The notes beneath the pieces are model-generated. The model was not told the DNA's origin, made no database searches, and saw nothing but the letters and a program-made list of their open reading frames with translations. A program made the position numbers and the translations under genes. A DNA stretch of 64,000 bases from Thiorhodovibrio litoralis (GTDB taxonomy: Bacteria > Pseudomonadota > Gammaproteobacteria > Chromatiales > Chromatiaceae): positions 5,194,501-5,258,500 of the forward strand of contig NZ_CP121473.1 in NCBI RefSeq assembly GCF_033954455.1. Reading direction: 5' to 3'. Shown here piece after piece: positions 1 to 64,000 of this stretch (the first letter of the stretch is position 1; each line of letters begins with the position of its first letter).

Positions 1-1292
1 GGTTCGCCGATATGGGTGAGAATCTGCCCAATGGGCGCGGCCTCGGTGATGAATGCGATCAGGCGCATGTCCGCGCCACAATTGGGGCAAGTCAGCGGCA
101 GCGACTCGAACAGGCGGGCCAGTAGCATGACCCAGAGATAGCGTGCCGGTGAGCGAGGAGGCGCGGCTGGCTTGGTGGTGGCAACCTCGGGAGTCTCGTG
201 CGGCTCATCACTGAGATCCCGCCCATACGCGGTCGCCTCGGCACGCCACGGCGAATTGGGGGCCAGCACCCCATGGTAGCGATGGCGATGACGCCGTGGA
301 GGTGGAATCAGCGCCGCGAGATGGTCGATAAACTCAAGCGGCGTGAGCGTCAACACTGTCGTGCCATCGCGCAGCGGTTTGGGCAACCGATAGATCACCC
401 GTTCGCCATCGATCAGCTCCAGACGTTCGAGGGCGAAGGGCGGGCGTGCACAATAACGCAACAAGCGCTCCAGTCCGGCACGATCTTGGGCAGCGATGCA
501 TACCTCGGCATCAAGGGAAAATCCGCTGTTGTCCCAAGCGAGCATCTCGCGCACATCGTTTGGCTCAATCAACCCGTGGCGGGCAAACCGGCGTAGCACC
601 CGCACGCGTACCCGTTCCGAGATGATAGCGAGATCGTCGGCGGTCAGCTCCGCGGCGGGGTGAAAATGCAGGGATTGTGAGACATCACCCTCCTGCTCAA
701 ACGGCTCGAAGACGCCGTCGATGACACAACAGTGGTAGTGGACATGACGATTGAGAGACGAGCCAAACCGGTGGATAAAGCTCACCGCGCCAAAGCGCGC
801 CTGGGCATTCGCGGAACTGCTTCTGCGCAAATGCGCCTCAATGACGCGCATGAGAATTTTGAGCACGGCGCTGAGCGCTCGCGGCTCGCGCTCCAGGTAC
901 CAGCGTAAGCGCTTGGGTACTGAAAGAACCCACTGGCGCACCGGCAGTGGCGGTATGACATGATCGACCAGATGGGCAGCTGTTTCAGCCATGCGTCGCG
1001 CGTTGCACGAAGGACATACCCCGCGTCCCTTGCAGGAGAATGCCACGAGAAAGTCATGACCACAGTCAGGGCAGCGTGCACGAGCAAAACCGAAGGCGAG
1101 AATGCCGCACTCCAGGTAGCGGCGAAACTCCCGCTCGACATAGGTCGGCACGCGCGGCGCGCCCCAATCCTCCTCTCTCGCGAGAGCGAGAAAAGACTCC
1201 AGATGCTGTTGCACGATCTGGTAGAGCGCGGTGTGCTCCGGACAGCGGCGACGATAGGCCACCATCGGGCGGCGTGATGCGGCGACGGCCAT
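1..1292 (-). CDS. IS91-family HUH transposase, C-terminus beyond the window
   Basis: Reading the minus strand from an ATG gives one open frame of about 430 codons that leaves the window without a stop. The N-terminal part has a Cys-rich zinc finger (CPDCGHDF..., then SCKGRGVCPSCNARR at about residues 75-110), which is typical of IS91 transposases. It is followed by HLVDHVIPPLPVRQWVLS, FGAVSFIHRFGS and the HUH-type metal motif HVHYHCC at about residue 180. IS91 enzymes nick DNA with a catalytic tyrosine further downstream and transpose by a rolling-circle-like route. The CDS beginning lies close to the element's upstream end. The frame is intact as far as seen, so the copy may be functional. 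Known IS91 enzymes are of similar or slightly greater length, so only the last residues should be missing. Confidence 0.9.
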   Translation of the reverse strand, partial: MAVAASRRPMVAYRRRCPEHTALYQIVQQHLESFLALAREEDWGAPRVPTYVEREFRRYLECGILAFGFARARCPDCGHDFLVAFSCKGRGVCPSCNARRMAETAAHLVDHVIPPLPVRQWVLSVPKRLRWYLEREPRALSAVLKILMRVIEAHLRRSSSANAQARFGAVSFIHRFGSSLNRHVHYHCCVIDGVFEPFEQEGDVSQSLHFHPAAELTADDLAIISERVRVRVLRRFARHGLIEPNDVREMLAWDNSGFSLDAEVCIAAQDRAGLERLLRYCARPPFALERLELIDGERVIYRLPKPLRDGTTVLTLTPLEFIDHLAALIPPPRRHRHRYHGVLAPNSPWRAEATAYGRDLSDEPHETPEVATTKPAAPPRSPARYLWVMLLARLFESLPLTCPNCGADMRLIAFITEAAPIGQILTHIGE

Positions 1293-1324
1293 GATGGAGT
1301 GCTGGTGGAGACACAGCAATTAAC

Positions 1325-1493
1325 TCTAGCAAGGCCTATGAGACGCGCCCCGTCAACCTGCTCGAAGCCCAAGGCCGCCGCCTCGCCCGCTTCGAGGCCA
1401 TGGGCCACACACCAGGGCGCAGCGCACCGCTGCGACCACGCATGCCAGCCGGAGCCGTGCACACCCTGGATTTGCGCGTGCAGCGGTCTTGAG
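1325..1493 (+). pseudogene. possible 3' stub of a gene cut by the IS91 element
   Basis: About 55 codons without ATG read SSKAYETRPVNLLEAQ... and end in TGA. Third positions are strongly G/C, as in the real genes nearby, and the frame begins roughly 30 bases beyond the transposase start. This suggests the tail of a gene truncated by insertion of the element. I do not recognise the family. The call rests only on codon bias and position, so it could be chance. Confidence 0.25.
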
Positions 1494-1713
1494 TCTTTGT
1501 TAACAGCAAGGTTTCAAACAACTCATAGCCAGGGCTCGGTTGGCTAGGCTTTCGTCAGTTCGAAATCATCGACATCCCGATACTGCGGATTCTGGATAAC
1601 TGCCCGTCGCGGCAACTAGACGGCACGCCTGGTCAACATCCGAGCGTTCCGCGAGGATTTTGGGTTATGATCGCCATTTGTCCTTATCTTCGCCAACATC
1701 CGGGTGGTCTATC
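1494..1713. other. intergenic region upstream of the efflux operon
   Basis: About 220 bases with no convincing gene, terminator or recognised regulator site. Any promoter of the efflux operon must lie here, but I could not assign -35/-10 boxes with confidence. Confidence 0.4.
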
Positions 1714-2856
1714 GTGTCAAAGCCCCTCCTCCCCTCAGGCGGCATGCCTGGTTGCGTGCTGCTGCTGATCTGTCTACCGCTTCTCTCCGGTTGTTCACAG
1801 GAGGCCGAGCCCGAGGGGTCACCGCCGGTGCGACCGGTCAAGACGCTGGTGGTGGAGTCGCCCGACTTGGGGGGAGAGCGCAACTTCCCCGGACGGGTCG
1901 ATGCCGAGGCCAAGGCCGAGCTGGCGTTTCGCGTGCCTGGCACGGTCGCGGAGCTGATGGTGAAGGAGGGGGACCGGGTCGAGAAAGGCCAGGTGCTGAT
2001 TACCCTGGATGCGACCGACTACGAGATCCAGCTGCGCAATGCCCAGGCGAGCTTTGAGCGCGCACAGAACGACTTCAACCGCGCCAAGGAACTGGTCGAC
2101 GACGGCTTCATCTCTCGCACCGATTTTGACGCCAAGGAGGCCGAGTACAAAAATGCCCAGGCCGCGCTCGAGCGCGCGCAACAAGACGTTGAATACACCC
2201 AGCTCAAGGCCTCCTTCGACGGCACCATCAGCCAGCGCTATGTCGAGCGCTTCGAGGAAGTGCAAGCCAAACAGCCGGTGCTGGCGATGCAGGACAACAA
2301 CAGCCTGCAGGTCAAGGTGGATGTGCCCGAGAACATCATCCGCGGCATCAAGCCAAGCGGGAATGACCAGCCGAACGCGGAGCGGGCGCCGACCTGGGCC
2401 ACCTTCGATAGCCATCCTGATCAGCGCTTCGATCTGACCTTGCGCGAGGTCTCGACCCGCGCCGATCGCGCCACCCAGACCTTCGAGGTCACCTACACCA
2501 TGCCGGCGCCGACGGATTTTTTGGTCTTCCCTGGCATGACAGCCACGGTCACCGCAGACCTCAGCCGGGTCAGTGTCGGCGACCGTGTCTTCACCCTGCC
2601 GGCAACGGCGGTGACAGCGGACGCGCAACTGGAGCCCTTCGTCTGGGTGGTCGAAGAACCCGCCATGACGGTGGCCAAGGTGCCGGTTGAGGTCGGGCGC
2701 CTGAGTGGTAGCTCCATTGAAGTGGCCGGCGGCCTGGAACCAGGCCAGCGCGTCGTGGTGGCCGGGGTCGGCTATCTGGCCGAGGGCATGAAGGTGCGCT
2801 TGCTGCCGCAACGCGAGCAAGCGCAGCCGCGCGCGGACGAGGTCCCATCCTCGTGA
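1714..2856 (+). CDS. RND efflux periplasmic adaptor (membrane fusion) lipoprotein
   Basis: This is the periplasmic adaptor of a tripartite RND pump. It links the inner-membrane transporter encoded next to an outer-membrane channel that is not in this window. The N-terminus has a hydrophobic segment ending in the lipobox LLSGC (Cys27 with the GTG start used here), so the protein is probably lipid-anchored. After it come the biotinyl/lipoyl-like half motif (PGTVAELMVKEGDRVEKGQ), an alpha-helical hairpin (about residues 95-165), the second lipoyl half with ASFDGTIS, and beta-barrel/membrane-proximal domains. Starts at TTG 1660 or ATG 1744 are also possible; GTG was chosen because it supplies a Lys in front of the hydrophobic core. 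The gene overlaps the pump gene by 4 bases, so the two are translationally coupled. Confidence 0.9.
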   Translation: MSKPLLPSGGMPGCVLLLICLPLLSGCSQEAEPEGSPPVRPVKTLVVESPDLGGERNFPGRVDAEAKAELAFRVPGTVAELMVKEGDRVEKGQVLITLDATDYEIQLRNAQASFERAQNDFNRAKELVDDGFISRTDFDAKEAEYKNAQAALERAQQDVEYTQLKASFDGTISQRYVERFEEVQAKQPVLAMQDNNSLQVKVDVPENIIRGIKPSGNDQPNAERAPTWATFDSHPDQRFDLTLREVSTRADRATQTFEVTYTMPAPTDFLVFPGMTATVTADLSRVSVGDRVFTLPATAVTADAQLEPFVWVVEEPAMTVAKVPVEVGRLSGSSIEVAGGLEPGQRVVVAGVGYLAEGMKVRLLPQREQAQPRADEVPSS

Positions 2857-5800
2857 ATATCGCCGAATACTCCGTCAAGACCCCGGTCATTTCCTGGCTG
2901 TTGGTCATCATTCTGGTCGGTGGCGGCATCTGGGGCTTTCAGAGCATGGGCAAGCTCGAGGACCCGGCCTTTACCGTCAAGCTGGCCAAGGTAATCACCC
3001 TCTATCCCGGCGCCTCGGCTCAGCAGGTGCAGGACGAGGTGACCTACCACATCGAGGAAGCCATCCAGCTAATGGAGCAGGTGAAAGGCATCAAGCGCTC
3101 GGTCTCGCGCCCGGGCATGTCCGATGTCACCATCGAGTTCAAGGACAAGTACCGGGCCGATGACTTTCCCAATATCTACGATGAGCTGCGGCGCAAGATC
3201 GCCGACATGCAAAACAAGCTGCCACCCGGAGCATTGGCGCCGGTGGTGGTCGACAGCTTTGCCGATGTCTACGGCATTTATCTGGCGCTGACCGGAGAGG
3301 GCTATAGCTGGCGCGACCTGTGGGACACGGCGGATTACCTCAAGAAACAGCTTATTCTGGTGCCCGGCATCCGCAAGATCGTGATCGGCGGCGAGCAGCA
3401 GGAGGTCGCCTATCTGGAGATCTCCCGCGCCCGCCTGGCCGAGCTGGGCATCCCGCTACAGACCATCGCCTCGGTGCTGCAATCGCAGAATCTGGTCGCC
3501 GATGCCGGCAACATCGCCGTCGGCGAGCAATATCTGCGCATCTGGCCAACCGGCGAGTCCGAGTCCGTCCAATCCATCGGCGACGTGTTGATCAGCTCCG
3601 AGGACAAGCGGGTGCTGCGCATCTCCGACATCGCCGAGATCCGCCGGTCCTATGTCGATGTACCCAACCGTTACTACTATCAGGATGGTCAACCGGCGCT
3701 GACGCTCGGCGTCTCGGTGATGGGCGGGCAAAATGTGGTCGAAGTCGGGCGGCAGCTCGATGCGCGTCTCGCCGCGCTGGAGGGCGAGATCCCGCTCGGC
3801 ATGGAGCTGACCGCTATCTACAACCAGCCCGAGGTGGTCGACCAGTCGGTGAGCGGCTTCATTATCAGTGTCGGCCAGGCGGTGGCCATTGTTATCGTGG
3901 TGCTGCTGGCCTTCATGGGCCTGCGGGTGGGCTTCATCATCGGCGCCGTGCTGCTGATCACCGTCGCCGGGACGCTCTTTATCATGGCCCTGGCCGGCAT
4001 CGAATTGCAGCGCATTTCCCTCGGTGCCCTGGTCATCGCACTCGGCATGCTGGTCGACAATGCCATTGTGGTCGCCGAAGGCATGCTGGTGCGCATGAAC
4101 GCCGGCATGCGGCCCGAAAAAGCCGCCAGCGAGACCGTCGGCAAGACCATCTGGCCGCTGCTTGGCGGCACGGTCATCGGCATCCTGGCCTTTTCCGGCA
4201 TTGGCTTCTCGCAGGACAGTACCGGTGAATTCGCCAACTCGCTCTTCTATGTGATCCTGATCTCGCTGCTGCTGTCCTGGATTACCGCCATCAGCACCAC
4301 CCCGGTGCTCTGCGCCCTGTTGCTCAAGGTCGGCAGCGGCGGGGCGGATGAGGGCGCCGCTTACGACGCCGCACCCTTCCGCATCTACCGCGGCCTGGTG
4401 GCCCGGGCGCTGCGCTTTCGCTGGGTGACGGTCGGCAGCGTGGTGGTGCTCTTTGTGCTGTCGATCTGGGGCTTTGGTTACGTCAAGCAGGCGTTCTTTC
4501 CCAGCTCCAACACGCCGCTCTTTTTCGTCGATCTGTGGGAGCCGGAAGGCACCGACATCCGCAAGACCCGCGAGGATGCGCTCAAGGTGTCGGGCTACCT
4601 GCGCAGCCTCGATGGCGTGGTCAGCACCAGCACGGTGATCGGCGGACCCCATCAGCGCTTTGTCCTGACCTATGACTCCAAGGATCAGACCCCAGCCTAT
4701 GCGCAGATTGTCGTCTATACCGACACCCGTGATCGTATCGCTGAGGTCTGGGACAAGGTCGATGACTACATGCGCGAGGAGCTCTACTGGACCGACCCCA
4801 TCATCAAGACGCTGATGATCGGCCCCGGTCGCGACAGCAAGATCGAGGCGCGCTTCAGCGGACCGGACGCGGCGGTGCTGCGCGATTTGGCCAGCGAGGC
4901 CAAGGCCATCATGCATGCCGACCCGGATGCGAAAGAAATCCGCGACGACTGGCGTGAACCGGTCAAGGTGGTTCGCCCGGTATTTAACGAGCAGGTCGGC
5001 CGCCAGCTCGGCATCAGCCGCGAAGACGTGGCCAAGGCCATGCAATACGCCTTCGACGGCGCGCAGGTCGGGCACTACCGCGACGGCGTGCGATTGCTGC
5101 CGATTCTGGTGCGCGCGCCGCTCGGCGAGCGCGCCGATGTCGATAACATCCAGGACGTGCAGGTCTGGAGCCCGGTGCTCAAGCGCGCGGTGCCGGTGGC
5201 GCAGGTAGTGAGCAACTTCGAGACTGTGTGGGAAAACCAGGCCATCGGCGGGCGTGACCGCCAGCAGACCATCATCGCCTCCTGCAATCCGCGCGGACCG
5301 CTCGCCTCGCCGCTGTTTGAGCGCCTGTTCCCGCAGATCGAGGCGATGGAATTGCCACCCGGCTACAGCCTGTCCTGGGGGGGCGAGTACGAGGACCAGA
5401 CCAAAGCCCAGTCCGCGCTCTTCGGCGTGCTACCGCCGAGCTTCCTCGCCATGATCCTGGTCAGCATCCTGCTCTTCGGCAAGCTGCGCCAGCCGCTGAT
5501 CATCTGGCTTACGGTCCCCATGGCCATCATCGGTATGACAGCCGGGCTGCTGGCCGCCAATGCCGCGTTCGACTTCATGTCCATGCTCGGCGCCCTGGCG
5601 CTGGTGGGCTTGTTGATCAAAAACGCCATCGTGCTGATCGAGGAAATCGACCAGCAGATCGCCGAGGGCAAGGACGGCTATGGAGCCATCCTGGATTCAG
5701 GCGTCAGCCGTATGCGCCCGGTCGTGCTGGCCGCATCGACCACCATCCTCGGTCTGATCCCACTGCTGCCGGATGTCTTTTTCGTCAATATGTCCATCAC

Positions 5801-5933
5801 TATGATGGCGGGGCTGGGCTTCGCCACAGTACTGACGTTGATTGTGGTGCCGACGCTCTATGCGATCTTGTTTGGGATCAAGGAGGGGCAGGAAGGCGTC
5901 CCTGAGTCACATCAATCGATTGCAAGCACCTAA
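2853..5933 (+). CDS. RND multidrug/solute efflux transporter, inner-membrane subunit
   Basis: A 1026-residue protein of normal length for the AcrB/HAE1 type. It is a proton-driven trimeric exporter of the inner membrane. The first transmembrane helix starts the protein (VISWLLVIILVGGGIWGF), followed by the family signature GKLEDPAFTVK and a large periplasmic loop. Helix 4 carries LGMLVDNAIVVAEGM, where the buried Asp of the proton relay is expected. The second half repeats this arrangement, with LLIKNAIVLIEEID in helix 10. The start is GTG overlapping the adaptor stop. No outer-membrane factor or regulator gene flanks the pair, so it presumably uses a shared TolC-type channel. The substrate cannot be told from sequence. 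The stop overlaps the stop of the convergent gltS. Confidence 0.95.
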   Translation: MNIAEYSVKTPVISWLLVIILVGGGIWGFQSMGKLEDPAFTVKLAKVITLYPGASAQQVQDEVTYHIEEAIQLMEQVKGIKRSVSRPGMSDVTIEFKDKYRADDFPNIYDELRRKIADMQNKLPPGALAPVVVDSFADVYGIYLALTGEGYSWRDLWDTADYLKKQLILVPGIRKIVIGGEQQEVAYLEISRARLAELGIPLQTIASVLQSQNLVADAGNIAVGEQYLRIWPTGESESVQSIGDVLISSEDKRVLRISDIAEIRRSYVDVPNRYYYQDGQPALTLGVSVMGGQNVVEVGRQLDARLAALEGEIPLGMELTAIYNQPEVVDQSVSGFIISVGQAVAIVIVVLLAFMGLRVGFIIGAVLLITVAGTLFIMALAGIELQRISLGALVIALGMLVDNAIVVAEGMLVRMNAGMRPEKAASETVGKTIWPLLGGTVIGILAFSGIGFSQDSTGEFANSLFYVILISLLLSWITAISTTPVLCALLLKVGSGGADEGAAYDAAPFRIYRGLVARALRFRWVTVGSVVVLFVLSIWGFGYVKQAFFPSSNTPLFFVDLWEPEGTDIRKTREDALKVSGYLRSLDGVVSTSTVIGGPHQRFVLTYDSKDQTPAYAQIVVYTDTRDRIAEVWDKVDDYMREELYWTDPIIKTLMIGPGRDSKIEARFSGPDAAVLRDLASEAKAIMHADPDAKEIRDDWREPVKVVRPVFNEQVGRQLGISREDVAKAMQYAFDGAQVGHYRDGVRLLPILVRAPLGERADVDNIQDVQVWSPVLKRAVPVAQVVSNFETVWENQAIGGRDRQQTIIASCNPRGPLASPLFERLFPQIEAMELPPGYSLSWGGEYEDQTKAQSALFGVLPPSFLAMILVSILLFGKLRQPLIIWLTVPMAIIGMTAGLLAANAAFDFMSMLGALALVGLLIKNAIVLIEEIDQQIAEGKDGYGAILDSGVSRMRPVVLAASTTILGLIPLLPDVFFVNMSITMMAGLGFATVLTLIVVPTLYAILFGIKEGQEGVPESHQSIAST

Positions 5934-7159
5934 CCAAAATGCCCCAGAAAGAAAGGAATCAGCATGGCATTAACAAGATCGATAAAAAACGCGCACACCA
6001 GGGGCACGATAATAAAGGCTAGATGGGAGGCCCCGTAGCGCTGGGCCACGGCCGCCATGTTGGCCATGGCTGTCGGCGTGGAGCCGAGTGAGATGCCGCC
6101 AAACCCGGCGCACACCACGGCGGCGTCGTAATTGCGCCCCATCACGCGGAAGACGATGAAGATGTTCACGGCAATCGCTAGCGTGAACTGAGCGGCGAGG
6201 ATGGTGAAGATCGGACCGGCAAGATCGATCAGGGTCCAAAGCTGCATGCTCATCAGCGACATCGCCAGGAAAGTGCCGAGGGCAATGTCGGCGATCAGAG
6301 CCATTGCTGGCGTGCGCGTTGGCCACTCGCGCCCACTGAGGCGCGGAAAGTTCTTGGGGACCAGATTCGTCAGTATGATGCCGGCAAACAAGCAGGTGAC
6401 GAACAGCGGCAATTGCAACCCAAGATCGGCAACGACCTCATTGAGAATCAGCCCCAGGATGACAGCGACATGGATGGCCAGCAGGGCATCGAGGAAGTCC
6501 AGATGATTGATCCCGTCGCGAGCCTCGTCGACTGATAAACCGACGTCCTGCGGCTGAACCTCGCTCGGCTTCAGGTCGTAGCGCGCGATCAAGAACTTTG
6601 CGATCGGACCGCCCATCAGGCTCGCCAGGATCAGACCGAAGGTGGCGCAGGCGATGCCGATTTCCATCGCGTTGGCAATGCCGTATTCGTCGGCGATCTG
6701 CGGCGCCCAGGCGATCGCCGTGCCATGACCGCCGATGAGCGACACGGTGCCGCCAAGTACGCCAACAGATGCGGGCAGTCCGAACAGCGCCGCGACTGAG
6801 ATGCCCGTCAGGTTCTGCAAGACCATGTAGGCGATGGTGATCGCGAGCAGGATCAATAACGGCTTTCCGCCGGCGCGCAGATCGGACAGGCTGGCGTTGA
6901 TGCCAATGGTCGTGAAGAAGTAGACGAGGAGCAGATCGCGCGCCGCCAGGTCGAATTCAACACCGATGTTCGTCCCCCAGTAGAACAGACCGAACAAGAT
7001 CGACAGCAGCAGTCCGCCAGTGACCGGTTCTGGGATACTGAACTCGCGCAGGGCGCCGACCGCATTATTCAGTCGTTTCCCGACGAACAAGACGATGATG
7101 CCCAGGGTAAAAGCGAGGAAGGGTCCGATTGTCAGCGCACCGTTTTCTAGCTCAATCAT
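5930..7159 (-). CDS. gltS: sodium:glutamate symporter (GltS type)
   Basis: A 409-residue inner-membrane carrier of the ESS/GltS family, which imports glutamate with Na+. Signature stretches are FSIPEPVTGGLL in the N-terminal half, GTVSLIGGHGTAIAWAP (the conserved Gly-rich hairpin) and VCAGFGGISLGSTPTAMANM in the repeated C-terminal half, giving the two inverted halves expected. Ten or more hydrophobic segments are visible. The ATG used here is preceded by an AGAGA-like ribosome site. A longer reading from 7216 would add a charged 19-residue leader without family similarity. Its last codons overlap those of the pump gene on the other strand, so transcription of the two converges with no room for a terminator between them. 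Confidence 0.9.
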   Translation of the reverse strand: MIELENGALTIGPFLAFTLGIIVLFVGKRLNNAVGALREFSIPEPVTGGLLLSILFGLFYWGTNIGVEFDLAARDLLLVYFFTTIGINASLSDLRAGGKPLLILLAITIAYMVLQNLTGISVAALFGLPASVGVLGGTVSLIGGHGTAIAWAPQIADEYGIANAMEIGIACATFGLILASLMGGPIAKFLIARYDLKPSEVQPQDVGLSVDEARDGINHLDFLDALLAIHVAVILGLILNEVVADLGLQLPLFVTCLFAGIILTNLVPKNFPRLSGREWPTRTPAMALIADIALGTFLAMSLMSMQLWTLIDLAGPIFTILAAQFTLAIAVNIFIVFRVMGRNYDAAVVCAGFGGISLGSTPTAMANMAAVAQRYGASHLAFIIVPLVCAFFIDLVNAMLIPFFLGHFG

Positions 7160-7323
7160 GGCTGTGTTTCTCTTTCGCGTGAAATAGACGTCCCGTCCGG
7201 GTGATGGCATCCGCATCGCTCGCCGTGGAGGCTTGTGCGGCGCAGGGTGCGCTGTCTTGACCGAGTGGATTCAGATGGCCCAACAAGCCTGCGCAATCAA
7301 ACAGCGGCGACATTGGCCGAAGG

Positions 7324-8349
7324 TCACTGAAAATACCGCTGGGCAGCGGTGACCAGATCCTCGCGCACCGGGAGATCGCTGGGCGTGATGCTCAGCGCGA
7401 GAAGCACGACCTGCCGCTTAAGCACGTTGCGAAGCTCCATGAACTCGATGGGGCGAGCCGACGGCTCCTGTTCCTCGCGTTGAATGTTCATCGGATCGAG
7501 CCAGAGTGTGACGGGCTCGGTCCACAGCTGACTCGGCGCCTCGCCGAGCACCTCGGTGAGGAACTCGAGATGGCGATGCAGAACATCCTGATCCGCCCCT
7601 AAGGTGTTCAATCGCGCGGAGAGCTTGTCCAGCTCGGTCTGCAGTGCGGCGGGATCCGGATGTTCGGCCTCTGCCGGGGCGAAACTCCAGCCGCCTTGCT
7701 CCAGCGCGCTCAGCTTGCGCCGAAGGATGTCTTGTTGACCCTTGAGCTCCGCGCGTTCCACGCGCATCTCGGCGATTTGGGTCAGCGCCAGGGTAAGCAG
7801 GTGATCAAAGGCGCGGCGCTTCCATTGGCGGCGGCTTTCAGCCTCATCCGCAGTAGGGTCAACCAAGCGGTGGGCGGTGAAGCTCACCGTGACCTGAGGC
7901 ACATCGCGACGCACCTGCTCGCCGACAAGGTCCATGCCGAGGATATTGCGCTCGACCCGTTCGGCCAGCAAGAGCGCGGTGACTTGCTCTGCGCCACGTC
8001 CCCCGGGGCTTTCCAGAAAAGCGCTCAGAGCGGCATCACGACTCAAGATCGTCAGCATCTCACGGGACGATGAGAAAACTGCGTTCAGCCGCGGGTCGGC
8101 GGCATGGTGGCTGGCGCCTGCCACCACGGGTGCAGGTATCGCATCCACCAGCGCAACCACGTGATCAATGGCCTGAATCACCGGCTGGCGCAGTTGCTTG
8201 CGGTACCCTGAAAGCAAGCGCAAGCGCGGATCAGTGCCGTCGATCGCGCGCTCGGTTGCTTGTTCGATGAGCGATTCAGGATAGTGTCCGCGCGCGTCAC
8301 CGCGACTGAAGATCGAGTGGAAAAGCCTCAAGGACCACCTCCTAGCCAT
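7324..8349 (-). CDS. uncharacterised coiled-coil protein
   Basis: I do not recognise this 341-residue protein. It has no signal peptide or membrane segment, so it is probably cytoplasmic. The first two thirds are alpha-helical and rich in charged residues (YRKQLRQPVIQAIDHVVALV, then LLLAERVERNILGMDLVGEQV). A heptad-like segment (QIAEMRVERAELKGQQDILRRKLSALEQ, about residues 205-235) predicts a coiled coil. A second helical pair LQTELDKLSARLNTLG follows. The C-terminus has a more beta-like stretch, PVTLWLDPMNIQ. It could bind a partner or scaffold a membrane complex. The ATG is chosen because a further 40 codons upstream would have to begin at TTG. It lies on the same strand as gltS, with about 165 bases between them. 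Confidence 0.6.
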   Translation of the reverse strand: MARRWSLRLFHSIFSRGDARGHYPESLIEQATERAIDGTDPRLRLLSGYRKQLRQPVIQAIDHVVALVDAIPAPVVAGASHHAADPRLNAVFSSSREMLTILSRDAALSAFLESPGGRGAEQVTALLLAERVERNILGMDLVGEQVRRDVPQVTVSFTAHRLVDPTADEAESRRQWKRRAFDHLLTLALTQIAEMRVERAELKGQQDILRRKLSALEQGGWSFAPAEAEHPDPAALQTELDKLSARLNTLGADQDVLHRHLEFLTEVLGEAPSQLWTEPVTLWLDPMNIQREEQEPSARPIEFMELRNVLKRQVVLLALSITPSDLPVREDLVTAAQRYFQ

Positions 8350-8416
8350 CTTAGGATGATCTGCGGATGATGCGCTCGTTCCTGCAAAAAGTCCAAAGCC
8401 GGCACGCGGCACCGCG

Positions 8417-8644
8417 TTGACCTTAAAGGCGGTGCGCGAGTTGGCGACCGAGGCCATCGCCGCTGGCAAAGAGCCGGCGACACTCTACAACATCGACAAC
8501 CTGGTGCTCTTGTCGCCACCATCATCCTTGAGCAACTGCGCCGATCCGCTCCAGGCTCTCCAGGATACCGGTGCCAAGCTGATCATCACCAACTGCCAGC
8601 CATTCAAGGCTGATTCAGACAGGCGGCCCGCGCGAGCAGTCTGA
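8417..8644 (+). pseudogene. possible remnant of a gene encoding a small alpha/beta protein
   Basis: An open frame reads AVRELATEAIAAGKEPATLYNIDNLVLL...DPLQALQDTGAKLIITNCQPF. Helix-strand alternation and GC-rich third positions suggest the debris of a DsrE-like or similar fold, but there is no good start and the end runs into the 3' end of the Cys-rich gene on the other strand. The family assignment is a guess. Confidence 0.2.
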
Positions 8645-9163
8645 ATTGCATTCGCTGTTGACGGCATCTACAGTTTCGAACTTCTTGCATCCATAGTAAT
8701 CCAGCTGGTCCTTGGATATGGGAAATCGACCACAATTGAAAAACTTCCAAAATACAGACTTATAGGATAGGCATAGATTTGTTGTTTTATCACGAAAACA
8801 ACAGTCGCTGGTCAGAGTACAGCATGCTGAACAACTCCCACAGTTATCTTTCGACGTATTCCAATTTGGGGATACGCGGAAGACGGACTTGTCAGGACTA
8901 TCCATCGGTGGGGCGGAGAGGGGTAGATGCGAGATCAGCAGCGCGCTATCTCCAGCCCAAATGGCTTTTAAGTATGAAAAGGTGTTCACATAAAACTTGT
9001 GATAAAAGCTCCAATACTTCCAAAACCGAAGGTCGTTAAAAAAGAAATAGGATGTAAAGGGTGCTATCACATATAAAAACGCGCCAAACGTAACAAAATT
9101 TACCAGCACAATTACGTATGCAAGCAGTCGAAACAATGACCACTTTAGCTTTTTCAAGAACAT
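8615..9163 (-). CDS. Cys-rich membrane-anchored protein, AT-richer than its surroundings
   Basis: A 182-residue protein. An N-terminal transmembrane segment (LFRLLAYVIVLVNFVTFGAF) is followed by an aromatic-rich amphipathic part and then a cysteine cluster. The cluster is NCGSCSACCTL, DCCF, NLCLSY, FNCGRFP, YGCKKF and two more Cys near the end. The order CxxCxxCC with later single Cys resembles YkgJ-like metal or Fe-S binding clusters, but I would not name a function. Codon use is clearly more A/T-rich than in neighbouring genes, which suggests recent transfer. A ribosome site AGAGGTG lies about 10 bases before the ATG. The last codons overlap the possible remnant on the opposite strand. Confidence 0.65.
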   Translation of the reverse strand: MFLKKLKWSLFRLLAYVIVLVNFVTFGAFLYVIAPFTSYFFFNDLRFWKYWSFYHKFYVNTFSYLKAIWAGDSALLISHLPLSAPPMDSPDKSVFRVSPNWNTSKDNCGSCSACCTLTSDCCFRDKTTNLCLSYKSVFWKFFNCGRFPISKDQLDYYGCKKFETVDAVNSECNSDCSRGPPV

Positions 9164-9478
9164 CTTGCCAACACACCTCTTAACACGTCACGTGCCAATT
9201 AAAATGAGGCACCTGTTTGCAAAAATCACTCTAGCACAGTTCCGACACTCAGGACTGTGGCTTCGAGGCCTGGCACTGGCCATGAGTTTCACGGTCACGA
9301 CCTTTGTCGCAACGGCGCTCGTCCAAGGCTCGCAGCAACATGCGCGCGGCGATTTCGACAGCGAGCTGTCGACCCATGGCGTTGCGGCGAGCGGCTATCC
9401 AGGCGGGACTTTTTCCCGTTAAAATACCTGGCATTGGCAAGCCTCAGCGTCCTATATTTCTCGCGAGATCGCTCCTCA
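9164..9478. other. intergenic region upstream of sensor kinase 1
   Basis: About 315 bases between the divergent Cys-rich gene and sensor kinase 1. The first 70 bases are AT-rich and may hold the promoter of the Cys-rich gene. I see no recognised gene, terminator or repeat in the rest. The 67-bp box found downstream of both kinases is not present here. Confidence 0.4.
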
Positions 9479-11362
9479 ATGATGTATCGAGAAAACTACG
9501 GGTCGATTTTAAGACTCTGGGTCGCCTGCTGGCTCTTGTTCGCACCGGCCGCAGCACCGGCTGCCCCGGCCGAAGAGAACCCTCGCGTCCTCGTCCTCTA
9601 TTCCAACCATCGCTTGCTGCCGGCGAATATCGAATTCGAAGCTGGTCTGCGTGAGACGCTCGATAATTCGACGGAGGTGAATGCCGAGTTTCTCGACTAT
9701 CCTCGTTTTGATAGCCAGTCCTACCTGGACGCTATGACCACTTTCCTGGCCGAGAAGTACGCGTTGCGACCGCCGACCTTGCTGGTCGCCGGGGGCAAGG
9801 GGGCGCTTGATTTTTTGCTCAGCCATCGCGCCGAACTGTTTCCGCAGGTTCCGGTTATCCACGCGGCCGTGCCCCGGTCGTTCCTGCAATCGCGCCCACC
9901 ATTGCCGGCCGACATTGTTGGCGTTCCCATCGAATTCGATTTTCCGGGCACCATTGCGCTGGCGCTGCGCTTGCACCCGCGCGCCCGGCGGCTAGTGGTG
10001 GTGACGGGTACCTCCGTGCAGGATCGCGCCTGGGAGGCGGAATTGCGCGGTGACCTGTCGCGCCTCCCGGACCGGGTCAGCGCTGAGTTTCTCGCTGGTC
10101 TGCCGACCGACGAGGTGCTGCAACGCCTGAGTGAGTTGGGTAGCGACACCCTGGTGGTGACGCCCGGCTACTTCGAGGACGGCGTCGGTCATCTGTTTTC
10201 CCCGCGCGAAGCCGTCGGGCTCATGGCCACGGCCTCCGCTGCGCCGGTGTACGGCCCCTTCGATACCTTTATCGGCACCGGCATCGTCGGCGGCTCCATG
10301 CCAAATTTCGGGGCCATGGGGCGCCAGGCGGGACGTCTCGTGAATGATCAGCTGGCCGGCGACACATCTGCCACGCCGCGCTTGCCGGAGCTGATGCCCA
10401 GGGCCATCAACCTCGACTGGCGACAGATCCGGCGGTGGGACATCGATCCGCGCGCTATTCCAGACGATGCCATCGTGCAGTTCAAGCCCCCGACCCTGCT
10501 GCAGGAACATGCCACCGCAGCGGTTGTTGCCATTATTGTCTTGCTGCTGCAAGCGGGGCTGATCGCTCGACTCCTGTTTGAACGTCGTCACCGCCGGCGG
10601 ATGGAACTGGCCGTGCAGAAACAGCGCTTCGAACTCGCCCATGCCTCGCGCCTCGCGGTCGCTGGGGAGTTGACGGGCGCGATCGCCCATGAGATTAACC
10701 AGCCCCTCGGCGCGATTCTGAGCAACGCCGATGCCGCCGAGCTTCTGCTCGCGTCCGGTACTGATCGGCGGGACGAACTCCGCGCAATTGTGGCCGACAT
10801 TCGAAAGGACAATGTGCGTGCCAGCGAGGTCATCCGCCGGCTGCGGGCGCTGCTTGCCAAGCAGCCGGCTGACTGGCACCCCTTCGATCTCAACGAGGCG
10901 GTTCGGGAGCTGGAGCCCGTGCTAGGCGCCGAAGCGCGCCGTCGCGGGGTGGCGCTCGACCTGCGACTGGCGGCGACCGCCACCATCCTCGGTGATCGCA
11001 TCCAGATTCAGCAGGTGCTCATCAATCTGGTGCTCAACGCCATGGATGCGGCGAAAGGTCTACCGGAGGCGCGACGCGTGGTCACCGTGTCTGTCGAGCG
11101 CGACGCGGATCGCCTGCTACTGGTAGTCCGTGATCGCGGGCCGGGGATCGCGCCCGAGCATCTGCCGAGGCTGTTCGAGTCGTTCTTTAGCACCAAGCCC
11201 CGCGGCATGGGGCTGGGGCTGTCCATCACCCGCACCCTGGTTGAGGCCCACGGCGGGCGCGTCTGGGCCGAATCCGGTGCCGGTTCCGGATCGGACGCCG
11301 GTGCGGTGTTCCGGGTAGAATGGCCAGCCGCCGACGAAGTGGCCACAGCGGAGCCGGCATGA
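9479..11362 (+). CDS. sensor histidine kinase 1 with periplasmic ABC-substrate-binding-like domain
   Basis: A membrane-bound sensor of 627 residues. After a signal/anchor segment (LRLWVACWLLFAPAAA), residues of roughly 40-320 match the type-1 periplasmic binding fold often annotated ABC_sub_bind (PRVLVLYSNHRLLPAN, DTLVVTPGYFEDG, GTGIVGGSMPNF). A transmembrane helix (AVVAIIVLLLQAGLIARLLF) leads to a HisKA dimerisation domain with IAHEINQPLG, the phosphorylated His being near residue 404. An HATPase domain follows, with N box QVLINLVLNAMDA, G1 DRGPGIAPE and G2 GMGLGLSI. The ligand is unknown. It overlaps the response regulator by 4 bases. Sensor kinase 2 is a close paralogue over its whole length. 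The ATGATG start was preferred over an upstream frame lacking family similarity. Confidence 0.9.
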   Translation: MMYRENYGSILRLWVACWLLFAPAAAPAAPAEENPRVLVLYSNHRLLPANIEFEAGLRETLDNSTEVNAEFLDYPRFDSQSYLDAMTTFLAEKYALRPPTLLVAGGKGALDFLLSHRAELFPQVPVIHAAVPRSFLQSRPPLPADIVGVPIEFDFPGTIALALRLHPRARRLVVVTGTSVQDRAWEAELRGDLSRLPDRVSAEFLAGLPTDEVLQRLSELGSDTLVVTPGYFEDGVGHLFSPREAVGLMATASAAPVYGPFDTFIGTGIVGGSMPNFGAMGRQAGRLVNDQLAGDTSATPRLPELMPRAINLDWRQIRRWDIDPRAIPDDAIVQFKPPTLLQEHATAAVVAIIVLLLQAGLIARLLFERRHRRRMELAVQKQRFELAHASRLAVAGELTGAIAHEINQPLGAILSNADAAELLLASGTDRRDELRAIVADIRKDNVRASEVIRRLRALLAKQPADWHPFDLNEAVRELEPVLGAEARRRGVALDLRLAATATILGDRIQIQQVLINLVLNAMDAAKGLPEARRVVTVSVERDADRLLLVVRDRGPGIAPEHLPRLFESFFSTKPRGMGLGLSITRTLVEAHGGRVWAESGAGSGSDAGAVFRVEWPAADEVATAEPA

Positions 11363-11979
11363 CCACCCCTGCACCCATCATCCACGTCGTCGATGACGAC
11401 GACTCACTGCGCACGGCGCTGCTGCGGTTGCTCGATGCGGCCGGCTATCACGCGCGCGGCTATGCCTCGGTTGGCGATTTCCTGTTGCAGGCGCCGTCGG
11501 ATAGTCCCGGCTGCGTACTGCTCGATGTGCGACTGCCGGGGCCCTCGGGTCTCGACCTACAAGCCGCTCTGCTGAGCCAGGGGAATGCGCTGCCGGTGGT
11601 TTTTCTTACCGGCTACGCCGACGTGGTTTCCAGCGTGCAGGCGATGAAGGCCGGGGCGGTGGATTTTCTGACCAAGCCGGTCGAACGCGAGGCGCTGTTC
11701 GAGGCAATCCAGCGGGCGCTCGCCCGCGACGCGGCCCAGCGCGAGGCGCGTGCGGACGCGGAGCAATTGCGCGCGGCCTTTGCTGCGCTGACGCCCCGCG
11801 AGCACGCGGTTTTCGACCGTGTCGTTGCCGGTGATCTCAACAAACAGATCGCCGAAGCGCTGGGAATCGCCGAACGCACTGTGAAGATGCAGCGTGCGCA
11901 AATGATGACAAAGCTGGGCGTGAGTTCGGCAGCCGAACTCGGCCGGTTGGCCGAGCGGCTGCAATCCTTGCCCGATTGA
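11359..11979 (+). CDS. FixJ/LuxR-type response regulator, partner of sensor kinase 1
   Basis: A 206-residue DNA-binding regulator. The receiver domain has the acidic pocket VVDDDD near residues 11-15, the phosphoacceptor Asp56 in CVLLDVRLPG, the switch Thr in FLTGYAD and the conserved Lys in FLTKPV. The C-terminal LuxR-type helix-turn-helix reads LTPREHAVFDRVVAG...NKQIAEALGIAERTVKMQRAQMMTKL, as in FixJ. Start and kinase stop share ATGA, so kinase and regulator form one translationally coupled pair. The gene is followed within 40 bases by a palindrome-containing box that is duplicated downstream of sensor kinase 2, a good candidate for its binding site. No second copy of this gene is seen next to kinase 2. 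Confidence 0.92.
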   Translation: MTTPAPIIHVVDDDDSLRTALLRLLDAAGYHARGYASVGDFLLQAPSDSPGCVLLDVRLPGPSGLDLQAALLSQGNALPVVFLTGYADVVSSVQAMKAGAVDFLTKPVEREALFEAIQRALARDAAQREARADAEQLRAAFAALTPREHAVFDRVVAGDLNKQIAEALGIAERTVKMQRAQMMTKLGVSSAAELGRLAERLQSLPD

Positions 11980-12014
11980 TCCCGCTCGCGTTCGCGATCC
12001 CGCCCCGCCCACCT

Positions 12015-12081
12015 TTGCCCTTTCGGGCAAACCCCCTTGCCCCTTTGTCCGATAGTCGCGCTGCGGTTGCAGTGAGATGAT
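12015..12081 (+). promoter_or_regulatory. duplicated 67-bp promoter box, copy 1, upstream of sulfatase 1
   Basis: Starts with the inverted repeat TTGCCC-TTTC-GGGCAA and continues with TTGCCCCTTTGTCCGATAGTC. Compared without gaps to the box at 17078-17144, 58 of 67 positions agree, and only two differ within the first 45. It ends 100 bases before the sulfatase start. Conservation between two otherwise diverged promoters suggests an operator, plausibly for the adjacent FixJ-type regulator. Confidence 0.6.
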
Positions 12082-12144
12082 TTAGCTCCCTCACCTCCAA
12101 CCCTGACCCCAGTTCCGCCTTTTTCGCGCGGGACGCTGATACGG

Positions 12145-12168
12145 CTTCTTAACCAGCTTCTTAACCAG
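12145..12168. repeat. 12-bp tandem duplication in the sulfatase 1 leader
   Basis: The unit CTTCTTAACCAG occurs twice head to tail, immediately before the AGAGGA ribosome site region. It is one of several 12-13 bp tandem duplications in the window. Confidence 0.8.
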
Positions 12169-12181
12169 AGGAATCGTGCAG

Positions 12182-13939
12182 ATGCAACTCAACAAACCAA
12201 GACCGCCGAAATGGTCTCCCATGGTGGGCCTTAAAGCCACCGGTTCGCTCCTGGCCCTAACGGCCTGTCTCGCCATCGGCAACGCCCAGGCCGCCGACTC
12301 CACTGACTCCGGTGACAAGCCCAACATCCTGTTCATTATGGGTGATGACATCGGCATCATGAACGTCGGCGCTTACCATCAGGGCCTCATGGTTGGGGAG
12401 ACGCCCAACCTCGACCGCCTCGCGGATGAAGGGGCGCGATTCATGACCTACTATGCCGAGCAGAGCTGCACGGCCGGACGCACCGCCTTCTTCACCGGCA
12501 TGCATCCGCTGCGCGCCGGCATGGTCATGCCACAGCTTCCGGGCGCTACCAGCTCGCTGTTGCCGGGCACCCCCGCGCTGGCCAAATTCCTGCTTGATCT
12601 CGGCTACAACACCGGCGAGTTCGGCAAGAACCACCTCGGCGACAAGTCGGAGTCGCTGCCCACGGCACATGGCTTCCAAGAGTTTTGGGGCTACCTGTAT
12701 CACCTCGACGCCATGCAGGGGGTGAGTTTCCCCGACATCAACAAGTCACCGACCGAGCAGACCGTTGTTCCGCCCTGTAAGAACACCCCGGTCAAAGGGC
12801 TCGAAGAGGTCGCCGGTGCGGTGGACCCGAAGACCGCGCTCTGCATGACCCCGCCCCGTCCGGTGATTCATTGCACGTCCAAGGACGGCACCGAGGAGAA
12901 TCAGAGTTGTAAGGACGAAGGTCCGCTGACGCTGGAACGCTCCAAGACCATCGACGAAGAGATCTCCACCCAGGTCATCGACTTCCTTGAGCGCAACGAC
13001 CCCGAGAAGACCGGCAAGCCGTTCTTCGTCTGGTACAACCCGGCGCGCATGCACGTCACCACCATGCTCTCGGATGAGTACATGGACATGCTCGGCGAGA
13101 AGGGCGGCAAGGACTGGGGGATCAACGAGGCCGGCATGAAGCAGATGGACGACAACATCGGCTACGTGCTGGAAAAGCTCGAAGACATGGGCGAGCTCGA
13201 CAACACCATCGTCGTCTTCACCACCGACAACGGCGCCGAGGCCATCACCTACCCGGACGGCGGTATCACGCCCTTCAGAGGCGGCAAGCTGACCACCTGG
13301 GAAGGCGGTATGCGGGCGCCAATGCTGGTGCGCTGGCCGGGGCACGTCGAGGCCGGCTCGAACCCGGACCAGATTTTCTCGTCGCTGGACTGGGTGCCCA
13401 CCTTGGTCAATATCGCTGGTGGGCCTTCGGGTGATGAGCTGAAGAAGCAGATCGAGGCCGGCGAGTACCCCGGCATCGTCAAGACCACGCTGGACGGCTT
13501 CGACCAGCGCGATTACCTGGAAGGCAAGTCGGATTCGGCACGCGACCACTTCTTCTACTACACAGGTAAAGATCCTTCGGCGGTGCGCTACAAGAACTGG
13601 AAGTTCTACTACACGATGATTTCCTCCAATGCGACGGAAGCCTTCAACCCCCCACTCACCTACCACTGGACCTATGTCAGCAACCTCAAGCGTGATCCTT
13701 TCGAGCGCTCGGTCGCGACCGTTGATGGGACCCTCTTAGGCTACGGTGGCGCCTTGGCGGCTCCAAGCACGGCGTACATCTATGACTGGAACCTGCTGCC
13801 CATCGGACAGCTGATGTGGCTGAAGGAACTCGAGACCTATCGGGACTTCCCCTCGCTGCAAGTGCCGGCCAGCTACAACCTGGATCAGGTGATCGAGGCG
13901 ATGCAGTCTGCGAAACACATCAGCCACGCGGGTGAGTAG
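12182..13939 (+). CDS. exported sulfatase 1 (formylglycine-type)
   Basis: A 585-residue member of the alkaline-phosphatase-like sulfatase superfamily, which hydrolyses sulfate esters. A Sec-type signal peptide (LLALTACLAIGNAQA) puts it in the periplasm. Metal-site residues appear in ILFIMGDDIG and later in VVFTTDNGAE. The modified-Cys motif is SCTAGR near residue 96, of form CxAxR rather than the commoner CxPxR. It would need a formylglycine-generating enzyme, and none is in the window. GKNHLG (Lys/His) and FFVWYNPARMHV are further family landmarks. ATG was chosen over a GTG 6 bases earlier because AGAGGA sits 9 bases before it. It follows the regulator and the duplicated box and is probably controlled by that two-component pair. 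Sulfatase 2 is its paralogue. Confidence 0.9.
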   Translation: MQLNKPRPPKWSPMVGLKATGSLLALTACLAIGNAQAADSTDSGDKPNILFIMGDDIGIMNVGAYHQGLMVGETPNLDRLADEGARFMTYYAEQSCTAGRTAFFTGMHPLRAGMVMPQLPGATSSLLPGTPALAKFLLDLGYNTGEFGKNHLGDKSESLPTAHGFQEFWGYLYHLDAMQGVSFPDINKSPTEQTVVPPCKNTPVKGLEEVAGAVDPKTALCMTPPRPVIHCTSKDGTEENQSCKDEGPLTLERSKTIDEEISTQVIDFLERNDPEKTGKPFFVWYNPARMHVTTMLSDEYMDMLGEKGGKDWGINEAGMKQMDDNIGYVLEKLEDMGELDNTIVVFTTDNGAEAITYPDGGITPFRGGKLTTWEGGMRAPMLVRWPGHVEAGSNPDQIFSSLDWVPTLVNIAGGPSGDELKKQIEAGEYPGIVKTTLDGFDQRDYLEGKSDSARDHFFYYTGKDPSAVRYKNWKFYYTMISSNATEAFNPPLTYHWTYVSNLKRDPFERSVATVDGTLLGYGGALAAPSTAYIYDWNLLPIGQLMWLKELETYRDFPSLQVPASYNLDQVIEAMQSAKHISHAGE

Positions 13940-13975
13940 CAGAGCACCCTAGAGGTTGCTTTGTATTGAAGTGAC

Positions 13976-14010
13976 AAAGCCGGCGGCCTGAACAGTCGCC
14001 GGCTTTATTT
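13976..14010 (+). terminator. hairpin terminator after sulfatase 1
   Basis: Inverted repeat AAAGCCGGCG / CGCCGGCTTT with an 11-base loop, followed by TATTT. It closes the kinase-regulator-sulfatase unit. The T tract is short, so termination may be partial. Confidence 0.7.
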
Positions 14011-14092
14011 CAATCGCCAAGTCTTCCATAGAAAGCCTTTTTAAGTTCCTCACCACCAGATTCACCGGCCTATCCATCACGGAGACAGCGAC

Positions 14093-15109
14093 ATGCATAT
14101 CCCTGTCGTAAGGGCACAGCATGTGATCGATAATATCGGAGTCCTCCGAGATGCTGGTGTCCCGATCGAGCGAGAACTCGAGCGCTCGCGGCTCCCCGCT
14201 TTTATTGAACAAACCCCCGATGCTTATGTCAGCTTGCCGCGCGCCCTCGACTGGGCTTGGCGCTCAAGTCGTGAGCTTGGCATCATGGAGGTCGGTTTCC
14301 TTGCCGGTCGCGCCGCTTCCCTCAGTAGGCTCCATCCCGCTGTGCAGCGTGCGGTCATTGGGGCGCCCACCGGACTTTCCCGCATCGAGGCCCTGTCGCA
14401 CCAGGTGCATCGAGAAAACAGCGCCTTACAGATCGACATCCGCCGTGAAGGCGTTGATCGACGCGTGCTGTGCGAAGTACGGGGGTTTCAGAACAGTCCC
14501 TTTGTCGGCTTCGCCGAGTGGAAGGCGATTGTAGGCGTCATCAACATTGTGCGCAGTGCCGCCGGATCTGACTGGTGCCCGACCGAGATCACCTTCGTCT
14601 CGCGTGGGCGGCCCTCGCACGCCGCGCGAGAGGCTTACGGCAACGCCCGCATCCTGACCGGTCAGCAGCACTGCTCGATACTGGTTGCAGCGGCTGACAT
14701 CGCGCAGATCTGCATCGGCCGCCGGTCAACCTCCGTTGACGTCAATGGTCCGACGAGTCCCCCGCGAACCCCATTCGGCTTGGGTGACGCCTGGGACTTC
14801 GTCACCGCCGTGCGCGCGCTCATCCGTCCCTATCTCGCGCAGGGGCATCCGCCCCTGTCGCTGGTGGCCGAAATCGTCGGCATGAGCGAGCGCAGCTTGC
14901 AGCGCCGGCTGGCAAAATGCGGCGCGACCTATTCCGACATTGTGCAAGATGCGCGTTTCGCGATCGCATCGGACCTCTTGGTTGATTCCGACCTGAACAT
15001 CGCCGACATCGCTTTCGCCGCCGGCTACGAGAATGCGCCGCATTTTTCCCGGGCGTTTAAGCGGCTGACCGGCATGACGCCGCGCGATTACCGCGGCGCT
15101 CTGGTCTGA
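14093..15109 (+). CDS. AraC-family transcriptional regulator (OruR-like architecture)
   Basis: A 338-residue cytoplasmic regulator. The N-terminal two thirds resemble the arabinose-binding-type domain of the OruR/ArgR-like AraC subgroup (VSLPRALDWAWRSSRELG, EVGFLAGRAASL). The C-terminal AraC domain has two helix-turn-helix units, seen as SLVAEIVGMSERSLQRRLAKCG and NIADIAFAAGYENAPHFSRAFKRLTGMTPRDYR. A GGAG ribosome site lies 9 bases before the ATG. It sits between the two sulfatase units, 16 bases before sensor kinase 2, and may share that transcript. A 20-bp element with a 10-bp TGG direct repeat that occurs six times in this window would suit an AraC-type protein. Linking it to this gene is speculation. 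Confidence 0.9.
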   Translation: MHIPVVRAQHVIDNIGVLRDAGVPIERELERSRLPAFIEQTPDAYVSLPRALDWAWRSSRELGIMEVGFLAGRAASLSRLHPAVQRAVIGAPTGLSRIEALSHQVHRENSALQIDIRREGVDRRVLCEVRGFQNSPFVGFAEWKAIVGVINIVRSAAGSDWCPTEITFVSRGRPSHAAREAYGNARILTGQQHCSILVAAADIAQICIGRRSTSVDVNGPTSPPRTPFGLGDAWDFVTAVRALIRPYLAQGHPPLSLVAEIVGMSERSLQRRLAKCGATYSDIVQDARFAIASDLLVDSDLNIADIAFAAGYENAPHFSRAFKRLTGMTPRDYRGALV

Positions 15110-15125
15110 CGCAGCAACGACGGAC

Positions 15126-17033
15126 ATGATGCTCTGTCGCGTTTGGCGCGGTTTTCAGCTCGCTTCCAAGATGAATCGGGCAAAGCACGGACCAATCGCC
15201 CAACTCTGGTTCGCCGGCTGGCTGCTGTTCGCGCCGGCTGCGCCGGCCGAGGAGACCCCGCACGTCCTCGTGCTCTATTCCCACCATCGCCTGCTGCCGG
15301 CGAATCTTGAATTCGAAGCCGGCCTGCGCGAGACGCTCGCCAATGCGACCGAGGTGAATGCCGAGTTTCTCGACTATCCACATTTTGACGGCGAGTCCTA
15401 CCTGGGCGCCCTGATCAGCTTCCTGCACGAGAAGTACGCGTTGCGACCCCCGACCGTATTGCTCGCCGCGGCCGATGGGGCGCTGGATCTCTTGCTCCAC
15501 CATCGCGCTGAGCTGTTTCCGCAGGTTCCGATCATCTACGCGGGCGTTCTGCGTTCGTTCCTGCAATCGCACCCACCATTGCCGACCGACATGGTCGGCG
15601 TTCCCATCGAATTCGATTTTCCGGGCACCATTGAACTGGCGCTGCGCTTGCATCCGCGCGCCCAACGGCTGGTGGTGGTGACGGGCAGCTCCGCGCTGGA
15701 TCGTGACTGGGAGGCCGAGTTGCGCGATGACGTGTCGCGCCTCCCGGACCGGATCAGCGCCGAGTTTCTCGCTGGCCTGCCAACCGATGCGGTCTTGCAA
15801 CGCTTGAGTGCGTTGGATCGCGACACCCTGGTGGTGACACCGGGCTACTTCGAGGACGGTGTCGGCCACCTGTTTTCCCCGCGTCAAGCCGTCGAGCTCA
15901 TGGCGACGGCCTCCGCCGTACCGGTGTACGGACCCTTCGACACCTTTATCGGCACCGGCATCGTCGGCGGCTCCATGCCGAATTTTGTGGCCATGGGGCG
16001 ACAGGCGGGACGCCTGGTGAATGATCGGCTTGCTGGCGATGCTCCGCGCTTGCCGGAGCCACTTCCCCAGGTTGTGAACCTCGACTGGCGCCAGATCCAG
16101 CGGTGGGACATCGACCCGAGTGCCATCCCAGAGGATGCCATCTTGCGCTTCAAGCCCCCGACACTGCTGGAGGAACATGCCACCGCAACGGTTGTCGCCA
16201 TTGTCGTCTTGCTGCTGGAGGCGGGGCTGATTGGCGGACTCCTGTTTGAGCGTCGCCGTCGCCGCCAGATTGAACTGGCCGCGCAAAAACAGCGCTTCGA
16301 ACTCGCCCATGCCTCGCGCCTCGCGGTCGCTGGGGAGTTGACGGGCGCAATCGCTCACGAAATCAACCAGCCCCTCGGCGCGATTCTGAGCAACGCCGAT
16401 GCCGCCGACCTCCTGCTCGCGTCCGGTGCGGATCGGTGGGACGAACTCCGGGCGATTTTGACCGACATCCGAAAGGACAACCTGCGCGCCAGCGAGGTGA
16501 TCCGCCGATTGCGGGCGCTGCTCGCCAAGCAGCCGGTTGACTGGCACCCCTTCGATCTCAACGCAGCGGTCCGCGAGCTTGAGCCCTTGCTGCGCGCCGA
16601 AGCGCGCCGCCGCGGGGTGACGCTCGACCTGCGACTAGGCGGGACCGCTTGCCTCTTGCTCGGCGATCGCATCCAGATCCAGCAGGTACTCATCAACCTG
16701 GTGCTCAACGCCATGGAGGCGACCAACGGCCTGCCCGAGGCGCGACGCCTGGTCACCCTGTCCGTCGAGCGCGAGGCGGATCGCCTGATGCTAGTGGTCC
16801 GTGATCGCGGACCGGGGATCGCCCCCGAGCATTTGCCGCAGCTGTTCGATTCGTTCTTCAGCACCAAGCCCCAGGGCATGGGGCTGGGGCTGTCCATCAC
16901 TCGCACTCTGGTCGAGGCCCACGGCGGCCGCGTCTGGGCCGAATCCGATGCCGGTTCGGGGTCTGGTGCGGGCGCGGTGTTCCGGGTCGAATGGCCAGCG
17001 GCCGACGGCGCGGGCAACGCGAAGCCAGCATGA
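15126..17033 (+). CDS. sensor histidine kinase 2, paralogue of kinase 1, without adjacent regulator
   Basis: A 635-residue paralogue of sensor kinase 1, agreeing at most positions from the start of the periplasmic domain to the end. Domains are the signal/anchor, ABC-substrate-binding-like sensor (PHVLVLYSHHRLLPAN...GTGIVGGSMPNF), transmembrane helix, HisKA with IAHEINQPLG (His near residue 411), and HATPase with DRGPGIAPE and GMGLGLSI. All catalytic motifs are intact. A start at ATG 15171 would give a more standard signal peptide (MNRAKHGPIAQLWFAGWLLF). Unlike kinase 1 it is not followed by a response regulator, only by a stub of one. It probably signals to the FixJ-type regulator of the first copy, or to another one elsewhere. 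Confidence 0.9.
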   Translation: MMLCRVWRGFQLASKMNRAKHGPIAQLWFAGWLLFAPAAPAEETPHVLVLYSHHRLLPANLEFEAGLRETLANATEVNAEFLDYPHFDGESYLGALISFLHEKYALRPPTVLLAAADGALDLLLHHRAELFPQVPIIYAGVLRSFLQSHPPLPTDMVGVPIEFDFPGTIELALRLHPRAQRLVVVTGSSALDRDWEAELRDDVSRLPDRISAEFLAGLPTDAVLQRLSALDRDTLVVTPGYFEDGVGHLFSPRQAVELMATASAVPVYGPFDTFIGTGIVGGSMPNFVAMGRQAGRLVNDRLAGDAPRLPEPLPQVVNLDWRQIQRWDIDPSAIPEDAILRFKPPTLLEEHATATVVAIVVLLLEAGLIGGLLFERRRRRQIELAAQKQRFELAHASRLAVAGELTGAIAHEINQPLGAILSNADAADLLLASGADRWDELRAILTDIRKDNLRASEVIRRLRALLAKQPVDWHPFDLNAAVRELEPLLRAEARRRGVTLDLRLGGTACLLLGDRIQIQQVLINLVLNAMEATNGLPEARRLVTLSVEREADRLMLVVRDRGPGIAPEHLPQLFDSFFSTKPQGMGLGLSITRTLVEAHGGRVWAESDAGSGSGAGAVFRVEWPAADGAGNAKPA

Positions 17034-17072
17034 CCACGCCTTCAGCCCTGATCCAGGAAAATATCGCCGATC
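17030..17072 (+). pseudogene. 5' stub of a deleted response regulator gene
   Basis: After kinase 2 the sequence still reads GCATGACCACGCC with the ATGA overlap, and the first codons (M T T P S A L I Q) parallel those of the intact regulator (M T T P A P I I H). It then breaks off and joins the duplicated promoter box. The body of a FixJ-like gene appears to have been deleted. Confidence 0.6.
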
Positions 17073-17077
17073 CGCTA

Positions 17078-17144
17078 TTGCCCTTTCGGGCAAATTCCCT
17101 TGCCCCTTTGTCCGATAGTCGCATTGCCGTTCAGGTGGGATGAT
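17078..17144 (+). promoter_or_regulatory. duplicated 67-bp promoter box, copy 2, upstream of the cytochrome/sulfatase 2 genes
   Basis: Carries the same TTGCCC-TTTC-GGGCAA inverted repeat and TTGCCCCTTTGTCCGATAGTC as the copy at 12015-12081, with no gaps over 67 bases. The cytochrome gene starts about 190 bases downstream. Keeping the box after loss of the adjacent regulator gene argues that it is bound by a protein encoded elsewhere, most simply the surviving FixJ-type regulator. Confidence 0.6.
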
Positions 17145-17149
17145 CGAGG

Positions 17150-17230
17150 AAAATGCGACGGAAGGAACGCGGGATTTCATGGATACGAAACGCTGATCAG
17201 CGTGTGATCTGGATCCAAATTCATACCATG
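17150..17230 (+). pseudogene. 3' remnant matching the end of the small periplasmic gene at 45220-45483
   Basis: A frame reads ATEGTRDFMDTKR and stops, against AAKQGARDLMDTKH at the end of the intact gene. Similarity runs past the stop into the downstream flank: 56 of 63 bases agree between 17168-17230 and 45455-45517. The 5' part of the gene is absent. This is a decayed copy lying between the promoter box and the cytochrome gene. Confidence 0.65.
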
Positions 17231-17337
17231 TGCTCGGCCCATGTTCTCGGCGTGGCGCCGGAGCAGCGGTCGGCGGCGGCCAGTCCAGAACCGGGTTAAG
17301 CTTTGCGGCCTGATTTTGAACCCTTCGAGGAGAACCC

Positions 17338-19776
17338 ATGCCCGATTTCCCGTCCGCCGGTCGGTGTCCTGCTGCCACCCCCTTGCCGATCTTGTCTGAC
17401 GCACGGAGCCTGGCCCCCGTTGTCCCGCACCTCCTCGCGGCGGCCCTCGCTCTGCTATTGCTGCCCGCTGTGCCGGCACTCGCAGCCGGCTCGGCCGACG
17501 CGGCCCACGAAGCCGCCGCCGACGGCTATATCGGCAGCGCGCGCTGCGGCACCTGCCACGCCACCGAGCTCACCGCCTGGCAGGGCTCCCACCATGACCT
17601 GGCCATGGCCGAGGCGACGCCGGAGAACATCCTCGGTGACTTCGATGACGCCAAATTCACCGCCCACGGCGTCACCACCCGCTTCTACCGTGACGGCGAC
17701 GCATTCCGGGTCGACACCGACGGCCCGGACGGCAAGCCCGCGAGTTATTCCATCGCCTACACATTCGGCTGGACGCCCTTGCAGCAATACCTGATCCGCT
17801 TTCCGGGCGGGCGGCTGCAAGCGCTCGGCATTGCCTGGGATTCACGCCCGGCGGACCAGGGCGGTCAGCGCTGGTTCCACCTCTACCCGGACGAGGCGGA
17901 CTACGGCCCCGATAACCCGCTGCACTGGACCAACCGCGACCAGACATGGAACTACCAGTGCGCCGAGTGCCACTCCACCGATCTGCACAAGGGCTACGAT
18001 CTGAGCAAGGACGCCTACACCACCACCTGGGCCGAGATCGACGTCGCCTGCGAGGCCTGCCACGGCCCCGGCGCCGCGCACGCAAAACAGGCCGAGGCCG
18101 CAGCAGCGGGCAATGCCGAGGCCTGGGACGTCCACAAGGGCCTGGCGCCGGACCTCGCTGACCGCGACAACCCCATTTGGCCGCAAGATCCGGAGACCGG
18201 CCTGCCACACCGCGAGCCGGCCCGCAGCAGTCATGCCGAGGTCAACACCTGCGCCCGGTGCCACGCCCGCCGCGGCCAGCTACACGTTCCCTACACCCCG
18301 GACGCACCGCTGGAGGACACCCATCGGCTGGCCCTGCTGACGGAGGGCCTGTACTACGCCGACGGGCAGATCCAAGACGAGGTGTTCGTGCACGGCTCCT
18401 ACATCCAGAGCCGCATGTTCCACCAGGGCGTCACCTGCAGCGACTGCCACGATCCGCACTCCTTGCAACAGCGCGCGCCCGGCAACGCTGTCTGCGCTCG
18501 CTGCCATGCGCCGGCGCGCTACGACAGCGCCGAGCACCATCATCACCCAATGACCGAAACTGAAACTGCGGGCGCCAAGGGCAGCGGTACCGCCTGCGTC
18601 GACTGCCACATGCCCGAGCGCAACTACATGGTCATAGACGCCCGCGCCGACCACAGCCTGCGCATCCCGCGCCCGGACCTCGCCGCGACCCTGGGCACGC
18701 CCGACGCCTGCACCGGCTGCCATACCGAGCTGACCCCGGCACAGGCGGCAGAGCAGGTGAAAACCTGGTACGGCACACCGAAGCGCCCGGCGCACTTCGC
18801 CACCGCGCTGCACGCCGGTCACAGCGGAGCGCCGGACGCCGCCGCAAAGCTCGCCAAGCTGGCGGCGGATTCAGAGGCACCCGCGATCGCCCGGGCGACG
18901 GCTCTGGACCTGCTTGCCCAGCAGCCTCAGCCCATCGACCCAGCCCTCTTGGAAGGCATTGCCAAGTCCAATTCCCCGCTGCTGCGCGCCGCCGTCGCCC
19001 GCGCTCTGGAGCGCCTGCCGCCGCAGAACGCGCTCAGCATCGGCCTTGAGCTGCTGGACGACCCAACCCGCGTGGTGCGCATCGATACCGCCCGCGCAAT
19101 GGCCGCCTATGCTCGATTGGAGGCCAACGTCCCCGGTCGTGAATCCCCGCTGCGCAAGGCCCTCGCACCGGCGCTGGCTGAGTACCGCGAGGCCCAGCTC
19201 ACCAACGCCGAGCGCCCGGAAGACTGGCTCAACCTCGGCGTGCTCGACAGCCTGCTGGGCGACTCCGATGCGGCAGAACGCGACTACCGCCAGGCGCTGG
19301 CGCTGGAAGCCGACTTCACGCCCGCCTACGCCAACCTCGCCGATCTGTACCGCGCACTCGGGCGCGACGACGACGGCCGCACGGTGCTTGAACAGGGACT
19401 CAAGCAGGACCCGGACGACGCCGATCTGCTGCACGCACTCGGCCTGTTAGAAATCCGCACCAAGCACCTGCCCGCTGCGGTGGAGCTGCTCGGCCGCGCC
19501 GCCGCGCAGGCCCCGGAGCAGCCCCGCTACGCCTATGTTCATGCTCTGGCGCAGGAGGCGAACGGCGACCCGCGTGCGGCCATCGCCACCCTCACGGCAG
19601 CCACCGACCGCCACCCCAACAACGCCGAGATCGCGCTCGCGCTGGTGAGCCTCAACGCCAAGGCCGGCTACCGCGACGCCGCGATCACCTGGGCAGAGCG
19701 CTACCTGGCCCACTTCCCGGACCCGTCCGGGCAGGTCAGCACGCTGCTGGCGCAGCTTAGGGGGACGGCCGACTAG
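17338..19776 (+). CDS. octaheme c-type cytochrome with C-terminal HEAT/TPR repeats
   Basis: An 812-residue exported protein. A hydrophobic signal segment (HLLAAALALLLLPAVPALAA) precedes eight CxxCH haem-binding motifs: CGTCH (Cys70), CAECH, CEACH, CARCH, CSDCH, CARCH, CVDCH and CTGCH. The haem part ends near residue 465 and includes a HHHH stretch. Then come HEAT-like helices (AAKLAKLAADSEAPAIARATALDLLA) and several TPR units (PEDWLNLGVLDSLLGDSDAAERDYRQALALEADFTPAYANLADLYRALG). Such multihaem/TPR proteins are periplasmic electron-transfer or docking proteins; the redox partner is unknown. GAGGAGAA 3 bases before ATG is a strong ribosome site. The sulfatase 2 gene follows 87 bases later on the same strand, suggesting co-transcription. 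Confidence 0.9.
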   Translation: MPDFPSAGRCPAATPLPILSDARSLAPVVPHLLAAALALLLLPAVPALAAGSADAAHEAAADGYIGSARCGTCHATELTAWQGSHHDLAMAEATPENILGDFDDAKFTAHGVTTRFYRDGDAFRVDTDGPDGKPASYSIAYTFGWTPLQQYLIRFPGGRLQALGIAWDSRPADQGGQRWFHLYPDEADYGPDNPLHWTNRDQTWNYQCAECHSTDLHKGYDLSKDAYTTTWAEIDVACEACHGPGAAHAKQAEAAAAGNAEAWDVHKGLAPDLADRDNPIWPQDPETGLPHREPARSSHAEVNTCARCHARRGQLHVPYTPDAPLEDTHRLALLTEGLYYADGQIQDEVFVHGSYIQSRMFHQGVTCSDCHDPHSLQQRAPGNAVCARCHAPARYDSAEHHHHPMTETETAGAKGSGTACVDCHMPERNYMVIDARADHSLRIPRPDLAATLGTPDACTGCHTELTPAQAAEQVKTWYGTPKRPAHFATALHAGHSGAPDAAAKLAKLAADSEAPAIARATALDLLAQQPQPIDPALLEGIAKSNSPLLRAAVARALERLPPQNALSIGLELLDDPTRVVRIDTARAMAAYARLEANVPGRESPLRKALAPALAEYREAQLTNAERPEDWLNLGVLDSLLGDSDAAERDYRQALALEADFTPAYANLADLYRALGRDDDGRTVLEQGLKQDPDDADLLHALGLLEIRTKHLPAAVELLGRAAAQAPEQPRYAYVHALAQEANGDPRAAIATLTAATDRHPNNAEIALALVSLNAKAGYRDAAITWAERYLAHFPDPSGQVSTLLAQLRGTAD

Positions 19777-19863
19777 CGTTTTTCGCGGGCGCCGCCAATT
19801 CCCTCGGCAGCTCCCGCTTTCCTTGCTCGTAAATTTGGCTCGTAACTCTAACTAGGAGAAACA

Positions 19864-21498
19864 ATGAAAAAGACCTTGCTCAAGCTCGTTCCACTGATTG
19901 CGTTGTCGGCCTGGATGCCCGGCGCCATGGCGGCCACCGAAGCAGCCACCGAAAAGCCCAACATCCTCGTCATCTTCGGCGACGATATCGGCATGTGGAA
20001 TGTCGGTGCCTATACCCACGGCATGATGGGCCAGACGCCCAACATCGACCGCATCGCCAAAGAGGGCATGCTGTTTACCGATCACTACGCGCACCCAAGC
20101 TGTACCGCCGGACGGGCCGCGTTCATCACCGGGCAATTGCCGGTGCGCACCGGTCTGACGACCATCGGCATCCCCGGCTCAAAGCTGGGCCTGCAGAAGG
20201 AAGACCCGACACTGGCCGAGGTGCTGAAGCCGCTTGGCTACGCGACCGGGCAGTTCGGCAAGAACCACTTAGGCGACCGCAACGAGTTCCTGCCGACCGT
20301 GCACGGTTTCGATGAGTTTTACGGCAACCTCTATCACCTCAACGCCGAGGAAGAGCCAGAGCAGCTCGACTACCCGGGGGTGAAGAATCCCGAGTTCACC
20401 AAGAAGTTCGGCCCGCGTGGCGTCCTGCATTGCTGGGCGACGGACACCGACGACCCCACCGAGGACCCGAAATTCGGTCCGATGGGCAAGCAGCGCTGTG
20501 AGGACACCGGTGCCCTTACGCGCGAGCGCATGAAGACCGTCGACGGCGAATTCCTGAAGGCGGCCGAGACCTTCATCGAGAGCAGCGTCAAGGAAGACAA
20601 GCCCTTCTTCGTCTGGTTCAACCCCACCCGGATGCACATCTGGACCCACGTCCCCACGGAGTACATGCAGAAGGCCGTCGACGAGGGGCGCCCCGAGGAC
20701 GATGTTTACCGCGCCGGCATGATCCAGCACGACGAAGAAATTGGCCAGCTGCTGAAGAAGCTCGACGACCTGGGGGTTGCCGACAACACCATCGTGGTCT
20801 ACTCGACCGATAACGGCTACGAGCTGATGTTTTGGCCGGACGGCGGCTACTCGCCCTTCCGCGGCGAGAAGGGCTCGACCTGGGAGGGCGGCGTGCGCGT
20901 GCCGATGCTAGTCCGCTGGCCCGGCCAGATTCCAGCCGGCAGCGTCTCCAACGCCATCCAGAGCCACGAAGACCTGTTCGTCACCCTGGCCTCGGCTGCG
21001 GGCGAGCCGGACCTCAAGGCTAAGCTGCTTGAGGGCGCGGAGATGGGCGACATGACCTACAAGGTCCACCTGGACGGCGTCGACAATCTCGATCTATGGA
21101 CCGGCAAGACGGACAAATCCGCCCGTAAGGACTACTTCTATTACGACGAGGCGACGCTCACCGGCGTGCGCGTAGGAGATTGGAAGATGCTGTTCGGGGT
21201 CAAGGAGAACGGGCTGTGGTGGGACCCCATTGTTTATCCGTCGGCGCCCTATCTGTTCAACCTGCGCATGGACCCCATGGAACGCTTCGACCCCCTTTCC
21301 CACGAATGGGGCTATATGGGCCGCAAGTTCCTAGCGCAGAAGATGTGGACCCTGGTGCCGGCACAAGGGATCATCGCCGAGCACATGAAGAGCCTGCAGG
21401 AATGGCCGCCGCGCCAACGGGCAGACTCGCTGAGCCTGCAGAAGGCCACGGAGCGGGTGATGCAGCAGCTTGAGAATAACCCCGGCCAGGTCTGGTAA
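19864..21498 (+). CDS. exported sulfatase 2 (formylglycine-type)
   Basis: A 544-residue paralogue of sulfatase 1. Signal peptide MKKTLLKLVPLIALSAWMPGAMA is followed by the metal-site segment ILVIFGDDIG, the modified-Cys motif SCTAGR (Cys80; again CxAxR), FGKNHLGDR, FFVWFNPTRMHI and VVYSTDNGYE. The protein is expected in the periplasm. The substrate cannot be read from sequence. AGGAG lies 6 bases before the ATG. Genomic pairing with an octahaem cytochrome is unusual for a sulfatase and may mean sulfate-ester breakdown is tied to oxidation of the released alcohol or phenol, but that is inference. Confidence 0.9.
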   Translation: MKKTLLKLVPLIALSAWMPGAMAATEAATEKPNILVIFGDDIGMWNVGAYTHGMMGQTPNIDRIAKEGMLFTDHYAHPSCTAGRAAFITGQLPVRTGLTTIGIPGSKLGLQKEDPTLAEVLKPLGYATGQFGKNHLGDRNEFLPTVHGFDEFYGNLYHLNAEEEPEQLDYPGVKNPEFTKKFGPRGVLHCWATDTDDPTEDPKFGPMGKQRCEDTGALTRERMKTVDGEFLKAAETFIESSVKEDKPFFVWFNPTRMHIWTHVPTEYMQKAVDEGRPEDDVYRAGMIQHDEEIGQLLKKLDDLGVADNTIVVYSTDNGYELMFWPDGGYSPFRGEKGSTWEGGVRVPMLVRWPGQIPAGSVSNAIQSHEDLFVTLASAAGEPDLKAKLLEGAEMGDMTYKVHLDGVDNLDLWTGKTDKSARKDYFYYDEATLTGVRVGDWKMLFGVKENGLWWDPIVYPSAPYLFNLRMDPMERFDPLSHEWGYMGRKFLAQKMWTLVPAQGIIAEHMKSLQEWPPRQRADSLSLQKATERVMQQLENNPGQVW

Positions 21499-21517
21499 AA
21501 CCAATCCCCGTCGGTCT

Positions 21518-21543
21518 GACTGCCGGCATGGAGTCCGGCAGTC
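21518..21543 (+). terminator. hairpin after sulfatase 2
   Basis: Inverted repeat GACTGCCGG / CCGGCAGTC with an 8-base loop, 20 bases after the stop. There is no clear T run, so it may also protect the 3' end of the mRNA. Confidence 0.5.
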
Positions 21544-21662
21544 GGCCTGGGGATTATCAAGTTCTATTGACCGGCACGACGCTCCGGCGTCGTGACGGTC
21601 TATCTGAATGGTTCAGGGCACGCGGGATCCCTGCTACCGCTTCCTAATCTTCGATGGCTGCG

Positions 21663-22292
21663 TTAGCGGTTCATACCCGGAGGGCCAGGATTGCGTTGCT
21701 GGGTCTGCGTGACCTCGCCAACGATTACGTTGCGGAACTGCGCAACGACGCCGTCTCCGATCTTGACGCCATCGAGCAGCGAGGTGTCTGTGACGTCGAA
21801 GGTCTGCGTCTGATTGGGTCCTTTGATGGTCACCGTGCCGGCTGCCTTATCGACGCCGACGATCTTGCCCGAAACCGACACTGTGTCGGTGATGGTACCG
21901 CCTGGCTTCCTGCCTGGGTCCCGCTGGACATCGGTGGTTATATCCATCCCGGTCGGCGTTCCTGCGTCGGCTGGCGTTAGCCCGATCAGCGCACTGCTGA
22001 TCTCTGTGATCGTCACCTGGTCACCGATCTTGATCTGATCGATCCGGCTCACCTCCGGGGGAACGTTCAGGACGTGAAAAACACCTTCGTCATCTTTAAG
22101 TGTCATCAACCGGGTCTCGGTGTTCACAACCATGACCTCGCCTGCAAGTTGGCTGCCGCTGATCTCGGCAACGACGGGTTCCATTGCCTGCGAAAACGCG
22201 ACACCGGGCAACGCTGCCCCAGCGCTCAGCAAAGCGGCTAAAGCAAGTTTTGGGGCAAGTTTGGGGGCACGTTTGGAAAAGTTCTTCTGCAT
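21663..22292 (-). CDS. exported protein with two DUF5666-like beta domains
   Basis: A 209-residue periplasmic protein. The signal peptide (LALAALLSAGAALPGVAFS) is preceded by KRAPKLAPKLA, encoded by a degenerate 12-base repeat. The mature part has two similar units, VNTETRLMTLKDDEGVFHVL...IKIGDQVTI and VDKAAGTVTIKGPNQTQTFD...VKIGDGVVAQF. Each looks like the small OB-like barrel seen in DUF5666-type proteins. No function is known for these. AGAGGA lies 6 bases before the ATG. It heads a row of three small exported proteins on the minus strand, each with its own ribosome site and 100-140 bases of spacing. Confidence 0.75.
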   Translation of the reverse strand: MQKNFSKRAPKLAPKLALAALLSAGAALPGVAFSQAMEPVVAEISGSQLAGEVMVVNTETRLMTLKDDEGVFHVLNVPPEVSRIDQIKIGDQVTITEISSALIGLTPADAGTPTGMDITTDVQRDPGRKPGGTITDTVSVSGKIVGVDKAAGTVTIKGPNQTQTFDVTDTSLLDGVKIGDGVVAQFRNVIVGEVTQTQQRNPGPPGMNR

Positions 22293-22408
22293 GAGATGTC
22301 CTCTGATTTCAGTTAGTTAATCGGCACGCCATCAGGATGTGCCCTCGATCACCGCTCGCAGTGCGTCTTCCCTGTCACCCGATACTCCTTTTGCATCTTG
22401 TCTCAGCG

Positions 22409-22684
22409 TCAGCAGTCCTTGTTGCAGATCGACGCATCGGCCTCGCAGTCTCTGATGCAGGACGATACCGAGACATCCGCCTCATCGAAGTGCCTCACAT
22501 CGCTCCGCGCGGTGGTATCTCGACAGAATTGCTTGCATGTTGCCAAGGTCGCTTCGCAAGCTGATAAACATTCCGATCCGGATTGTGCACCGGACAGACC
22601 CAGAGTCTGCAATTCACTCGGTCCGTCTTCTCCCCAGGCAAAGAGCGGAAGCAGACACAGGGCGGTCAAAGCGATACGTTTCAT
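22409..22684 (-). CDS. small exported protein with twin CX3C-X6-CX3C repeats
   Basis: A 91-residue protein with a signal peptide (MKRIALTALCLLPLFAWG). The mature part has eight cysteines in two copies of the same spacing: CLSAC-(6)-CKQFC and CIRDC-(6)-CNKDC. The spacing predicts two helical hairpins held by disulfides, similar in layout to CHCH-type folds, or a metal-binding protein. I do not recognise a named family. GAGGAA 6 bases before the ATG supports this start rather than a longer frame from 22729. Confidence 0.75.
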   Translation of the reverse strand: MKRIALTALCLLPLFAWGEDGPSELQTLGLSGAQSGSECLSACEATLATCKQFCRDTTARSDVRHFDEADVSVSSCIRDCEADASICNKDC

Positions 22685-22820
22685 TGCGTGTTCCTCAAAA
22701 GTTGGAGCAGTTCGCTCTCGTCTGGTCACGACGATTGAAACCCAGACCAGCCTGTGGTCCTAGTATCCATGACCAAACAAGGCCGGGTCATCATGTTGCA
22801 ATGCTCCCAATATGCGGTGA

Positions 22821-23096
22821 TCAGGGGATATAGCCAGGCGCATTTGGTCCCAGGTTTGGCTCATCCGTGATGGCCGCGTCGTAGAGGTCCGCCTCCATGT
22901 CCACTGGGCCACCCTCGTTGCTGCTGCCATCCCCTAGGTCTTCGACCTGCGCAGCTTCGCCGCTGACGGGGCGGCCTGTGTCGGCGCTGATCCCTTCTAC
23001 GACCACCTGATCACCGCAGCCAGACAGCCAGAGCACAGATAACAGTGGGGCGAGACCGATCATTCGGAGGCTCGTTCGCGTGCGGGTCGTCTTCAT
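22821..23096 (-). CDS. small lipoprotein
   Basis: A 91-residue protein with signal peptide and lipobox WLSGC near residue 27. It is followed by an acidic low-complexity tail rich in Gly, Asp and Glu (AAQVEDLGDGSSNEGGPVDME). It is probably an outer-membrane lipoprotein of unknown role. AAGGAG lies 9 bases before the ATG. A copy of the dispersed 20-bp element lies about 190 bases upstream, in the same orientation. Confidence 0.7.
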   Translation of the reverse strand: MKTTRTRTSLRMIGLAPLLSVLWLSGCGDQVVVEGISADTGRPVSGEAAQVEDLGDGSSNEGGPVDMEADLYDAAITDEPNLGPNAPGYIP

Positions 23097-23286
23097 AAGC
23101 TAAGGCTCCTTAAAGTGATGCCGGAACAGCATGGGTTACGGACGCTTCCTTTCCCGGTGACTGTCCCTCGGACGGCCTGGCGGCCTAGGCGCAGCGCGCC
23201 CGGTGGTCGGCTCGCCAGTCGTTCCTCTCGAGGATCAGGAAATTTCAGAAGCGCGGGCAGGATTTTGCCCCATCAAGCGAGGTCGC

Positions 23287-23326
23287 GACCTACCATTTCG
23301 CGCCAATTGGCGCGCAATGGTCAGAC
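23287..23326. promoter_or_regulatory. dispersed 20-bp element, two copies back to back
   Basis: On the minus strand it reads TTGGCGCGAAATGGTAGGTC (ending at 23287) and on the plus strand TTGGCGCGCAATGGTCAGAC (starting at 23307). The two copies abut head to head through CCAATTGG. The minus copy faces the small lipoprotein gene at 22821-23096. The plus copy faces the transposon. Four more copies are listed at 34284, 43281, 48795 and 59842. Confidence 0.6.
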
Positions 23327-23330
23327 TGAG

Positions 23331-23629
23331 ACGCCGAAACCGAGCAAACTTATCGATTGACCTAGGGCGACGGCTCGCCGGCAGAGGGAGCGAAGCCGCC
23401 TGGCTTCTGTCACCAGGCCCTTTACGGGGTAGAGTCTCACGGCCCAGCCGGCGGAAAGCCTGCATCTATTTTCCGGGGCAGCACTGTCGCACTGGCTATC
23501 CCTGCCCGCCCTGAAGGATGGGGGTTTCTCGCGGAGGAACTGATGAATGAATCGCGCTGAGCCTGAGCAGACTATTTGCGGGAATCGGCCGCGATTCTGA
23601 GCAAATTCAGTGAGGGAAAACAAAAAACC
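23331..23629. other. region left of the transposon genes, no gene recognised
   Basis: About 300 bases holding no convincing coding frame. One end of the four-gene transposon should lie here or just to the right, but I could not find terminal inverted repeats or a target duplication by eye. Confidence 0.4.
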
Positions 23630-23702
23630 CCCTCAAACAACTTGACGCAAGTTGTCCGAGAGGGCTGTCTCCGAATTTCGCCAAAAACCAGGAGACAGTC
23701 CC
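23630..23702 (+). promoter_or_regulatory. two overlapping hairpins in the leader of the first transposon gene
   Basis: Hairpin A pairs CCCTC..ACAACTTG with CAAGTTGT..GAGGG (23630-23664). Hairpin B pairs CTGTCTCC with GGAGACAG (23665-23698), flanked by GGG/CCC that share bases with hairpin A. The two cannot both form fully. Hairpin B includes the only GGAG before the GTG start. The arrangement looks like attenuation or translational control of transposition. Confidence 0.45.
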
Positions 23703-23703
23703 A

Positions 23704-24273
23704 GTGTGTCACGCCTTTCTTGCCGACACGAACTTTTACCAACTGCTCACCCGGATCGACGAGTCGATTGCCGAGGAAGTCCGCGCGGGCGGCTGTGACT
23801 GCGGTGGTGCGTTGCACAGCGCCCGTTATCCGCGTAAGCCCCGAGGTGTTGTGCGTGGCGTCTTGGATGAGAGCTACCAGAGCCGTCTGAGTTTCTGCTG
23901 TGCCGCGGACGGGTGCCGGCGGCGCAGCACCCCGCCTTCCGTTCGGTTTCTGGGCCGCAAGGTCTATCTCGGGGTCATCGTCGTGCTGATTTCGGCCCTG
24001 CATGACGGACTGAGCGCATCGCGTCGCCGGCGCTTGATCAAGACGCTTGGTGTCACCGTCCAAACCCTGCGGCGGTGGCAGCACTGGTGGCGTGAGCAGT
24101 TTGTGCAAACCCGCTGCTTTCGATCCTTGGCTGGTCTGTTGATGCCGCCGATCGCCACCGAGCACCTGCCAGGATCCCTGCTGGAAAAATTGAGCGCAAA
24201 AGCGTTGTCCGAGCGCGTCGTGCAACTGCTGATATTGATCGCCCCGAGCACGACAGCGACAGGCTTGCTGTAG
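23704..24273 (+). CDS. Cys-rich (Zn-ribbon-like) transposon protein
   Basis: A 189-residue protein starting at GTG. The N-terminal half has putative zinc ligands, CDCGGALH near residue 38 and FCCAADGCRRR near residue 63, around a basic segment. The C-terminal half is helical and has RRRLIKTLGVTVQTLRRWQHWW, a possible helix-turn-helix. It is therefore a candidate DNA-binding accessory protein of the transposon, perhaps end recognition or target choice. I do not recognise a named family. The leader upstream has two exclusive hairpins. A gap of about 90 bases separates it from the transposase. Confidence 0.65.
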   Translation: MCHAFLADTNFYQLLTRIDESIAEEVRAGGCDCGGALHSARYPRKPRGVVRGVLDESYQSRLSFCCAADGCRRRSTPPSVRFLGRKVYLGVIVVLISALHDGLSASRRRRLIKTLGVTVQTLRRWQHWWREQFVQTRCFRSLAGLLMPPIATEHLPGSLLEKLSAKALSERVVQLLILIAPSTTATGLL

Positions 24274-24366
24274 GGCAACGCCAACCCGCAGAAGACCTCA
24301 TCGCGCCGCTGGGCGGCGCCTTCTAGACTCCCGGTGATGTGTGAAACAACTGGGAGGTGAAGACGA

Positions 24367-25824
24367 ATGTCCGATGACAACGGCCTCGGTGATCCCGATG
24401 GTTGGGCGCGGTTGCGCTTTGCCATTATTGGTCCTTTATTGGCTGATCCTGCGCCGGCGAACGCGCTGGGCGCGCGGCTGAAGGCGCTGGCGGCCAAGTC
24501 ATGGCGTCATCCGGTGACTGGGCGGGCGGTCAGTTTTAGCTTTGGGACCTTGGAGCGCTGGTATTACCTCGCACGCGATGCCCAAGACCCGGTGACCGCA
24601 CTGCGCCCGCGCCGGCGCAGCGATGCCGGGGAGCAGCGCGCGCTGAGCCCGCGCCTGATGGAGGCCGTACAGGCGCAATACCGCGACTACCCCGGTTGGA
24701 CGGTGCAGCTGCATTACGACAACCTCGCCGCCTTGTGCGCGGGCGATGAAACCCTGGGGCCGCTGCCCTCCTATGCCACCGTGCGCCGCTTCATGAAGCG
24801 CGCGGGCCTGCACCGCCGGCGTGTCCCGGCGCGCAAGACACCCGGGGCCGAGCAGGCCGCGCGGCGCCTGGAGGCCTGCGAGGTGCGCAGCTATGAAGCC
24901 CAGTATGTCCATGCCTTGTGGCATCTGGACTTTCATCATGGCTCGCGCAACGTCCTCACCCGGGGTGGCGTCTGGGTCAAGCCCCTGCTGCTGGCGGTCA
25001 TCGACGATCACTCGCGCCTGATCTGCCATCTGCAGTGGTACCTCGATGAGACCACCGAGACCTTGGTGCATGGTCTGGGACAGGCGTTGCACAAGCGCGG
25101 GCTGCCGCGCGCCCTGATGAGCGATAACGGCGCGGCAATGCAGGCCGAGGAATTCACCGCCGGATTGCATGCGCTGGGCATCCTCCACGAGCCGACCCTG
25201 CCGTACAGCCCGTATCAGAACGCCAAGCAGGAGCGCTTCTGGGCCACGCTGGAAGGCCGCCTGATGGCGATGCTTAAGGGGCTGGAGGAGCTGAGCCTGC
25301 AGCGGCTCAACACCCTCACTCAGGCGTGGGTGGAGCAGGAGTACCACCGCAAGGTCCACAGTGAGACCGCCGCCACGCCGCTTGCGCGTCTTCTCGATGC
25401 GCCCAACGTGGGGCGCCCCTGTCCGGACAGCGAGCAGGTCCGCGCCGCTTTTCGTTGTCGCGTCCAACGCCGTCAGCGCCGCAGCGATGGGACGCTCAGC
25501 CTGGCGGGCAAGCGCTTCGAGGTGCCGGCGCGCTTGCGTCACCTTGAGCAACTGCATATCGCTTATGCCCGCTGGGATCTGAGTGCTGTGGACGTGGTTG
25601 ATCCCCACTCGGGCGCCATCCTCTGCCGCCTCTATCCCCTCGATAAAGCCGCCAATGCCTCCGGGCAGCGTCGGCGCCTTGAGCCCGCCGGCGCACCGCC
25701 ACCGCCATCACAACGCGCCACGACGCTGCCACCGTTGCTGCGCGACTTGCTCGCCGAGTATGCCGCCACCGGTCTGCCGCCGGCCTATCTGCCAAAACAC
25801 GATGACCTGGAATCCAGTCGATGA
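24367..25824 (+). CDS. rve-type (DDE) transposase, TniA/Mu-like
   Basis: A 485-residue transposase with an N-terminal helix-turn-helix region (PVTGRAVSFSFGTLERWYYLA). An RNase-H-like integrase core follows: the first Asp in HALWHLDFHHGSRNVL, the second in ALMSDNGAAM, and the Glu in SPYQNAKQERFWATLEGRL, about 35 residues later. A Mu-type C-terminal beta-barrel (DGTLSLAGKRFEVPARL) follows, then a Pro-rich tail. It carries out strand cleavage and joining. GGGAGGTGA before the ATG is a strong ribosome site. The stop overlaps the ATPase start by 4 bases, as expected for a transposase that works with an AAA partner. Confidence 0.9.
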   Translation: MSDDNGLGDPDGWARLRFAIIGPLLADPAPANALGARLKALAAKSWRHPVTGRAVSFSFGTLERWYYLARDAQDPVTALRPRRRSDAGEQRALSPRLMEAVQAQYRDYPGWTVQLHYDNLAALCAGDETLGPLPSYATVRRFMKRAGLHRRRVPARKTPGAEQAARRLEACEVRSYEAQYVHALWHLDFHHGSRNVLTRGGVWVKPLLLAVIDDHSRLICHLQWYLDETTETLVHGLGQALHKRGLPRALMSDNGAAMQAEEFTAGLHALGILHEPTLPYSPYQNAKQERFWATLEGRLMAMLKGLEELSLQRLNTLTQAWVEQEYHRKVHSETAATPLARLLDAPNVGRPCPDSEQVRAAFRCRVQRRQRRSDGTLSLAGKRFEVPARLRHLEQLHIAYARWDLSAVDVVDPHSGAILCRLYPLDKAANASGQRRRLEPAGAPPPPSQRATTLPPLLRDLLAEYAATGLPPAYLPKHDDLESSR

Positions 25825-26672
25825 ACAAGACCCTGCTGGCCCTCTATGGACTGAAGTTCAATCCGTTCTCCCCGGAGCTGCCGACGGCGGCACTGCATCG
25901 CAGCGCGCCGGTGGAGCAGTTTTGCTGGCGCATCGAGCAGAGCCTGATCCGCGAAGGCGGTTTTGCGCTCATTCAAGGTGATCCGGGTACCGGCAAGAGT
26001 GCGGTACTGCGCCTGCTCGATGAGCGTCTGCGCCAGCTGCCCGATATCAGCGTTGGGGCGCTCACGCATCCCAGCTCGAAGGTGGCGGACTTCTACCGCG
26101 AGATGGGCGATCTGTTCGCCGTTGACCTCAAGCCCCATAACCGCTGGGGTGGCTTCAAGATCCTGCGCGAGCGCTGGCTGGCGCATCTGGAGACGACGCT
26201 GTTGCGCCCGGTGTTGCTCATCGACGAGGCGCAGGAGATGCATCCGACGGTGCTCAATGAGCTGCGTCTGCTGACCTCCATGCAGTTCGATTCGCGCACG
26301 TTGTTGAGCGTGATCCTGGCCGGCGATGGCCGCCTGGCGACCAAGCTGCGCCGTGAGGAGTTGCTGCCGCTGGGCAGTCGTATCCGTACGCGCCTGAGTA
26401 TGGAGTATGCCAGTCGCGAGGCGCTGGTCGCCTGCCTGGAGCATTTACAACACAGTGCCGGCAATGCGAGTCTGATGAGCGCAGGGCTGATGAAGACGCT
26501 CGCTGAGCATGCGTTGGGCAATTATCGCGTGCTCACGACCATGGCGGCAGAATTGCTGGCGCAGGCTGCTCGGCTCGAACGCGCGCAGCTCGATGAACAA
26601 CTCTACCTTGAGGTGTTTGGTTCAGCGGCGGGCAACGCCCGCCAACGCCCGAGTGCCAGGGCGGGCGCCTGA
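25821..26672 (+). CDS. AAA ATPase, TniB/ExeA-like transposition partner
   Basis: A 283-residue AAA+ ATPase. The opening MNKTLLALYGLKFNPFSPELP is the usual beginning of ExeA/TniB-like proteins. Walker A is GDPGTGKSA (about residues 55-63), Walker B is VLLIDEAQEM, sensor 1 lies in LLSVILAGDG, and an arginine-containing segment follows (LPLGSRIRTRL). In Mu and Tn7-like systems the equivalent protein selects target DNA and activates the transposase. Its start lies inside the transposase stop and its stop abuts the primase start, so the three are made together. Confidence 0.9.
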   Translation: MNKTLLALYGLKFNPFSPELPTAALHRSAPVEQFCWRIEQSLIREGGFALIQGDPGTGKSAVLRLLDERLRQLPDISVGALTHPSSKVADFYREMGDLFAVDLKPHNRWGGFKILRERWLAHLETTLLRPVLLIDEAQEMHPTVLNELRLLTSMQFDSRTLLSVILAGDGRLATKLRREELLPLGSRIRTRLSMEYASREALVACLEHLQHSAGNASLMSAGLMKTLAEHALGNYRVLTTMAAELLAQAARLERAQLDEQLYLEVFGSAAGNARQRPSARAGA

Positions 26673-27481
26673 TGAGCCGCTTGAGCGCTGAGCGCCCGCA
26701 CCAGGCCATGACAGCGGCAAGACACACCGCCGTGATGCTTGAGGCATGGCACGACGCTGGCATCGTGCGTGCCGATTTGGCGGTGCGCACCGCCAAGGCG
26801 ACGATGCTGTGGTTCCATGATCGCTCTTTGGATCAGCTTCCGTTGGGGCTGGCCAGAGCGCGCAATGTCCAACAGGCCGATATTTATATCCGTCCAGCCC
26901 GCGGCTATCCCTGGCCAATGGTGTTTCTCGATGATGTCGCACGGCCGATGGCGCAGCGCATCGCTCGGCACTATGCGGCCCTGGTGGTGCAGACTTCGAC
27001 GCTCGGGGGCTGCCACCTGTGGCTACGGCTGACCCGCGCGCTCGATGAGGCGCAGCGCTGTGATGTGCAGCGTTGGCTGATCCCGCGCGTTGGCGCCGAT
27101 CCGGGCTCGGTCTCCGGTGAGCACCTCGGTCGGCTCGCCGGGATGAAGAATGCCAAGCGTGGCGGGGAGTGGGTCAATGTCCTTCGGCGACCAAGCCCGC
27201 AGGAGCGCGTCTGGGATCCAACTCCGGCCTTGCCAACGATGGCTCCGGCTCCGCCGCCGGTCGTCAACTGCGCTCCACGGGCGCGCTTATCCACCGGTGA
27301 TCCGTCCGAATCTGCCCGCGAATGGGGCTGGGTCTGCGGCGCTCTTGAGGCCGGCCTTGCACCGACCACGGTCTACCAACGCTTGCTCGAGCGCGCGTCC
27401 CCGCGTCGCGGAGCCGATGCCGAGCGCTATGCCCGCTACACCCTCGCTCGCGCCATTCGCCAGAGCGCTAGAGGCAACTGA
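26672..27481 (+). CDS. RepB-like archaeo-eukaryotic-type primase in the transposon
   Basis: A 269-residue protein. Residues of about 60-170 fit the RepB/RepB-primase (AEP) pattern: QADIYIRPA...PMVFLDDVA with the acidic pair, then VVQTSTLGGCHLWLRLTRALDEAQR and VGADPGSVSGEHLGRLAGMKNAKRGGEWVNV. Known members make primers for plasmid replication or are helper domains of plasmid replication proteins. A Pro-rich linker leads to a helical C-terminus (EWGWVCGALEAGLAPTTVYQRLLE) resembling small PriCT-like domains. It could prime repair or replicative transposition after strand transfer. That role is inference. It ends the transposon operon. Confidence 0.75.
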   Translation: MSRLSAERPHQAMTAARHTAVMLEAWHDAGIVRADLAVRTAKATMLWFHDRSLDQLPLGLARARNVQQADIYIRPARGYPWPMVFLDDVARPMAQRIARHYAALVVQTSTLGGCHLWLRLTRALDEAQRCDVQRWLIPRVGADPGSVSGEHLGRLAGMKNAKRGGEWVNVLRRPSPQERVWDPTPALPTMAPAPPPVVNCAPRARLSTGDPSESAREWGWVCGALEAGLAPTTVYQRLLERASPRRGADAERYARYTLARAIRQSARGN

Positions 27482-27494
27482 ACCCGCTGCGTCT

Positions 27495-27514
27495 CTCCCC
27501 CCTCAGGGGGGGAG
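27495..27514. terminator. GC hairpin after the transposon operon
   Basis: CTCCCCCC-TCA-GGGGGGGAG, 14 bases after the primase stop. There is no T run, so it may be a terminator or part of the transposon's right end. Confidence 0.5.
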
Positions 27515-27657
27515 CGTGGTTCACGATTCCGGCTTCCCGCTGTCGGCCAGTAACGGCCCCCGTGATCCCACACGCATTCCATGTCCTTCAAATGGCTTGG
27601 AAATGGGTCCCGCAATTATCGTGATTACGCTCATCGCGCAACGGCAGAGTTTCCAGT

Positions 27658-29712
27658 TTGATCCCAACTGTTATCAAAGCTGGAGTACCGGCTGTGATTC
27701 GGGCTGTGATTCGGGCTGTGATTCGGGCTGTGATTCCGGCTCTAATTCCGGTGCTGCTGGCAGGGCTGCTGCTATTCCCGGCGAGCTTGCCGGCAGCGGA
27801 TGCGCCGGTGATGCGCGCTGAGAATCTCGGCGACACCACGCCCTTTACCCAGCCACTTCTGCTTGCGATCGCTAACCTCGACCAGCGCATCAGCACCGCC
27901 ACCGATGACGCCGACCGGGCTCGGCTGACGCATCAGCGCTCCCTCGTACTGGAGCAGCTCAATCGGGCCATTCTGTCCCAAGGCGGCAGAGGCTTTGTGG
28001 ACCGCCCCCCTGCGGATGCACTGCCACCGCTGCGCGACGCCGTCTTGCGTGCCCGGCGCGGCGGGGACAAGACCGCCGAGATGATCGCGATTCTGCGCCT
28101 CAACAACGCGATCCTGGGCCAGAGTTTTGCGGATCTGCTCACCACGGTGGCGCATGACTGGATCCGATTCGCCCCAGCCGCGGACTTTAACCGCGCATTC
28201 AAAAGCTTCGAACACCGCACCAGCTTCAATCAGGTTCCATTCGGGCGCGCTGTGCAGCATTTGCAAGCCGCCGGGCCAACTACACTCAGCGATGCCGAGC
28301 AAGCGTTGATCGATGCCTATCAGGACTTCAGCCAGCGCGCCGATGTCTATGATGCCGTGGCGCAATCTTTGTTCAACTTCGTCAAGCGCGCGGCAACGAG
28401 CAACGAGTTGTTGCATTGGATTGGTATCAGCGCACTGATCCGCGCCATCGACGCCCAGCCATGGGCCATCGCCATCAATACCAAGATGCTGCCGGGCAGC
28501 CAGTCCAGCCTTGGCCAATTCATCAGCATCGGCCAATTCTTCGCAGCAACCTTGCTGCTTCTGGTCTTTACCGGCGTCGGTCTGTTTCTGCTGCCAATGC
28601 TGCCGCGCCTCTTGCGACGCGCGCAGCCGCAACGAGCGCTGAACGCGCAGGCGGACCCCTCTGAGGCCGAGCGCCTGGTCCGCCTGCTTCGGCAGTCCTT
28701 TCTCGCTCCGCTGCGCGTCCTGCTGGTGCTGATCGCCGTTGTACAGGCGACGCGCATTCTGTTCTTGCGCGAATCCGGCGAGCGCATCCTGGTGGTGCTC
28801 GACAGTTTCTACGTCGTGCTGATCGTCTGGGCGCTGCTGCGTCTGATTGATAACCTCGTCATGCTGTATTCGGGCGCCCTGCTGCGCCGCCATCCGACCC
28901 TGCGCGGCGAGTTGGTCAATTTCCTCTCGAGCGTGACGCGATTCATGGTGATCGTGATTGCCGCGCTTTACCTCTTGCAGCACTTCGGCTTCGATATCCG
29001 TGCCCTGCTGGCGTCACTCGGCATCGGCGGTCTGGCCGTCGCCTTCGCGGCGAAGGAGACCATCGCCAACATTTTTGGCTGCATCTCCATCATCGTCGAC
29101 GACATGTTCCAGCAAGGCGATTGGATCGTTACACCCGACGGCGAGGGTACGGTGATCGATGTCGGCCTGCGCAGCACCAGGCTCCGCACCTTCGACAACG
29201 CCGTGATCTTTCTACCCAACGCCTATGTGGCCAGCATCGACGTGCGCAACTGGAGCCGGCGCAAACTCGGAAGGCGCATCAAGTTCACCCTCGGGCTCGA
29301 ATACGGCAGTGATATGCAGCAGGTGAAGAAGACCGTCGATGACATTCGCGCCATGCTGATCGCCCATGCGGATATTGCCGACAGCAGCACCGACACCTCC
29401 AGCTATACCCGACAACAACTCGCCAAGATCGCCGACGCCATGGATGGGTACGGCATCAAGCGAACGCTGTTGGTCTATCTCGACACCCTCGGCGATAGCT
29501 CGATCGACATCCTGATCTATTGCTTCTCCAAGACCGTCGACTGGGAAGGCTGGCTCAAGGTCAAGCAGGATGTGATCATGCGCTGCTGCGCCATCGTCGA
29601 GGCCAATGGGCTGAGCATTGCTTTCCGGAGTCAGACGCTCTATCTGCGCGATGATAGTGGGAAGGAGTCGGATGATGTTGCAACCCTCTCGGCTTTGGGC
29701 GAAAAATCGTGA
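27658..29712 (+). CDS. MscS-family mechanosensitive channel
   Basis: An inner-membrane protein of up to 684 residues. The C-terminal third is a clear MscS domain. The pore helix GIGGLAVAFAAKETIANIFGCISIIVDD is followed by the beta domain FQQGDWIVTPDGEGTVIDVGLRSTRLRTFDNAVIFLPNAYV. Before it are several transmembrane helices and a periplasmic helical N-terminal domain (AP...NLDQRISTATDDADRARLTHQRSLVLEQL). Channels of this type release solutes under hypo-osmotic shock. The start is uncertain: TTG at 27658 is the first option, and GTG codons recur at 27694, 27706, 27718 and 27730 within the 12-bp repeat. The leader built from that repeat has Arg residues inside the hydrophobic region, which is odd for a signal peptide. 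Confidence 0.9.
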   Translation: MIPTVIKAGVPAVIRAVIRAVIRAVIPALIPVLLAGLLLFPASLPAADAPVMRAENLGDTTPFTQPLLLAIANLDQRISTATDDADRARLTHQRSLVLEQLNRAILSQGGRGFVDRPPADALPPLRDAVLRARRGGDKTAEMIAILRLNNAILGQSFADLLTTVAHDWIRFAPAADFNRAFKSFEHRTSFNQVPFGRAVQHLQAAGPTTLSDAEQALIDAYQDFSQRADVYDAVAQSLFNFVKRAATSNELLHWIGISALIRAIDAQPWAIAINTKMLPGSQSSLGQFISIGQFFAATLLLLVFTGVGLFLLPMLPRLLRRAQPQRALNAQADPSEAERLVRLLRQSFLAPLRVLLVLIAVVQATRILFLRESGERILVVLDSFYVVLIVWALLRLIDNLVMLYSGALLRRHPTLRGELVNFLSSVTRFMVIVIAALYLLQHFGFDIRALLASLGIGGLAVAFAAKETIANIFGCISIIVDDMFQQGDWIVTPDGEGTVIDVGLRSTRLRTFDNAVIFLPNAYVASIDVRNWSRRKLGRRIKFTLGLEYGSDMQQVKKTVDDIRAMLIAHADIADSSTDTSSYTRQQLAKIADAMDGYGIKRTLLVYLDTLGDSSIDILIYCFSKTVDWEGWLKVKQDVIMRCCAIVEANGLSIAFRSQTLYLRDDSGKESDDVATLSALGEKS
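27691..27750 (+). repeat. in-frame 12-bp tandem repeat in the MscS-type signal peptide
   Basis: The unit GCTGTGATTCGG occurs three times exactly, then GCTGTGATTCCG, then a worn GCTCTAATTCCG. It encodes Ala-Val-Ile-Arg/Pro repeats in the hydrophobic leader, and each good unit also carries a GTG in the coding frame. Copy-number change would keep the frame but alter leader charge and length. Confidence 0.95.
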
Positions 29713-29753
29713 GCGAGACCGTTGAGCCCGCCACAGCGCACTGCTACGCTCCT

Positions 29754-29780
29754 GGCCAATCACGCATCCCAATCACGCAT
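29754..29780. repeat. 13-bp tandem duplication upstream of mscK
   Basis: The unit CAATCACGCATCC occurs twice in direct succession between the MscS- and MscK-type genes. It has no evident coding role. Confidence 0.7.
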
Positions 29781-29859
29781 CCAAAGAACAGAGCAACGCC
29801 ATGTCGAAATCCGCTTCGCCTATTCGGGTAACAGAAGCCCTGGTGTCAGACGGCTGACC

Positions 29860-32800
29860 ATGCGAACACTTCCCTTTCTTCTAACCGCTACCCTCCTTTG
29901 GATGGCCTCGCTTTCGTTGGTCGGCGCTCAGGAGACCGAGAGCGCGCTGGCGGCCTCGCCTGTCACCGCCGAGGCACTGGAGTCGAAGATCGCCGAAGCC
30001 GAGGCGGCGACCGACATGACCGAGGAGGCCAAAAGCCGGCTGATCGAGCTTTACCGCAAAGCACTGAGCCATCTGCGCACAGCACAGGACAATGAGGCAG
30101 CGGCCGCCAAGTTTCAGCAAACCGCCGAGCGCGCGCCGGCCGAGATTCAGGCCATCCAAGCAGCGCTGGCGCCCCCGGAAGAGACCGAGCCGCAGACCGA
30201 GCCGAAATCCGTGCCACTCGAGGGCCTGGAGGCGGATGCCAACACCCCGCTGCCCGTGCTTGAGCAACTGTTGCAGAAGGAGCAGGCGAACCTGAACGCG
30301 GTCGAAGCGGAACGCGCCGATGCCGAGTCCCGGCTGGCGATACTCGAGGCGCGCCCGGATGTCATCGGCCAGCGCCTCGCGGCGGCCACGCAAGAACGCG
30401 AGGAGGCAGCGGCGCAGCGCCAAGCACTCGACGAGGATGATGCGGGTGCGGTGTTGGTGGAGGCGCAACAGTGGGAGCTGGCGACGCGCCAGGTGGCGCT
30501 GAGCACTGAGATCACGATGCTCAACCAGGAGCTTTCGAGCCAGCCGCTGCGAACACAACTGCTGGAAGCCAAGCTCGCCAGGGATGAGGCCAGTGCTGAG
30601 CGGATCGGCGAGCGCGTCGGGATGCTTGAGGAGCTGATTGACATCAAACGCCGTCAGGCAGCGAAGCAAGCCACGGCAGAAGCCGAGCAGACCCGGCGCG
30701 AGCTTAAGGGAATGCACCCGGTGTTGGTCGAGCTATCTGAACAAAACGCGGCACTGTCGCGCGATGTCAGCACAATGATCGAGCAGGTCAAGGCGCAAGA
30801 TGAAGCGCGACAAGCACTCGAGCAGCGCCTGGAGCAGCTCGGCGCCGATTACCAGGATGCGCAGGAAACCCTGGAGTCCGGGGAGGTCAACGACGATCTT
30901 GGCCGTATCCTGTTGCGCCAGCTCGATACCCTGCCCGATCCGCGCGCCTTCGCTGAAAAGGCCGATCAGCGCCAGGACGAGATCGCGAACCTCAACGTGC
31001 GCCGGCTAGAGTATCGCTCTGAGGCACGGCGCATCGCGGACACGGATGCGACAGTCGAACGACTCGCGCAGTCGCTCCAGGCCGATGACTCGACGACGCC
31101 TATGACGGCCCAGGAACTCGCCGCGCAGAAGGCGAAACTGCGAGAGCTGGTGCAACAACGTCAGGCGCAGCTCGACCAGGCACTGGAGACGAATCGGCTC
31201 TACCTTGGCAAGCTGCGGGAGCTTGATCGAGCAGAGCAGGCGTTGCTCGCGACCGCCGGTGAGTACGACGCCTTTCTGGGCGAAAACTTGCCCTGGTTAC
31301 GCAACGCTAAACCCATCAGCCTAGAGGACATCCGTGCGCTGCCGAGCCAGCTCCGCGCCCAGTTCGCCACCGCAGACCTCCCCGGCTTGCCGCGCCTGAT
31401 CGGTCAGGAACTCGCGCTCAGTCCCGCCTTCTGGCTCGCCCTGGTCGGCGCTGTGGTTCTGCTGTGGCGACGCCGAGCGACCATCGCCGCCATCAACGCG
31501 GTCGCCCCGCGCATCGGCAAACCCACGACCGACTGCATGGGCCATACCTGGCGTGTGTTGGCCTTGACCCTGCTCCTCGCGGCACCGCTGCCCTCACTGG
31601 TGGGGATAGTGGGCTGGCAGCTCCAGAGCGCGGGTGGCGGAACAGCACTGTCCCATGCCCTTGGTACATCCCTGATCTGGGTCGCCCTGCATCTTGCCAT
31701 TCTGCTCAGCCTGCGCGCCATCTGCTTACCTCATGGCTTGGCGGCAGCGCATTTCCGCTGGCCAGAGCGCAATTTGAAGCTGTTGCGAACCCAGCTCAAG
31801 CTGGTCATCTGGCCGCTCGCAATCTCGGCCTTGATCGTCAAGCTCGCGATTGATCTGAATCCGACCGACTCCGGCGGCACCCTGGCCAAGCTCGGCCTGC
31901 TGTTGGGCTATGTTCCGCTGTCGCTGTTCCTGTACCGGGTGCTCCACCCCCAGCGTGGCGTGCTCGCCCACTTGCGCTCCAGTGGCGCTTACCCAACGGT
32001 CACCCGCACCTACTTGATCTGGTACCCGCTGGCGGTTGGTTATCCCCTGGTATTGCTTGCTCTCTCCTGGACCGGCTATGTCTACACCGCCACGGCCTAT
32101 TCCCATCTGTTTTTATTGACGCTCTGGTTCCTGCTGGCGCTGGCGCTGAGCAACGCCCTCGCGCAGCGTTGGTTGCAGGTGACCCGACGGCGCCTGGCCT
32201 ACGATGCTGCCATGGAGCGCCGCCGCGCGGAGCAAGCGGAAGCGGAAGAAGATGACGAGGGCGATGTCGGGGATCTGCAATTCGAGGCACCGGAGGTGGA
32301 TATCACCGCCTTGAGCGACGAGACGCATGGGCTGATCCGCATCCTCATCTTCGCCACGGCGCTCGGCGGACTCTACCTGATCTGGTTCAGCGCCCTGCCA
32401 GCGCTGCGCATCTTTGACGACGTGGTCCTGTGGCATGGGACTGTCATGGTTGATGGTAATGAGCAATCCCAGCCGATCACGCTCGCGAGCCTTGGGCAGG
32501 CGTTGCTCTATGCCATCGGCGCCTGGGTGCTGGCGGATCGGCTCCCGGCCCTGCTGGAGATCGTGCTGTTACAGCGTTTCAAAATGACCGCAGCCAGCCG
32601 CTATACGGTCACCACCTTGACCACCTATGCCCTGGTTGCCGTGGGTCTGCTGCTGGTGCTGAGCACCTTGGGCGCGCGTTGGTCGCAAGTGCAATGGCTG
32701 GCGGCGGCGCTTAGCGTTGGCATCGGCTTTGGCCTGCAAGAGATCGTCGCCAACTTTATCAGCGGCCTGATTATCCTGTTCGAGCGCCCCATCCGCGTCG

Positions 32801-33315
32801 GCGATGCCGTCACCGTGGGCGACACCGATGGCGTGGTGACCAAAATCAAGATCCGCGCCACCACCATCCGCAACTGGGACGGCAAGGAGCTGCTGGTGCC
32901 CAATAAGGAGTTCATTACCGGGCGCCTGCTCAATTGGTCGCTGTCGGATCAGACCACGCGGCTGGTGTTAGCCATTGGCATCGCCTACGGAGCGCCGGTG
33001 CGTCAGGCCATGGATCTGTTGGCGGAAGCCGCCAGGGAGAATGCCAACGTGCTCGATGAGCCGCCCCCGACAGTTATCTTCGAGACCTTCGGCGACAATT
33101 CGCTCGGTCTGCTGCTGCGCTGCTTCGTCGACTCCATCGATCTGCGCGTCAGCACCATCAGCGCATTGAACGTGGCCATCAACGAGAAGTTCAATGCCGC
33201 CGGCATCAGCATCGCCTTCCCGCAGCGCGACCTGCATATCGACACCATCAGCCCGTTGCGGGTGCAGATCGAGCAAGCGAGTCACGGTGATTTGGGCGCG
33301 CAGGTCAGAGGGTAA
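29860..33315 (+). CDS. mscK: MscK/KefA-type large mechanosensitive channel
   Basis: An 1151-residue protein, close to E. coli MscK (1120). The signal peptide MRTLPFLLTATLLWMASLSLVGA is followed by a periplasmic coiled-coil region of about 480 residues (many Gln/Glu/Ala heptads, LEAKLARDEASAERIGERVGMLEELI). About ten transmembrane helices come next, and then the MscS pore (ALSVGIGFGLQEIVANFISGLIILFE). The beta domain reads IRVGDAVTVGDTDGVVTKIKIRATTIRNWDGKELLVPNKEF. It is an inner-membrane channel gated by tension and possibly by ions. A translation start 46 codons upstream would add a non-signal leader, so ATG at the signal peptide is used. It lies 147 bases after the smaller MscS gene on the same strand; a 13-bp tandem duplication sits in the gap. 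Confidence 0.92.
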   Translation: MRTLPFLLTATLLWMASLSLVGAQETESALAASPVTAEALESKIAEAEAATDMTEEAKSRLIELYRKALSHLRTAQDNEAAAAKFQQTAERAPAEIQAIQAALAPPEETEPQTEPKSVPLEGLEADANTPLPVLEQLLQKEQANLNAVEAERADAESRLAILEARPDVIGQRLAAATQEREEAAAQRQALDEDDAGAVLVEAQQWELATRQVALSTEITMLNQELSSQPLRTQLLEAKLARDEASAERIGERVGMLEELIDIKRRQAAKQATAEAEQTRRELKGMHPVLVELSEQNAALSRDVSTMIEQVKAQDEARQALEQRLEQLGADYQDAQETLESGEVNDDLGRILLRQLDTLPDPRAFAEKADQRQDEIANLNVRRLEYRSEARRIADTDATVERLAQSLQADDSTTPMTAQELAAQKAKLRELVQQRQAQLDQALETNRLYLGKLRELDRAEQALLATAGEYDAFLGENLPWLRNAKPISLEDIRALPSQLRAQFATADLPGLPRLIGQELALSPAFWLALVGAVVLLWRRRATIAAINAVAPRIGKPTTDCMGHTWRVLALTLLLAAPLPSLVGIVGWQLQSAGGGTALSHALGTSLIWVALHLAILLSLRAICLPHGLAAAHFRWPERNLKLLRTQLKLVIWPLAISALIVKLAIDLNPTDSGGTLAKLGLLLGYVPLSLFLYRVLHPQRGVLAHLRSSGAYPTVTRTYLIWYPLAVGYPLVLLALSWTGYVYTATAYSHLFLLTLWFLLALALSNALAQRWLQVTRRRLAYDAAMERRRAEQAEAEEDDEGDVGDLQFEAPEVDITALSDETHGLIRILIFATALGGLYLIWFSALPALRIFDDVVLWHGTVMVDGNEQSQPITLASLGQALLYAIGAWVLADRLPALLEIVLLQRFKMTAASRYTVTTLTTYALVAVGLLLVLSTLGARWSQVQWLAAALSVGIGFGLQEIVANFISGLIILFERPIRVGDAVTVGDTDGVVTKIKIRATTIRNWDGKELLVPNKEFITGRLLNWSLSDQTTRLVLAIGIAYGAPVRQAMDLLAEAARENANVLDEPPPTVIFETFGDNSLGLLLRCFVDSIDLRVSTISALNVAINEKFNAAGISIAFPQRDLHIDTISPLRVQIEQASHGDLGAQVRG

Positions 33316-33361
33316 GTCTCGCTGCGGCGGGTCAATCAGCGGTAGAAGGGTTTCATCCTAC

Positions 33362-33757
33362 CTATCCCATTGTCGCGAGCCGGCTCACCGTATCCGGAAA
33401 CTGGGCCGCAAGCCGCAGAAGCTGCCGCGCGGCTCCCGTCGGCTGCGCTCGGCCCTGCTCCCAGTTTTCCAGCGTCCGCTTCGACACTCCCAGCGCGCGG
33501 GCGAACTCCGTCTGCGACAAGCCAGATTGGGCTCGGGCCGCCATCAATTCCCAGCGCGGACCGGTGAGAACTTCGTCCTTTTCCACCGTCCCATCTGCCC
33601 GCTGGATACGGCGACGGACCGTGCCATTCTCCAGCACTTCAAACTCGGTCTTACGCGCCCAGCGCCCTGCCCTCAGATCACGCACGGCTTCGAGGAGTTC
33701 AGCGCCAATGTCGCGCCCCGCGTCGCGAGCGAGCAGTTCTTTTTCAGTTTTCGGCAT
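33362..33757 (-). CDS. antitoxin of a HigBA/RelE-type pair (Xre HTH)
   Basis: A 131-residue protein. The N-terminal half is charged and likely binds the toxin (MPKTEKELLARDAGRDIGAELLEAVRDL). The C-terminal Xre-type helix-turn-helix (AARAQSGLSQTEFARALGVSKRTLENWEQGR) is the usual NadS/HigA form and should repress the operon. Its start overlaps the toxin stop by 14 bases. It lies second in the operon, toxin first, which is the HigBA order. Confidence 0.85.
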   Translation of the reverse strand: MPKTEKELLARDAGRDIGAELLEAVRDLRAGRWARKTEFEVLENGTVRRRIQRADGTVEKDEVLTGPRWELMAARAQSGLSQTEFARALGVSKRTLENWEQGRAQPTGAARQLLRLAAQFPDTVSRLATMG

Positions 33758-34067
33758 GTTCCATCTCCTCGCGTAGCGCCTTGAGCACATGCCCAGGAAT
33801 TGAATCCCGTGCGCTCTTGGCGTAAATCACCAGCATCAGCATTTGCCCAGCGGAGGTGCGCCTGTAGTAGCACACCCGCACACCGCCGGACTTTCCGCTC
33901 CCGGCGCGGCTCCAACGCACCTTGCGCACCCCACCTGAGCCGCGCACTACGTCGCCCGCCTCTGGGTGTTCGCATAGATACTCCTGCAATTCTGTATATT
34001 CCTCGTCGGTCAGGTAATCGGGCAAAAGCGCACAGAAGAGCGGGGACTCAATGAATTGGTAGCGCAT
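33744..34067 (-). CDS. RelE/HigB-type toxin
   Basis: A 107-residue protein of the RelE/ParE superfamily. MRYQFIESPLFCALLPDYLTDEEYTELQEYL is followed by a Gly/Lys/Arg-rich middle (GSGGVRKVRWSRAGSGKSGGVRVCYY) and LMLVIYAKSARDSIPGHVLKALREEM, the normal ending of these toxins. Most relatives cleave mRNA on the ribosome. GAGG 2-3 bases before the ATG is close but acceptable; an upstream ATG at 34085 is the alternative. The two genes are co-transcribed on the minus strand. Confidence 0.85.
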   Translation of the reverse strand: MRYQFIESPLFCALLPDYLTDEEYTELQEYLCEHPEAGDVVRGSGGVRKVRWSRAGSGKSGGVRVCYYRRTSAGQMLMLVIYAKSARDSIPGHVLKALREEMEHAEN

Positions 34068-34085
34068 GACCTCAATTATACGCAT

Positions 34086-34407
34086 CGCGCGTACATGCGC
34101 AAAATGCTCACAAAAGAAATAGCATCTGCAATCGGTCTTTACTCAACCAAGGGGCCTGCTGGCGTCCGGAAGCCAGCGGCTCGGAGAACGCCGCCAGAGT
34201 GAATCAGATGTTGCGCCTGCAGGATGGGAATGCTCAGATCGCTGTCTCCGCGCTTGGATCGAGACGCGGAAGCGCCCTGCGAATTGGCGTGATATGGTCA
34301 GACCGAGGCGCTCAAGCCTGGCAAAATCAGAGAAGCAAGCCGGTCCGAGGGGCCATCGCGAAAAGATTCAATCACTGCCGCAGCATTCAACATTAAGGAC
34401 CAAAGCA
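34086..34407. other. region between the toxin-antitoxin pair and the lipoprotein gene
   Basis: About 320 bases without a gene. The first part contains alternating GCGCATGTACGCGCG-like sequence that may be the toxin-antitoxin operator. The middle holds one copy of the dispersed 20-bp element. Nothing else is recognised. Confidence 0.5.
34284..34303 (+). promoter_or_regulatory. dispersed 20-bp element upstream of a lipoprotein gene
   Basis: TTGGCGTGATATGGTCAGAC, then 14 bases, then CTGGCAAAAT. It lies 105 bases before the lipoprotein start. The same layout occurs at 43281 and 48795. Confidence 0.6.
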
Positions 34408-34773
34408 ATGAACACAAATAGTCACTTTCAAACCCCGCGCGCGATCATGCGTCAAGGTTCTTGGCTGATCTCCGCACTGGCCGTGTCGGTTTTGAGCGCC
34501 TGCGCTTCAAGCGGGGGCGATCATGTCACTGGCGTCATGGCGGTCACCATCAAACCCGGTGACACCGCGAACTGCGACTCTAGCCCTTGCCAGGTGTCCT
34601 TCCAGATGCCGCCGGGCTCTGGCACCTACGAGGTGACGGGAAACCAGGTTAAGATCGGTGACTTTCCCGCCGGCGAAACTGTCTCGCTTGGCGGTTTAGA
34701 CGAAAGCAACGCCATCAAGGTGATCGGGGCCGATGTTCCGACAGCCTATGTCTATATTCCAACGATGCGGTAG
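34408..34773 (+). CDS. small lipoprotein with PEGA-like domain
   Basis: A 121-residue protein with signal peptide and lipobox VLSAC, so it is membrane-anchored by lipid. The mature part MAVTIKPGDTANCDSSPCQVSFQMPPGSGTYEV followed by GDFPAGETVSLGG looks like a small immunoglobulin/PEGA-like beta fold with two Cys that may pair. Function is unknown. AAGGA lies 8 bases before the ATG. It sits under one copy of the dispersed 20-bp element and 41 bases before the CorA-channel fusion gene, which could share its transcript. Confidence 0.7.
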   Translation: MNTNSHFQTPRAIMRQGSWLISALAVSVLSACASSGGDHVTGVMAVTIKPGDTANCDSSPCQVSFQMPPGSGTYEVTGNQVKIGDFPAGETVSLGGLDESNAIKVIGADVPTAYVYIPTMR

Positions 34774-34814
34774 CCCCGATGCATTGCCAGTGACCGCCCC
34801 AAATATGATCCGCC

Positions 34815-36335
34815 ATGCCTGAGATTTCCCGATTCGGGCTCGGAAAAGCCTCGCATAACTCAGGGGCCGCTGGTGCCACCTGGTTCGACGTCGACATGGC
34901 CGACGACGCTGATCGCCAATGGCTGATGGGCTTGCAAGAGATTAACGATCAGACCAGGCAGGCGTTATTAGCGCCGGTGCGTTTCAACCATTATGAACAG
35001 GTGCCTGACGGCACCTTGGTAAGTATCAGAACCCCGCGTTCCGAGCAGATTGAGGATATCAGCGAACTCGCCGATTTGAAGTTACTGATCGGCCCGGCCC
35101 GGGCGATGACCGTGCGATCTGGCCCGATCGCCGCCGTGGAGGTGTTACGACGGCACACGTCGGACAGCTCACTGGTAACGGCCGTGGATTTGCTCGGATT
35201 CATGGTCTCGGCGATGACCAAGCGGATGGAAGCTGTCATCTTTGATCTGACCCAAGACATCGATGCCGTCGAGGATGCCCTGCTCGACGGCGGTTCCGCC
35301 CCTCCCCCGCAGGCGCTGAGCGAGCTGCGGCGGCGAATTTTTCGCACCCGACGGCAAGTCAATGCCGCCCAGCAGGTGCTCGCTCCGATGACGACCGACC
35401 CCGCCCTGGTGCTGGATGCCGATGACCGTGAAACCTTGGTCCGGTCCTCAAATTACGTGACCCGCTATTTGCAAGGGTTGGATGAATGCCGCACCCGGGT
35501 GCAGCTGTTGGAGGATCAAATCGATGCGCAACGCTCGGAGACCATGACGCGTTCCAGCCTGAATCTGACCATCGTCGCGACCGTGTTTTTGCCCTTGACC
35601 TTCATCACCGGTCTGCTCGGAATGAACGTCGCGGGCATCCCCGATCAACACAATCCGTTCGGCTTCTGGACGGTGACGGGATTGTCTGTCCTCGTTGCTC
35701 TGCTGGCTTGGGTCTTGCTGCGTCGCGAAATCCATGATCGCCAGCTCGATCAGGCCAGTCGCCCGAAAAAGACACTAGCGCGAGAGCCCAAGACCTTGAC
35801 TCCAGAAAACGTCGAATTGACCCTCCCTCCCCGGCCCAGCGCGGAAACCGGGCATCAAGACAAGTCAGATCAAACAGCAGTGGAAGGACATCACCCGGGT
35901 TTCCGTCGCAAGATTGTCAGGATCTATGGCTTTGCACTGCTGCTTGCGCTTGCTCTGTTCTTTTTTCACCTTGTTATGATCTTCGATGTGGCTGGCGCAA
36001 TCATTGGACGGAAAGCGTGGATGCTGGAGCATTTTGGGCACCATACTGGCAAGACTTTGATCCTTGGCTGTTTCTTTCTGTTGTTCGCGGCCCACCTGGC
36101 AGAATCTGCGGCCTGGGGATTGTTTTTGCGCGGAGAGCGACTTTTGCCAAGCCTGACCGAAGGCGTCTATTTTGCCGCCGCATCCATCACGACGCTGGGC
36201 TTCGGCGATGTCCTGCTGAAATATCCCTGGCGACATATCGGACCACTGATCGCTATCTCCGGAGTGCTGATGTTTGGCTGTTCGACGGCTTTCTTGTTCG
36301 TGATCATGCAAGACGTCTGGGTCGGTCATCTTTAA
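34815..36335 (+). CDS. CorA/ZntB-type cation transporter fused to a two-helix K+ channel pore
   Basis: A 506-residue single open frame with two membrane modules. Residues 20-310 match CorA/ZntB: a soluble alpha/beta domain, a long stalk helix (RSETMTRSSLNLTIVATVFLPLTFITGLLGMN) with the GMN signature at 269-271 followed by VAGIP, and a second helix ending in the basic RREIHDRQ. A polar linker (about 310-362) leads to three hydrophobic segments. Between the last two lies SITTLGFGD (about 457-465), which fits the TxGFG selectivity filter of potassium channels. CorA works as a pentamer and K+ channels as tetramers, so assembly is puzzling. I see no frameshift or stop in the linker. The gene is followed 5 bases later by pqiA. 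Confidence 0.85.
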   Translation: MPEISRFGLGKASHNSGAAGATWFDVDMADDADRQWLMGLQEINDQTRQALLAPVRFNHYEQVPDGTLVSIRTPRSEQIEDISELADLKLLIGPARAMTVRSGPIAAVEVLRRHTSDSSLVTAVDLLGFMVSAMTKRMEAVIFDLTQDIDAVEDALLDGGSAPPPQALSELRRRIFRTRRQVNAAQQVLAPMTTDPALVLDADDRETLVRSSNYVTRYLQGLDECRTRVQLLEDQIDAQRSETMTRSSLNLTIVATVFLPLTFITGLLGMNVAGIPDQHNPFGFWTVTGLSVLVALLAWVLLRREIHDRQLDQASRPKKTLAREPKTLTPENVELTLPPRPSAETGHQDKSDQTAVEGHHPGFRRKIVRIYGFALLLALALFFFHLVMIFDVAGAIIGRKAWMLEHFGHHTGKTLILGCFFLLFAAHLAESAAWGLFLRGERLLPSLTEGVYFAAASITTLGFGDVLLKYPWRHIGPLIAISGVLMFGCSTAFLFVIMQDVWVGHL

Positions 36336-36340
36336 CTTGC

Positions 36341-36991
36341 ATGCAAACCCTGGCCTGTCCCGATTGTGATCTGCTGCAGAGCGTCCCGGACCTCCCACCC
36401 GGAGGCAAGGCGAGCTGCGCGCGCTGCGGCCATGCGCTGGCAACCGGCACCGCCGGCCCGATCGGCCGACCGCTGGCGCTGACCATCGCCGCGCTCTTTT
36501 TGTTGATCATTGCCAATATCGACCCGCTGATGGATCTTTCAGCCGTGGGTCGCCACGCAAGCACCACCATCATCGGCGGTGCTTATCAGATGTGGCTTGA
36601 GGGCCAACAGGCGACGGCGGTTGTCGTCGGCTTCTGCGCGGTAGTCGCCCCGGCAGGCTATATTCTGTTCATGTTGGTCGTTTTGCTTGGCGCCGGGCGA
36701 ACGCCAGTGCCGCGCTGGGTCGGGGAGATGCTGCGCTGGGCCGATCGCATGCGGCCCTGGTCCATGGTCGAGGTGATGATGCTTGGCATCCTGGTGGCCT
36801 TGATTAAGATCGCGGACCTGGCCAAGGTTGAGCCCGGCATCGGTATGGCCGCGGTGGGCGTTTTGATGCTGCTGATCCCCGCCATTGAGGTCAATTTCGA
36901 CCCCCATGCGATCTGGCATCGGGTCACCTGGGTCGAGCCGAAGTCATCACCACCGATCGCCGACGATTCGGCGCCTGGGACCTCGTCCTGA
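36341..36991 (+). CDS. pqiA: PqiA-type membrane protein, first half/copy
   Basis: A 216-residue PqiA/LetA-family inner-membrane protein. The N-terminal zinc ribbon (CPDCDLL...CARCGHAL) is followed by four hydrophobic segments with the family stretch RPWSMVEVMMLGILVALIKIADLAKVEPG. PqiA partners with the MCE protein PqiB in moving lipids between the membranes. In E. coli PqiA is one protein of about 417 residues with two such halves; here the halves are separate genes, overlapping by 1 base. It starts 5 bases after the CorA-channel fusion. Confidence 0.9.
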   Translation: MQTLACPDCDLLQSVPDLPPGGKASCARCGHALATGTAGPIGRPLALTIAALFLLIIANIDPLMDLSAVGRHASTTIIGGAYQMWLEGQQATAVVVGFCAVVAPAGYILFMLVVLLGAGRTPVPRWVGEMLRWADRMRPWSMVEVMMLGILVALIKIADLAKVEPGIGMAAVGVLMLLIPAIEVNFDPHAIWHRVTWVEPKSSPPIADDSAPGTSS

Positions 36992-37629
36992 TGGCTGCTG
37001 CGCTGACCGCCGCGCAAGCCGGCTTGATCGGCTGCGAGCATTGCGGTTTGCTGGTACGGGCCGCAAGTGCCGACGAGCCGGGCCATTGCCCGCGTTGCGG
37101 CAGCCCGCTTGAGTCGCGGCGGCGGCAGTCCATTGAGCGCACCTGGGCGCTGGTGATCGCGGCGGCAATCTGCTATATCCCCGCCAACCTGCTGCCAGTG
37201 CTCGGGACCACCACGCTCGGTTCCACCGAGTACGACACCATCATGGGCGGCGTGGTTTTCCTCTACACTTCCGGCTCTTGGCCGCTGGCGCTGATCGTGC
37301 TGATCGCGAGCGTGATGGTGCCCCTCGGCAAGCTGATCGCGCTCGGTTATTTGCTCATCTCCGTGCAACGACGCTCGTCGAGCAGCAATCGAGAGCGGAC
37401 CCGACTCTACCGCATGGTCGAATTTATCGGACGTTGGTCGATGCTGGATGTCTTCGTCGACACCTTTACCGTGGCCCTGGTGCAGCTCTCGCCGCTGATG
37501 GCGGTGAGTCCCGGCCCCGGGGTCATGTTTTTTGCCGCTGTCGTCGTGCTGACCATGATTGCGGCCACCACCTTTGACCCCCGCCTGATCTGGGACGCGG
37601 GCGGCGAACCGGAGTCCCGAATTGGCTGA
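36991..37629 (+). CDS. pqiA: PqiA-type membrane protein, second half/copy
   Basis: A 212-residue protein similar to the preceding one. The zinc ribbon is CEHCGLL...CPRCGSPL. Four transmembrane segments follow, with CYIPANLLPVLGTTTLGS and RWSMLDVFVDTFTVALVQL, matching the C-terminal half of PqiA/LetA. The two half-size proteins presumably join in the membrane as a heterodimer. It overlaps pqiB by 8 bases. Confidence 0.9.
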   Translation: MAAALTAAQAGLIGCEHCGLLVRAASADEPGHCPRCGSPLESRRRQSIERTWALVIAAAICYIPANLLPVLGTTTLGSTEYDTIMGGVVFLYTSGSWPLALIVLIASVMVPLGKLIALGYLLISVQRRSSSSNRERTRLYRMVEFIGRWSMLDVFVDTFTVALVQLSPLMAVSPGPGVMFFAAVVVLTMIAATTFDPRLIWDAGGEPESRIG

Positions 37630-39295
37630 CGCCCTCGACAGCAATACCTTGCCGCAAGCTACACTAACACCGCCCCGGCGTTCGCGGATCTCCGCCATCT
37701 GGCTGATTCCGTTGCTTGCCGCCGCGGTCGCTATCGGCATCGCGGTCAACCGTATCCTGAATGAAGGCCCGACCATCTCCATCCTGTTTCAATCCGCCGA
37801 GGGGGTCGAGGCCAACAAGACCATCATCAAGTACAAGGATGTCAAGATCGGCCAGGTGACGGCGGTGGAGCTTCACCAGAACTACTCCAAGGTTATGGTC
37901 ACCGCGAGAATCGACAAGCACGCCGAGGGGCTGATGGTCGAGGACGCCAAGTTCTGGGTGGTGCAGCCGCAAGTCACCCTGAGCGGCGTCTCCGGGCTGA
38001 GTACGCTCTTGTCCGGCAACTACATCGGCTTTGAGATGGGCAAGTCCTCAAAGCCTCAGCGCCATTTCACCGGCCTCAAGGTGGCGCCTGTCATCCCCAT
38101 CGACCAGCCCGGCCGCGAGTTTGAGCTGACTGCCTCCGATCTCGGCTCGGTCAGCGTCGGCTCGCCGCTGTATTTTCGTCGCCTTCAGGTCGGCCAGGTG
38201 ATGACCTACCAGCTCGCCCCGGACGGCAACTCCGTCTCGATCAGCGTCTTCGTTAACGCCCCCTTCGATCACTTTGTCAGCGCCCAGACGCGCTTTTGGA
38301 ACGCCAGCGGTGTCGATGTCTCACTGGGCGATGGCGGTTTAGACGTGCGCACCCAGTCGCTGGTGTCGCTGCTTGTCGGCGGCATTGCCTTTGCGACGCC
38401 AAGCTCCGCCGTCGAGCCCGCACCCGCAACGGCCGATACCACCTTCGTGCTCTATGCTGATCGCGCTACCGCGATGAAGCAGCCGGAGACCATCTCGCGT
38501 CATTACGTCCTTTACTTCACGGAATCATTGCGCGGGTTGACTGTAGGAGCACCGGTGACCCTGTTCGGACTGCCGGCGGGCGAGGTGGCCGACGTGGGCA
38601 TCGATATCGATCCGGCGACAACGGAGGTTCGGGGTCGGGTGGAAATTGTCGCCTATCCGGAGCGGCTCGTGTCTGATATGCATACAGAGCAGTCGTCGAG
38701 TGCGCAAGCGATGGTGCAGAACCCCGAACAAAGTCATGCGTTCTTTCAGCGCCTGGTGATGGACCGGGGGCTGCGTGCCCAACTGCGCAGTGGCAGCCTG
38801 CTGACCGGCCAGTTGTTCGTGGCCTTCGATTTCTTTCCCGACGCGCCCAAGGCGGAAGTCGACTGGGGTCCGAAGATGCCTGTCATCCCGACCGTCCCGG
38901 GCACGGTGACGAACCTGGAGGACAAGGTCTCGGACATTCTCGCCAAGGTGGACAAAATCCCCTTTGAAACCATCGGCAGCGAGGTCGCGCAGACTCTGCT
39001 GGCCTTGAACGAAGCGATTAAGGACATCGACAAGGCCGTGAACCGCATCGACAAGGGCGTCATCCCTGAGCTCAAGCCAGCGATCTCTGCGGTTCGCAGC
39101 GCCATGATGTCCGCGGATCGGGTGCTGAAAAATACCGACGCGACCTTACTCGGCAAGGATGCGCCTGGACAGCTGGAACTGCGTGACGCCTTGCAGGAGG
39201 TCAGTCGTGCGGCACGCTCCTTGCGCGTACTCACGGACTATCTCGAACGCAATCCGTCATCCTTGATTCGCGGCAAAAATGGAGAGAAACCCTGA
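37622..39295 (+). CDS. pqiB: PqiB, MCE-domain intermembrane lipid transport protein
   Basis: A 557-residue protein. One N-terminal transmembrane helix (SAIWLIPLLAAAVAIGIAVN) anchors it to the inner membrane. Three MCE (MlaD-like) domains follow: GPTISILFQSAEGVEANKTIIKYKDVKIGQV, FELTASDLGSVSVGSPLYFRRLQVGQV and HYVLYFTESLRGLTVGAPVTLFGLPAGEV. The C-terminal helical region (after about 440) forms the needle in the E. coli protein, which spans the periplasm as a hexameric tube. It starts at TTG and overlaps both neighbours, indicating tight coupling. Confidence 0.92.
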   Translation: MADALDSNTLPQATLTPPRRSRISAIWLIPLLAAAVAIGIAVNRILNEGPTISILFQSAEGVEANKTIIKYKDVKIGQVTAVELHQNYSKVMVTARIDKHAEGLMVEDAKFWVVQPQVTLSGVSGLSTLLSGNYIGFEMGKSSKPQRHFTGLKVAPVIPIDQPGREFELTASDLGSVSVGSPLYFRRLQVGQVMTYQLAPDGNSVSISVFVNAPFDHFVSAQTRFWNASGVDVSLGDGGLDVRTQSLVSLLVGGIAFATPSSAVEPAPATADTTFVLYADRATAMKQPETISRHYVLYFTESLRGLTVGAPVTLFGLPAGEVADVGIDIDPATTEVRGRVEIVAYPERLVSDMHTEQSSSAQAMVQNPEQSHAFFQRLVMDRGLRAQLRSGSLLTGQLFVAFDFFPDAPKAEVDWGPKMPVIPTVPGTVTNLEDKVSDILAKVDKIPFETIGSEVAQTLLALNEAIKDIDKAVNRIDKGVIPELKPAISAVRSAMMSADRVLKNTDATLLGKDAPGQLELRDALQEVSRAARSLRVLTDYLERNPSSLIRGKNGEKP

Positions 39296-39921
39296 TGGCT
39301 CCACAGATCCGCTCAGGCCTCAGTATCCCCCCCAGTTTTAGCCTGCTTATCTGTGCCCTTGCGGCCGTGCTGGCCGGCTGCGCCTCGCCGGCGGCGCGCT
39401 TCTACACACTGAGCCCCTCGACGAACAGCGTCGCGCCCGCCTCCAGCCTGTCGATCTCCGTCGGTCCGGTGAGCGTGCCGGCAGCGGTCGACCGCCCGGA
39501 GATCGTCATCACCGCAGGTCCGAATCAGGTTCGCCTGGAGGAATTCGACCGCTGGGCCTCGCCGCTGAAGGACGAGATCTCGCGCACCGTTGCGGAGAAC
39601 CTGGTTGCCCTGTTAGGAACGTCGCGGGTCATCCAAGCATTAGGGGCGTCGAGCGCTGATGTCGACTATCGCGTCTCCATCGAGGTGCGGCGGTTCGACT
39701 CGACGCCCGGCGACGCCGCTACGCTCGATGCGGTCTGGACCCTGCGTCGCCCCGGAGACGGCAAGTCAATGATAGGGCGGACCAGCACGCGCGAGCCTGT
39801 TCGGGAGCCTGTTCGGGAGCCTGTTCAGGAGCAGGGCTACGACGGACTCGCTGCCGCCCACAGCCGCGCGCTGGCGCGACTCAGCCAGGACATCGCAGAC
39901 GCGGTGCGTGCGCAACACTGA
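39295..39921 (+). CDS. pqiC: PqiC-type outer-membrane lipoprotein
   Basis: A 208-residue lipoprotein of the ABC-type transport auxiliary/DUF330 family. Lipobox VLAGC lies near residue 27. It is followed by FYTLSPS, ISVGPVSVPAAVDRPEIV and FDRWASPLKDEISRTVAENL, the typical family sequence. PqiC binds the tip of PqiB at the outer membrane. Near residue 170 an in-frame 12-bp repeat inserts REPVREPVREPVQE, which relatives are not expected to have. The start overlaps the pqiB stop by 1 base. Confidence 0.88.
   Translation: MAPQIRSGLSIPPSFSLLICALAAVLAGCASPAARFYTLSPSTNSVAPASSLSISVGPVSVPAAVDRPEIVITAGPNQVRLEEFDRWASPLKDEISRTVAENLVALLGTSRVIQALGASSADVDYRVSIEVRRFDSTPGDAATLDAVWTLRRPGDGKSMIGRTSTREPVREPVREPVQEQGYDGLAAAHSRALARLSQDIADAVRAQH
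39793..39828 (+). repeat. in-frame 12-bp tandem repeat in pqiC
   Basis: GAGCCTGTTCGG twice, then GAGCCTGTTCAG, coding Glu-Pro-Val-Arg/Gln. Its unit length matches the repeat in the MscS gene. It lies in a likely surface loop. Confidence 0.9.
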
Positions 39922-42900
39922 GTGAAAACACTACGCATTCTTGCCTGGCTTCTCTTGACGGTGCTTGTCCTCTTGGGCGGCACCATCGCCTATCTGCCGT
40001 TCTATCTGCAAGATCATAAGGCGGACCTTGAAACCGCAGCGACTGAGGCCCTTGGGCGAGCGGTCGCCATCGACAGCGTGACCCTCGGCTGGTTGTCGCA
40101 TCCACGCCCGGGCCTGTCGATCGCGCTCAAGGGACTGCGGGTATCGAATCCGGCCTGGGACACTGACGGAACCTTGGGTCCGCACCTGCTGGAGGCCGAA
40201 CGGGTGGACCTGCTATGGCAACTGCGGGCGCTGTTGCACCGGGAGGTCCGCATCGACCAGCTGGTGATTCGCAATGCGCGATTGATGCTGCAACAGACCA
40301 CCGATGGCCGCAACAATTGGCAGTTGGGCGCCAAAAAAGGCACAGGCAAGGGAAGCGGCCACATCAGCCTGCGGGTACCGAGGGTGCAGGTGCTCGACTC
40401 CGACATCAGCTTTGCGGCGGCCAAGGGGCCGGTGCGACGCGCCGAGATCACGCGGCTCCAGCTCGACGGGCTGGGCGCTGAACCTTTGGTGCTCCAGGCT
40501 GAACTGGTGATCAACGCGACGCCACTCTCCTTGAGTGGCAAAGCCGGTGCTGAGGATGCGCGGGCCGGTGCCCGCTGGCCCTTTGAGCTACTGACGCAGA
40601 GCGCCGACACCCGCGTCGAGCTGAATGGCAGCGCCCCGGCTCCCTTCGCTACCACCGGGTTGGACGCCAAACTCCAGGTGCAAGGGCCGACGGCGGCACC
40701 GCTTGGGCAGATCGCGGGGATCAATGGGCTACCGGCGGGACCGTTTCGGCTCGAAACGGACCTCAGCTGGGACGGCCAGACCCTGGAGGCCAGGGCGATC
40801 AACGGCTCATCGCAGGCCGATGGCCTGCCCGCACCGCTGACCATCAGCGATGGCGAGATCAGTGTGCCCTTGCATGGTCCCTGGTCCGTGCAGCTGACCG
40901 GGAAGCTCGGCGATCAGCCTGGGGCGCTGCAACTGACCTCGGTCGCCTTGCCGCAAGGCGCAGCACAAACGCCGGACACCAAGACGGCTGGCGCCCTGGC
41001 GATCAAGGCAACCCTGGCTGATGGCCGCTTCGACGGCGAACTGCAGCTGGCCGCAAAAAATGATGCACCAGCGCGGCTCAGCGGCACGCTCAACGCTGGA
41101 TCGGTCTCATTGGATGCCTTCACGAAAGACGATGTGACCAAGCACACGAAGCAAGACACCGCAGAGCAAGGCTCCGCAGAATCCGCGGCCACCAAACCCA
41201 AGACCAGCAAGCCGCCAACCTGGGTCGACAAGCCACTGCCGTTTGATCTGCTGACGCGCCTTGATGCTGACCTGGAGTTCGCCGTTGAGGCCCTGACCTG
41301 GCAGCGGATCACCATGCGCGGGCTGCAAGCTCGAGCCAAGCTCCGTGGCGGCCGGTTTGAACTCGACGGGGTCAGGCTGGCGCTGCCAGGGCTGACGGTC
41401 ACCGGTCAGGCGGTAGTGGACGCAAGCTCCGCGAGTCCCGCAAGCCCCAAGACACCCGCCCTCACGCTCAATCTGAAAACCGACCGCGTCGACTTGCCAC
41501 AGGCCTTGTCGATGCTGGCACAACGCCCGAAGTTAGGCGGTAGCATCAATGGCTTGAGCCTGGACGCGGCGGCCAGCGGCACGACACCGGCGACACTGAT
41601 CCGCACCCTGAGCAGCACCCTGGAGGCCCAATCGCTCCGGCTGCTACCGCCTGCCAAGCGCGGTCGGACGGCCACCGCCATCGAGTTTACCCGCCCCAAG
41701 CTGCGCATCGATGCCGGCGCGGCGGTGAGCTTCCAGACTGGCTTGGCGATGGCCAGTCAAGACGGGTCTGAACGGACCATGGACCTGACTCTGACGGGCG
41801 GTACCCTGGCCGACCTGCTGCCCGGCGGACGGTCCTGGCCGCGCATCGACGTCCTTGCTCAGACCCGTATAGACAAACATCAGCTCAGCATTCGTGGCCA
41901 TCTGGGGCCGCTCGCGGCCATCCGCAGCGGTCGCGACCTGATGCTCGACCTTCGCCTGACCGAAGACACTGACCTCAATACCGCGCTAACTGGCAGCCTT
42001 ACCGGCACGCTCGCCCGACTCGACGGCCTGACAGGAAGCCAACTCCAGGCGCAGCTCACCGGGAAGAGCCTGGCTGTATTGCATCCCGGGCTGCCACCGC
42101 AACCATTTGCGGCCAAGGCGCGCCTGCGTGGTCAGACCGGGCAGCTTGAGCTGCTGGACATTGAGGCCAGCACCGGTAGCAGTGATCTCGCCGGGGAGGT
42201 CCTTGTCGGCCTTGGTAAGCCTGCGCGGATCGACGCCACGCTGAACGCTGAGGTGCTGGACCTCACGCCCTTCTTCCCCCAAAAACCGGACCGGAAAGCG
42301 GCCCCCGATCGGGCAGAGGCGCCAACAGGCGCGCACGCCAGCAACGCACAGCCGCTGCCGTTCGACGGACTCAAGGCGGTCAACGGCTCGCTCAAGCTAC
42401 GCGCCGGTCAGGTCCAGCTCAACGACATCGGCATGGACAACGGCACGCTTGATATCACCCTCGACGCCGGGCATCTGGTGCTCTCGGGCGATGCCGAACA
42501 GGACAGCTTGTCGGTTGCTCTGGAGCTGCGGCCCGCACAGAACGGCTGGGAGTTCGACCTGCATCAACGAGGCAAGCTAGATCTCGGTCGGCTAATCAAG
42601 GCGGAGAAGAAACAAACACTGCCGAACGACGTGACCGCCACCGACGAAATCCGCCTGCGCGGTGTCGGTGCCTCGGTGCCTGAATTGCTGCGCTCCGCCG
42701 ACGGGCGCGTGGAGCTGGTGCTGGGTGCCGGACAGTTGAACCGCAAGGCCTCCCAACTGCCGTTAGGAGGTGTTGTCGTCAGCCTGCTCGAGACCGTCAA
42801 TCCGACCCGAATCAACAACCTCGACATCCGGCGCGACCTCCTCAGCCTCAAGTGCGCGGTCATGCAGTTCGATATTGCCGACGGCATCGCCACCAGCAAG

Positions 42901-43236
42901 CGCGGGTTGGCGCTCCAAACCGATAACCTCAATGTGCTCGGCGGCGGAGCCATTAAGCTGGAGACGGGTGAGATCGAGATGCGCTTTAAGACCATCAAGC
43001 GTACCGGGGTCGGACTCAGCCTGCTCGGCGTCGCCGACCGTTTCATCGTCCTCGACGGCACCCTGACGGCGCCACATGCAAGCATCGACTCTGGTGATCT
43101 CGCCGTCGAAGGCGCGGCCGCCTGGGCCACCGGCGGTCTCAGTCTGGTGGCCGGTCAGATCACCCGCCGCCTGACTGCCTTCGGCAACCCATGCAACAAG
43201 GTGTTGAAGCGCGATGCGCCAGGGGCAGGACCGTAA
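39922..43236 (+). CDS. AsmA-family inner-membrane/periplasmic protein
   Basis: A 1104-residue protein with one N-terminal transmembrane helix (ILAWLLLTVLVLLGGTIAYLPF). A long periplasmic beta-rich body follows. The beginning ATEALGRAVAIDSVTLGWLSHPRPGLSIALKGLRVSNP is typical of AsmA/chorein-like proteins, as is the C-terminal part with LSLKCAVMQFDIADGIATSKRGLALQTDNLNVLGGGAI. Such proteins bridge the envelope and are linked to phospholipid transport, which suits the preceding pqi genes. It starts at GTG directly after the pqiC stop, so the whole PqiA-PqiA-PqiB-PqiC-AsmA set is one operon, possibly with the CorA-channel gene in front. A Lys/Thr/Ala-rich segment around residues 395-430 looks like a disordered loop. 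Confidence 0.88.
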   Translation: MKTLRILAWLLLTVLVLLGGTIAYLPFYLQDHKADLETAATEALGRAVAIDSVTLGWLSHPRPGLSIALKGLRVSNPAWDTDGTLGPHLLEAERVDLLWQLRALLHREVRIDQLVIRNARLMLQQTTDGRNNWQLGAKKGTGKGSGHISLRVPRVQVLDSDISFAAAKGPVRRAEITRLQLDGLGAEPLVLQAELVINATPLSLSGKAGAEDARAGARWPFELLTQSADTRVELNGSAPAPFATTGLDAKLQVQGPTAAPLGQIAGINGLPAGPFRLETDLSWDGQTLEARAINGSSQADGLPAPLTISDGEISVPLHGPWSVQLTGKLGDQPGALQLTSVALPQGAAQTPDTKTAGALAIKATLADGRFDGELQLAAKNDAPARLSGTLNAGSVSLDAFTKDDVTKHTKQDTAEQGSAESAATKPKTSKPPTWVDKPLPFDLLTRLDADLEFAVEALTWQRITMRGLQARAKLRGGRFELDGVRLALPGLTVTGQAVVDASSASPASPKTPALTLNLKTDRVDLPQALSMLAQRPKLGGSINGLSLDAAASGTTPATLIRTLSSTLEAQSLRLLPPAKRGRTATAIEFTRPKLRIDAGAAVSFQTGLAMASQDGSERTMDLTLTGGTLADLLPGGRSWPRIDVLAQTRIDKHQLSIRGHLGPLAAIRSGRDLMLDLRLTEDTDLNTALTGSLTGTLARLDGLTGSQLQAQLTGKSLAVLHPGLPPQPFAAKARLRGQTGQLELLDIEASTGSSDLAGEVLVGLGKPARIDATLNAEVLDLTPFFPQKPDRKAAPDRAEAPTGAHASNAQPLPFDGLKAVNGSLKLRAGQVQLNDIGMDNGTLDITLDAGHLVLSGDAEQDSLSVALELRPAQNGWEFDLHQRGKLDLGRLIKAEKKQTLPNDVTATDEIRLRGVGASVPELLRSADGRVELVLGAGQLNRKASQLPLGGVVVSLLETVNPTRINNLDIRRDLLSLKCAVMQFDIADGIATSKRGLALQTDNLNVLGGGAIKLETGEIEMRFKTIKRTGVGLSLLGVADRFIVLDGTLTAPHASIDSGDLAVEGAAAWATGGLSLVAGQITRRLTAFGNPCNKVLKRDAPGAGP

Positions 43237-43280
43237 TTGTGGTCACAGGCCATGGCAATGACGCGGACGCTCCCCGCAAA

Positions 43281-43300
43281 TTGGCGTGAAATGGTCAGAC
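43281..43300 (+). promoter_or_regulatory. dispersed 20-bp element upstream of an outer-membrane protein gene
   Basis: TTGGCGTGAAATGGTCAGAC, then 14 bases, then CTGGCAGCAT. It lies 113 bases before the start of the outer-membrane protein gene. Confidence 0.65.
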
Positions 43301-43412
43301 CGAGGGGATGAACTCTGGCAGCATTCCGGTAAATATATGCCTCTCACCGCCATGATTCCAAACCTGGCACTCGGGGCGGCTTCATTGATCCAAGCGGAAA
43401 CGGAAATAAGTC

Positions 43413-44258
43413 ATGCACGTACCTGTAACCCTCCATCGGATGCTGAGCACCCTAGCGGTCCTCGGCCTATCGACGTCTCCTGCCACCGCCACTGCGGCCG
43501 ATTCGGTCGATCCCTTCGACGGTGACTGGCACTTCTCCCTGACGCCCTATCTCTGGCTGCCCAACGTCAACGGCACCCTCAATGGCAAGGTTCCGGGAGC
43601 CAACCTCAACCTCCCCGATTTCAACGTCAGCACCGAGATCGGTCCGAACGACTATCTGGAAAAACTCAAGTTCGGGGCTATGGCCAGTGGCGAGGTGCGT
43701 AAGGGCGAGTGGTCCGCCTTCACCGATATCATCTATATCGATTTCGGCAATCAGGACTCGCGCGTGCGCAACATCACCTATCCCGATGGCCGACCTTTAA
43801 GCGACATCAATGTGAAGGCCACCACCGACCTTTCGGCAACCGTCTGGACACTGGGGGGAGCCCGCACGCTGGTGCACAACCGCAAGGGAAACCTGGATCT
43901 GTTGGCGGGTTTTCGCTATGTAGGCATCGCTTCCAAAGTGAAGCTGAACACCCAGGGCACCGATGGCCTGCTCGACCTCGACCGCAACAAGTCGCGCGAC
44001 TTGACCGAGTGGGACGGCATCCTCGGGGTCAAGGGCCAGATTCGCTTCGGCGACGGTCGCTGGACCATGCCCTACTACCTGGATGTCGGCACCGGCTCAT
44101 CGAACTGGACCTGGCAGGCACTGGTCGGCGTGGGCTACGCCTTCGACTGGGGCGAGGTCAGCCTTTCCATTCGCAGTCTCTCCTACGATTTCAACGACAA
44201 GCATGACGCGGATCTGCGCATGACCGGCCCTGCTTTGGGAGCGTCCTTCCGCTGGTAA
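43413..44258 (+). CDS. outer-membrane beta-barrel protein
   Basis: A 281-residue protein with a signal peptide ending near ATATA. Alternating hydrophobic/polar strands follow (WHFSLTPYLWLPNVNGTL, WSAFTDIIYIDFGN, GNLDLLAGFRYVGI, WTWQALVGVGYAFDWGEVSL), ending in ALGASFRW with a terminal aromatic residue. This is the expected form of a 10-12 strand outer-membrane barrel. The transported or bound substance is unknown. GGAAA lies upstream of the ATG, and a copy of the dispersed 20-bp element lies 113 bases upstream. A second barrel gene follows 58 bases later. Confidence 0.8.
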   Translation: MHVPVTLHRMLSTLAVLGLSTSPATATAADSVDPFDGDWHFSLTPYLWLPNVNGTLNGKVPGANLNLPDFNVSTEIGPNDYLEKLKFGAMASGEVRKGEWSAFTDIIYIDFGNQDSRVRNITYPDGRPLSDINVKATTDLSATVWTLGGARTLVHNRKGNLDLLAGFRYVGIASKVKLNTQGTDGLLDLDRNKSRDLTEWDGILGVKGQIRFGDGRWTMPYYLDVGTGSSNWTWQALVGVGYAFDWGEVSLSIRSLSYDFNDKHDADLRMTGPALGASFRW

Positions 44259-44316
44259 GTGAACGATCTCGACCCCGATATCGATACCGAATATTTAACC
44301 CGCGTAGACTCCATTG

Positions 44317-45138
44317 ATGAAGAAACACCCTTTTTCCAGGCGGATGATCCGCGCGCTGGCAATACTGGCATCGCTGACAGCCGCCCCAGCCATGGCCGAG
44401 ATGAGCGCAGAGGAACTCGCCAAGCTCGCCCAGAACCCGGTCGGTAACCTGATCAGCGTCCCCTTTCAGAACAACACCAATCTGAACTATGGGCCGGAGG
44501 GCGGCACGCAAAATATCCTCAATATCCAGCCGGTGATCCCGATCTCGATTAACGAAGATTGGAACATCATCACCCGTACCATCGTGCCCGTGGTCTGGAT
44601 GCCATCGCTGGGCGAAGGAATCGGCAGCACGACTGGCATCGGGGATACTGTTTTCACGGCCTTTTTGTCGCCGGCCAAGCCCGGCAAATGGATCTGGGGG
44701 GTCGGTCCCGTCGTCCAACTCCCGACCAACACCAGCGACGAGCTGGGGAACGGTAACTGGGGGCTTGGGCCGTCTGTGGTGCTCTTGCATATGGAGCACG
44801 GCAATCCGTGGGTCTATGGCGCCCTGGTGAATAACGTCTGGTCGCTGAGCAGCAACCAGCAGGGCGGTTCCTACAACAACGGGCTGATTCAGCCTTTCCT
44901 CAACTACAACTTCAAAGGCGGCCTGTATCTGACCTCCGCGCCGATCATCACCGCCAATTGGAACGCCGACAGTAACAACCGCTGGACCATTCCGGTCGGC
45001 GGCGGCATTGGCAAAATCACACACCTCGGCAAGCTGCCGGTGAACATGCAGCTCTCCGGATACTACAACGCCGTGAGCCCGGATTTCGGTGCCGACTGGC
45101 AGATTCGCGCGCAAGTCCAGTTTATGTTTCCCAAATAG
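44317..45138 (+). CDS. outer-membrane transporter-like protein (neuromedin U-like)
   Basis: A 273-residue exported protein. The signal peptide ends at MAEMSAEE, followed by ELAKLAQNPVGNLISVPFQNNTNLNYGP. That sequence, with later GIGDTVFTAFLSPAKPGKWIWGVGPVVQLPT and LNYNFKGGLYLTSAPIITANW, is the family often labelled neuromedin U or putative transporter. It probably forms an outer-membrane barrel (final residues QVQFMFPK). A TTG directly before the ATG could serve as start but adds only one residue. It probably belongs to the same transcript as the barrel gene before it. Confidence 0.8.
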   Translation: MKKHPFSRRMIRALAILASLTAAPAMAEMSAEELAKLAQNPVGNLISVPFQNNTNLNYGPEGGTQNILNIQPVIPISINEDWNIITRTIVPVVWMPSLGEGIGSTTGIGDTVFTAFLSPAKPGKWIWGVGPVVQLPTNTSDELGNGNWGLGPSVVLLHMEHGNPWVYGALVNNVWSLSSNQQGGSYNNGLIQPFLNYNFKGGLYLTSAPIITANWNADSNNRWTIPVGGGIGKITHLGKLPVNMQLSGYYNAVSPDFGADWQIRAQVQFMFPK

Positions 45139-45219
45139 GATTGAGCTTCAATCCTGATATCAACAGGCGCCGCCATGGGGATGCGCCTAGCATCACGCAA
45201 CCTAAAGAGAGACTTGATT

Positions 45220-45483
45220 ATGTCGATTCGTACCCTGTTGACAACAACTGCACTGAGCGCCGTGATTGGACTCACCAGCGGCTTGGCCCTGGCCGAGTCT
45301 AAAACCGCGATGGAAGATGCCGCCATCAAGGCGGATGAGGCAGCCGAGGCAGACGCACTGGCCGCAGAGATCGTCGATGAGGAAGCCGTCATCGTCGATG
45401 AAGTCGAAAATGCCGTGGAGCACGAACAGGCCAAGGAAGCCGCCAAGCAAGGCGCGCGGGATTTGATGGATACGAAACACTGA
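45220..45483 (+). CDS. small acidic Ala/Glu-rich periplasmic protein
   Basis: An 87-residue protein. Signal peptide MSIRTLLTTTALSAVIGLTSGLALA is followed by a highly charged helical mature part (KTAMEDAAIKADEAAEADALAAEIVDEE...HEQAKEAAKQGARDLMDTKH) with no Cys. It likely forms a single amphipathic helix or coiled coil. Function is unknown. The 3' end and its flank occur a second time as a remnant at 17150-17230. AGAGAG about 10 bases upstream supports this ATG. Confidence 0.7.
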   Translation: MSIRTLLTTTALSAVIGLTSGLALAESKTAMEDAAIKADEAAEADALAAEIVDEEAVIVDEVENAVEHEQAKEAAKQGARDLMDTKH

Positions 45484-45630
45484 TCAGCGAGTGATCTGAA
45501 TCCAGATTCATCCCGTGAACATCGGGAGCCTGAACAAAGCGTTCTTCAAGCGAAAAGACGAATGGGCAGGTCCCTGATCTGCACGACAGTCTTCCCCCGA
45601 TTCAACAACCCATCAGCGAAGAGTAAAACA

Positions 45631-46083
45631 ATGTTCCATTCCTATTCCAAAATGATCGGCGCGGCTGCCATGACCGCCATGATGCTTTTCGGCAGTCTGG
45701 CCATCGCCGGGGACGACAAACAGCCAGTTGGTGCGGTCTCCATTCAAGAAAAAGAACTCGGATTGATCATTGGCGGAAGCAAGGGTAGCGGGACCTTGAC
45801 ATTCCAGGGCGAAGAGCACCAATTCAAGCTCAAGGGTATCAGTCTTGGGGCCAATGTCGGCATGTCCAAAATGAGTGCCTCTGGTGAGGTCTACGATCTG
45901 ACTAACGTTTCAGAGTTTCCGGGCACCTACACCAAGCTTGACGCCAGCGTCGCCTTGGGCGGCGGCATGGGCGGACTGCGCTTGAAAAACCAGAATGGCG
46001 TGATTTTGGTACTGCACTCACGCACCCAAGGCGTCGATCTCAATCTTGGAAGCATGAGCGGAATGACTGTCACGATGGAGTAG
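45631..46083 (+). CDS. DUF1134/EipA-like periplasmic protein
   Basis: A 150-residue exported protein. Signal peptide ends at SLAIAGDD. The mature part (GLIIGGSKGSGTLTFQGEEHQFKLKGISLGANVGMSKMSASGEVYDL, then FPGTYTKLDASVALGGGMGGLRLKNQNGVILVLHS) follows the DUF1134 pattern. In that family the alphaproteobacterial EipA affects envelope integrity. No catalytic residues stand out. A hairpin terminator closes the gene. GAAGAG upstream of the ATG acts as ribosome site. Confidence 0.75.
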   Translation: MFHSYSKMIGAAAMTAMMLFGSLAIAGDDKQPVGAVSIQEKELGLIIGGSKGSGTLTFQGEEHQFKLKGISLGANVGMSKMSASGEVYDLTNVSEFPGTYTKLDASVALGGGMGGLRLKNQNGVILVLHSRTQGVDLNLGSMSGMTVTME

Positions 46084-46120
46084 AGATGAATCCCCGCAAG
46101 CTGTTTTCCATCTGACTGTC

Positions 46121-46172
46121 TGCCGCTTGCCCGGCGATGCATGCAACCGGGCATGCAACCGGGCGAGCGGCA
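46121..46172 (+). terminator. long hairpin after the DUF1134 gene, with a 12-bp duplication in its loop
   Basis: TGCCGCTTGCCCGG pairs with CCGGGCGAGCGGCA over 14 positions, allowing one G-U pair. The loop contains CATGCAACCGGG twice in tandem (46140-46163). There is no T run after it. Confidence 0.65.
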
Positions 46173-46475
46173 TCGCAATGACGGTTTCTCCGAGTCTTGA
46201 GAAATATGCAAGCGGGGGGTGTTAAGCAAGAGTGACACTCATTTGGGCCAGGTTGGCCGACAGCTTGCGTGTGCTTTTTGGCTTAACTTACGGCGATGCC
46301 ACCCAAGGGTTGATTACATCAATCCCTCCAGCCACGAAAGGGCTGGTGTCGCGCGTCGCCACTATCATTGTGTGCGCCGATGCCGTGGCTGCAACAAGTG
46401 GTTACGCTCTTCGATCTGCACATGCGGTTGCCACAGCGCGCGTCGCGATGGGCCGCAGTCTCCGCTATCCGTCGC
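46173..46475. other. intergenic region, no gene recognised
   Basis: About 300 bases. Plus-strand frames of 80-105 codons exist here but have no ribosome site, no recognisable domain, and overlap the acetyltransferase end. I see no support for a gene. Confidence 0.4.
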
Positions 46476-47365
46476 TTATTGCATGACGGCACAGTCCCCG
46501 CTCCTTGCACCAGAAAGCTCCTCCCAGCACGGATAGCTGAGCCCCGGAATGCGCGGGGTGCGCACGGGCAGGCCATGGTGGCGAGCATAGGCTTCCCAAA
46601 GCTGGATCTTGTGGGCTAGACCCTCTGGCATACCGGCGTCCATCCAGCGTAGTCGATCCGCCCAGGTCTGCTCGCTGCGGATCAGCGGCCAGCCCTGCAC
46701 CCCTAGCCAGAGCGCTAATGTTGGCTCCCAGTGCAACCTGTTAGCGCGGTCTTCGCGCTCTGCCTCGGTGCGGTGGTCGCTCCAGAGCAATTGCTCGCCA
46801 TCGCGTGTGGCGGTGAAGAGCGGCGTTTGATCCTGCTCACGCAGCAGATCAATGCACCCCGGTCTGACTCGAATCTGCGGCGGCGGCTGGTCGCGCCAGC
46901 GCACCAGACTCAGCGCGTGCTTCCAGTTGACCACCGCAAACCCGGCATTGAGATACAGCCGCACCGCCGGCTGCCAGAGCCAGTCCGTCTCCAGCCGCAG
47001 TGCCGACAGGCCCACCTGCTCCACAGCAGAAAAGAGTGCGCTCAGCAGCCGCGTTGCATGCCCCTGTCGGCGGCGTTCCGGAAAGACATACAAGCTCGCA
47101 AAACCGAGGTGCGGTCCAGCCCAGCCAAAGTCCCAGACCTGCAACGCCAGGGTGCCCAGTCGCTCGCCATCAGCGATGAGCCAATAGGATTGGTACCAGT
47201 CGGAATCGCGCGGGTCGGTGATCCGCTCGCCGGGCAGCAGCAAGCGCGCCAAAGGGTGCGGGCGCTAGCGTCGTCCAGGTCGAGCGGCACCAGGGTCGGC
47301 GTCGCGGACTGCAGCCGCTCGGCCACCTGCCGGTGCAAGGCTTTCAGTTCGTCATCATCGATCAT
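46476..47365 (-). pseudogene. GNAT-family acetyltransferase broken by a one-base frameshift
   Basis: The N-terminus MIDDDELKALHRQVAERLQSATPTLVPLDLDD... lies in one frame. From about 47258 the reading must shift to continue with LARLLLPGERITDPRDSDWYQSYWL. Adding one T to the CCCTTTGG run joins the frames. The rest holds the GNAT core: LGTLALQVWDFGWAG, FASLYVFPERRRQGHATRLL (acetyl-CoA loop, R/Q-x-x-G-x-A) and LYLNAGFAVV. The joined protein would be about 295 residues. The substrate is unknown. The break is either a real mutation or a sequence error. Translation of the second part alone would need an internal TTG. Confidence 0.75.
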
Positions 47366-47367
47366 CG

Positions 47368-48159
47368 TCAGTTTCGCAAGCGATCATCAAGAACCCCGAC
47401 CGCCTGCAACGCCTCTCGCGTGAGCCGTTGGCGGAGCGGCAGATCGGTTTCGTGCTCAACCAGGATGTTGGTCGCAAAGAACCATTGATCGGTCTCGGTC
47501 TCAACATAGCCGACATACCAACCGACGTTCGGCGTGACGCGCGTCGCCCAGCCTGTCTTGGCCCAGATTGAATACTCTGGCGTTTTCTCTACCAGCATGA
47601 TAGCTCGCAGCGTCTCATACGCTGATGCGCTGAAAGGCAGAGAACGCTGGTAAAGCTTCTTGAGAAACGCAACCTGCTCCATTGCGCTGATGGTGAGCGT
47701 CCCGTCGAGCCAAAAGGTGGTTTCCGAAAATGGCTCATTCAGCTCGCCATAATCAAGCGCTTGCAGATAAGCCCGATAAGGCTCCGCACCGACCTGACTC
47801 GCGAGTTGCTGAAAGCACCAAACACAGGAGATCTTAAAGGCACTCTCCACCGTCTGATTATGATTCCAAGCGGAAATCTCGTGAATTCGCCCATCCCATT
47901 TGAACACAGCATCCTTGCCGGAAATGACCTGCTCTTCGAGGGAGATCAGCGTATTCGGTATCTTGAATGTCGACGCCGGCGAGAACCTTTGGCGTGCTCG
48001 GGATTCGTTATAGATAAAGGTCTGCTCGCCGCTCAGCGATGAAATCACCGTCGTTCCTTCGACGCCGCCGCGGGCAAAGACCTCGGCGAGCGCCGCGTCA
48101 TCCGCCATCAGTTGGCCTGCAAAAAGGACGAAAAGCGCACAAACCAAACACTTGCTCAT
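47368..48159 (-). CDS. class D (OXA-type) beta-lactamase
   Basis: A 263-residue exported enzyme that opens the beta-lactam ring. Signal peptide ends at GQLMA. Active-site motifs are STFK (nucleophile Ser63, carbamylated Lys66), SCV (111-113) and KTG (201-203), with WYVGYVE after it. The usual YGN motif reads YGE here (137-139). The closest layout is the chromosomal OXA group found in environmental gammaproteobacteria. It lies between the LysM gene and the broken acetyltransferase, not in an integron or next to a transposase. So it is probably resident rather than newly acquired. Confidence 0.92.
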   Translation of the reverse strand: MSKCLVCALFVLFAGQLMADDAALAEVFARGGVEGTTVISSLSGEQTFIYNESRARQRFSPASTFKIPNTLISLEEQVISGKDAVFKWDGRIHEISAWNHNQTVESAFKISCVWCFQQLASQVGAEPYRAYLQALDYGELNEPFSETTFWLDGTLTISAMEQVAFLKKLYQRSLPFSASAYETLRAIMLVEKTPEYSIWAKTGWATRVTPNVGWYVGYVETETDQWFFATNILVEHETDLPLRQRLTREALQAVGVLDDRLRN

Positions 48160-48186
48160 GACTTCAAACGCACTCAGCAGGGCAAG

Positions 48187-48218
48187 CGCATAGACCCGAA
48201 CCACTCGGTGTCTATGCG
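48187..48218 (-). terminator. hairpin after the LysM gene
   Basis: CGCATAGAC and GTCTATGCG form the stem, extended by CCGA/TCGG with a small bulge, between the LysM stop and the beta-lactamase start. It probably ends the LysM transcript. Confidence 0.6.
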
Positions 48219-48270
48219 TCGCCTTGTGGGAATTGGACTTTTCGGCCAGCGTGCCCGGGCGGTTGATCAG

Positions 48271-48660
48271 TTAATCCGGGATTTGCAGGGTCTGACCGGC
48301 AGCGATCGTGTCACCGCTGAGTTCGTTGACCGCTTCCAGGGCAGCGATTGTTGTCCCGAATCGACGCGCAATTTCGTACAGATCATCGCCGGCTGCGACG
48401 GTATAGACCCCGGTCTCAGGGTTGAAATAGCCAGTCGCATGCAGCGGTGGGATATAAATCACTGTGCCAACCGTGATCTCGTCGGTCTCCATTCCGTTAG
48501 TTACCAGGATTTGCTCCACGGTCAGGTCATAGTTTCCGGCGACAGTCTGCATGTCCTCTCCCTCAGTCAAGGTATAGGCAACAACGCTGTCGGTTGCGGC
48601 GTGGGCAGTGCCAAAGCCGAAGATGAGGACTGCGGACAGTGCGAGAGTTTTCGTGTTCAT
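48271..48660 (-). CDS. exported LysM-domain protein
   Basis: A 129-residue protein. The signal peptide ends at GTAHA. Two LysM-like units follow: VAYTLTEGEDMQTVAGNYDLTVEQILVTNGMETDEITVGTVIYIP and GVYTVAAGDDLYEIARRFGTTIAALEAVNELSGDTIAAGQTLQIP. LysM binds peptidoglycan N-acetylglucosamine. No enzyme domain is attached, so it likely serves as a wall-binding protein. The start with AAGGGTG about 10 bases upstream is preferred over one 4 codons earlier. A copy of the dispersed 20-bp element lies 135 bases upstream. Confidence 0.85.
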   Translation of the reverse strand: MNTKTLALSAVLIFGFGTAHAATDSVVAYTLTEGEDMQTVAGNYDLTVEQILVTNGMETDEITVGTVIYIPPLHATGYFNPETGVYTVAAGDDLYEIARRFGTTIAALEAVNELSGDTIAAGQTLQIPD

Positions 48661-49002
48661 TGTACTTATCACCCTTCAAATGGTTCTGATTGATGGTCTG
48701 CCCCGGCCAATCCCGGCGTGTCTTCTTGGGCTGACCCTGAGGTTAATCGGCGCGATGCGATTGCGCGCGGATGTTGCCAGGATTTTTCTCCGCAGTCTGA
48801 CCATTTTGCGCCAAATGGCTGAGCTTCAGGCTGGACATCGACGATAATCTCGGGGCGTCATACCCGTCAGCCGTTTGAACTGCCGTGAAACTCATTCGTT
48901 TGATTCCGGTCCGGCGGTTAAGATGTCTCAAGTGGGATTGATTGCGTCCGCAGCATCCTAAGCATCCGCTCAACGTTTCGAGACCGCACAGCACGCACCA
49001 GC
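48661..49002. other. divergent intergenic region between LysM and c-di-GMP genes
   Basis: About 340 bases holding a copy of the dispersed 20-bp element facing the LysM gene. No ribosome site of usual strength precedes the diguanylate cyclase gene. No other structure is recognised. Confidence 0.45.
48795..48814 (-). promoter_or_regulatory. dispersed 20-bp element upstream of the LysM gene
   Basis: TTGGCGCAAAATGGTCAGAC on the minus strand, then 14 bases, then CTGGCAACAT. It lies 135 bases before the LysM start. Confidence 0.65.
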
Positions 49003-51591
49003 ATGTCCAAGACCAAATCATCTGATTTCCAGAGGGAAAAACCTTTAGAAGGACAGGGGTTTGCTGTCAAGTTGGTCCAGCAGTTGGTGATTCCGACCTT
49101 TGTTCTCGACGCCGAGTGCAAGGTTATCGTCTGGAACGAGGCTTGCGAACGTCTGACGGGCATGCCCGCTGAGGAAGTCCTGGGCACGCGGGAACATTGG
49201 CGCGCCTTCTACGGCGAGCCGCGCCCCTGCCTGGTCGACCTGATCGTCCTGGAACGCACTGGGGAAATCGGTCATTTCTATGACAGCCATGAGGTCCGTC
49301 CGGGTCAGGCATTCGCCGCCCATGCCGAGAATTGGTGCGTCATGCCACTGCTTGGCAGCGAACTCTACCTGTCGATCGACGCCGGGCTGATTCGGGACGA
49401 GACGGGCCGGGTCATTGGCGCCGTCGAAACCCTGCGCGACATGTCCGAAAGTAAGCTCGCGGATCGAAAACTCCGGTTAATTGCCAGCGTCTTCGAGCAT
49501 TCGCAGGAAGGCATTGTCATCACAGATCCCAAGGCCAGCATTCTCGATGTCAACGCATCCTTTACCAGGGTGACCGGGTACTCGCGCGAGGAAGCGCTGG
49601 GACAGACGCCCGCCCTGCTCAAATCGGGTCTGCAAGAGGCGTCCTTTTATCAGGATCTGTGGAGTCGACTCCATGAAACCGGTCAGTGGCAGGGGGAGAT
49701 CTGGAACCGCAAGAAATCCGGTGAAGTCTATCCGGAAATTCTCCATATCAACGCAGTTAAGAACGCGGCTCGTGAGGTCACGCACTATGTCGGCATGTTC
49801 ATCGACATCACCGACCTGAAACACACGCAGCAGCGCCTGGAGGCGCTAGCCCATTACGATGCCTTGACCGATCTGCCCAACCGGGTACTCCTGGCCGAGC
49901 GTCTCCATCAGACACTGTCCAACGCCAAGCGCTTCGAGCGACTGGTCGCCATCTGCTTTCTCGATCTGGACGATTTCAAGCTCGTCAATGACCGGCATGG
50001 CCATGAGATCGGCGACCGGCTCCTCATCGAGATCGCCAATCGCCTGCGGGGGACCCTGCGCGGCGGCGACACGGTCGCGCGTCTAGGGGGCGACGAATTC
50101 GTGCTCCTGCTTGCCGAGCTGGACAATGCCAACGAATTGGAGGCGATCCTCGACCGGATCTTCGATGCCGTGGCCAAGCCCTTTCGGACCAACGACATCG
50201 ACCTGGGTGTCTCGGCCAGCATTGGCGTCACCCTGTATCCATTCGACGATTCCGACCCGGACACTCTGCTGCGACATGCCGACCAAGCCATGTATCTGGC
50301 CAAGCAGCAGGGCCGTAATCGCTATCATCTGTTCGATCAGGACGCGGCCAGGGAGCTTCGCGATCAGCACCGTGAGCTTGATCGCATCCGCGAAGCCCTG
50401 CAGCACGGAGAATTCCGGCTTTATTACCAACCCAAGGTGAATATGCGCACCGGTGAGGTCGTGGGGATGGAAGCCCTAATCCGCTGGCAGCACCCCGAGC
50501 GTGGCCTCCTCGGGCCGATGGAGTTTTTACCCTCCGTGGAGAAACTCCACATGATCGTAGATATCGGCGAGTGGGTCTTGCATGAGGCGCTGGCGCAGAT
50601 GGAACAATGGGCGTTGAACGGCGAGCCGATAGCTGTCAGCGTCAATATCGCCGCGCGTCAATTTCAGCATATCGATTTCGTGGCACGTCTGCGGGCGATC
50701 CTGGCCGAGCATCCGGATGTCCCCGCGCATCTGCTGGAACTCGAAATCCTCGAAAGCACCGCCCTGGAGGATGTCGATATGATGCGCGAGGTGATGGCCG
50801 CCTGTCAGGCCATCGGCGTGACTTTCGCGCTTGATGATTTCGGCACCGGCTATTCGTCACTCAGTTATCTCAAACAGTTGCCAGCCGAAACACTGAAGAT
50901 CGATCAGTCGTTCGTCCGCGACATGCTCGACGATCAGGAAGATCTGGCCATCATCGAAGGTGTCATCGGGCTGGCCAGTGTCTTTAATAAGAAGGTGATT
51001 GCCGAGGGCGTTGAGACGGCGGAACACGGGGTGCTCCTGATGCACTTTGGTTGCGATTGCGCCCAGGGTTATGGGATCGGTTACCCTATGCCGGCAGCCG
51101 AGGTGGCGGCTTGGACGCGAGCCTTCACACCGGACTGGAAATGGGATCACTTGGCCCGGAATGAATGGGACGGCATCGATATGCCGCTTCTGCTGGCCCA
51201 GTATGAACATATCAAATGGGTCCAGCGGGTCATCGGTTCAGCCAAGGGCGCAGACATTGACATGTCGCGGGATGAGCTTGAGAACCCTGGCCGTTGCCGT
51301 TTTGGTGTCTGGTACGCGGGAGAGGGAAAAAAGCGCTACGGTCACTTACCCGAATACCAGGAGATCGACGCCATCCACCGGCGTATTCATGAGGTCGGCA
51401 CCGAAATCATTCGCCTGAACGACGGCGGCGAGTCCGAGTCTCTGAGTGGGGCGTGCGATGAATTGCTCGCACTCAAGGGCCAGATTCTTGATCGACTCAG
51501 CCGCTTGCAGCAGATGGTGGCGACGGTCTTGTCTGCTGCGCAAGACACGCACGATCTCAACACAACCTTCAGCCAGTCGATAACAAAGTGA
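49003..51591 (+). CDS. PAS-PAS-GGDEF-EAL protein with C-terminal CZB zinc-binding domain
   Basis: An 862-residue cytoplasmic protein with no membrane segment. Two PAS domains (about 20-150 and 155-280; ILDVNASFTRVTGYSREEALG) precede a GGDEF domain with GGDEF at 362-366 and an RxxD inhibitory site (RGGD, 353-356). An EAL domain follows (GMEALIRW, EAL at 490-492; DDFGTGYSSLSYLKQLP). Both c-di-GMP synthesis and breakdown motifs look intact. The last 130 residues form a CZB domain: HIKW, CRFGVWYAGEGKKRYGHL, then HRRIH. In known proteins its His3Cys site binds zinc and controls the attached enzyme. So this enzyme may set c-di-GMP level by zinc or hypochlorite. Its 3' end occurs as a decayed copy at 54471-54593. 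Confidence 0.92.
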   Translation: MSKTKSSDFQREKPLEGQGFAVKLVQQLVIPTFVLDAECKVIVWNEACERLTGMPAEEVLGTREHWRAFYGEPRPCLVDLIVLERTGEIGHFYDSHEVRPGQAFAAHAENWCVMPLLGSELYLSIDAGLIRDETGRVIGAVETLRDMSESKLADRKLRLIASVFEHSQEGIVITDPKASILDVNASFTRVTGYSREEALGQTPALLKSGLQEASFYQDLWSRLHETGQWQGEIWNRKKSGEVYPEILHINAVKNAAREVTHYVGMFIDITDLKHTQQRLEALAHYDALTDLPNRVLLAERLHQTLSNAKRFERLVAICFLDLDDFKLVNDRHGHEIGDRLLIEIANRLRGTLRGGDTVARLGGDEFVLLLAELDNANELEAILDRIFDAVAKPFRTNDIDLGVSASIGVTLYPFDDSDPDTLLRHADQAMYLAKQQGRNRYHLFDQDAARELRDQHRELDRIREALQHGEFRLYYQPKVNMRTGEVVGMEALIRWQHPERGLLGPMEFLPSVEKLHMIVDIGEWVLHEALAQMEQWALNGEPIAVSVNIAARQFQHIDFVARLRAILAEHPDVPAHLLELEILESTALEDVDMMREVMAACQAIGVTFALDDFGTGYSSLSYLKQLPAETLKIDQSFVRDMLDDQEDLAIIEGVIGLASVFNKKVIAEGVETAEHGVLLMHFGCDCAQGYGIGYPMPAAEVAAWTRAFTPDWKWDHLARNEWDGIDMPLLLAQYEHIKWVQRVIGSAKGADIDMSRDELENPGRCRFGVWYAGEGKKRYGHLPEYQEIDAIHRRIHEVGTEIIRLNDGGESESLSGACDELLALKGQILDRLSRLQQMVATVLSAAQDTHDLNTTFSQSITK

Positions 51592-52118
51592 CATAACTTG
51601 CAGCCCATGCCGAGAATTTGGCGCGCATCGACGCAGCACTGGCGGCCGGCGACATCGCACTGGCCGAGCGTGGGGCACACAGTTTGGCCGGTGCCGCCGG
51701 CAATCTGGGGCTGATGGCAATTCGCACCGCCGCGCGGGCGCTGGAAGATGCGCTAAGAGACCAGCCGCCGGCGGATGCCGCGCTGGCCGAGGCACGCGCG
51801 CAGCTCGCCGAGCGGCTGGAGCCAGCAATGGTCGCCATCGCCGCCTGGCGCGACCAGGCTGATAAGGATCAGACGACTACTCAGGCACCGGTCGAGCCGC
51901 CCACAGCGGTCAGCCGCGAACGCCTGCAAGCCGTGCTGGCGCGACTGTACGAGTTGGCCCAGGCATACGATCCGCTCGCGGAGGACCTGTGGCAAGAGGA
52001 GAACATCTTGCTGCAGGCTGGCCTCACCCCGCATCAATATCGACGCCTGGAGCGACAAATCACCGGCTATCGGTTTGCCGAAGCCAGCGAGACGCTGGCT
52101 CAGTTGCGGAAAACATAA
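51592..52118 (+). pseudogene. HPt-containing 3' remnant of a hybrid sensor kinase
   Basis: A frame with no ATG start runs HAENLARIDAALAAGDIALAERGAHSLAGAAGNLGLMAIRTAARALEDAL. It resembles an HPt domain around its phosphorylated His (AHSLAGAAGNLG, normally HSLKGxAxxxG). A second helical part (RERLQAVLARLYELAQAYDPLAEDLWQEENILLQAGL) is like the linker found at the end of BarA-type kinases. The kinase and receiver parts are missing, and the remnant starts right after the c-di-GMP gene, so the join looks like a deletion. A start at TTG 51618 could still give a 166-residue protein. Confidence 0.5.
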
Positions 52119-52347
52119 CGACGCCTGTCGCTTCCTGCCCAGTGCTAATGATGAAGCGCCGATGACCGCCGCGGACACAAAGCCTGAACAATCGCGGACT
52201 CGCCCGCGCTCCGGATTCCGGCCATCCACGCCCTTGCACCGCTTTGGGCTGCTGTTCGCCTACTTTCTGGGAGTCGACGGCCAGCATCGCGCCTGCGGAC
52301 TGCAGGCCATTACAGTGCTCAAACAGCGGATCCTGGCTGAACATCAG

Positions 52348-52459
52348 CCACACAGCTCCGGACCCCAGCGACCCGATTTCCTTCCTGCTACTGTGCCTGC
52401 TGCTCGCCGGCATCGTGGCCTTGCAATTGTGGTATCTGCGCAAGAAAAACTGGTTTTAA
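52348..52459 (+). pseudogene. C-terminal membrane-segment remnant, CorA-like ending
   Basis: A frame ends with DPSDPISFLLLCLLLAGIVALQLWYLRKKNWF, one transmembrane helix with a basic aromatic tail as at the end of CorA-type transporters. No credible 5' part of the gene is present. Short length leaves the family uncertain. Confidence 0.3.
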
Positions 52460-52673
52460 TCCCCGAAAGAAAACTGGCATATACAGTTTGAGTGAAATCG
52501 GCATCGGTGCGCCAATTATGAATTTGGTTGGCGTTTGTGATCTTGCGACGGCGTTAGGACTCCTATATAAAATAGTGCCAGGAGTTAGGAGGGGTGGGTC
52601 TCTGTTTTACCTTAACAGCGCCTGCGAAAACTATAAAGCGCGGCAATGACCGCGGAATTCGGGGATTGAAATC

Positions 52674-54350
52674 ATGGGATTCTGGTTGATCGGCATCGCA
52701 ATCGGTGCCTTCTCCGGAGCGGGCGGCATTGCGCTTTCGGCAATGACTGGCACGTTCTCGACCCCGGTTTTTGCCGGCAATGTAATACTGGGGGTTGTGA
52801 TCACGATCACGTCCTCGCTTTTCCTGAAACACCTGTTCGGTGATCCTCTGGCGTGCTTCGCATCCACCTTGCAGGTGATGACAAAGGATGGTGATCTCTC
52901 CCTGCGCGTGCCGGCGTCCTCGGGGCCGGTCGGGCACTGCGCGGAAAGCTTTAACGCGCTGATCGAGTGCTTCCAAGGGATTATCGGGAAAGTCATCTTC
53001 GACGCGCAACGGGTCGCGGATGCCTCCGATGTGCTCGCCGAGCATGCCCGCAATGTCGCGGATGGCTCACACGCTCAGCGCCAGGCATCGGGCAGCTTGG
53101 TCACCGTGATCGAGACCATGACGGCTGGCGTGAACGCGGTGGCCGGTCATGCGACCCAAACCTCAGAAAACGCTCGAGATGCCAGGGATTTATCGGATGA
53201 CGGAACGCGCACCGTCTCCGATGTATCGAACGAAATCGAACGCATCGCTCAGTCCGTCGAGGCATCCGCTCAGGTGATTGAGGGGCTTGGTCAGCGCTCC
53301 GAGGCGATCGGCGGCATTGTCCAGGTGATCCGCGAGATTGCTGAGCAGACCAACCTGCTCGCGCTCAATGCCGCCATTGAGGCAGCCCGCGCTGGCGAGC
53401 AGGGCCGAGGTTTCGCGGTGGTCGCCGACGAGGTCAAAAAACTCGCGGAGCGCACGGCTTCCGCCACCAGTGAGATCAGCACCATGATTGCTGCCATTCA
53501 GGATGAAACGCGCGCGGCGATCACCTCAATCCGCGCGGGCAGCGAGCAGGCCCATGCTGGTGCGGAGTTGGCGGGACAGGCGGCTGGTTCGCTTGAACGC
53601 ATCAATCAGGGCGCGCAGCAGACGATGGACAGCATCGGCGAAATCGCAACGGCCATTGCCCAGCAAAGCCAAGAGGCTGATCGAGTGGTCGGGCATGTGC
53701 ATGAGATCATGTCGATGGTGGAGCGTAACGCAGCGGGTGCCGCCGAGACACTCCAAGAGGCGCAGGCACTCGAAAGCCTTGCGGTCAACCTGCACGAGAT
53801 TAGCAAAATTTTTAGATTGGGCACTGAGGGCCAGCAGGCGATGGTCATTCACCAGCGCATGCCGGCGATTACCCAGCAGGCCGCAGCCGCGATGGGCAAG
53901 TTATTGGATGAAGCGCTCGCCTCGAAACAGGTCAGCGAGGAGGCGCTTTTCCAACCAAGCTACAAGCCGATTCCCAATACCCGACCGGCGAAATTCACCA
54001 CCGGCTTCGACGCGCTGACAGACAAGCTCTTTCCGCGGATTCAGGAGCCGATTCTCAAGGAAAATTCAGAGGTGGTCTACGCCATCGGCTGTGATCGTAA
54101 TGGCTATGTTCCCACGCACAACACCCGTTTTTGTCAGCCATTGACCGGGGATGAGGAAATTGACCTCGCCAACAACCGGACCAAGCGTCGCTTTGACGAC
54201 CCGGTCGGTAAGCAATGCGGGGCGCACGAATTGCCTTATCTCATCCAAACGTATCGACGCGACACCGGTGAGATTATGCATGACATCTCAGTACCCATTT
54301 ACGTCCAAGGTCGTCATTGGGGCGGGTGTCGCATCGGTTACAGGGCTTGA
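52674..54350 (+). CDS. methyl-accepting chemotaxis protein with C-terminal sensory domain
   Basis: A 558-residue chemoreceptor. Two N-terminal hydrophobic segments ([20 protein letters not shown] and [18 protein letters not shown]) with almost no periplasmic loop are followed by a HAMP-like stretch. The coiled-coil signalling domain has its conserved tip at [34 protein letters not shown]. After it, residues of about 430-558 ([41 protein letters not shown]...) form an extra cytoplasmic domain. It is Cys/His-containing and PAS/Cache-like, as in certain cytosol-sensing receptors. The signal sensed is probably internal. No other che genes are nearby. Confidence 0.9.
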
Positions 54351-54714
54351 GCCTAATTCGGCTCAGTCTTTCGATCTCGGGAGCATACGATGAGCAAAGT
54401 TCTTTGGACGCATTCATTCAGTCACTTTGACCTGCGTATATGCGACGTTCCAAGACCACACTGCTGTTATGAAGTCGACACCGAAATCATTCGCCTGAGC
54501 GACGGCGGCGAAGGCACTTTCTGCTGCGCAAGACACGTACGATCTCAACACAGTCGTCGAACCGTCGATAACAAAGTGACGTAACTTACAACCGGCACCC
54601 GGCCATTTCGTTCGAAGTCCGGGCAATATTCATGAAAGCACTCGGACGCGATAGCAGCCGGCGCAGCCCAGCAGGTATCATCGCCGCGTCAATATTGAGG
54701 ATCGGCAACAAAAA
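54351..54714. other. region between chemoreceptor and solute-binding gene
   Basis: About 360 bases. Apart from the decayed tail of the c-di-GMP gene, described separately, I see no gene. The final 30 bases hold GAGGAT and an A-run before the solute-binding protein. Confidence 0.5.
54471..54593 (+). pseudogene. decayed copy of the 3' end of the PAS-GGDEF-EAL-CZB gene
   Basis: Two blocks match the gene ending at 51591: 54471-54511 to 51391-51431, and 54520-54593 to 51532-51605 (74 bases, no gaps, including the stop and flank). The 100 bases between the blocks in the intact gene are replaced by 8 bases here. The reading frame is lost. It lies just after the chemoreceptor, as the intact gene's tail lies before the HPt remnant. 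Confidence 0.75.
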
Positions 54715-55608
54715 ATGACTTCTTATCGCCTGCTCTCGCTCCCGGTTTTCCTTGCTTGCTGGCTCGCCGTGAGCGTCGCGGCAGGCGCGGCCGATCTACC
54801 TGAGATCAAGGCCAGGGGCGAGCTGCGCCACTTGGGAATCCCCTACGCCAATTTCGTGACCGGCGCTGGAGATGGTTTTGATGTTGATATGACCCGGGGA
54901 TTCGCCGAGTTCCTGGGCGTGGATTACAAACTGGTCTACAGCGACTTCTACTCGGTGATGCGTGATCTGCTCGGCAAGAAAGTCGTGCGATCAGGCGACA
55001 CCGTCACCCTGGAAGGCGACTTTCCGATCAAGGGGGACATGATCGCGACCGGATTCACGGTCCTGCCCTGGCGCGAGCAGGTGCTGCTCTATTCTGAACC
55101 CACTTTCCCGTCCCAAGTGATGCTGATCGCCCGTGCTGACTCGCCAATCCAGCCGATCAAAGGCAGTGACAACCTGCTCCAGGACATTGAGGAGACCAAG
55201 GCACTCATCGGTCAACAGAGTTTGCTGGTCATGGAGAAGACCTGTCTGGATCCGGCCAACTATGGCCTGGATGGCGTCGGGATTGAGCTGCACGTCTACA
55301 CCAAGAGCAGCAACATCAATGAAATGGTCCCGGCCTTGCTCAAGCTGGATGCTGATCTGTCGCTCTTGGACGTCCCTGACCTCATGCTCGACATGCAGAA
55401 GTGGGCCGGCACCTTCAAAGTCATCGGTCCCATTTCGCAGGAGCAGGCGCTAGCCGCCGCCTTCCCGAAGGACGCACCACAGCTGCGCGATGCCTACGAC
55501 GCCTATCTCCGCCAAATCAAGGCAGACGGGACCTACGACCGGTTGGTGCAGAAATACTATCCAGGAGTGCAGCGTTACTTTCCCGCGTTCTTCGCCAAAC
55601 AGGACTAA
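54715..55608 (+). CDS. periplasmic solute-binding protein (SBP type 3)
   Basis: A 297-residue exported protein. Signal peptide ends at AAGAADLP. Family 3 features include ELRHLGIPYANFVTGAGDGFDVDMTRGFAEFLGVDYKLVY near the start, GDMIATGFTVLPWREQVLLYSEPTFPSQVMLIAR in the middle, and YDAYLRQIKADGTYDRLVQKYYPG at the end. Members bind amino acids or similar small ligands. No ABC transporter genes follow. The next gene, 16 bases downstream, is a membrane c-di-GMP protein, so this protein probably acts as a signal receptor that reports ligand to it, not as a transporter subunit. Confidence 0.88.
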   Translation: MTSYRLLSLPVFLACWLAVSVAAGAADLPEIKARGELRHLGIPYANFVTGAGDGFDVDMTRGFAEFLGVDYKLVYSDFYSVMRDLLGKKVVRSGDTVTLEGDFPIKGDMIATGFTVLPWREQVLLYSEPTFPSQVMLIARADSPIQPIKGSDNLLQDIEETKALIGQQSLLVMEKTCLDPANYGLDGVGIELHVYTKSSNINEMVPALLKLDADLSLLDVPDLMLDMQKWAGTFKVIGPISQEQALAAAFPKDAPQLRDAYDAYLRQIKADGTYDRLVQKYYPGVQRYFPAFFAKQD

Positions 55609-55624
55609 GGCGGGGGAGCCCAAG

Positions 55625-58369
55625 GTGCGATCTTTGCAGCTCCATCGCCACTGGCTGCTTCTGGTCGCCGCCGTCTTCTCCCTGTACCTTGCGCTCCTTC
55701 TGACTAACGCCTATCGGTCCCAACATCAGCTGCGCGCCGCTGCGGAGGCACGTCTGCTGGCCGAGTCGCAGCAAATAGCCACCCTGATCGGCGGCTTCCT
55801 CGCGGATCAGGAGGACTTCGTCTCCGACCTCGCCGAGATCAATGAGATCCAGACCTTTCTCGGCAACAAGGCCCTCGGCATGTCGATGCGCTATGGCTTG
55901 AACGTCAATCTCTCTGCGATTGATGAGAGTTTCCGCCGAAAGCTGAAACAGAAGCGCCTGCTCGGCGCGCCCATCTACCAGCGGCTGCTCTATTTCGATG
56001 AACAGGGGGCCCTGCTCGTCGACACTGCCCCTGACACGCCATTGGACCCGCACGTCAGCGGGCAGGACCCTAGTTCTCGCCTGATCATTGACGAACAGCA
56101 CGGCAAGTTCTTCGTTGCGGCGCCAGTCGACTATCGCGGTCAACCGGGCGGTCTGGTGATGACTGTGTCCGAACTTGATCTGCTCTCTCGTTATCTATCC
56201 CCGTCTGCGGTCGACCTGAGTTTCCGGCAGTTTCTCATCACCGACGTCGGACGGATGCTGACAGCGGCAAGCCCTGAGCTTCCAATTGAAGCCCCTGAAC
56301 CACGCCTGGCCAGCATTGCGCCGAACAGGCTGACTCCGCTGAGCGACCTTCCGACCCTCAAGGCAATCGGCTTGGCCCGAGACTTCGATCTGGTGTTGCG
56401 CGTCCCAGTCGCCCAAGCCCCGCTTTCTGTAGTGACCTTGCTGCCCGATTCTCTGCTGTATGGTCACATCACCTCGCGCGGATTCCTGATCTTTGCCAGC
56501 ACGGTTCCGCTGATCCTGCTGCTTGCAGCGGCCTGGATCCTTCGCATGCGCCAGCAAACCCAGCGCCTGGAGGCCGATGTCATCGCGTCCAACCGCAACC
56601 GCGCGGAGCTGCAGGGTCGCAACCTCGCCTTGACCACCGAGATCGCGCGGCGCGAGGCTCTGGAGCATCAGTTGCGCGAGAGCGAGGAGCGTTACCGCAC
56701 CTACATTGAGCATGCGCCAGAAGGCATCTTTGTTTTGAACGAGAATGGCCGGTTCGTCGATGTCAATCCATCAGCCTGTGCCATGGTTGGCTACAGTCGC
56801 GATGAGCTGCTGGAGATGGCCGGCGCGGACCTCGTCCCACCGGAGTTGGTGGGCAGGCATGCCGGCGCATTTGCCAAAGCTCTGACCGATCGCCACCACG
56901 AGCTGGAGATCGGTCTGCGCCGCAAGGATGGTGCCGACATCATCAGCAGCCTGCGCGCGATCATCTTGCCAGATGGACTCGTCATGGGCTTCTGCGTAGA
57001 CATTACAGAACGAAAGCGCGCCGAAGAGCAGATCCACAGCCTGGCCTATTTCGATCCGCTAACCGGACTTGCGAACCGCCGCCTGCTCCTCGACCGCCTG
57101 CGTCAGTCGATGGCGGTCAGTCATCGCCATGGGGATTATGGCGCCCTGCTGATGCTCGACCTGGATCACTTTAAGAACCTTAATGACACTCAGGGCCATG
57201 ACATCGGGGATCGCCTGCTGGCCGAAGTGGCCCGCCGACTTGCTGAGCAAATGAGGCCTGAAGACACAATCGCGCGCCTTGGAGGGGACGAATACGTAAT
57301 CATTGCGAATGAGCTGGGTGCGGATGAGGCGACCGCCGCAGTGCATGCGGAGCAGATCGCCGAGAAGATTCACCGCGCCATCGATCAGCCCTATACCCTG
57401 GTTCAGGAGCGGCCGGCGTATCACAGCTCCGCCAGCATTGGCGTGACCTTGTATTGCGGTCAGAACTTCCCTGTCGATTTGCTGCTGAAGCAGGCGGACG
57501 TTGCCCTCTATCAGGCCAAGAGCGCGGGCCGAAACACCATTCGCTTCTTCAATCCAGACATGCAGGCCGCAATCGACGTGCGCGCGGAGATGGAAACGGC
57601 TTTGCGGCACGCCATTGAACGCGGTGAGCTGCACCTCTACTACCAGCCGCAGGTGGATCGCGAAGGCCAGGTCATCGGCGCCGAGGCCCTGCTGCGCTGG
57701 CTGCCACCCGATAGAGAGCCGGTCTCCCCGGCGCGTTTCATTCCCTTGGCTGAGGAGTCCGGGCTGATCATCCCCATCGGTCTCTGGGTGCTGGAGCAGG
57801 CCTGCGCGCAGCTGCGGGTCTGGCAATCAGATACCAGGACACGAGGGCTTAGGCTTGCGGTCAATGTCAGTGCCCGCCAAATCCACCAGCCGGACTTCTT
57901 CGCGCAGGTGCGTGACACCATCGCGGCCTCCGGTATCGACGCGCGCGACCTGAAGCTCGAGTTGACTGAGAGCGTGGTACTCGACCGCGCCGACCAAGTG
58001 ATCGAGCGCATGCGCAACCTGAAGGCGCTTGGCCTCGGCTTCTCGCTCGATGACTTCGGGACCGGCTACTCCTCGCTGTCCTATCTCAAGCGGCTGCCGC
58101 TCGATCAGGTGAAGATCGACCAGTCATTTGTGCGCGATCTCGCGCACGATCAAAACGATGCCGCTATCGTACGCGCGGTACTGGCCATGAGTCAGTCGCT
58201 GGGGCTGAATGTGATTGCGGAAGGCGTCGAAACCCTGGAACAACGCGCCTTTTTGCTCAACCACGGCTGCGAGCATTTCCAGGGCTACCTCTTCGGCCGC
58301 CCGGCGCCGATCGAGGAGTTTCCGCTAACTGATCAGAACAACGGGAGAAATCGGGATCATCGAGCCTGA
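55625..58369 (+). CDS. membrane-bound Cache-PAS-GGDEF-EAL protein
   Basis: A 914-residue inner-membrane protein. Helix 1 (WLLLVAAVFSLYLALLLTNAY) and helix 2 (FLIFASTVPLILLLAAAWIL, near residue 300) enclose a periplasmic sensory domain of about 270 residues (RLLYFDEQGALLVDT...VDYRGQPGGLVMTVSELDL), of the Cache type. Inside are a PAS domain (YRTYIEHAPEGIFVLNENGRFVDVNPSACAMVGYSRDEL) and a GGDEF domain with GGDEY and RxxD (RPED). An EAL domain follows (AEALLRW; DDFGTGYSSLSYLKRLP). Both enzyme motifs look usable. GTG start is backed by GGGGGAG. It is co-transcribed with the solute-binding protein and likely docks to it. Confidence 0.9.
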   Translation: MRSLQLHRHWLLLVAAVFSLYLALLLTNAYRSQHQLRAAAEARLLAESQQIATLIGGFLADQEDFVSDLAEINEIQTFLGNKALGMSMRYGLNVNLSAIDESFRRKLKQKRLLGAPIYQRLLYFDEQGALLVDTAPDTPLDPHVSGQDPSSRLIIDEQHGKFFVAAPVDYRGQPGGLVMTVSELDLLSRYLSPSAVDLSFRQFLITDVGRMLTAASPELPIEAPEPRLASIAPNRLTPLSDLPTLKAIGLARDFDLVLRVPVAQAPLSVVTLLPDSLLYGHITSRGFLIFASTVPLILLLAAAWILRMRQQTQRLEADVIASNRNRAELQGRNLALTTEIARREALEHQLRESEERYRTYIEHAPEGIFVLNENGRFVDVNPSACAMVGYSRDELLEMAGADLVPPELVGRHAGAFAKALTDRHHELEIGLRRKDGADIISSLRAIILPDGLVMGFCVDITERKRAEEQIHSLAYFDPLTGLANRRLLLDRLRQSMAVSHRHGDYGALLMLDLDHFKNLNDTQGHDIGDRLLAEVARRLAEQMRPEDTIARLGGDEYVIIANELGADEATAAVHAEQIAEKIHRAIDQPYTLVQERPAYHSSASIGVTLYCGQNFPVDLLLKQADVALYQAKSAGRNTIRFFNPDMQAAIDVRAEMETALRHAIERGELHLYYQPQVDREGQVIGAEALLRWLPPDREPVSPARFIPLAEESGLIIPIGLWVLEQACAQLRVWQSDTRTRGLRLAVNVSARQIHQPDFFAQVRDTIAASGIDARDLKLELTESVVLDRADQVIERMRNLKALGLGFSLDDFGTGYSSLSYLKRLPLDQVKIDQSFVRDLAHDQNDAAIVRAVLAMSQSLGLNVIAEGVETLEQRAFLLNHGCEHFQGYLFGRPAPIEEFPLTDQNNGRNRDHRA

Positions 58370-58423
58370 TCCCACCCGCCGGGCGCTCCCCTGATACAAA
58401 AAACGATGACCCAGCGCTGATAA

Positions 58424-59734
58424 TTATTGAGGTGTCGGTGAAGGATTCGACCGCGAGGCGCGACGCCCCAGCGAATCGTAGACCGGCGGATTTCCGACCC
58501 ATGTCGGGACCACCATCGCCGTGAAGCTGGCGGCAACCATCGGCAACAACAGGGTCGTGCTGCCGGTCATTTCGGTGACCAGCGCGATCCCTGTCACCGG
58601 TGCGCGCACAACGCCCGCGAAAAAAGCCGCCATGGCAACAGCGGCGAAGGCTTCGGGATCGATCTCGATACTCGGGAACACAAGGCGGCAGGCGAGCCCG
58701 AAGAACAAGCCGGCCTGGGCGCCGAGCACAAGAACCGGCGCCAGTAGCCCACCTGGCGTCCCTGCTGAATAGGAGGCGGCTCCCAGCGCCAAGCGCACAA
58801 GAAACAGCAAGGGGAGCATCACAATGACTTCGGCGCCGTTTAAGGTCCGCTGCGTGATCTGATCACCGCCACCGACGAGGTCCGGTGCGAACCATGCCAG
58901 GGCGCCGACACCGGCTCCAATCACAAACGCCCGTGTCTCGGGCTGCCAGCCCAGGCGATCGACGGCTGCAACCGATGCAAGCATGCTGCGGTTGTAAAAA
59001 ACGGCCAACCCCCCGGTGAAAAGGCCGAGAAGGATGTAGAACGGCTTGATCACGATGCCGCCGGCGGTCACATCAGGCAACACAAAGTCGGTTGCGTCCC
59101 CGAGCAGCAGACGCGCAACGCTGATGGCGCTGGCAGAGGCGCCCAAGGCGACCACAGCGATTCTGGGATCGAAGCGTCCGACCAATTCCTCGAGCACGAA
59201 GATCGCCCCGGCCAGTGGCGCATTGAACGCGGTTGCCAAGCCGGCACCGCCCGCACCGGCCATCAATACCCGGCAATCAGCCTGGGTGCGCCGGAAGGTC
59301 TGTCCAACCCAATGCGCCAGGCTGACCGCCATCTGAACGCTCGGGCCTTCTCGCCCAAGAGCCAGGCCGGACCCGATTGCAAGCACGCCGCCGACGAATT
59401 TGATCGGGACAAGGAGCAACGGCGCAGGCGTGAGCCCGCCTTTCAATACGCCCTCGATATGCGGGATCCCACTGCCCGCTGCGGTCGGCACAAGCCGTCG
59501 CACCAGAAATGCCGCAAAACAGGTGGCTGACGCAGCCCCTCCGACAATGGCCGCGAACCCGAGCCACGAGTGCCCATGGGCCCATCCAATCAGCGCGTTC
59601 CGTTCCGTATCTGCCCATTGCAATGACAGCCGGAACAGGCCGCCAATCAGCCCCGCACCAAGGCCGATCAGACTTGCCAGCACAGCCAGCACAAGGAGGT
59701 TGCCCTCGTTGGTATCCCGCTTAGCCACTTTCAT
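58424..59734 (-). CDS. ClC-family chloride channel/antiporter
   Basis: A 436-residue membrane protein. The ClC anion-path signatures are GSGIPHIEGVL, GREGPSVQM (gating Glu) and SAGTPGGLLAPVL. The inner Glu that carries protons in Cl-/H+ exchangers is in the segment GAIFVLEELVGRFD. No cytoplasmic CBS domains are present. Relatives exchange Cl- for H+ and help acid resistance. ATG is used; a TTG 15 bases upstream is possible. It is convergent with the c-di-GMP gene. A copy of the dispersed 20-bp element lies about 100 bases upstream. Confidence 0.92.
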   Translation of the reverse strand: MKVAKRDTNEGNLLVLAVLASLIGLGAGLIGGLFRLSLQWADTERNALIGWAHGHSWLGFAAIVGGAASATCFAAFLVRRLVPTAAGSGIPHIEGVLKGGLTPAPLLLVPIKFVGGVLAIGSGLALGREGPSVQMAVSLAHWVGQTFRRTQADCRVLMAGAGGAGLATAFNAPLAGAIFVLEELVGRFDPRIAVVALGASASAISVARLLLGDATDFVLPDVTAGGIVIKPFYILLGLFTGGLAVFYNRSMLASVAAVDRLGWQPETRAFVIGAGVGALAWFAPDLVGGGDQITQRTLNGAEVIVMLPLLFLVRLALGAASYSAGTPGGLLAPVLVLGAQAGLFFGLACRLVFPSIEIDPEAFAAVAMAAFFAGVVRAPVTGIALVTEMTGSTTLLLPMVAASFTAMVVPTWVGNPPVYDSLGRRASRSNPSPTPQ

Positions 59735-59841
59735 TTTGAACTCGCTCAAACTTACCGACCCCCTTACCCGGCCCTGCTCCTCTCGTGGATCGGGGAATTC
59801 TGGAAATGACGTTCGAATAGTGCCGTATCACCAGGAGTTAC

Positions 59842-59861
59842 GACTAACCATTTCGCGCCAA
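59842..59861 (-). promoter_or_regulatory. dispersed 20-bp element upstream of the ClC gene
   Basis: TTGGCGCGAAATGGTTAGTC on the minus strand, about 108 bases before the ClC ATG. Here CTGGTG follows after 7 bases, not CTGGCA after 14, so this copy is less typical. Confidence 0.5.
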
Positions 59862-59891
59862 ACGGACGGCTTGGCTGTTTCGCGGGAATGC

Positions 59892-60217
59892 TCAGCCAAA
59901 CAATCGATACGAGGGGACCGCTAGGAGAGGGGCGTGCAGTTCAAACTTGTCGCTGGCGATCAACTCAGAGAGCATCAGCGGGAAAAGCTCATAGAGAAAG
60001 ACGCGCCCAGCCAGTGAGTCTTTAACGCTTTTCAGCAACAGAATCTGCGCCGAGCCCAGCAGGGCGGTAAATTGTAATAGGCGAGGTCGGAATAAAGCCG
60101 GCGGATCGATGTCGTTTTTCCGGTCTGACGCGCTCCCGTCAACAAGACAAGGCCGCGCAGATCCGCCGTCGGAAGAACCTGCTCAATCCATCTTTTTACC
60201 TGTAATTCTTCTTGCAT
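59892..60217 (-). pseudogene. collapsed AAA/DUF4143-type ATPase
   Basis: The first 45 codons match the beginning of AAA_14/DUF4143 ATPases: ELQVKRWIEQVLPTADLRGLVLLTGARQTGKTTSIRRLYSDLAYYNL, with Walker A GARQTGKTT. Thereafter the frame shifts and continues as FTALLGSAQILLLKSVKDSLAGRVFLYELFPLMLSELIASDKF, which in relatives lies some way downstream. Both an internal deletion including Walker B and loss of the C-terminal DUF4143 have occurred. Full relatives are about 380-400 residues. It is not functional. Confidence 0.75.
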
Positions 60218-60225
60218 AAGAAGAA
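60206..60225. repeat. perfect inverted repeat over the start codon of the collapsed ATPase
   Basis: TTCTTCTT-GCAT-AAGAAGAA. The ATG of the ATPase lies in the centre (minus strand). It may have been an operator or may just reflect an AAG-rich first codon run. Confidence 0.5.
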
Positions 60226-60276
60226 ATATAGCGGGTATAAAACCCTTAGTAGCGGTTCAAAAATTGCCGATACAGG

Positions 60277-60592
60277 ATGATCGTGACCTCCGGCGGGCGT
60301 TTCGCTGGATTCGGCTTCTACCTGCTCGAAGGCAAGCCGGTCTTCCTGTGGAACCTGCTTGATCTGGAGCGCATCAAGTGGGAAGGACCGGAGGCCCTCG
60401 CACCCGGAGAACACAGCATCGAGTTCGCCTTCACCTATGACGGCCTCGGCGCGGAAACCATGGCCTTCAAACAACTTTAGCTGCATCGGACGCTCGGGTA
60501 CCGGCACGCTGAAGGTCAATGGTAAGGAAGTCCAGACCATCAAGATGGAGAAGACCATCCCGATCATCCTGCAGTGGGACGAGAGCCTCGCC
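60277..60592 (+). pseudogene. 3' remnant of an arylsulfatase gene, frameshifted
   Basis: A frame starting at ATG reads IVTSGGRFAGFGFYLLEGKPVFLWN, LLDLERIKWEGPEALAPGEH and SIEFAFTYDGLG. After a frame change near 60475 the text goes on as GTGTLKVNGKEVQTIKMEKTIPIILQWDES. Together these match the C-terminal beta domain of large arylsulfatases. The catalytic domain with the CxxxR motif is absent. It differs from the two intact sulfatases of the window, which end otherwise. It lies directly before the antiporter ATG with no gap, so the antiporter now borders on, and may be expressed from, foreign upstream DNA. Confidence 0.7.
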
Positions 60593-61786
60593 ATGTATGC
60601 AAACCTCAGCCTTCTCGCACTCTTTGTCTTTGTCTACAGCGCCATTGCCGGCGGTGTGGAGCGCACGCCCGTCACCGGCCCCATGGTCTTTACCGCCTTT
60701 GGCTTGGCGCTCGGGCCCGTCGGGCTTGGTTGGCTGAATCTGGATATCGACCGAGAGGGTCTGCGCACCCTGGCGGAACTGACCCTCGCCTTGGTCCTGT
60801 TCACGGACGCGGCCAATGCCAATCTCTCGGTCCTGGGCAAGAGCTGGCACATTCCTGAGCGCCTGCTGAGCCTGGGTCTGCCGCTGACGATCCTGTTGGG
60901 ATTTGCGCTCGGGGTCCTGTTGTTCCCCGACCTCGGACTGTTTGAGATCGCCATCCTCGCGACCATGCTCGCCCCCACCGACGCGGCCCTCGGCAAGGCC
61001 GTGGTCACCAACGCGTCCGTCCCGGCGGACGTGCGTGAGGGGCTCAACGTGGAGAGTGGTCTAAACGACGGTATCTGCGTGCCGATCCTGCTCGCTCTAC
61101 TGGCCCTGGCGACCGGCGTCGAAGAGTATCGGCTGGGGTTTAGCCTGGGGTATTTCGTCGAGGCGATCGGCATTGGCGTTGCTGTGGGGGTCGGGGCCAC
61201 TTTGGCCGCGACCTGGCTTTTGCGGCTCTGCACCCGTCAGGGTTGGATCGCCGAGACCTGGCGGCAACTCCCCGTGGTGGCGCTCGCCTTGTCCTGCTTT
61301 GCACTGGCCCAGTTGCTTGGCGGCAGCGGCTTCATCGCAGCCTTCTCCGGCGGCCTTTTGTTCGGCGCCTTGGCGCAGAAGGAGAAGCATACATTTCTGC
61401 TCCCCGCCGAGGGCAGCGGCGACACCCTGGCCCTGGTCACCTGGGTGCTCTTCGGTGCCGGATTGGTGGGCCAAACGCTGGGCTACTTCAATTGGTCCGT
61501 GCTGCTCTACGCAGTGCTCAGCCTGACCCTAATCCGCATGCTTCCGGTCTACCTGTCCCTGTGGGGGCTACCATTGCAGCCCAGAACCAAGCTTTTTATC
61601 GGCTGGTTTGGGCCGCGCGGTCTGGCCAGCATCGTGTTCGGTATCATGGTATTCAGCGCCGACTTGCCCGGTGGAGGCATCCTGACCGGTACCCTGGTCT
61701 GCACCATCCTGCTGAGTATCCTGCTGCACGGCCTGAGTGCCAATCCGCTGGTTAAGGCGCTGACTCGAGCCTCGCGACCTTCTTGA
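60593..61786 (+). CDS. Na+/H+ antiporter (CPA1/NhaP-like)
   Basis: A 397-residue inner-membrane protein with about 12 transmembrane segments. Family features are TGPMVFTAFGLALGPVGLGWL, ALVLFTDAANANLSVL, MLAPTDAALGKAVVTNASVP and GLNVESGLNDGICVPILLAL, with the Asp pair that binds the ion. It exchanges Na+ or K+ for H+. ATG fits the usual N-terminus of CPA1 proteins (YANLSLLALFVFVYSAIAGGVERT). The reading frame stays open upstream into the arylsulfatase remnant, so a fused, longer start cannot be ruled out. No ribosome site of normal strength is visible. Confidence 0.85.
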   Translation: MYANLSLLALFVFVYSAIAGGVERTPVTGPMVFTAFGLALGPVGLGWLNLDIDREGLRTLAELTLALVLFTDAANANLSVLGKSWHIPERLLSLGLPLTILLGFALGVLLFPDLGLFEIAILATMLAPTDAALGKAVVTNASVPADVREGLNVESGLNDGICVPILLALLALATGVEEYRLGFSLGYFVEAIGIGVAVGVGATLAATWLLRLCTRQGWIAETWRQLPVVALALSCFALAQLLGGSGFIAAFSGGLLFGALAQKEKHTFLLPAEGSGDTLALVTWVLFGAGLVGQTLGYFNWSVLLYAVLSLTLIRMLPVYLSLWGLPLQPRTKLFIGWFGPRGLASIVFGIMVFSADLPGGGILTGTLVCTILLSILLHGLSANPLVKALTRASRPS

Positions 61787-62109
61787 TCTCACGCAAGCAC
61801 GCCACGTCGCTCGCGACCCTGCGCAAATACGCCGAAATCCTTAGCTTGCAGGATCGATATCCGACTAGCGCCGCGGTAACTGGGCCGGTGCACGCTCCAG
61901 TGGATATATCACCTGTGGATAGTTGCGCGTATGATCCCGGCGGCCTTCTTTATCGAGATCGTCTATGCAGTGCCACCAGACGCAAAATCTGTCTGGTAAG
62001 CAGGGCATTCCCTGGCATTGGGGAGACGACATAGCCGGAATTTTCCGACTACGATAGGGCATCCACCGCGCTTCCACGACCGATTACTCAGCTTAAGAGG
62101 AGAACGCCT
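61787..62109. other. intergenic region, no gene recognised
   Basis: About 320 bases between antiporter and MarC-type gene. One short frame occurs (83 codons) but lacks a ribosome site and recognisable domain. The last 20 bases have AGAGGAG as ribosome site of the next gene. Confidence 0.4.
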
Positions 62110-62706
62110 TTGGAACAGCAACTCCAGGCCATTGCGACAGTGCTCTCCCTCGTGAATCCCGCGATCTGTGGGGTGTTGTTCGCCCAAGTCGAGGGGGAAA
62201 GTTCGCGACGCAAGCAGTTTGTCGACGCGACCAAGGCCGCGATGGCCATCCTCGCAATCCTGCTGGGAGCAGCCCTTGCAGGAACAAGGGTGCTGGACCT
62301 GTTCGGCGTATCGCTTGATGCCTTCATGGTTGCGGGCGGAGGCGTGCTCGCCTGGATGGGATTCTTGATGCTCAGCGGCAAGGGGTCCATTGCCTCGTCA
62401 CCGGCAGCAGATTCAACACCTTCACTGACACCCCTGATCCTGTTCGCCGCCAGCCCGGGCACCATTACGGGCGTTATTACGATCGCGGCGGCCCATACGC
62501 GGTTGCAACTCCCGACGACAGCCCTTGTTGCCATCGGCGTAGCGGTCGCGACGACCTGGCTGGTCATGATATTGACAGCAGTTCTCGCTGGCCGACGAAA
62601 TGATGCAGGGTTTCTGCGGGACACGATAACCCGTTTAATGGGGCTCCTTGTACTCTCAATGGGCGTCCAGTTCGCGTTGACCGGATTCCGTTCCTTTACA
62701 GTCTGA
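62110..62706 (+). CDS. MarC-family integral membrane protein
   Basis: A 198-residue protein with six hydrophobic segments. Family sequence includes LSLVNPAICGVLFAQVEGESSRRKQFVDATKAA, RVLDLFGVSLDAFMVAGGGVLAWMGFLML, PLILFAASPGTITGVITIAA and DTITRLMGLLVLSMGVQFALTGF. The function of MarC proteins is unsettled; they are not needed for multiple antibiotic resistance despite the name. The start is TTG with AGAGGAG 8-9 bases before it. Confidence 0.85.
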   Translation: MEQQLQAIATVLSLVNPAICGVLFAQVEGESSRRKQFVDATKAAMAILAILLGAALAGTRVLDLFGVSLDAFMVAGGGVLAWMGFLMLSGKGSIASSPAADSTPSLTPLILFAASPGTITGVITIAAAHTRLQLPTTALVAIGVAVATTWLVMILTAVLAGRRNDAGFLRDTITRLMGLLVLSMGVQFALTGFRSFTV

Positions 62707-62907
62707 GATGCGTGCTTCTCGGAGCGACGCTGGCGATTTTGGTCCCGGCGTCGCGGCCCAGCGCGTGGTAATACGCGGCTCCTGCGCCGTCGAGAATTCG
62801 CCAACGCCTCGATGGCTTTTTGACCGATCACCCACCCCGTGCGTAAGATGACCATGGATGTTTCGCTAACGGATGCCAACTAACCAGTGCTTTTGAGGAA
62901 CAATATA

Positions 62908-63606
62908 ATGAAATATCAATCACTTTTGTTCGCAAGCGTTCTTCTCGGTCTAACGCAAGTATGCTTGGGACAAGACGCCGACTTACCATTAAGTCAATCA
63001 GGCCAACAAGCCTTTACACCCGATCAAGTCCTTGAAGCGCTATTGGCTGGGAATGAACGCTTTGCTGCGGGCGAGGCGACTCAACGCGATATCACCGCGC
63101 GGATCGCTGCTTCAGCGCAAGGCCAGTACCCGAAAGCCGTTATTTTGTCATGCCTGGATTCAAGGGTTCCGGTGGAAAAAGTTTTTGATGTCAGCATTGG
63201 TGACATCTTTGTTGGCCGTGTTGCAGGGAACATTGTGAATGAGGATCAGTTGGGCTCCATGGAGTTTGCAACGAAACTGGCTGGAGCAAAGCTGGTCATG
63301 GTGTTGGGTCATAGCCAATGTGGCGCGGTCAAAGGAGCCATTGACGGCGCTGAGTTGGGCAATTTAACCGCGCTATTGGCCAAGATCCGCCCAGCAGTGG
63401 ATGGCGTGGAGGGGTTTTCCCCCGACCAGCGAACATCGTCTAACGATGATTTTGTCGAGCAGGTCATCGACCAAAATGTGCATGACATGGTAGCCCAGGT
63501 TAGAGAACAGAGTTCGGTCTTGGCGAATCTTGAGCAATCTGGCCAGATCAAGATCGTCGGGGCGTCTTACGACCTCAATACAGGCAAGGTCGAGTTAATC
63601 GATTAG
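62908..63606 (+). CDS. exported beta-class carbonic anhydrase
   Basis: A 232-residue zinc enzyme that interconverts CO2 and bicarbonate. Zinc ligands are Cys82 (CLDSR with Asp84 and Arg86), His135 and Cys138 (HSQCGA). GDIFVGRVAGNIVNEDQLGSMEFA is also typical of the class. Signal peptide MKYQSLLFASVLLGLTQVCLG sends it to the periplasm, unlike most beta enzymes, which are cytoplasmic. Codon use is somewhat more A/T-rich than in neighbours. GAGGAA about 8 bases upstream supports this ATG over one 7 codons earlier. In a bicarbonate-using or CO2-fixing organism it would supply bicarbonate or CO2 at the envelope. Confidence 0.92.
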   Translation: MKYQSLLFASVLLGLTQVCLGQDADLPLSQSGQQAFTPDQVLEALLAGNERFAAGEATQRDITARIAASAQGQYPKAVILSCLDSRVPVEKVFDVSIGDIFVGRVAGNIVNEDQLGSMEFATKLAGAKLVMVLGHSQCGAVKGAIDGAELGNLTALLAKIRPAVDGVEGFSPDQRTSSNDDFVEQVIDQNVHDMVAQVREQSSVLANLEQSGQIKIVGASYDLNTGKVELID

Positions 63607-63645
63607 CACGCGAATTTGCCCGATGCGAGAGTGAGTTGCGGGACA

Positions 63646-64000
63646 GTGCGGCCTGACAAGGCTGCGCCCCCCGCCCTGCCTGCCGTGCAATTCATCGCCT
63701 GGGTGCTCGCCCTGTTTGGCACGGCGGTGGGTGCCGGTGTCTTGTTTCTGCCGAACCAGGCCGGTCAAGGGGGCTTCTGGGTGCTGGGCGCGGCGGCGCT
63801 ATTGGTCTGGCCCACCATTGCCTTTGGGCATCGATTCTATGCCCTGATCCCGAGCCGGGCCGAAGGGGGCGCGGACTTCTCTGCTGCGGTCGCGCACTGG
63901 TGGCCGCGCTTGGCTGGCCTGCTGCGGCTGCTGTTCGTGGCCTGGCTGTTTGTGCTGCTGATGGCCTATTCGATTGGCCTGACGAACGGGCTCAGTGACC
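63646..64000 (+). CDS. SdaC-type amino acid permease (HAAAP family), 5' part
   Basis: The first 118 codons, continuing beyond the right edge. The frame reads VQFIAWVLALFGTAVGAGVLFLPNQAGQGGFWVLGAAALLVWPTIAFGHR, matching the beginning of SdaC/TdcC serine/threonine-H+ symporters (LFGTAVGAGVLFLP). Three hydrophobic segments are seen. The start may be GTG at 63646 or GTG at 63631 in the same frame; neither has a good ribosome site. It lies 40 bases after carbonic anhydrase on the same strand. Confidence 0.8.
   Translation, partial: MRPDKAAPPALPAVQFIAWVLALFGTAVGAGVLFLPNQAGQGGFWVLGAAALLVWPTIAFGHRFYALIPSRAEGGADFSAAVAHWWPRLAGLLRLLFVAWLFVLLMAYSIGLTNGLSD

Follow-up and report, generated by a model that had tools for sequence, protein, structure and literature searches.

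A conserved single-gene fusion of a CorA/ZntB-type transporter with a small three-helix K+ channel in Chromatiaceae, with a possibly inverted pore

The window analysed here is a stretch of 64,000 nucleotides from Thiorhodovibrio litoralis (contig NZ_CP121473.1, positions 5,194,501 to 5,258,500), whose genome consists of a single 5.47 Mb contig. It contains an open frame of 506 codons (Table 1), in which an initial reading of the letters and their open frames (hereafter the sequence-only reading) had recognized a CorA/ZntB transporter joined to a K+-channel pore. The Pfam CorA profile aligns with the N-terminal module over nearly its whole length (profile positions 3-292 of 292, E 7.2e-48, 163.8 bits for a cut-off of 27), and the GMN signature is followed by VAGIP (residues 272-276), so that both the fold and the motifs first proposed are borne out. 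The C-terminal part, which had been singled out for its SITTLGFGD motif (residues 457-465), matches Ion_trans_2 (PF07885) over residues 444-498 (profile positions 22-77 of 79, E 2.5e-7, 30.9 bits for a cut-off of 22.5), and its predicted model shows three long helices and a pore helix after residue 360. The only other yield of the Pfam scan for this protein was a sub-threshold holin match. The fusion is the single CorA-family match of the genome and one of its four Ion_trans_2 matches.

Table 1. Features of the fusion gene and of the adjoining operon, in positions of the window
Feature	Positions	Strand	Basis
CorA-K+-channel fusion gene, 506 aa	34815..36335	+	open frame, homologues in other genomes
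CorA/ZntB-type module, residues 20-304	34872..35726	+	Pfam PF01544; fold matches CmaX 7nh9 (Z 22.2), ZntB 5n9y (Z 20.1)
GMN signature, residues 269-271	35619..35627	+	sequence
Hydrophilic linker, about residues 305-366	35727..35912	+	321-329 and 331-358 predicted disordered, pLDDT <50
TM-A, about residues 367-392, first channel helix, RRK..R tail before it	35913..35990	+	hydropathy, predicted model
TM-B (M1-like), about residues 413-438, conserved H427 and E430	36051..36128	+	predicted model, alignment
Pore helix and filter loop, residues 447-465	36153..36209	+	predicted model, structure comparison
Selectivity filter T-L-G-F-G, residues 460-464	36192..36206	+	sequence
TM-C (M2-like), residues 472-505	36228..36329	+	predicted model, structure comparison
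pqiA-pqiA-pqiB-pqiC lipid-transport operon, directly downstream	36341..39921	+	Pfam, synteny

Searches of the family Chromatiaceae (purple sulfur bacteria) identified full-length fusions in six of 210 genomes, assigned to four genera by the search tool. In addition to the window genome (G000), carriers include the sister genome G001 (5.42 Mb), Rhabdochromatium marinum DSM 5261, Thiorhodococcus mannitoliphagus DSM 18266, and Thiocystis violacea DSM 208. A search at the order level covered the same number of genomes (210) and returned the same matches. At E 1e-20, no fusion was detected in the other 368 genomes of a class-wide sample of 369, and G002, the third genome of the genus, yielded no match. 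The scan of named genomes relied on two N-terminal patterns only, so that diverged fusions would be missed by it. No description of a CorA-K+-channel fusion was found in the open-licence literature among the matches listed (in which 'CorA' also matches 'coral'). The fusion is rare within the genomes searched, and the two families that it combines were already known.

A sequencing or assembly error merging two neighbouring genes, which the sequence-only reading had named as a way in which its proposal could fail, was considered and rejected. The homologues of other genera are likewise fused, six genomes in all sharing the uninterrupted frame. The two non-coding frames of the linker both contain stops in five of the six fusions, and one of them does in the sixth. 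A portion of the Thiorhodovibrio genome paper gives a PacBio coverage of more than 500x for three genomes (PMC10609205). The probability that we leave to such an error is negligible. The linker of the window protein is free of stops and frame changes, as had been noted, and both modules are read in one frame across genera. The single-gene fusion of a CorA/ZntB-type transporter with a small three-helix K+ channel is certainly real and conserved.

Structure predictions, all of monomers, complement these profile matches. Built on 59 aligned sequences, the full-length model (mean pLDDT 84.2, pTM 0.61) displays the cytosolic funnel domain and the two-helix membrane fold of CorA/ZntB, with the stalk and TM1 modelled at residues 202-270 and TM2 at residues 281-315, followed by the disordered linker. 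Among PDB structures, residues 1 to 304-308 match CmaX and ZntB best (Table 1), followed by CorA (4ev6, Z 19.6). In the channel part, helices are modelled at residues 361-398 (TM-A), 400-440 (TM-B), 447-460 (pore helix), and 472-505 (TM-C). Modelled alone, this part reaches a pLDDT of 89.8, and its last hundred or so residues match KirBac3.1 (2wlo, Z 9.2, 2.3 A over 89 residues), further K+ channels (SthK, Kv, and GsuK among them) matching at Z 8.4-9.3. As an unrelated helical design ranks amid these channels at Z 9.1, a Z near 9 is not decisive by itself for a K+-channel fold, and a Foldseek comparison of the channel model with the PDB returned no match below E 0.001 (best 7.3e-3). A profile search with the channel part placed Kv1.2 first (E 3e-13) and Shaker next. 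The other failure foreseen by the sequence-only reading, namely that the C-terminal 145 residues would match no channel domain, is contradicted by the Pfam and profile matches and, more weakly, by the fold match.

CmaX and ZntB, which belong to the CorA 2-TM-GxN family, share with the fusion the whole N-terminal fold and the GMN loop. Unlike the fusion, they are matched through PDB chains of 327 residues, too short to include a channel part as well. The N-terminal module scores far below the cut-offs of both the ZntB equivalog NF007092 (124.9 bits for a cut-off of 292) and the CorA equivalog TIGR00383 (75 bits for a cut-off of 200.75). The channel part, for its part, shares TM-A, a TM-B with H..E, the pore helix, the T-x-G-[YF]-G-D filter, and TM-C with a three-helix bacterial channel family (profile A4, which matches at E 1e-6 in 249 of 398 genomes of the phylum, other K+ channels included). 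It differs from that family by an opposite charge bias, and no CorA part was noticed in the family members that were read. The TM-A histidine and the TM-B H-x-x-E are common in the broad family (each histidine in 73 of 113 channels, the glutamate in 63 of 113) and invariant in the 17 members of the Chromatiaceae subfamily to which the fused channels belong; they are perhaps a metal or proton site.

Both halves of the fusion also exist as separate genes. Four genomes contain a close unfused relative of the CorA half (58-63% identity) that ends where the linker would begin, and a fifth unfused copy, in G198, is truncated. The GMN signature is kept in all six fusions as well as in the four complete unfused CorAs. 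Unfused relatives of the channel half (51-57% identical) were identified in 11 genomes, in two of which (G163 and G025) the channel adjoins an MscK-type gene. When the six fusion genomes are left out, the unfused subfamily channel occurs in three of the four genomes with an unfused CorA vs 10 of 204 genomes overall (Fisher p 3e-4, kinship uncorrected). In the channel tree, fused rows form one clade in 64% of bootstrap trees, which is compatible with a single fusion event. In the CorA tree, from which the truncated G198 copy and the distant L049, L054, L016, and L012 (no ORF fitting the pattern) were left out, they do so in 8% of bootstrap trees, leaving a single event unresolved there. The large tree groups the fused rows with the G036 channel (96/89). 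The G036 locus (L079, 7693-8500) has an intact unfused channel immediately preceded, on the other strand, by some 60 residues left over from a CorA C-terminus, and a nearby ORF resembles what we take, from its sequence, to be an IS66-type transposase fragment. This locus may be a fusion broken up by rearrangement.

Selection on the different parts of the protein was estimated by simple Nei-Gojobori counts on short stretches, over the 15 pairs among the six fusions. dN/dS ranges from 0.05 to 0.31 for the CorA part and from 0.18 to 0.42 for the channel part. In the G000-G006 pair, it is 0.11 for the CorA part, 0.87 for the linker (residues 310-362), and 0.24 for the channel part. Both modules are under purifying selection, which is much weaker on the linker. 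In the 14 pairs other than G000-G001, linkers are 25-60% identical, with dN/dS of 0.31-1.26, and they are still open. That the linker stays open despite such drift of its letters indicates that the reading frame is maintained.

This maintenance bears on the possibility that the two halves are made jointly and act separately, either because a protease cleaves the linker or because the channel part is also started internally. A disordered and little constrained linker would suit such a scheme, as would the occurrence of the halves as separate genes in relatives and the presence of both in three of the four genomes with an unfused CorA; in addition, each linker contains one to five possible internal start codons. 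However, none of these codons stands out (they were listed, not aligned or scored), and cleavage would leave unexplained why the frame is retained across a large linker divergence. We therefore consider separate action of the halves quite improbable.

In the window, five bases lie between the stop codon of the fusion and 36341, the likely ATG at which the first PqiA gene starts, in agreement with the position ahead of an envelope lipid-transport operon that had been described from the sequence. In seven of the 10 genomes with this CorA gene, fused or unfused, Pqi genes are found no more than about 3 kb away from it (G000, G223, G225, G237, G163, G195, and G194; Pqi neighbourhood loci are window 36341-39921, L073-L078, and L024), G001, G006, and G025 having none within that distance. 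Between pqiB and the fusion, no pqiC match was detected in G223 and G225. In G001 (L070, 7035-12042), the fusion and an AsmA-like gene are adjacent, and no Pqi gene was found between them. On the other side of the fusion, the window contains an MscK-type gene 1.5 kb upstream. Between the two, at 33362-34085 on the reverse strand, are a helix-turn-helix gene and a RelE-like gene (RelE below the Pfam cut-off), which look like a toxin-antitoxin pair. The small lipoprotein encoded upstream of the fusion had no match in the Pfam scan.

The T-x-G-[YF]-G filter is intact in five of the six fusions. In the sixth, that of R. marinum (G006; L071, fusion at 7826-9343, draft genome), the filter reads TMLGCDG for TTLGFGD via four point substitutions that leave the frame unchanged, which could be a real loss or a sequence error. 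A broken filter within a kept frame implies that selectivity can be lost while the fusion persists. Among unfused members of the subfamily, nine of 11 filters are TALGYGD or TGLGYGD, and threonine comes first in 95 of the 113 broad-family channels.

These variations would be expected if the channel module were non-conducting and served as a domain that, embedded in the membrane, regulates the CorA transporter or mediates its oligomerisation. The R. marinum channel part gives no Ion_trans_2 match at E 0.001, the first filter threonine is replaced by A or G in the nine unfused members just mentioned, and dN/dS computed over the 25 residues that make up the pore helix and filter reaches high values in some pairs (0.67 for G000 vs G225 and 1.0 for G000 vs G223, with few changes). 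However, the intact filter of the other five fusions and the purifying selection acting on the channel part overall argue against a module that no longer conducts, and we judge it unlikely.

The orientation of the channel module in the membrane is a sharper puzzle than its symmetry, and one that the sequence-only reading had not raised. In CorA structures, the tail that follows TM2 is cytosolic. CorA-family proteins are described, in a part of PMC6972854, as spanning the membrane with two helices and having a large domain in the cytoplasm. The charges of the CorA part of the fusion fit the usual topology, with LRREIHDR after TM2 and a GMN loop devoid of K and R. Provided that CorA keeps its known topology, TM-A of the fusion starts in the cytosol, because this is where the CorA part ends. 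TM-A would then run from inside to outside and TM-B from outside to inside, so that the filter loop would face the cytosol, the reverse of its placement in ordinary K+ channels.

Charge counts in the channel modules are relevant to this point. In the broad three-helix family, counts were made on 113 of 116 rows (L204 and L226 were dropped for lack of a pattern-fitting filter, and L099 for a doubtful frame), which are mostly top-scoring matches rather than a random sample, with starts set by rule (near TM-A, the ATG lying furthest upstream was taken, and GTG or TTG where there was no ATG), a choice that favours longer tails. The summed K+R bias is normal (>0) in 111 of these 113 rows and 0 in the other two; by the charge rule, this family would thus have the normal K+-channel orientation, with TM-A N-out. 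In the Chromatiaceae subfamily, the bias is reversed in 15 of 17 rows and neutral in two. All six fused rows are reversed (-4 to -6), while unfused rows are below 0 in nine of 11 cases and at 0 in two, six of them ranging from -2 to 0. Given the positive-inside rule, this reversal points to an inverted pore in the subfamily. All subfamily members form one clade, set apart by a single long branch (100/100, length 1.89), so that the charge reversal is one evolutionary event, which weakens the case for inversion. It also counts against inversion that, with TM-A N-out by charge in the broad family, the whole module would have had to flip.

The contrast holds when loop borders are moved by three residues, 108 or 109 of the 113 broad rows being positive and one negative, vs no positive row in the subfamily. 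When the N-terminal tail is removed, unfused members become ambiguous (mean +0.8) and the fused ones alone remain reversed (mean -1.5), the dependence of the unfused members on this tail being a further weak point of the argument. This tail has at most 10 residues in 98 of the 113 broad rows and lacks K/R in 97, vs a mean of 3.6 K/R in the subfamily. The loop between TM-A and TM-B averages 4.2 K/R in the broad family, vs 2.5 K/R and 2.4 D/E in the subfamily. Acidic residues outnumber basic ones between TM-B and the pore in 105 of 113 broad rows vs none of the 17 subfamily rows, and the C-terminal tail averages 2.0 vs 0.4 K/R, while K/R in the loop after the filter are no different (1.29 vs 1.25). 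A section of a review places dual-topology candidates at biases of -2 to +1 and oppositely inserted partners at 6-7 or -6 to -7 (PMC3962082). Measured against these ranges, the fused rows are near the opposite-partner values, and six of the 11 unfused rows are inside the dual-topology range, which speaks against inversion.

The same data must be weighed against a fusion that is real and whose pore is normally oriented, TM-A being peripheral or re-entrant and TM-B running from inside to outside. Such an arrangement would agree with the alignment of TM-B, the pore helix, and TM-C with ordinary K+ channels and with the normal bias of nearly all relatives in the broad family, and KcsA likewise has three positive charges near its pore loop. 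However, TM-A is predicted with confidence as a hydrophobic helix (block pLDDT 91-97, hydropathy 2.1) that would cross the membrane in the broad family by the same charge rule, and the charge shift extends to the loop between TM-B and the pore and to the C-terminal tail. We hold a normally oriented pore to be somewhat unlikely.

In GluR0, a prokaryotic glutamate receptor with a K+-channel pore, as in ionotropic glutamate receptors, ligand-binding domains are arranged around the pore. If the pore of the fusion is inverted, it would share with GluR0 an orientation opposite to that of other K+ channels. The excerpt of PMC13099474 used here reports that the orientation of GluR0 was tested by PhoA fusions and that some PhoA activities, including those of both cytoplasmic sites, were not statistically significant (PMC13099474). 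The same excerpt describes soluble regions on both sides of the GluR0 pore and mentions no CorA (PMC13099474), whereas the fusion has no such soluble domain by Pfam; in particular, no ligand-binding domain of the GluR0 type was detected by Pfam in the window protein. GluR0 was the only K+-selective channel of opposite orientation found in the open-licence literature among the matches listed. It is possible, if short of probable, that a Chromatiaceae K+-channel lineage became inverted independently of GluR0, letting one of its branches join the cytosolic tail of CorA to form one polypeptide that transports divalent cations and carries a K+ counter-ion pore of its own.

The explanation that we tentatively favour as a whole combines a real and conserved fusion, an inverted channel, divalent import with a tethered K+ counter-ion pore, and tetramers made possible by the linker. 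The channel part would be inserted upside down, with a cytosolic N-terminus, a filter loop entering from the cytosol, and a periplasmic C-terminus. The CorA part would import divalent cations (Mg2+, Zn2+, or similar), and K+ would leave through the tethered pore, balancing electrogenic uptake and holding the membrane potential. Owing to their long and flexible linkers, channel parts might assemble as tetramers, either within one CorA pentamer or across several. The mismatch between pentamer and tetramer, in which the sequence-only reading saw a symmetry problem, is a real question but not a contradiction: the spacer from the end of TM2 to the core of TM-A is 68-81 residues long and partly disordered, and could reach between subunits, so that five-fold and four-fold parts need not clash. 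The coupled divalent/potassium flux, or the conversion of one module into a sensor, that the same reading had suggested would be possible roles. According to a part of PMC6972854, CorA uptake is driven by the membrane potential, whereas ZntB uptake is proton-stimulated and not enhanced by it (PMC6972854). The behaviour of CorA lends the counter-ion idea indirect support, but as the nearest folds are those of CmaX and ZntB, that of ZntB weakens it.

With a divalent transporter expected to be pentameric and a K+ pore expected to be tetrameric joined in nature, this protein would offer a ready test of charge compensation in metal uptake. If its pore is inverted, it would represent, after GluR0, the second K+ channel whose orientation was independently reversed by evolution. 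The comparison would then be an unusually clean one, with more than 100 relatives of normal bias, one flipped branch, and a tether that fixes the orientation.
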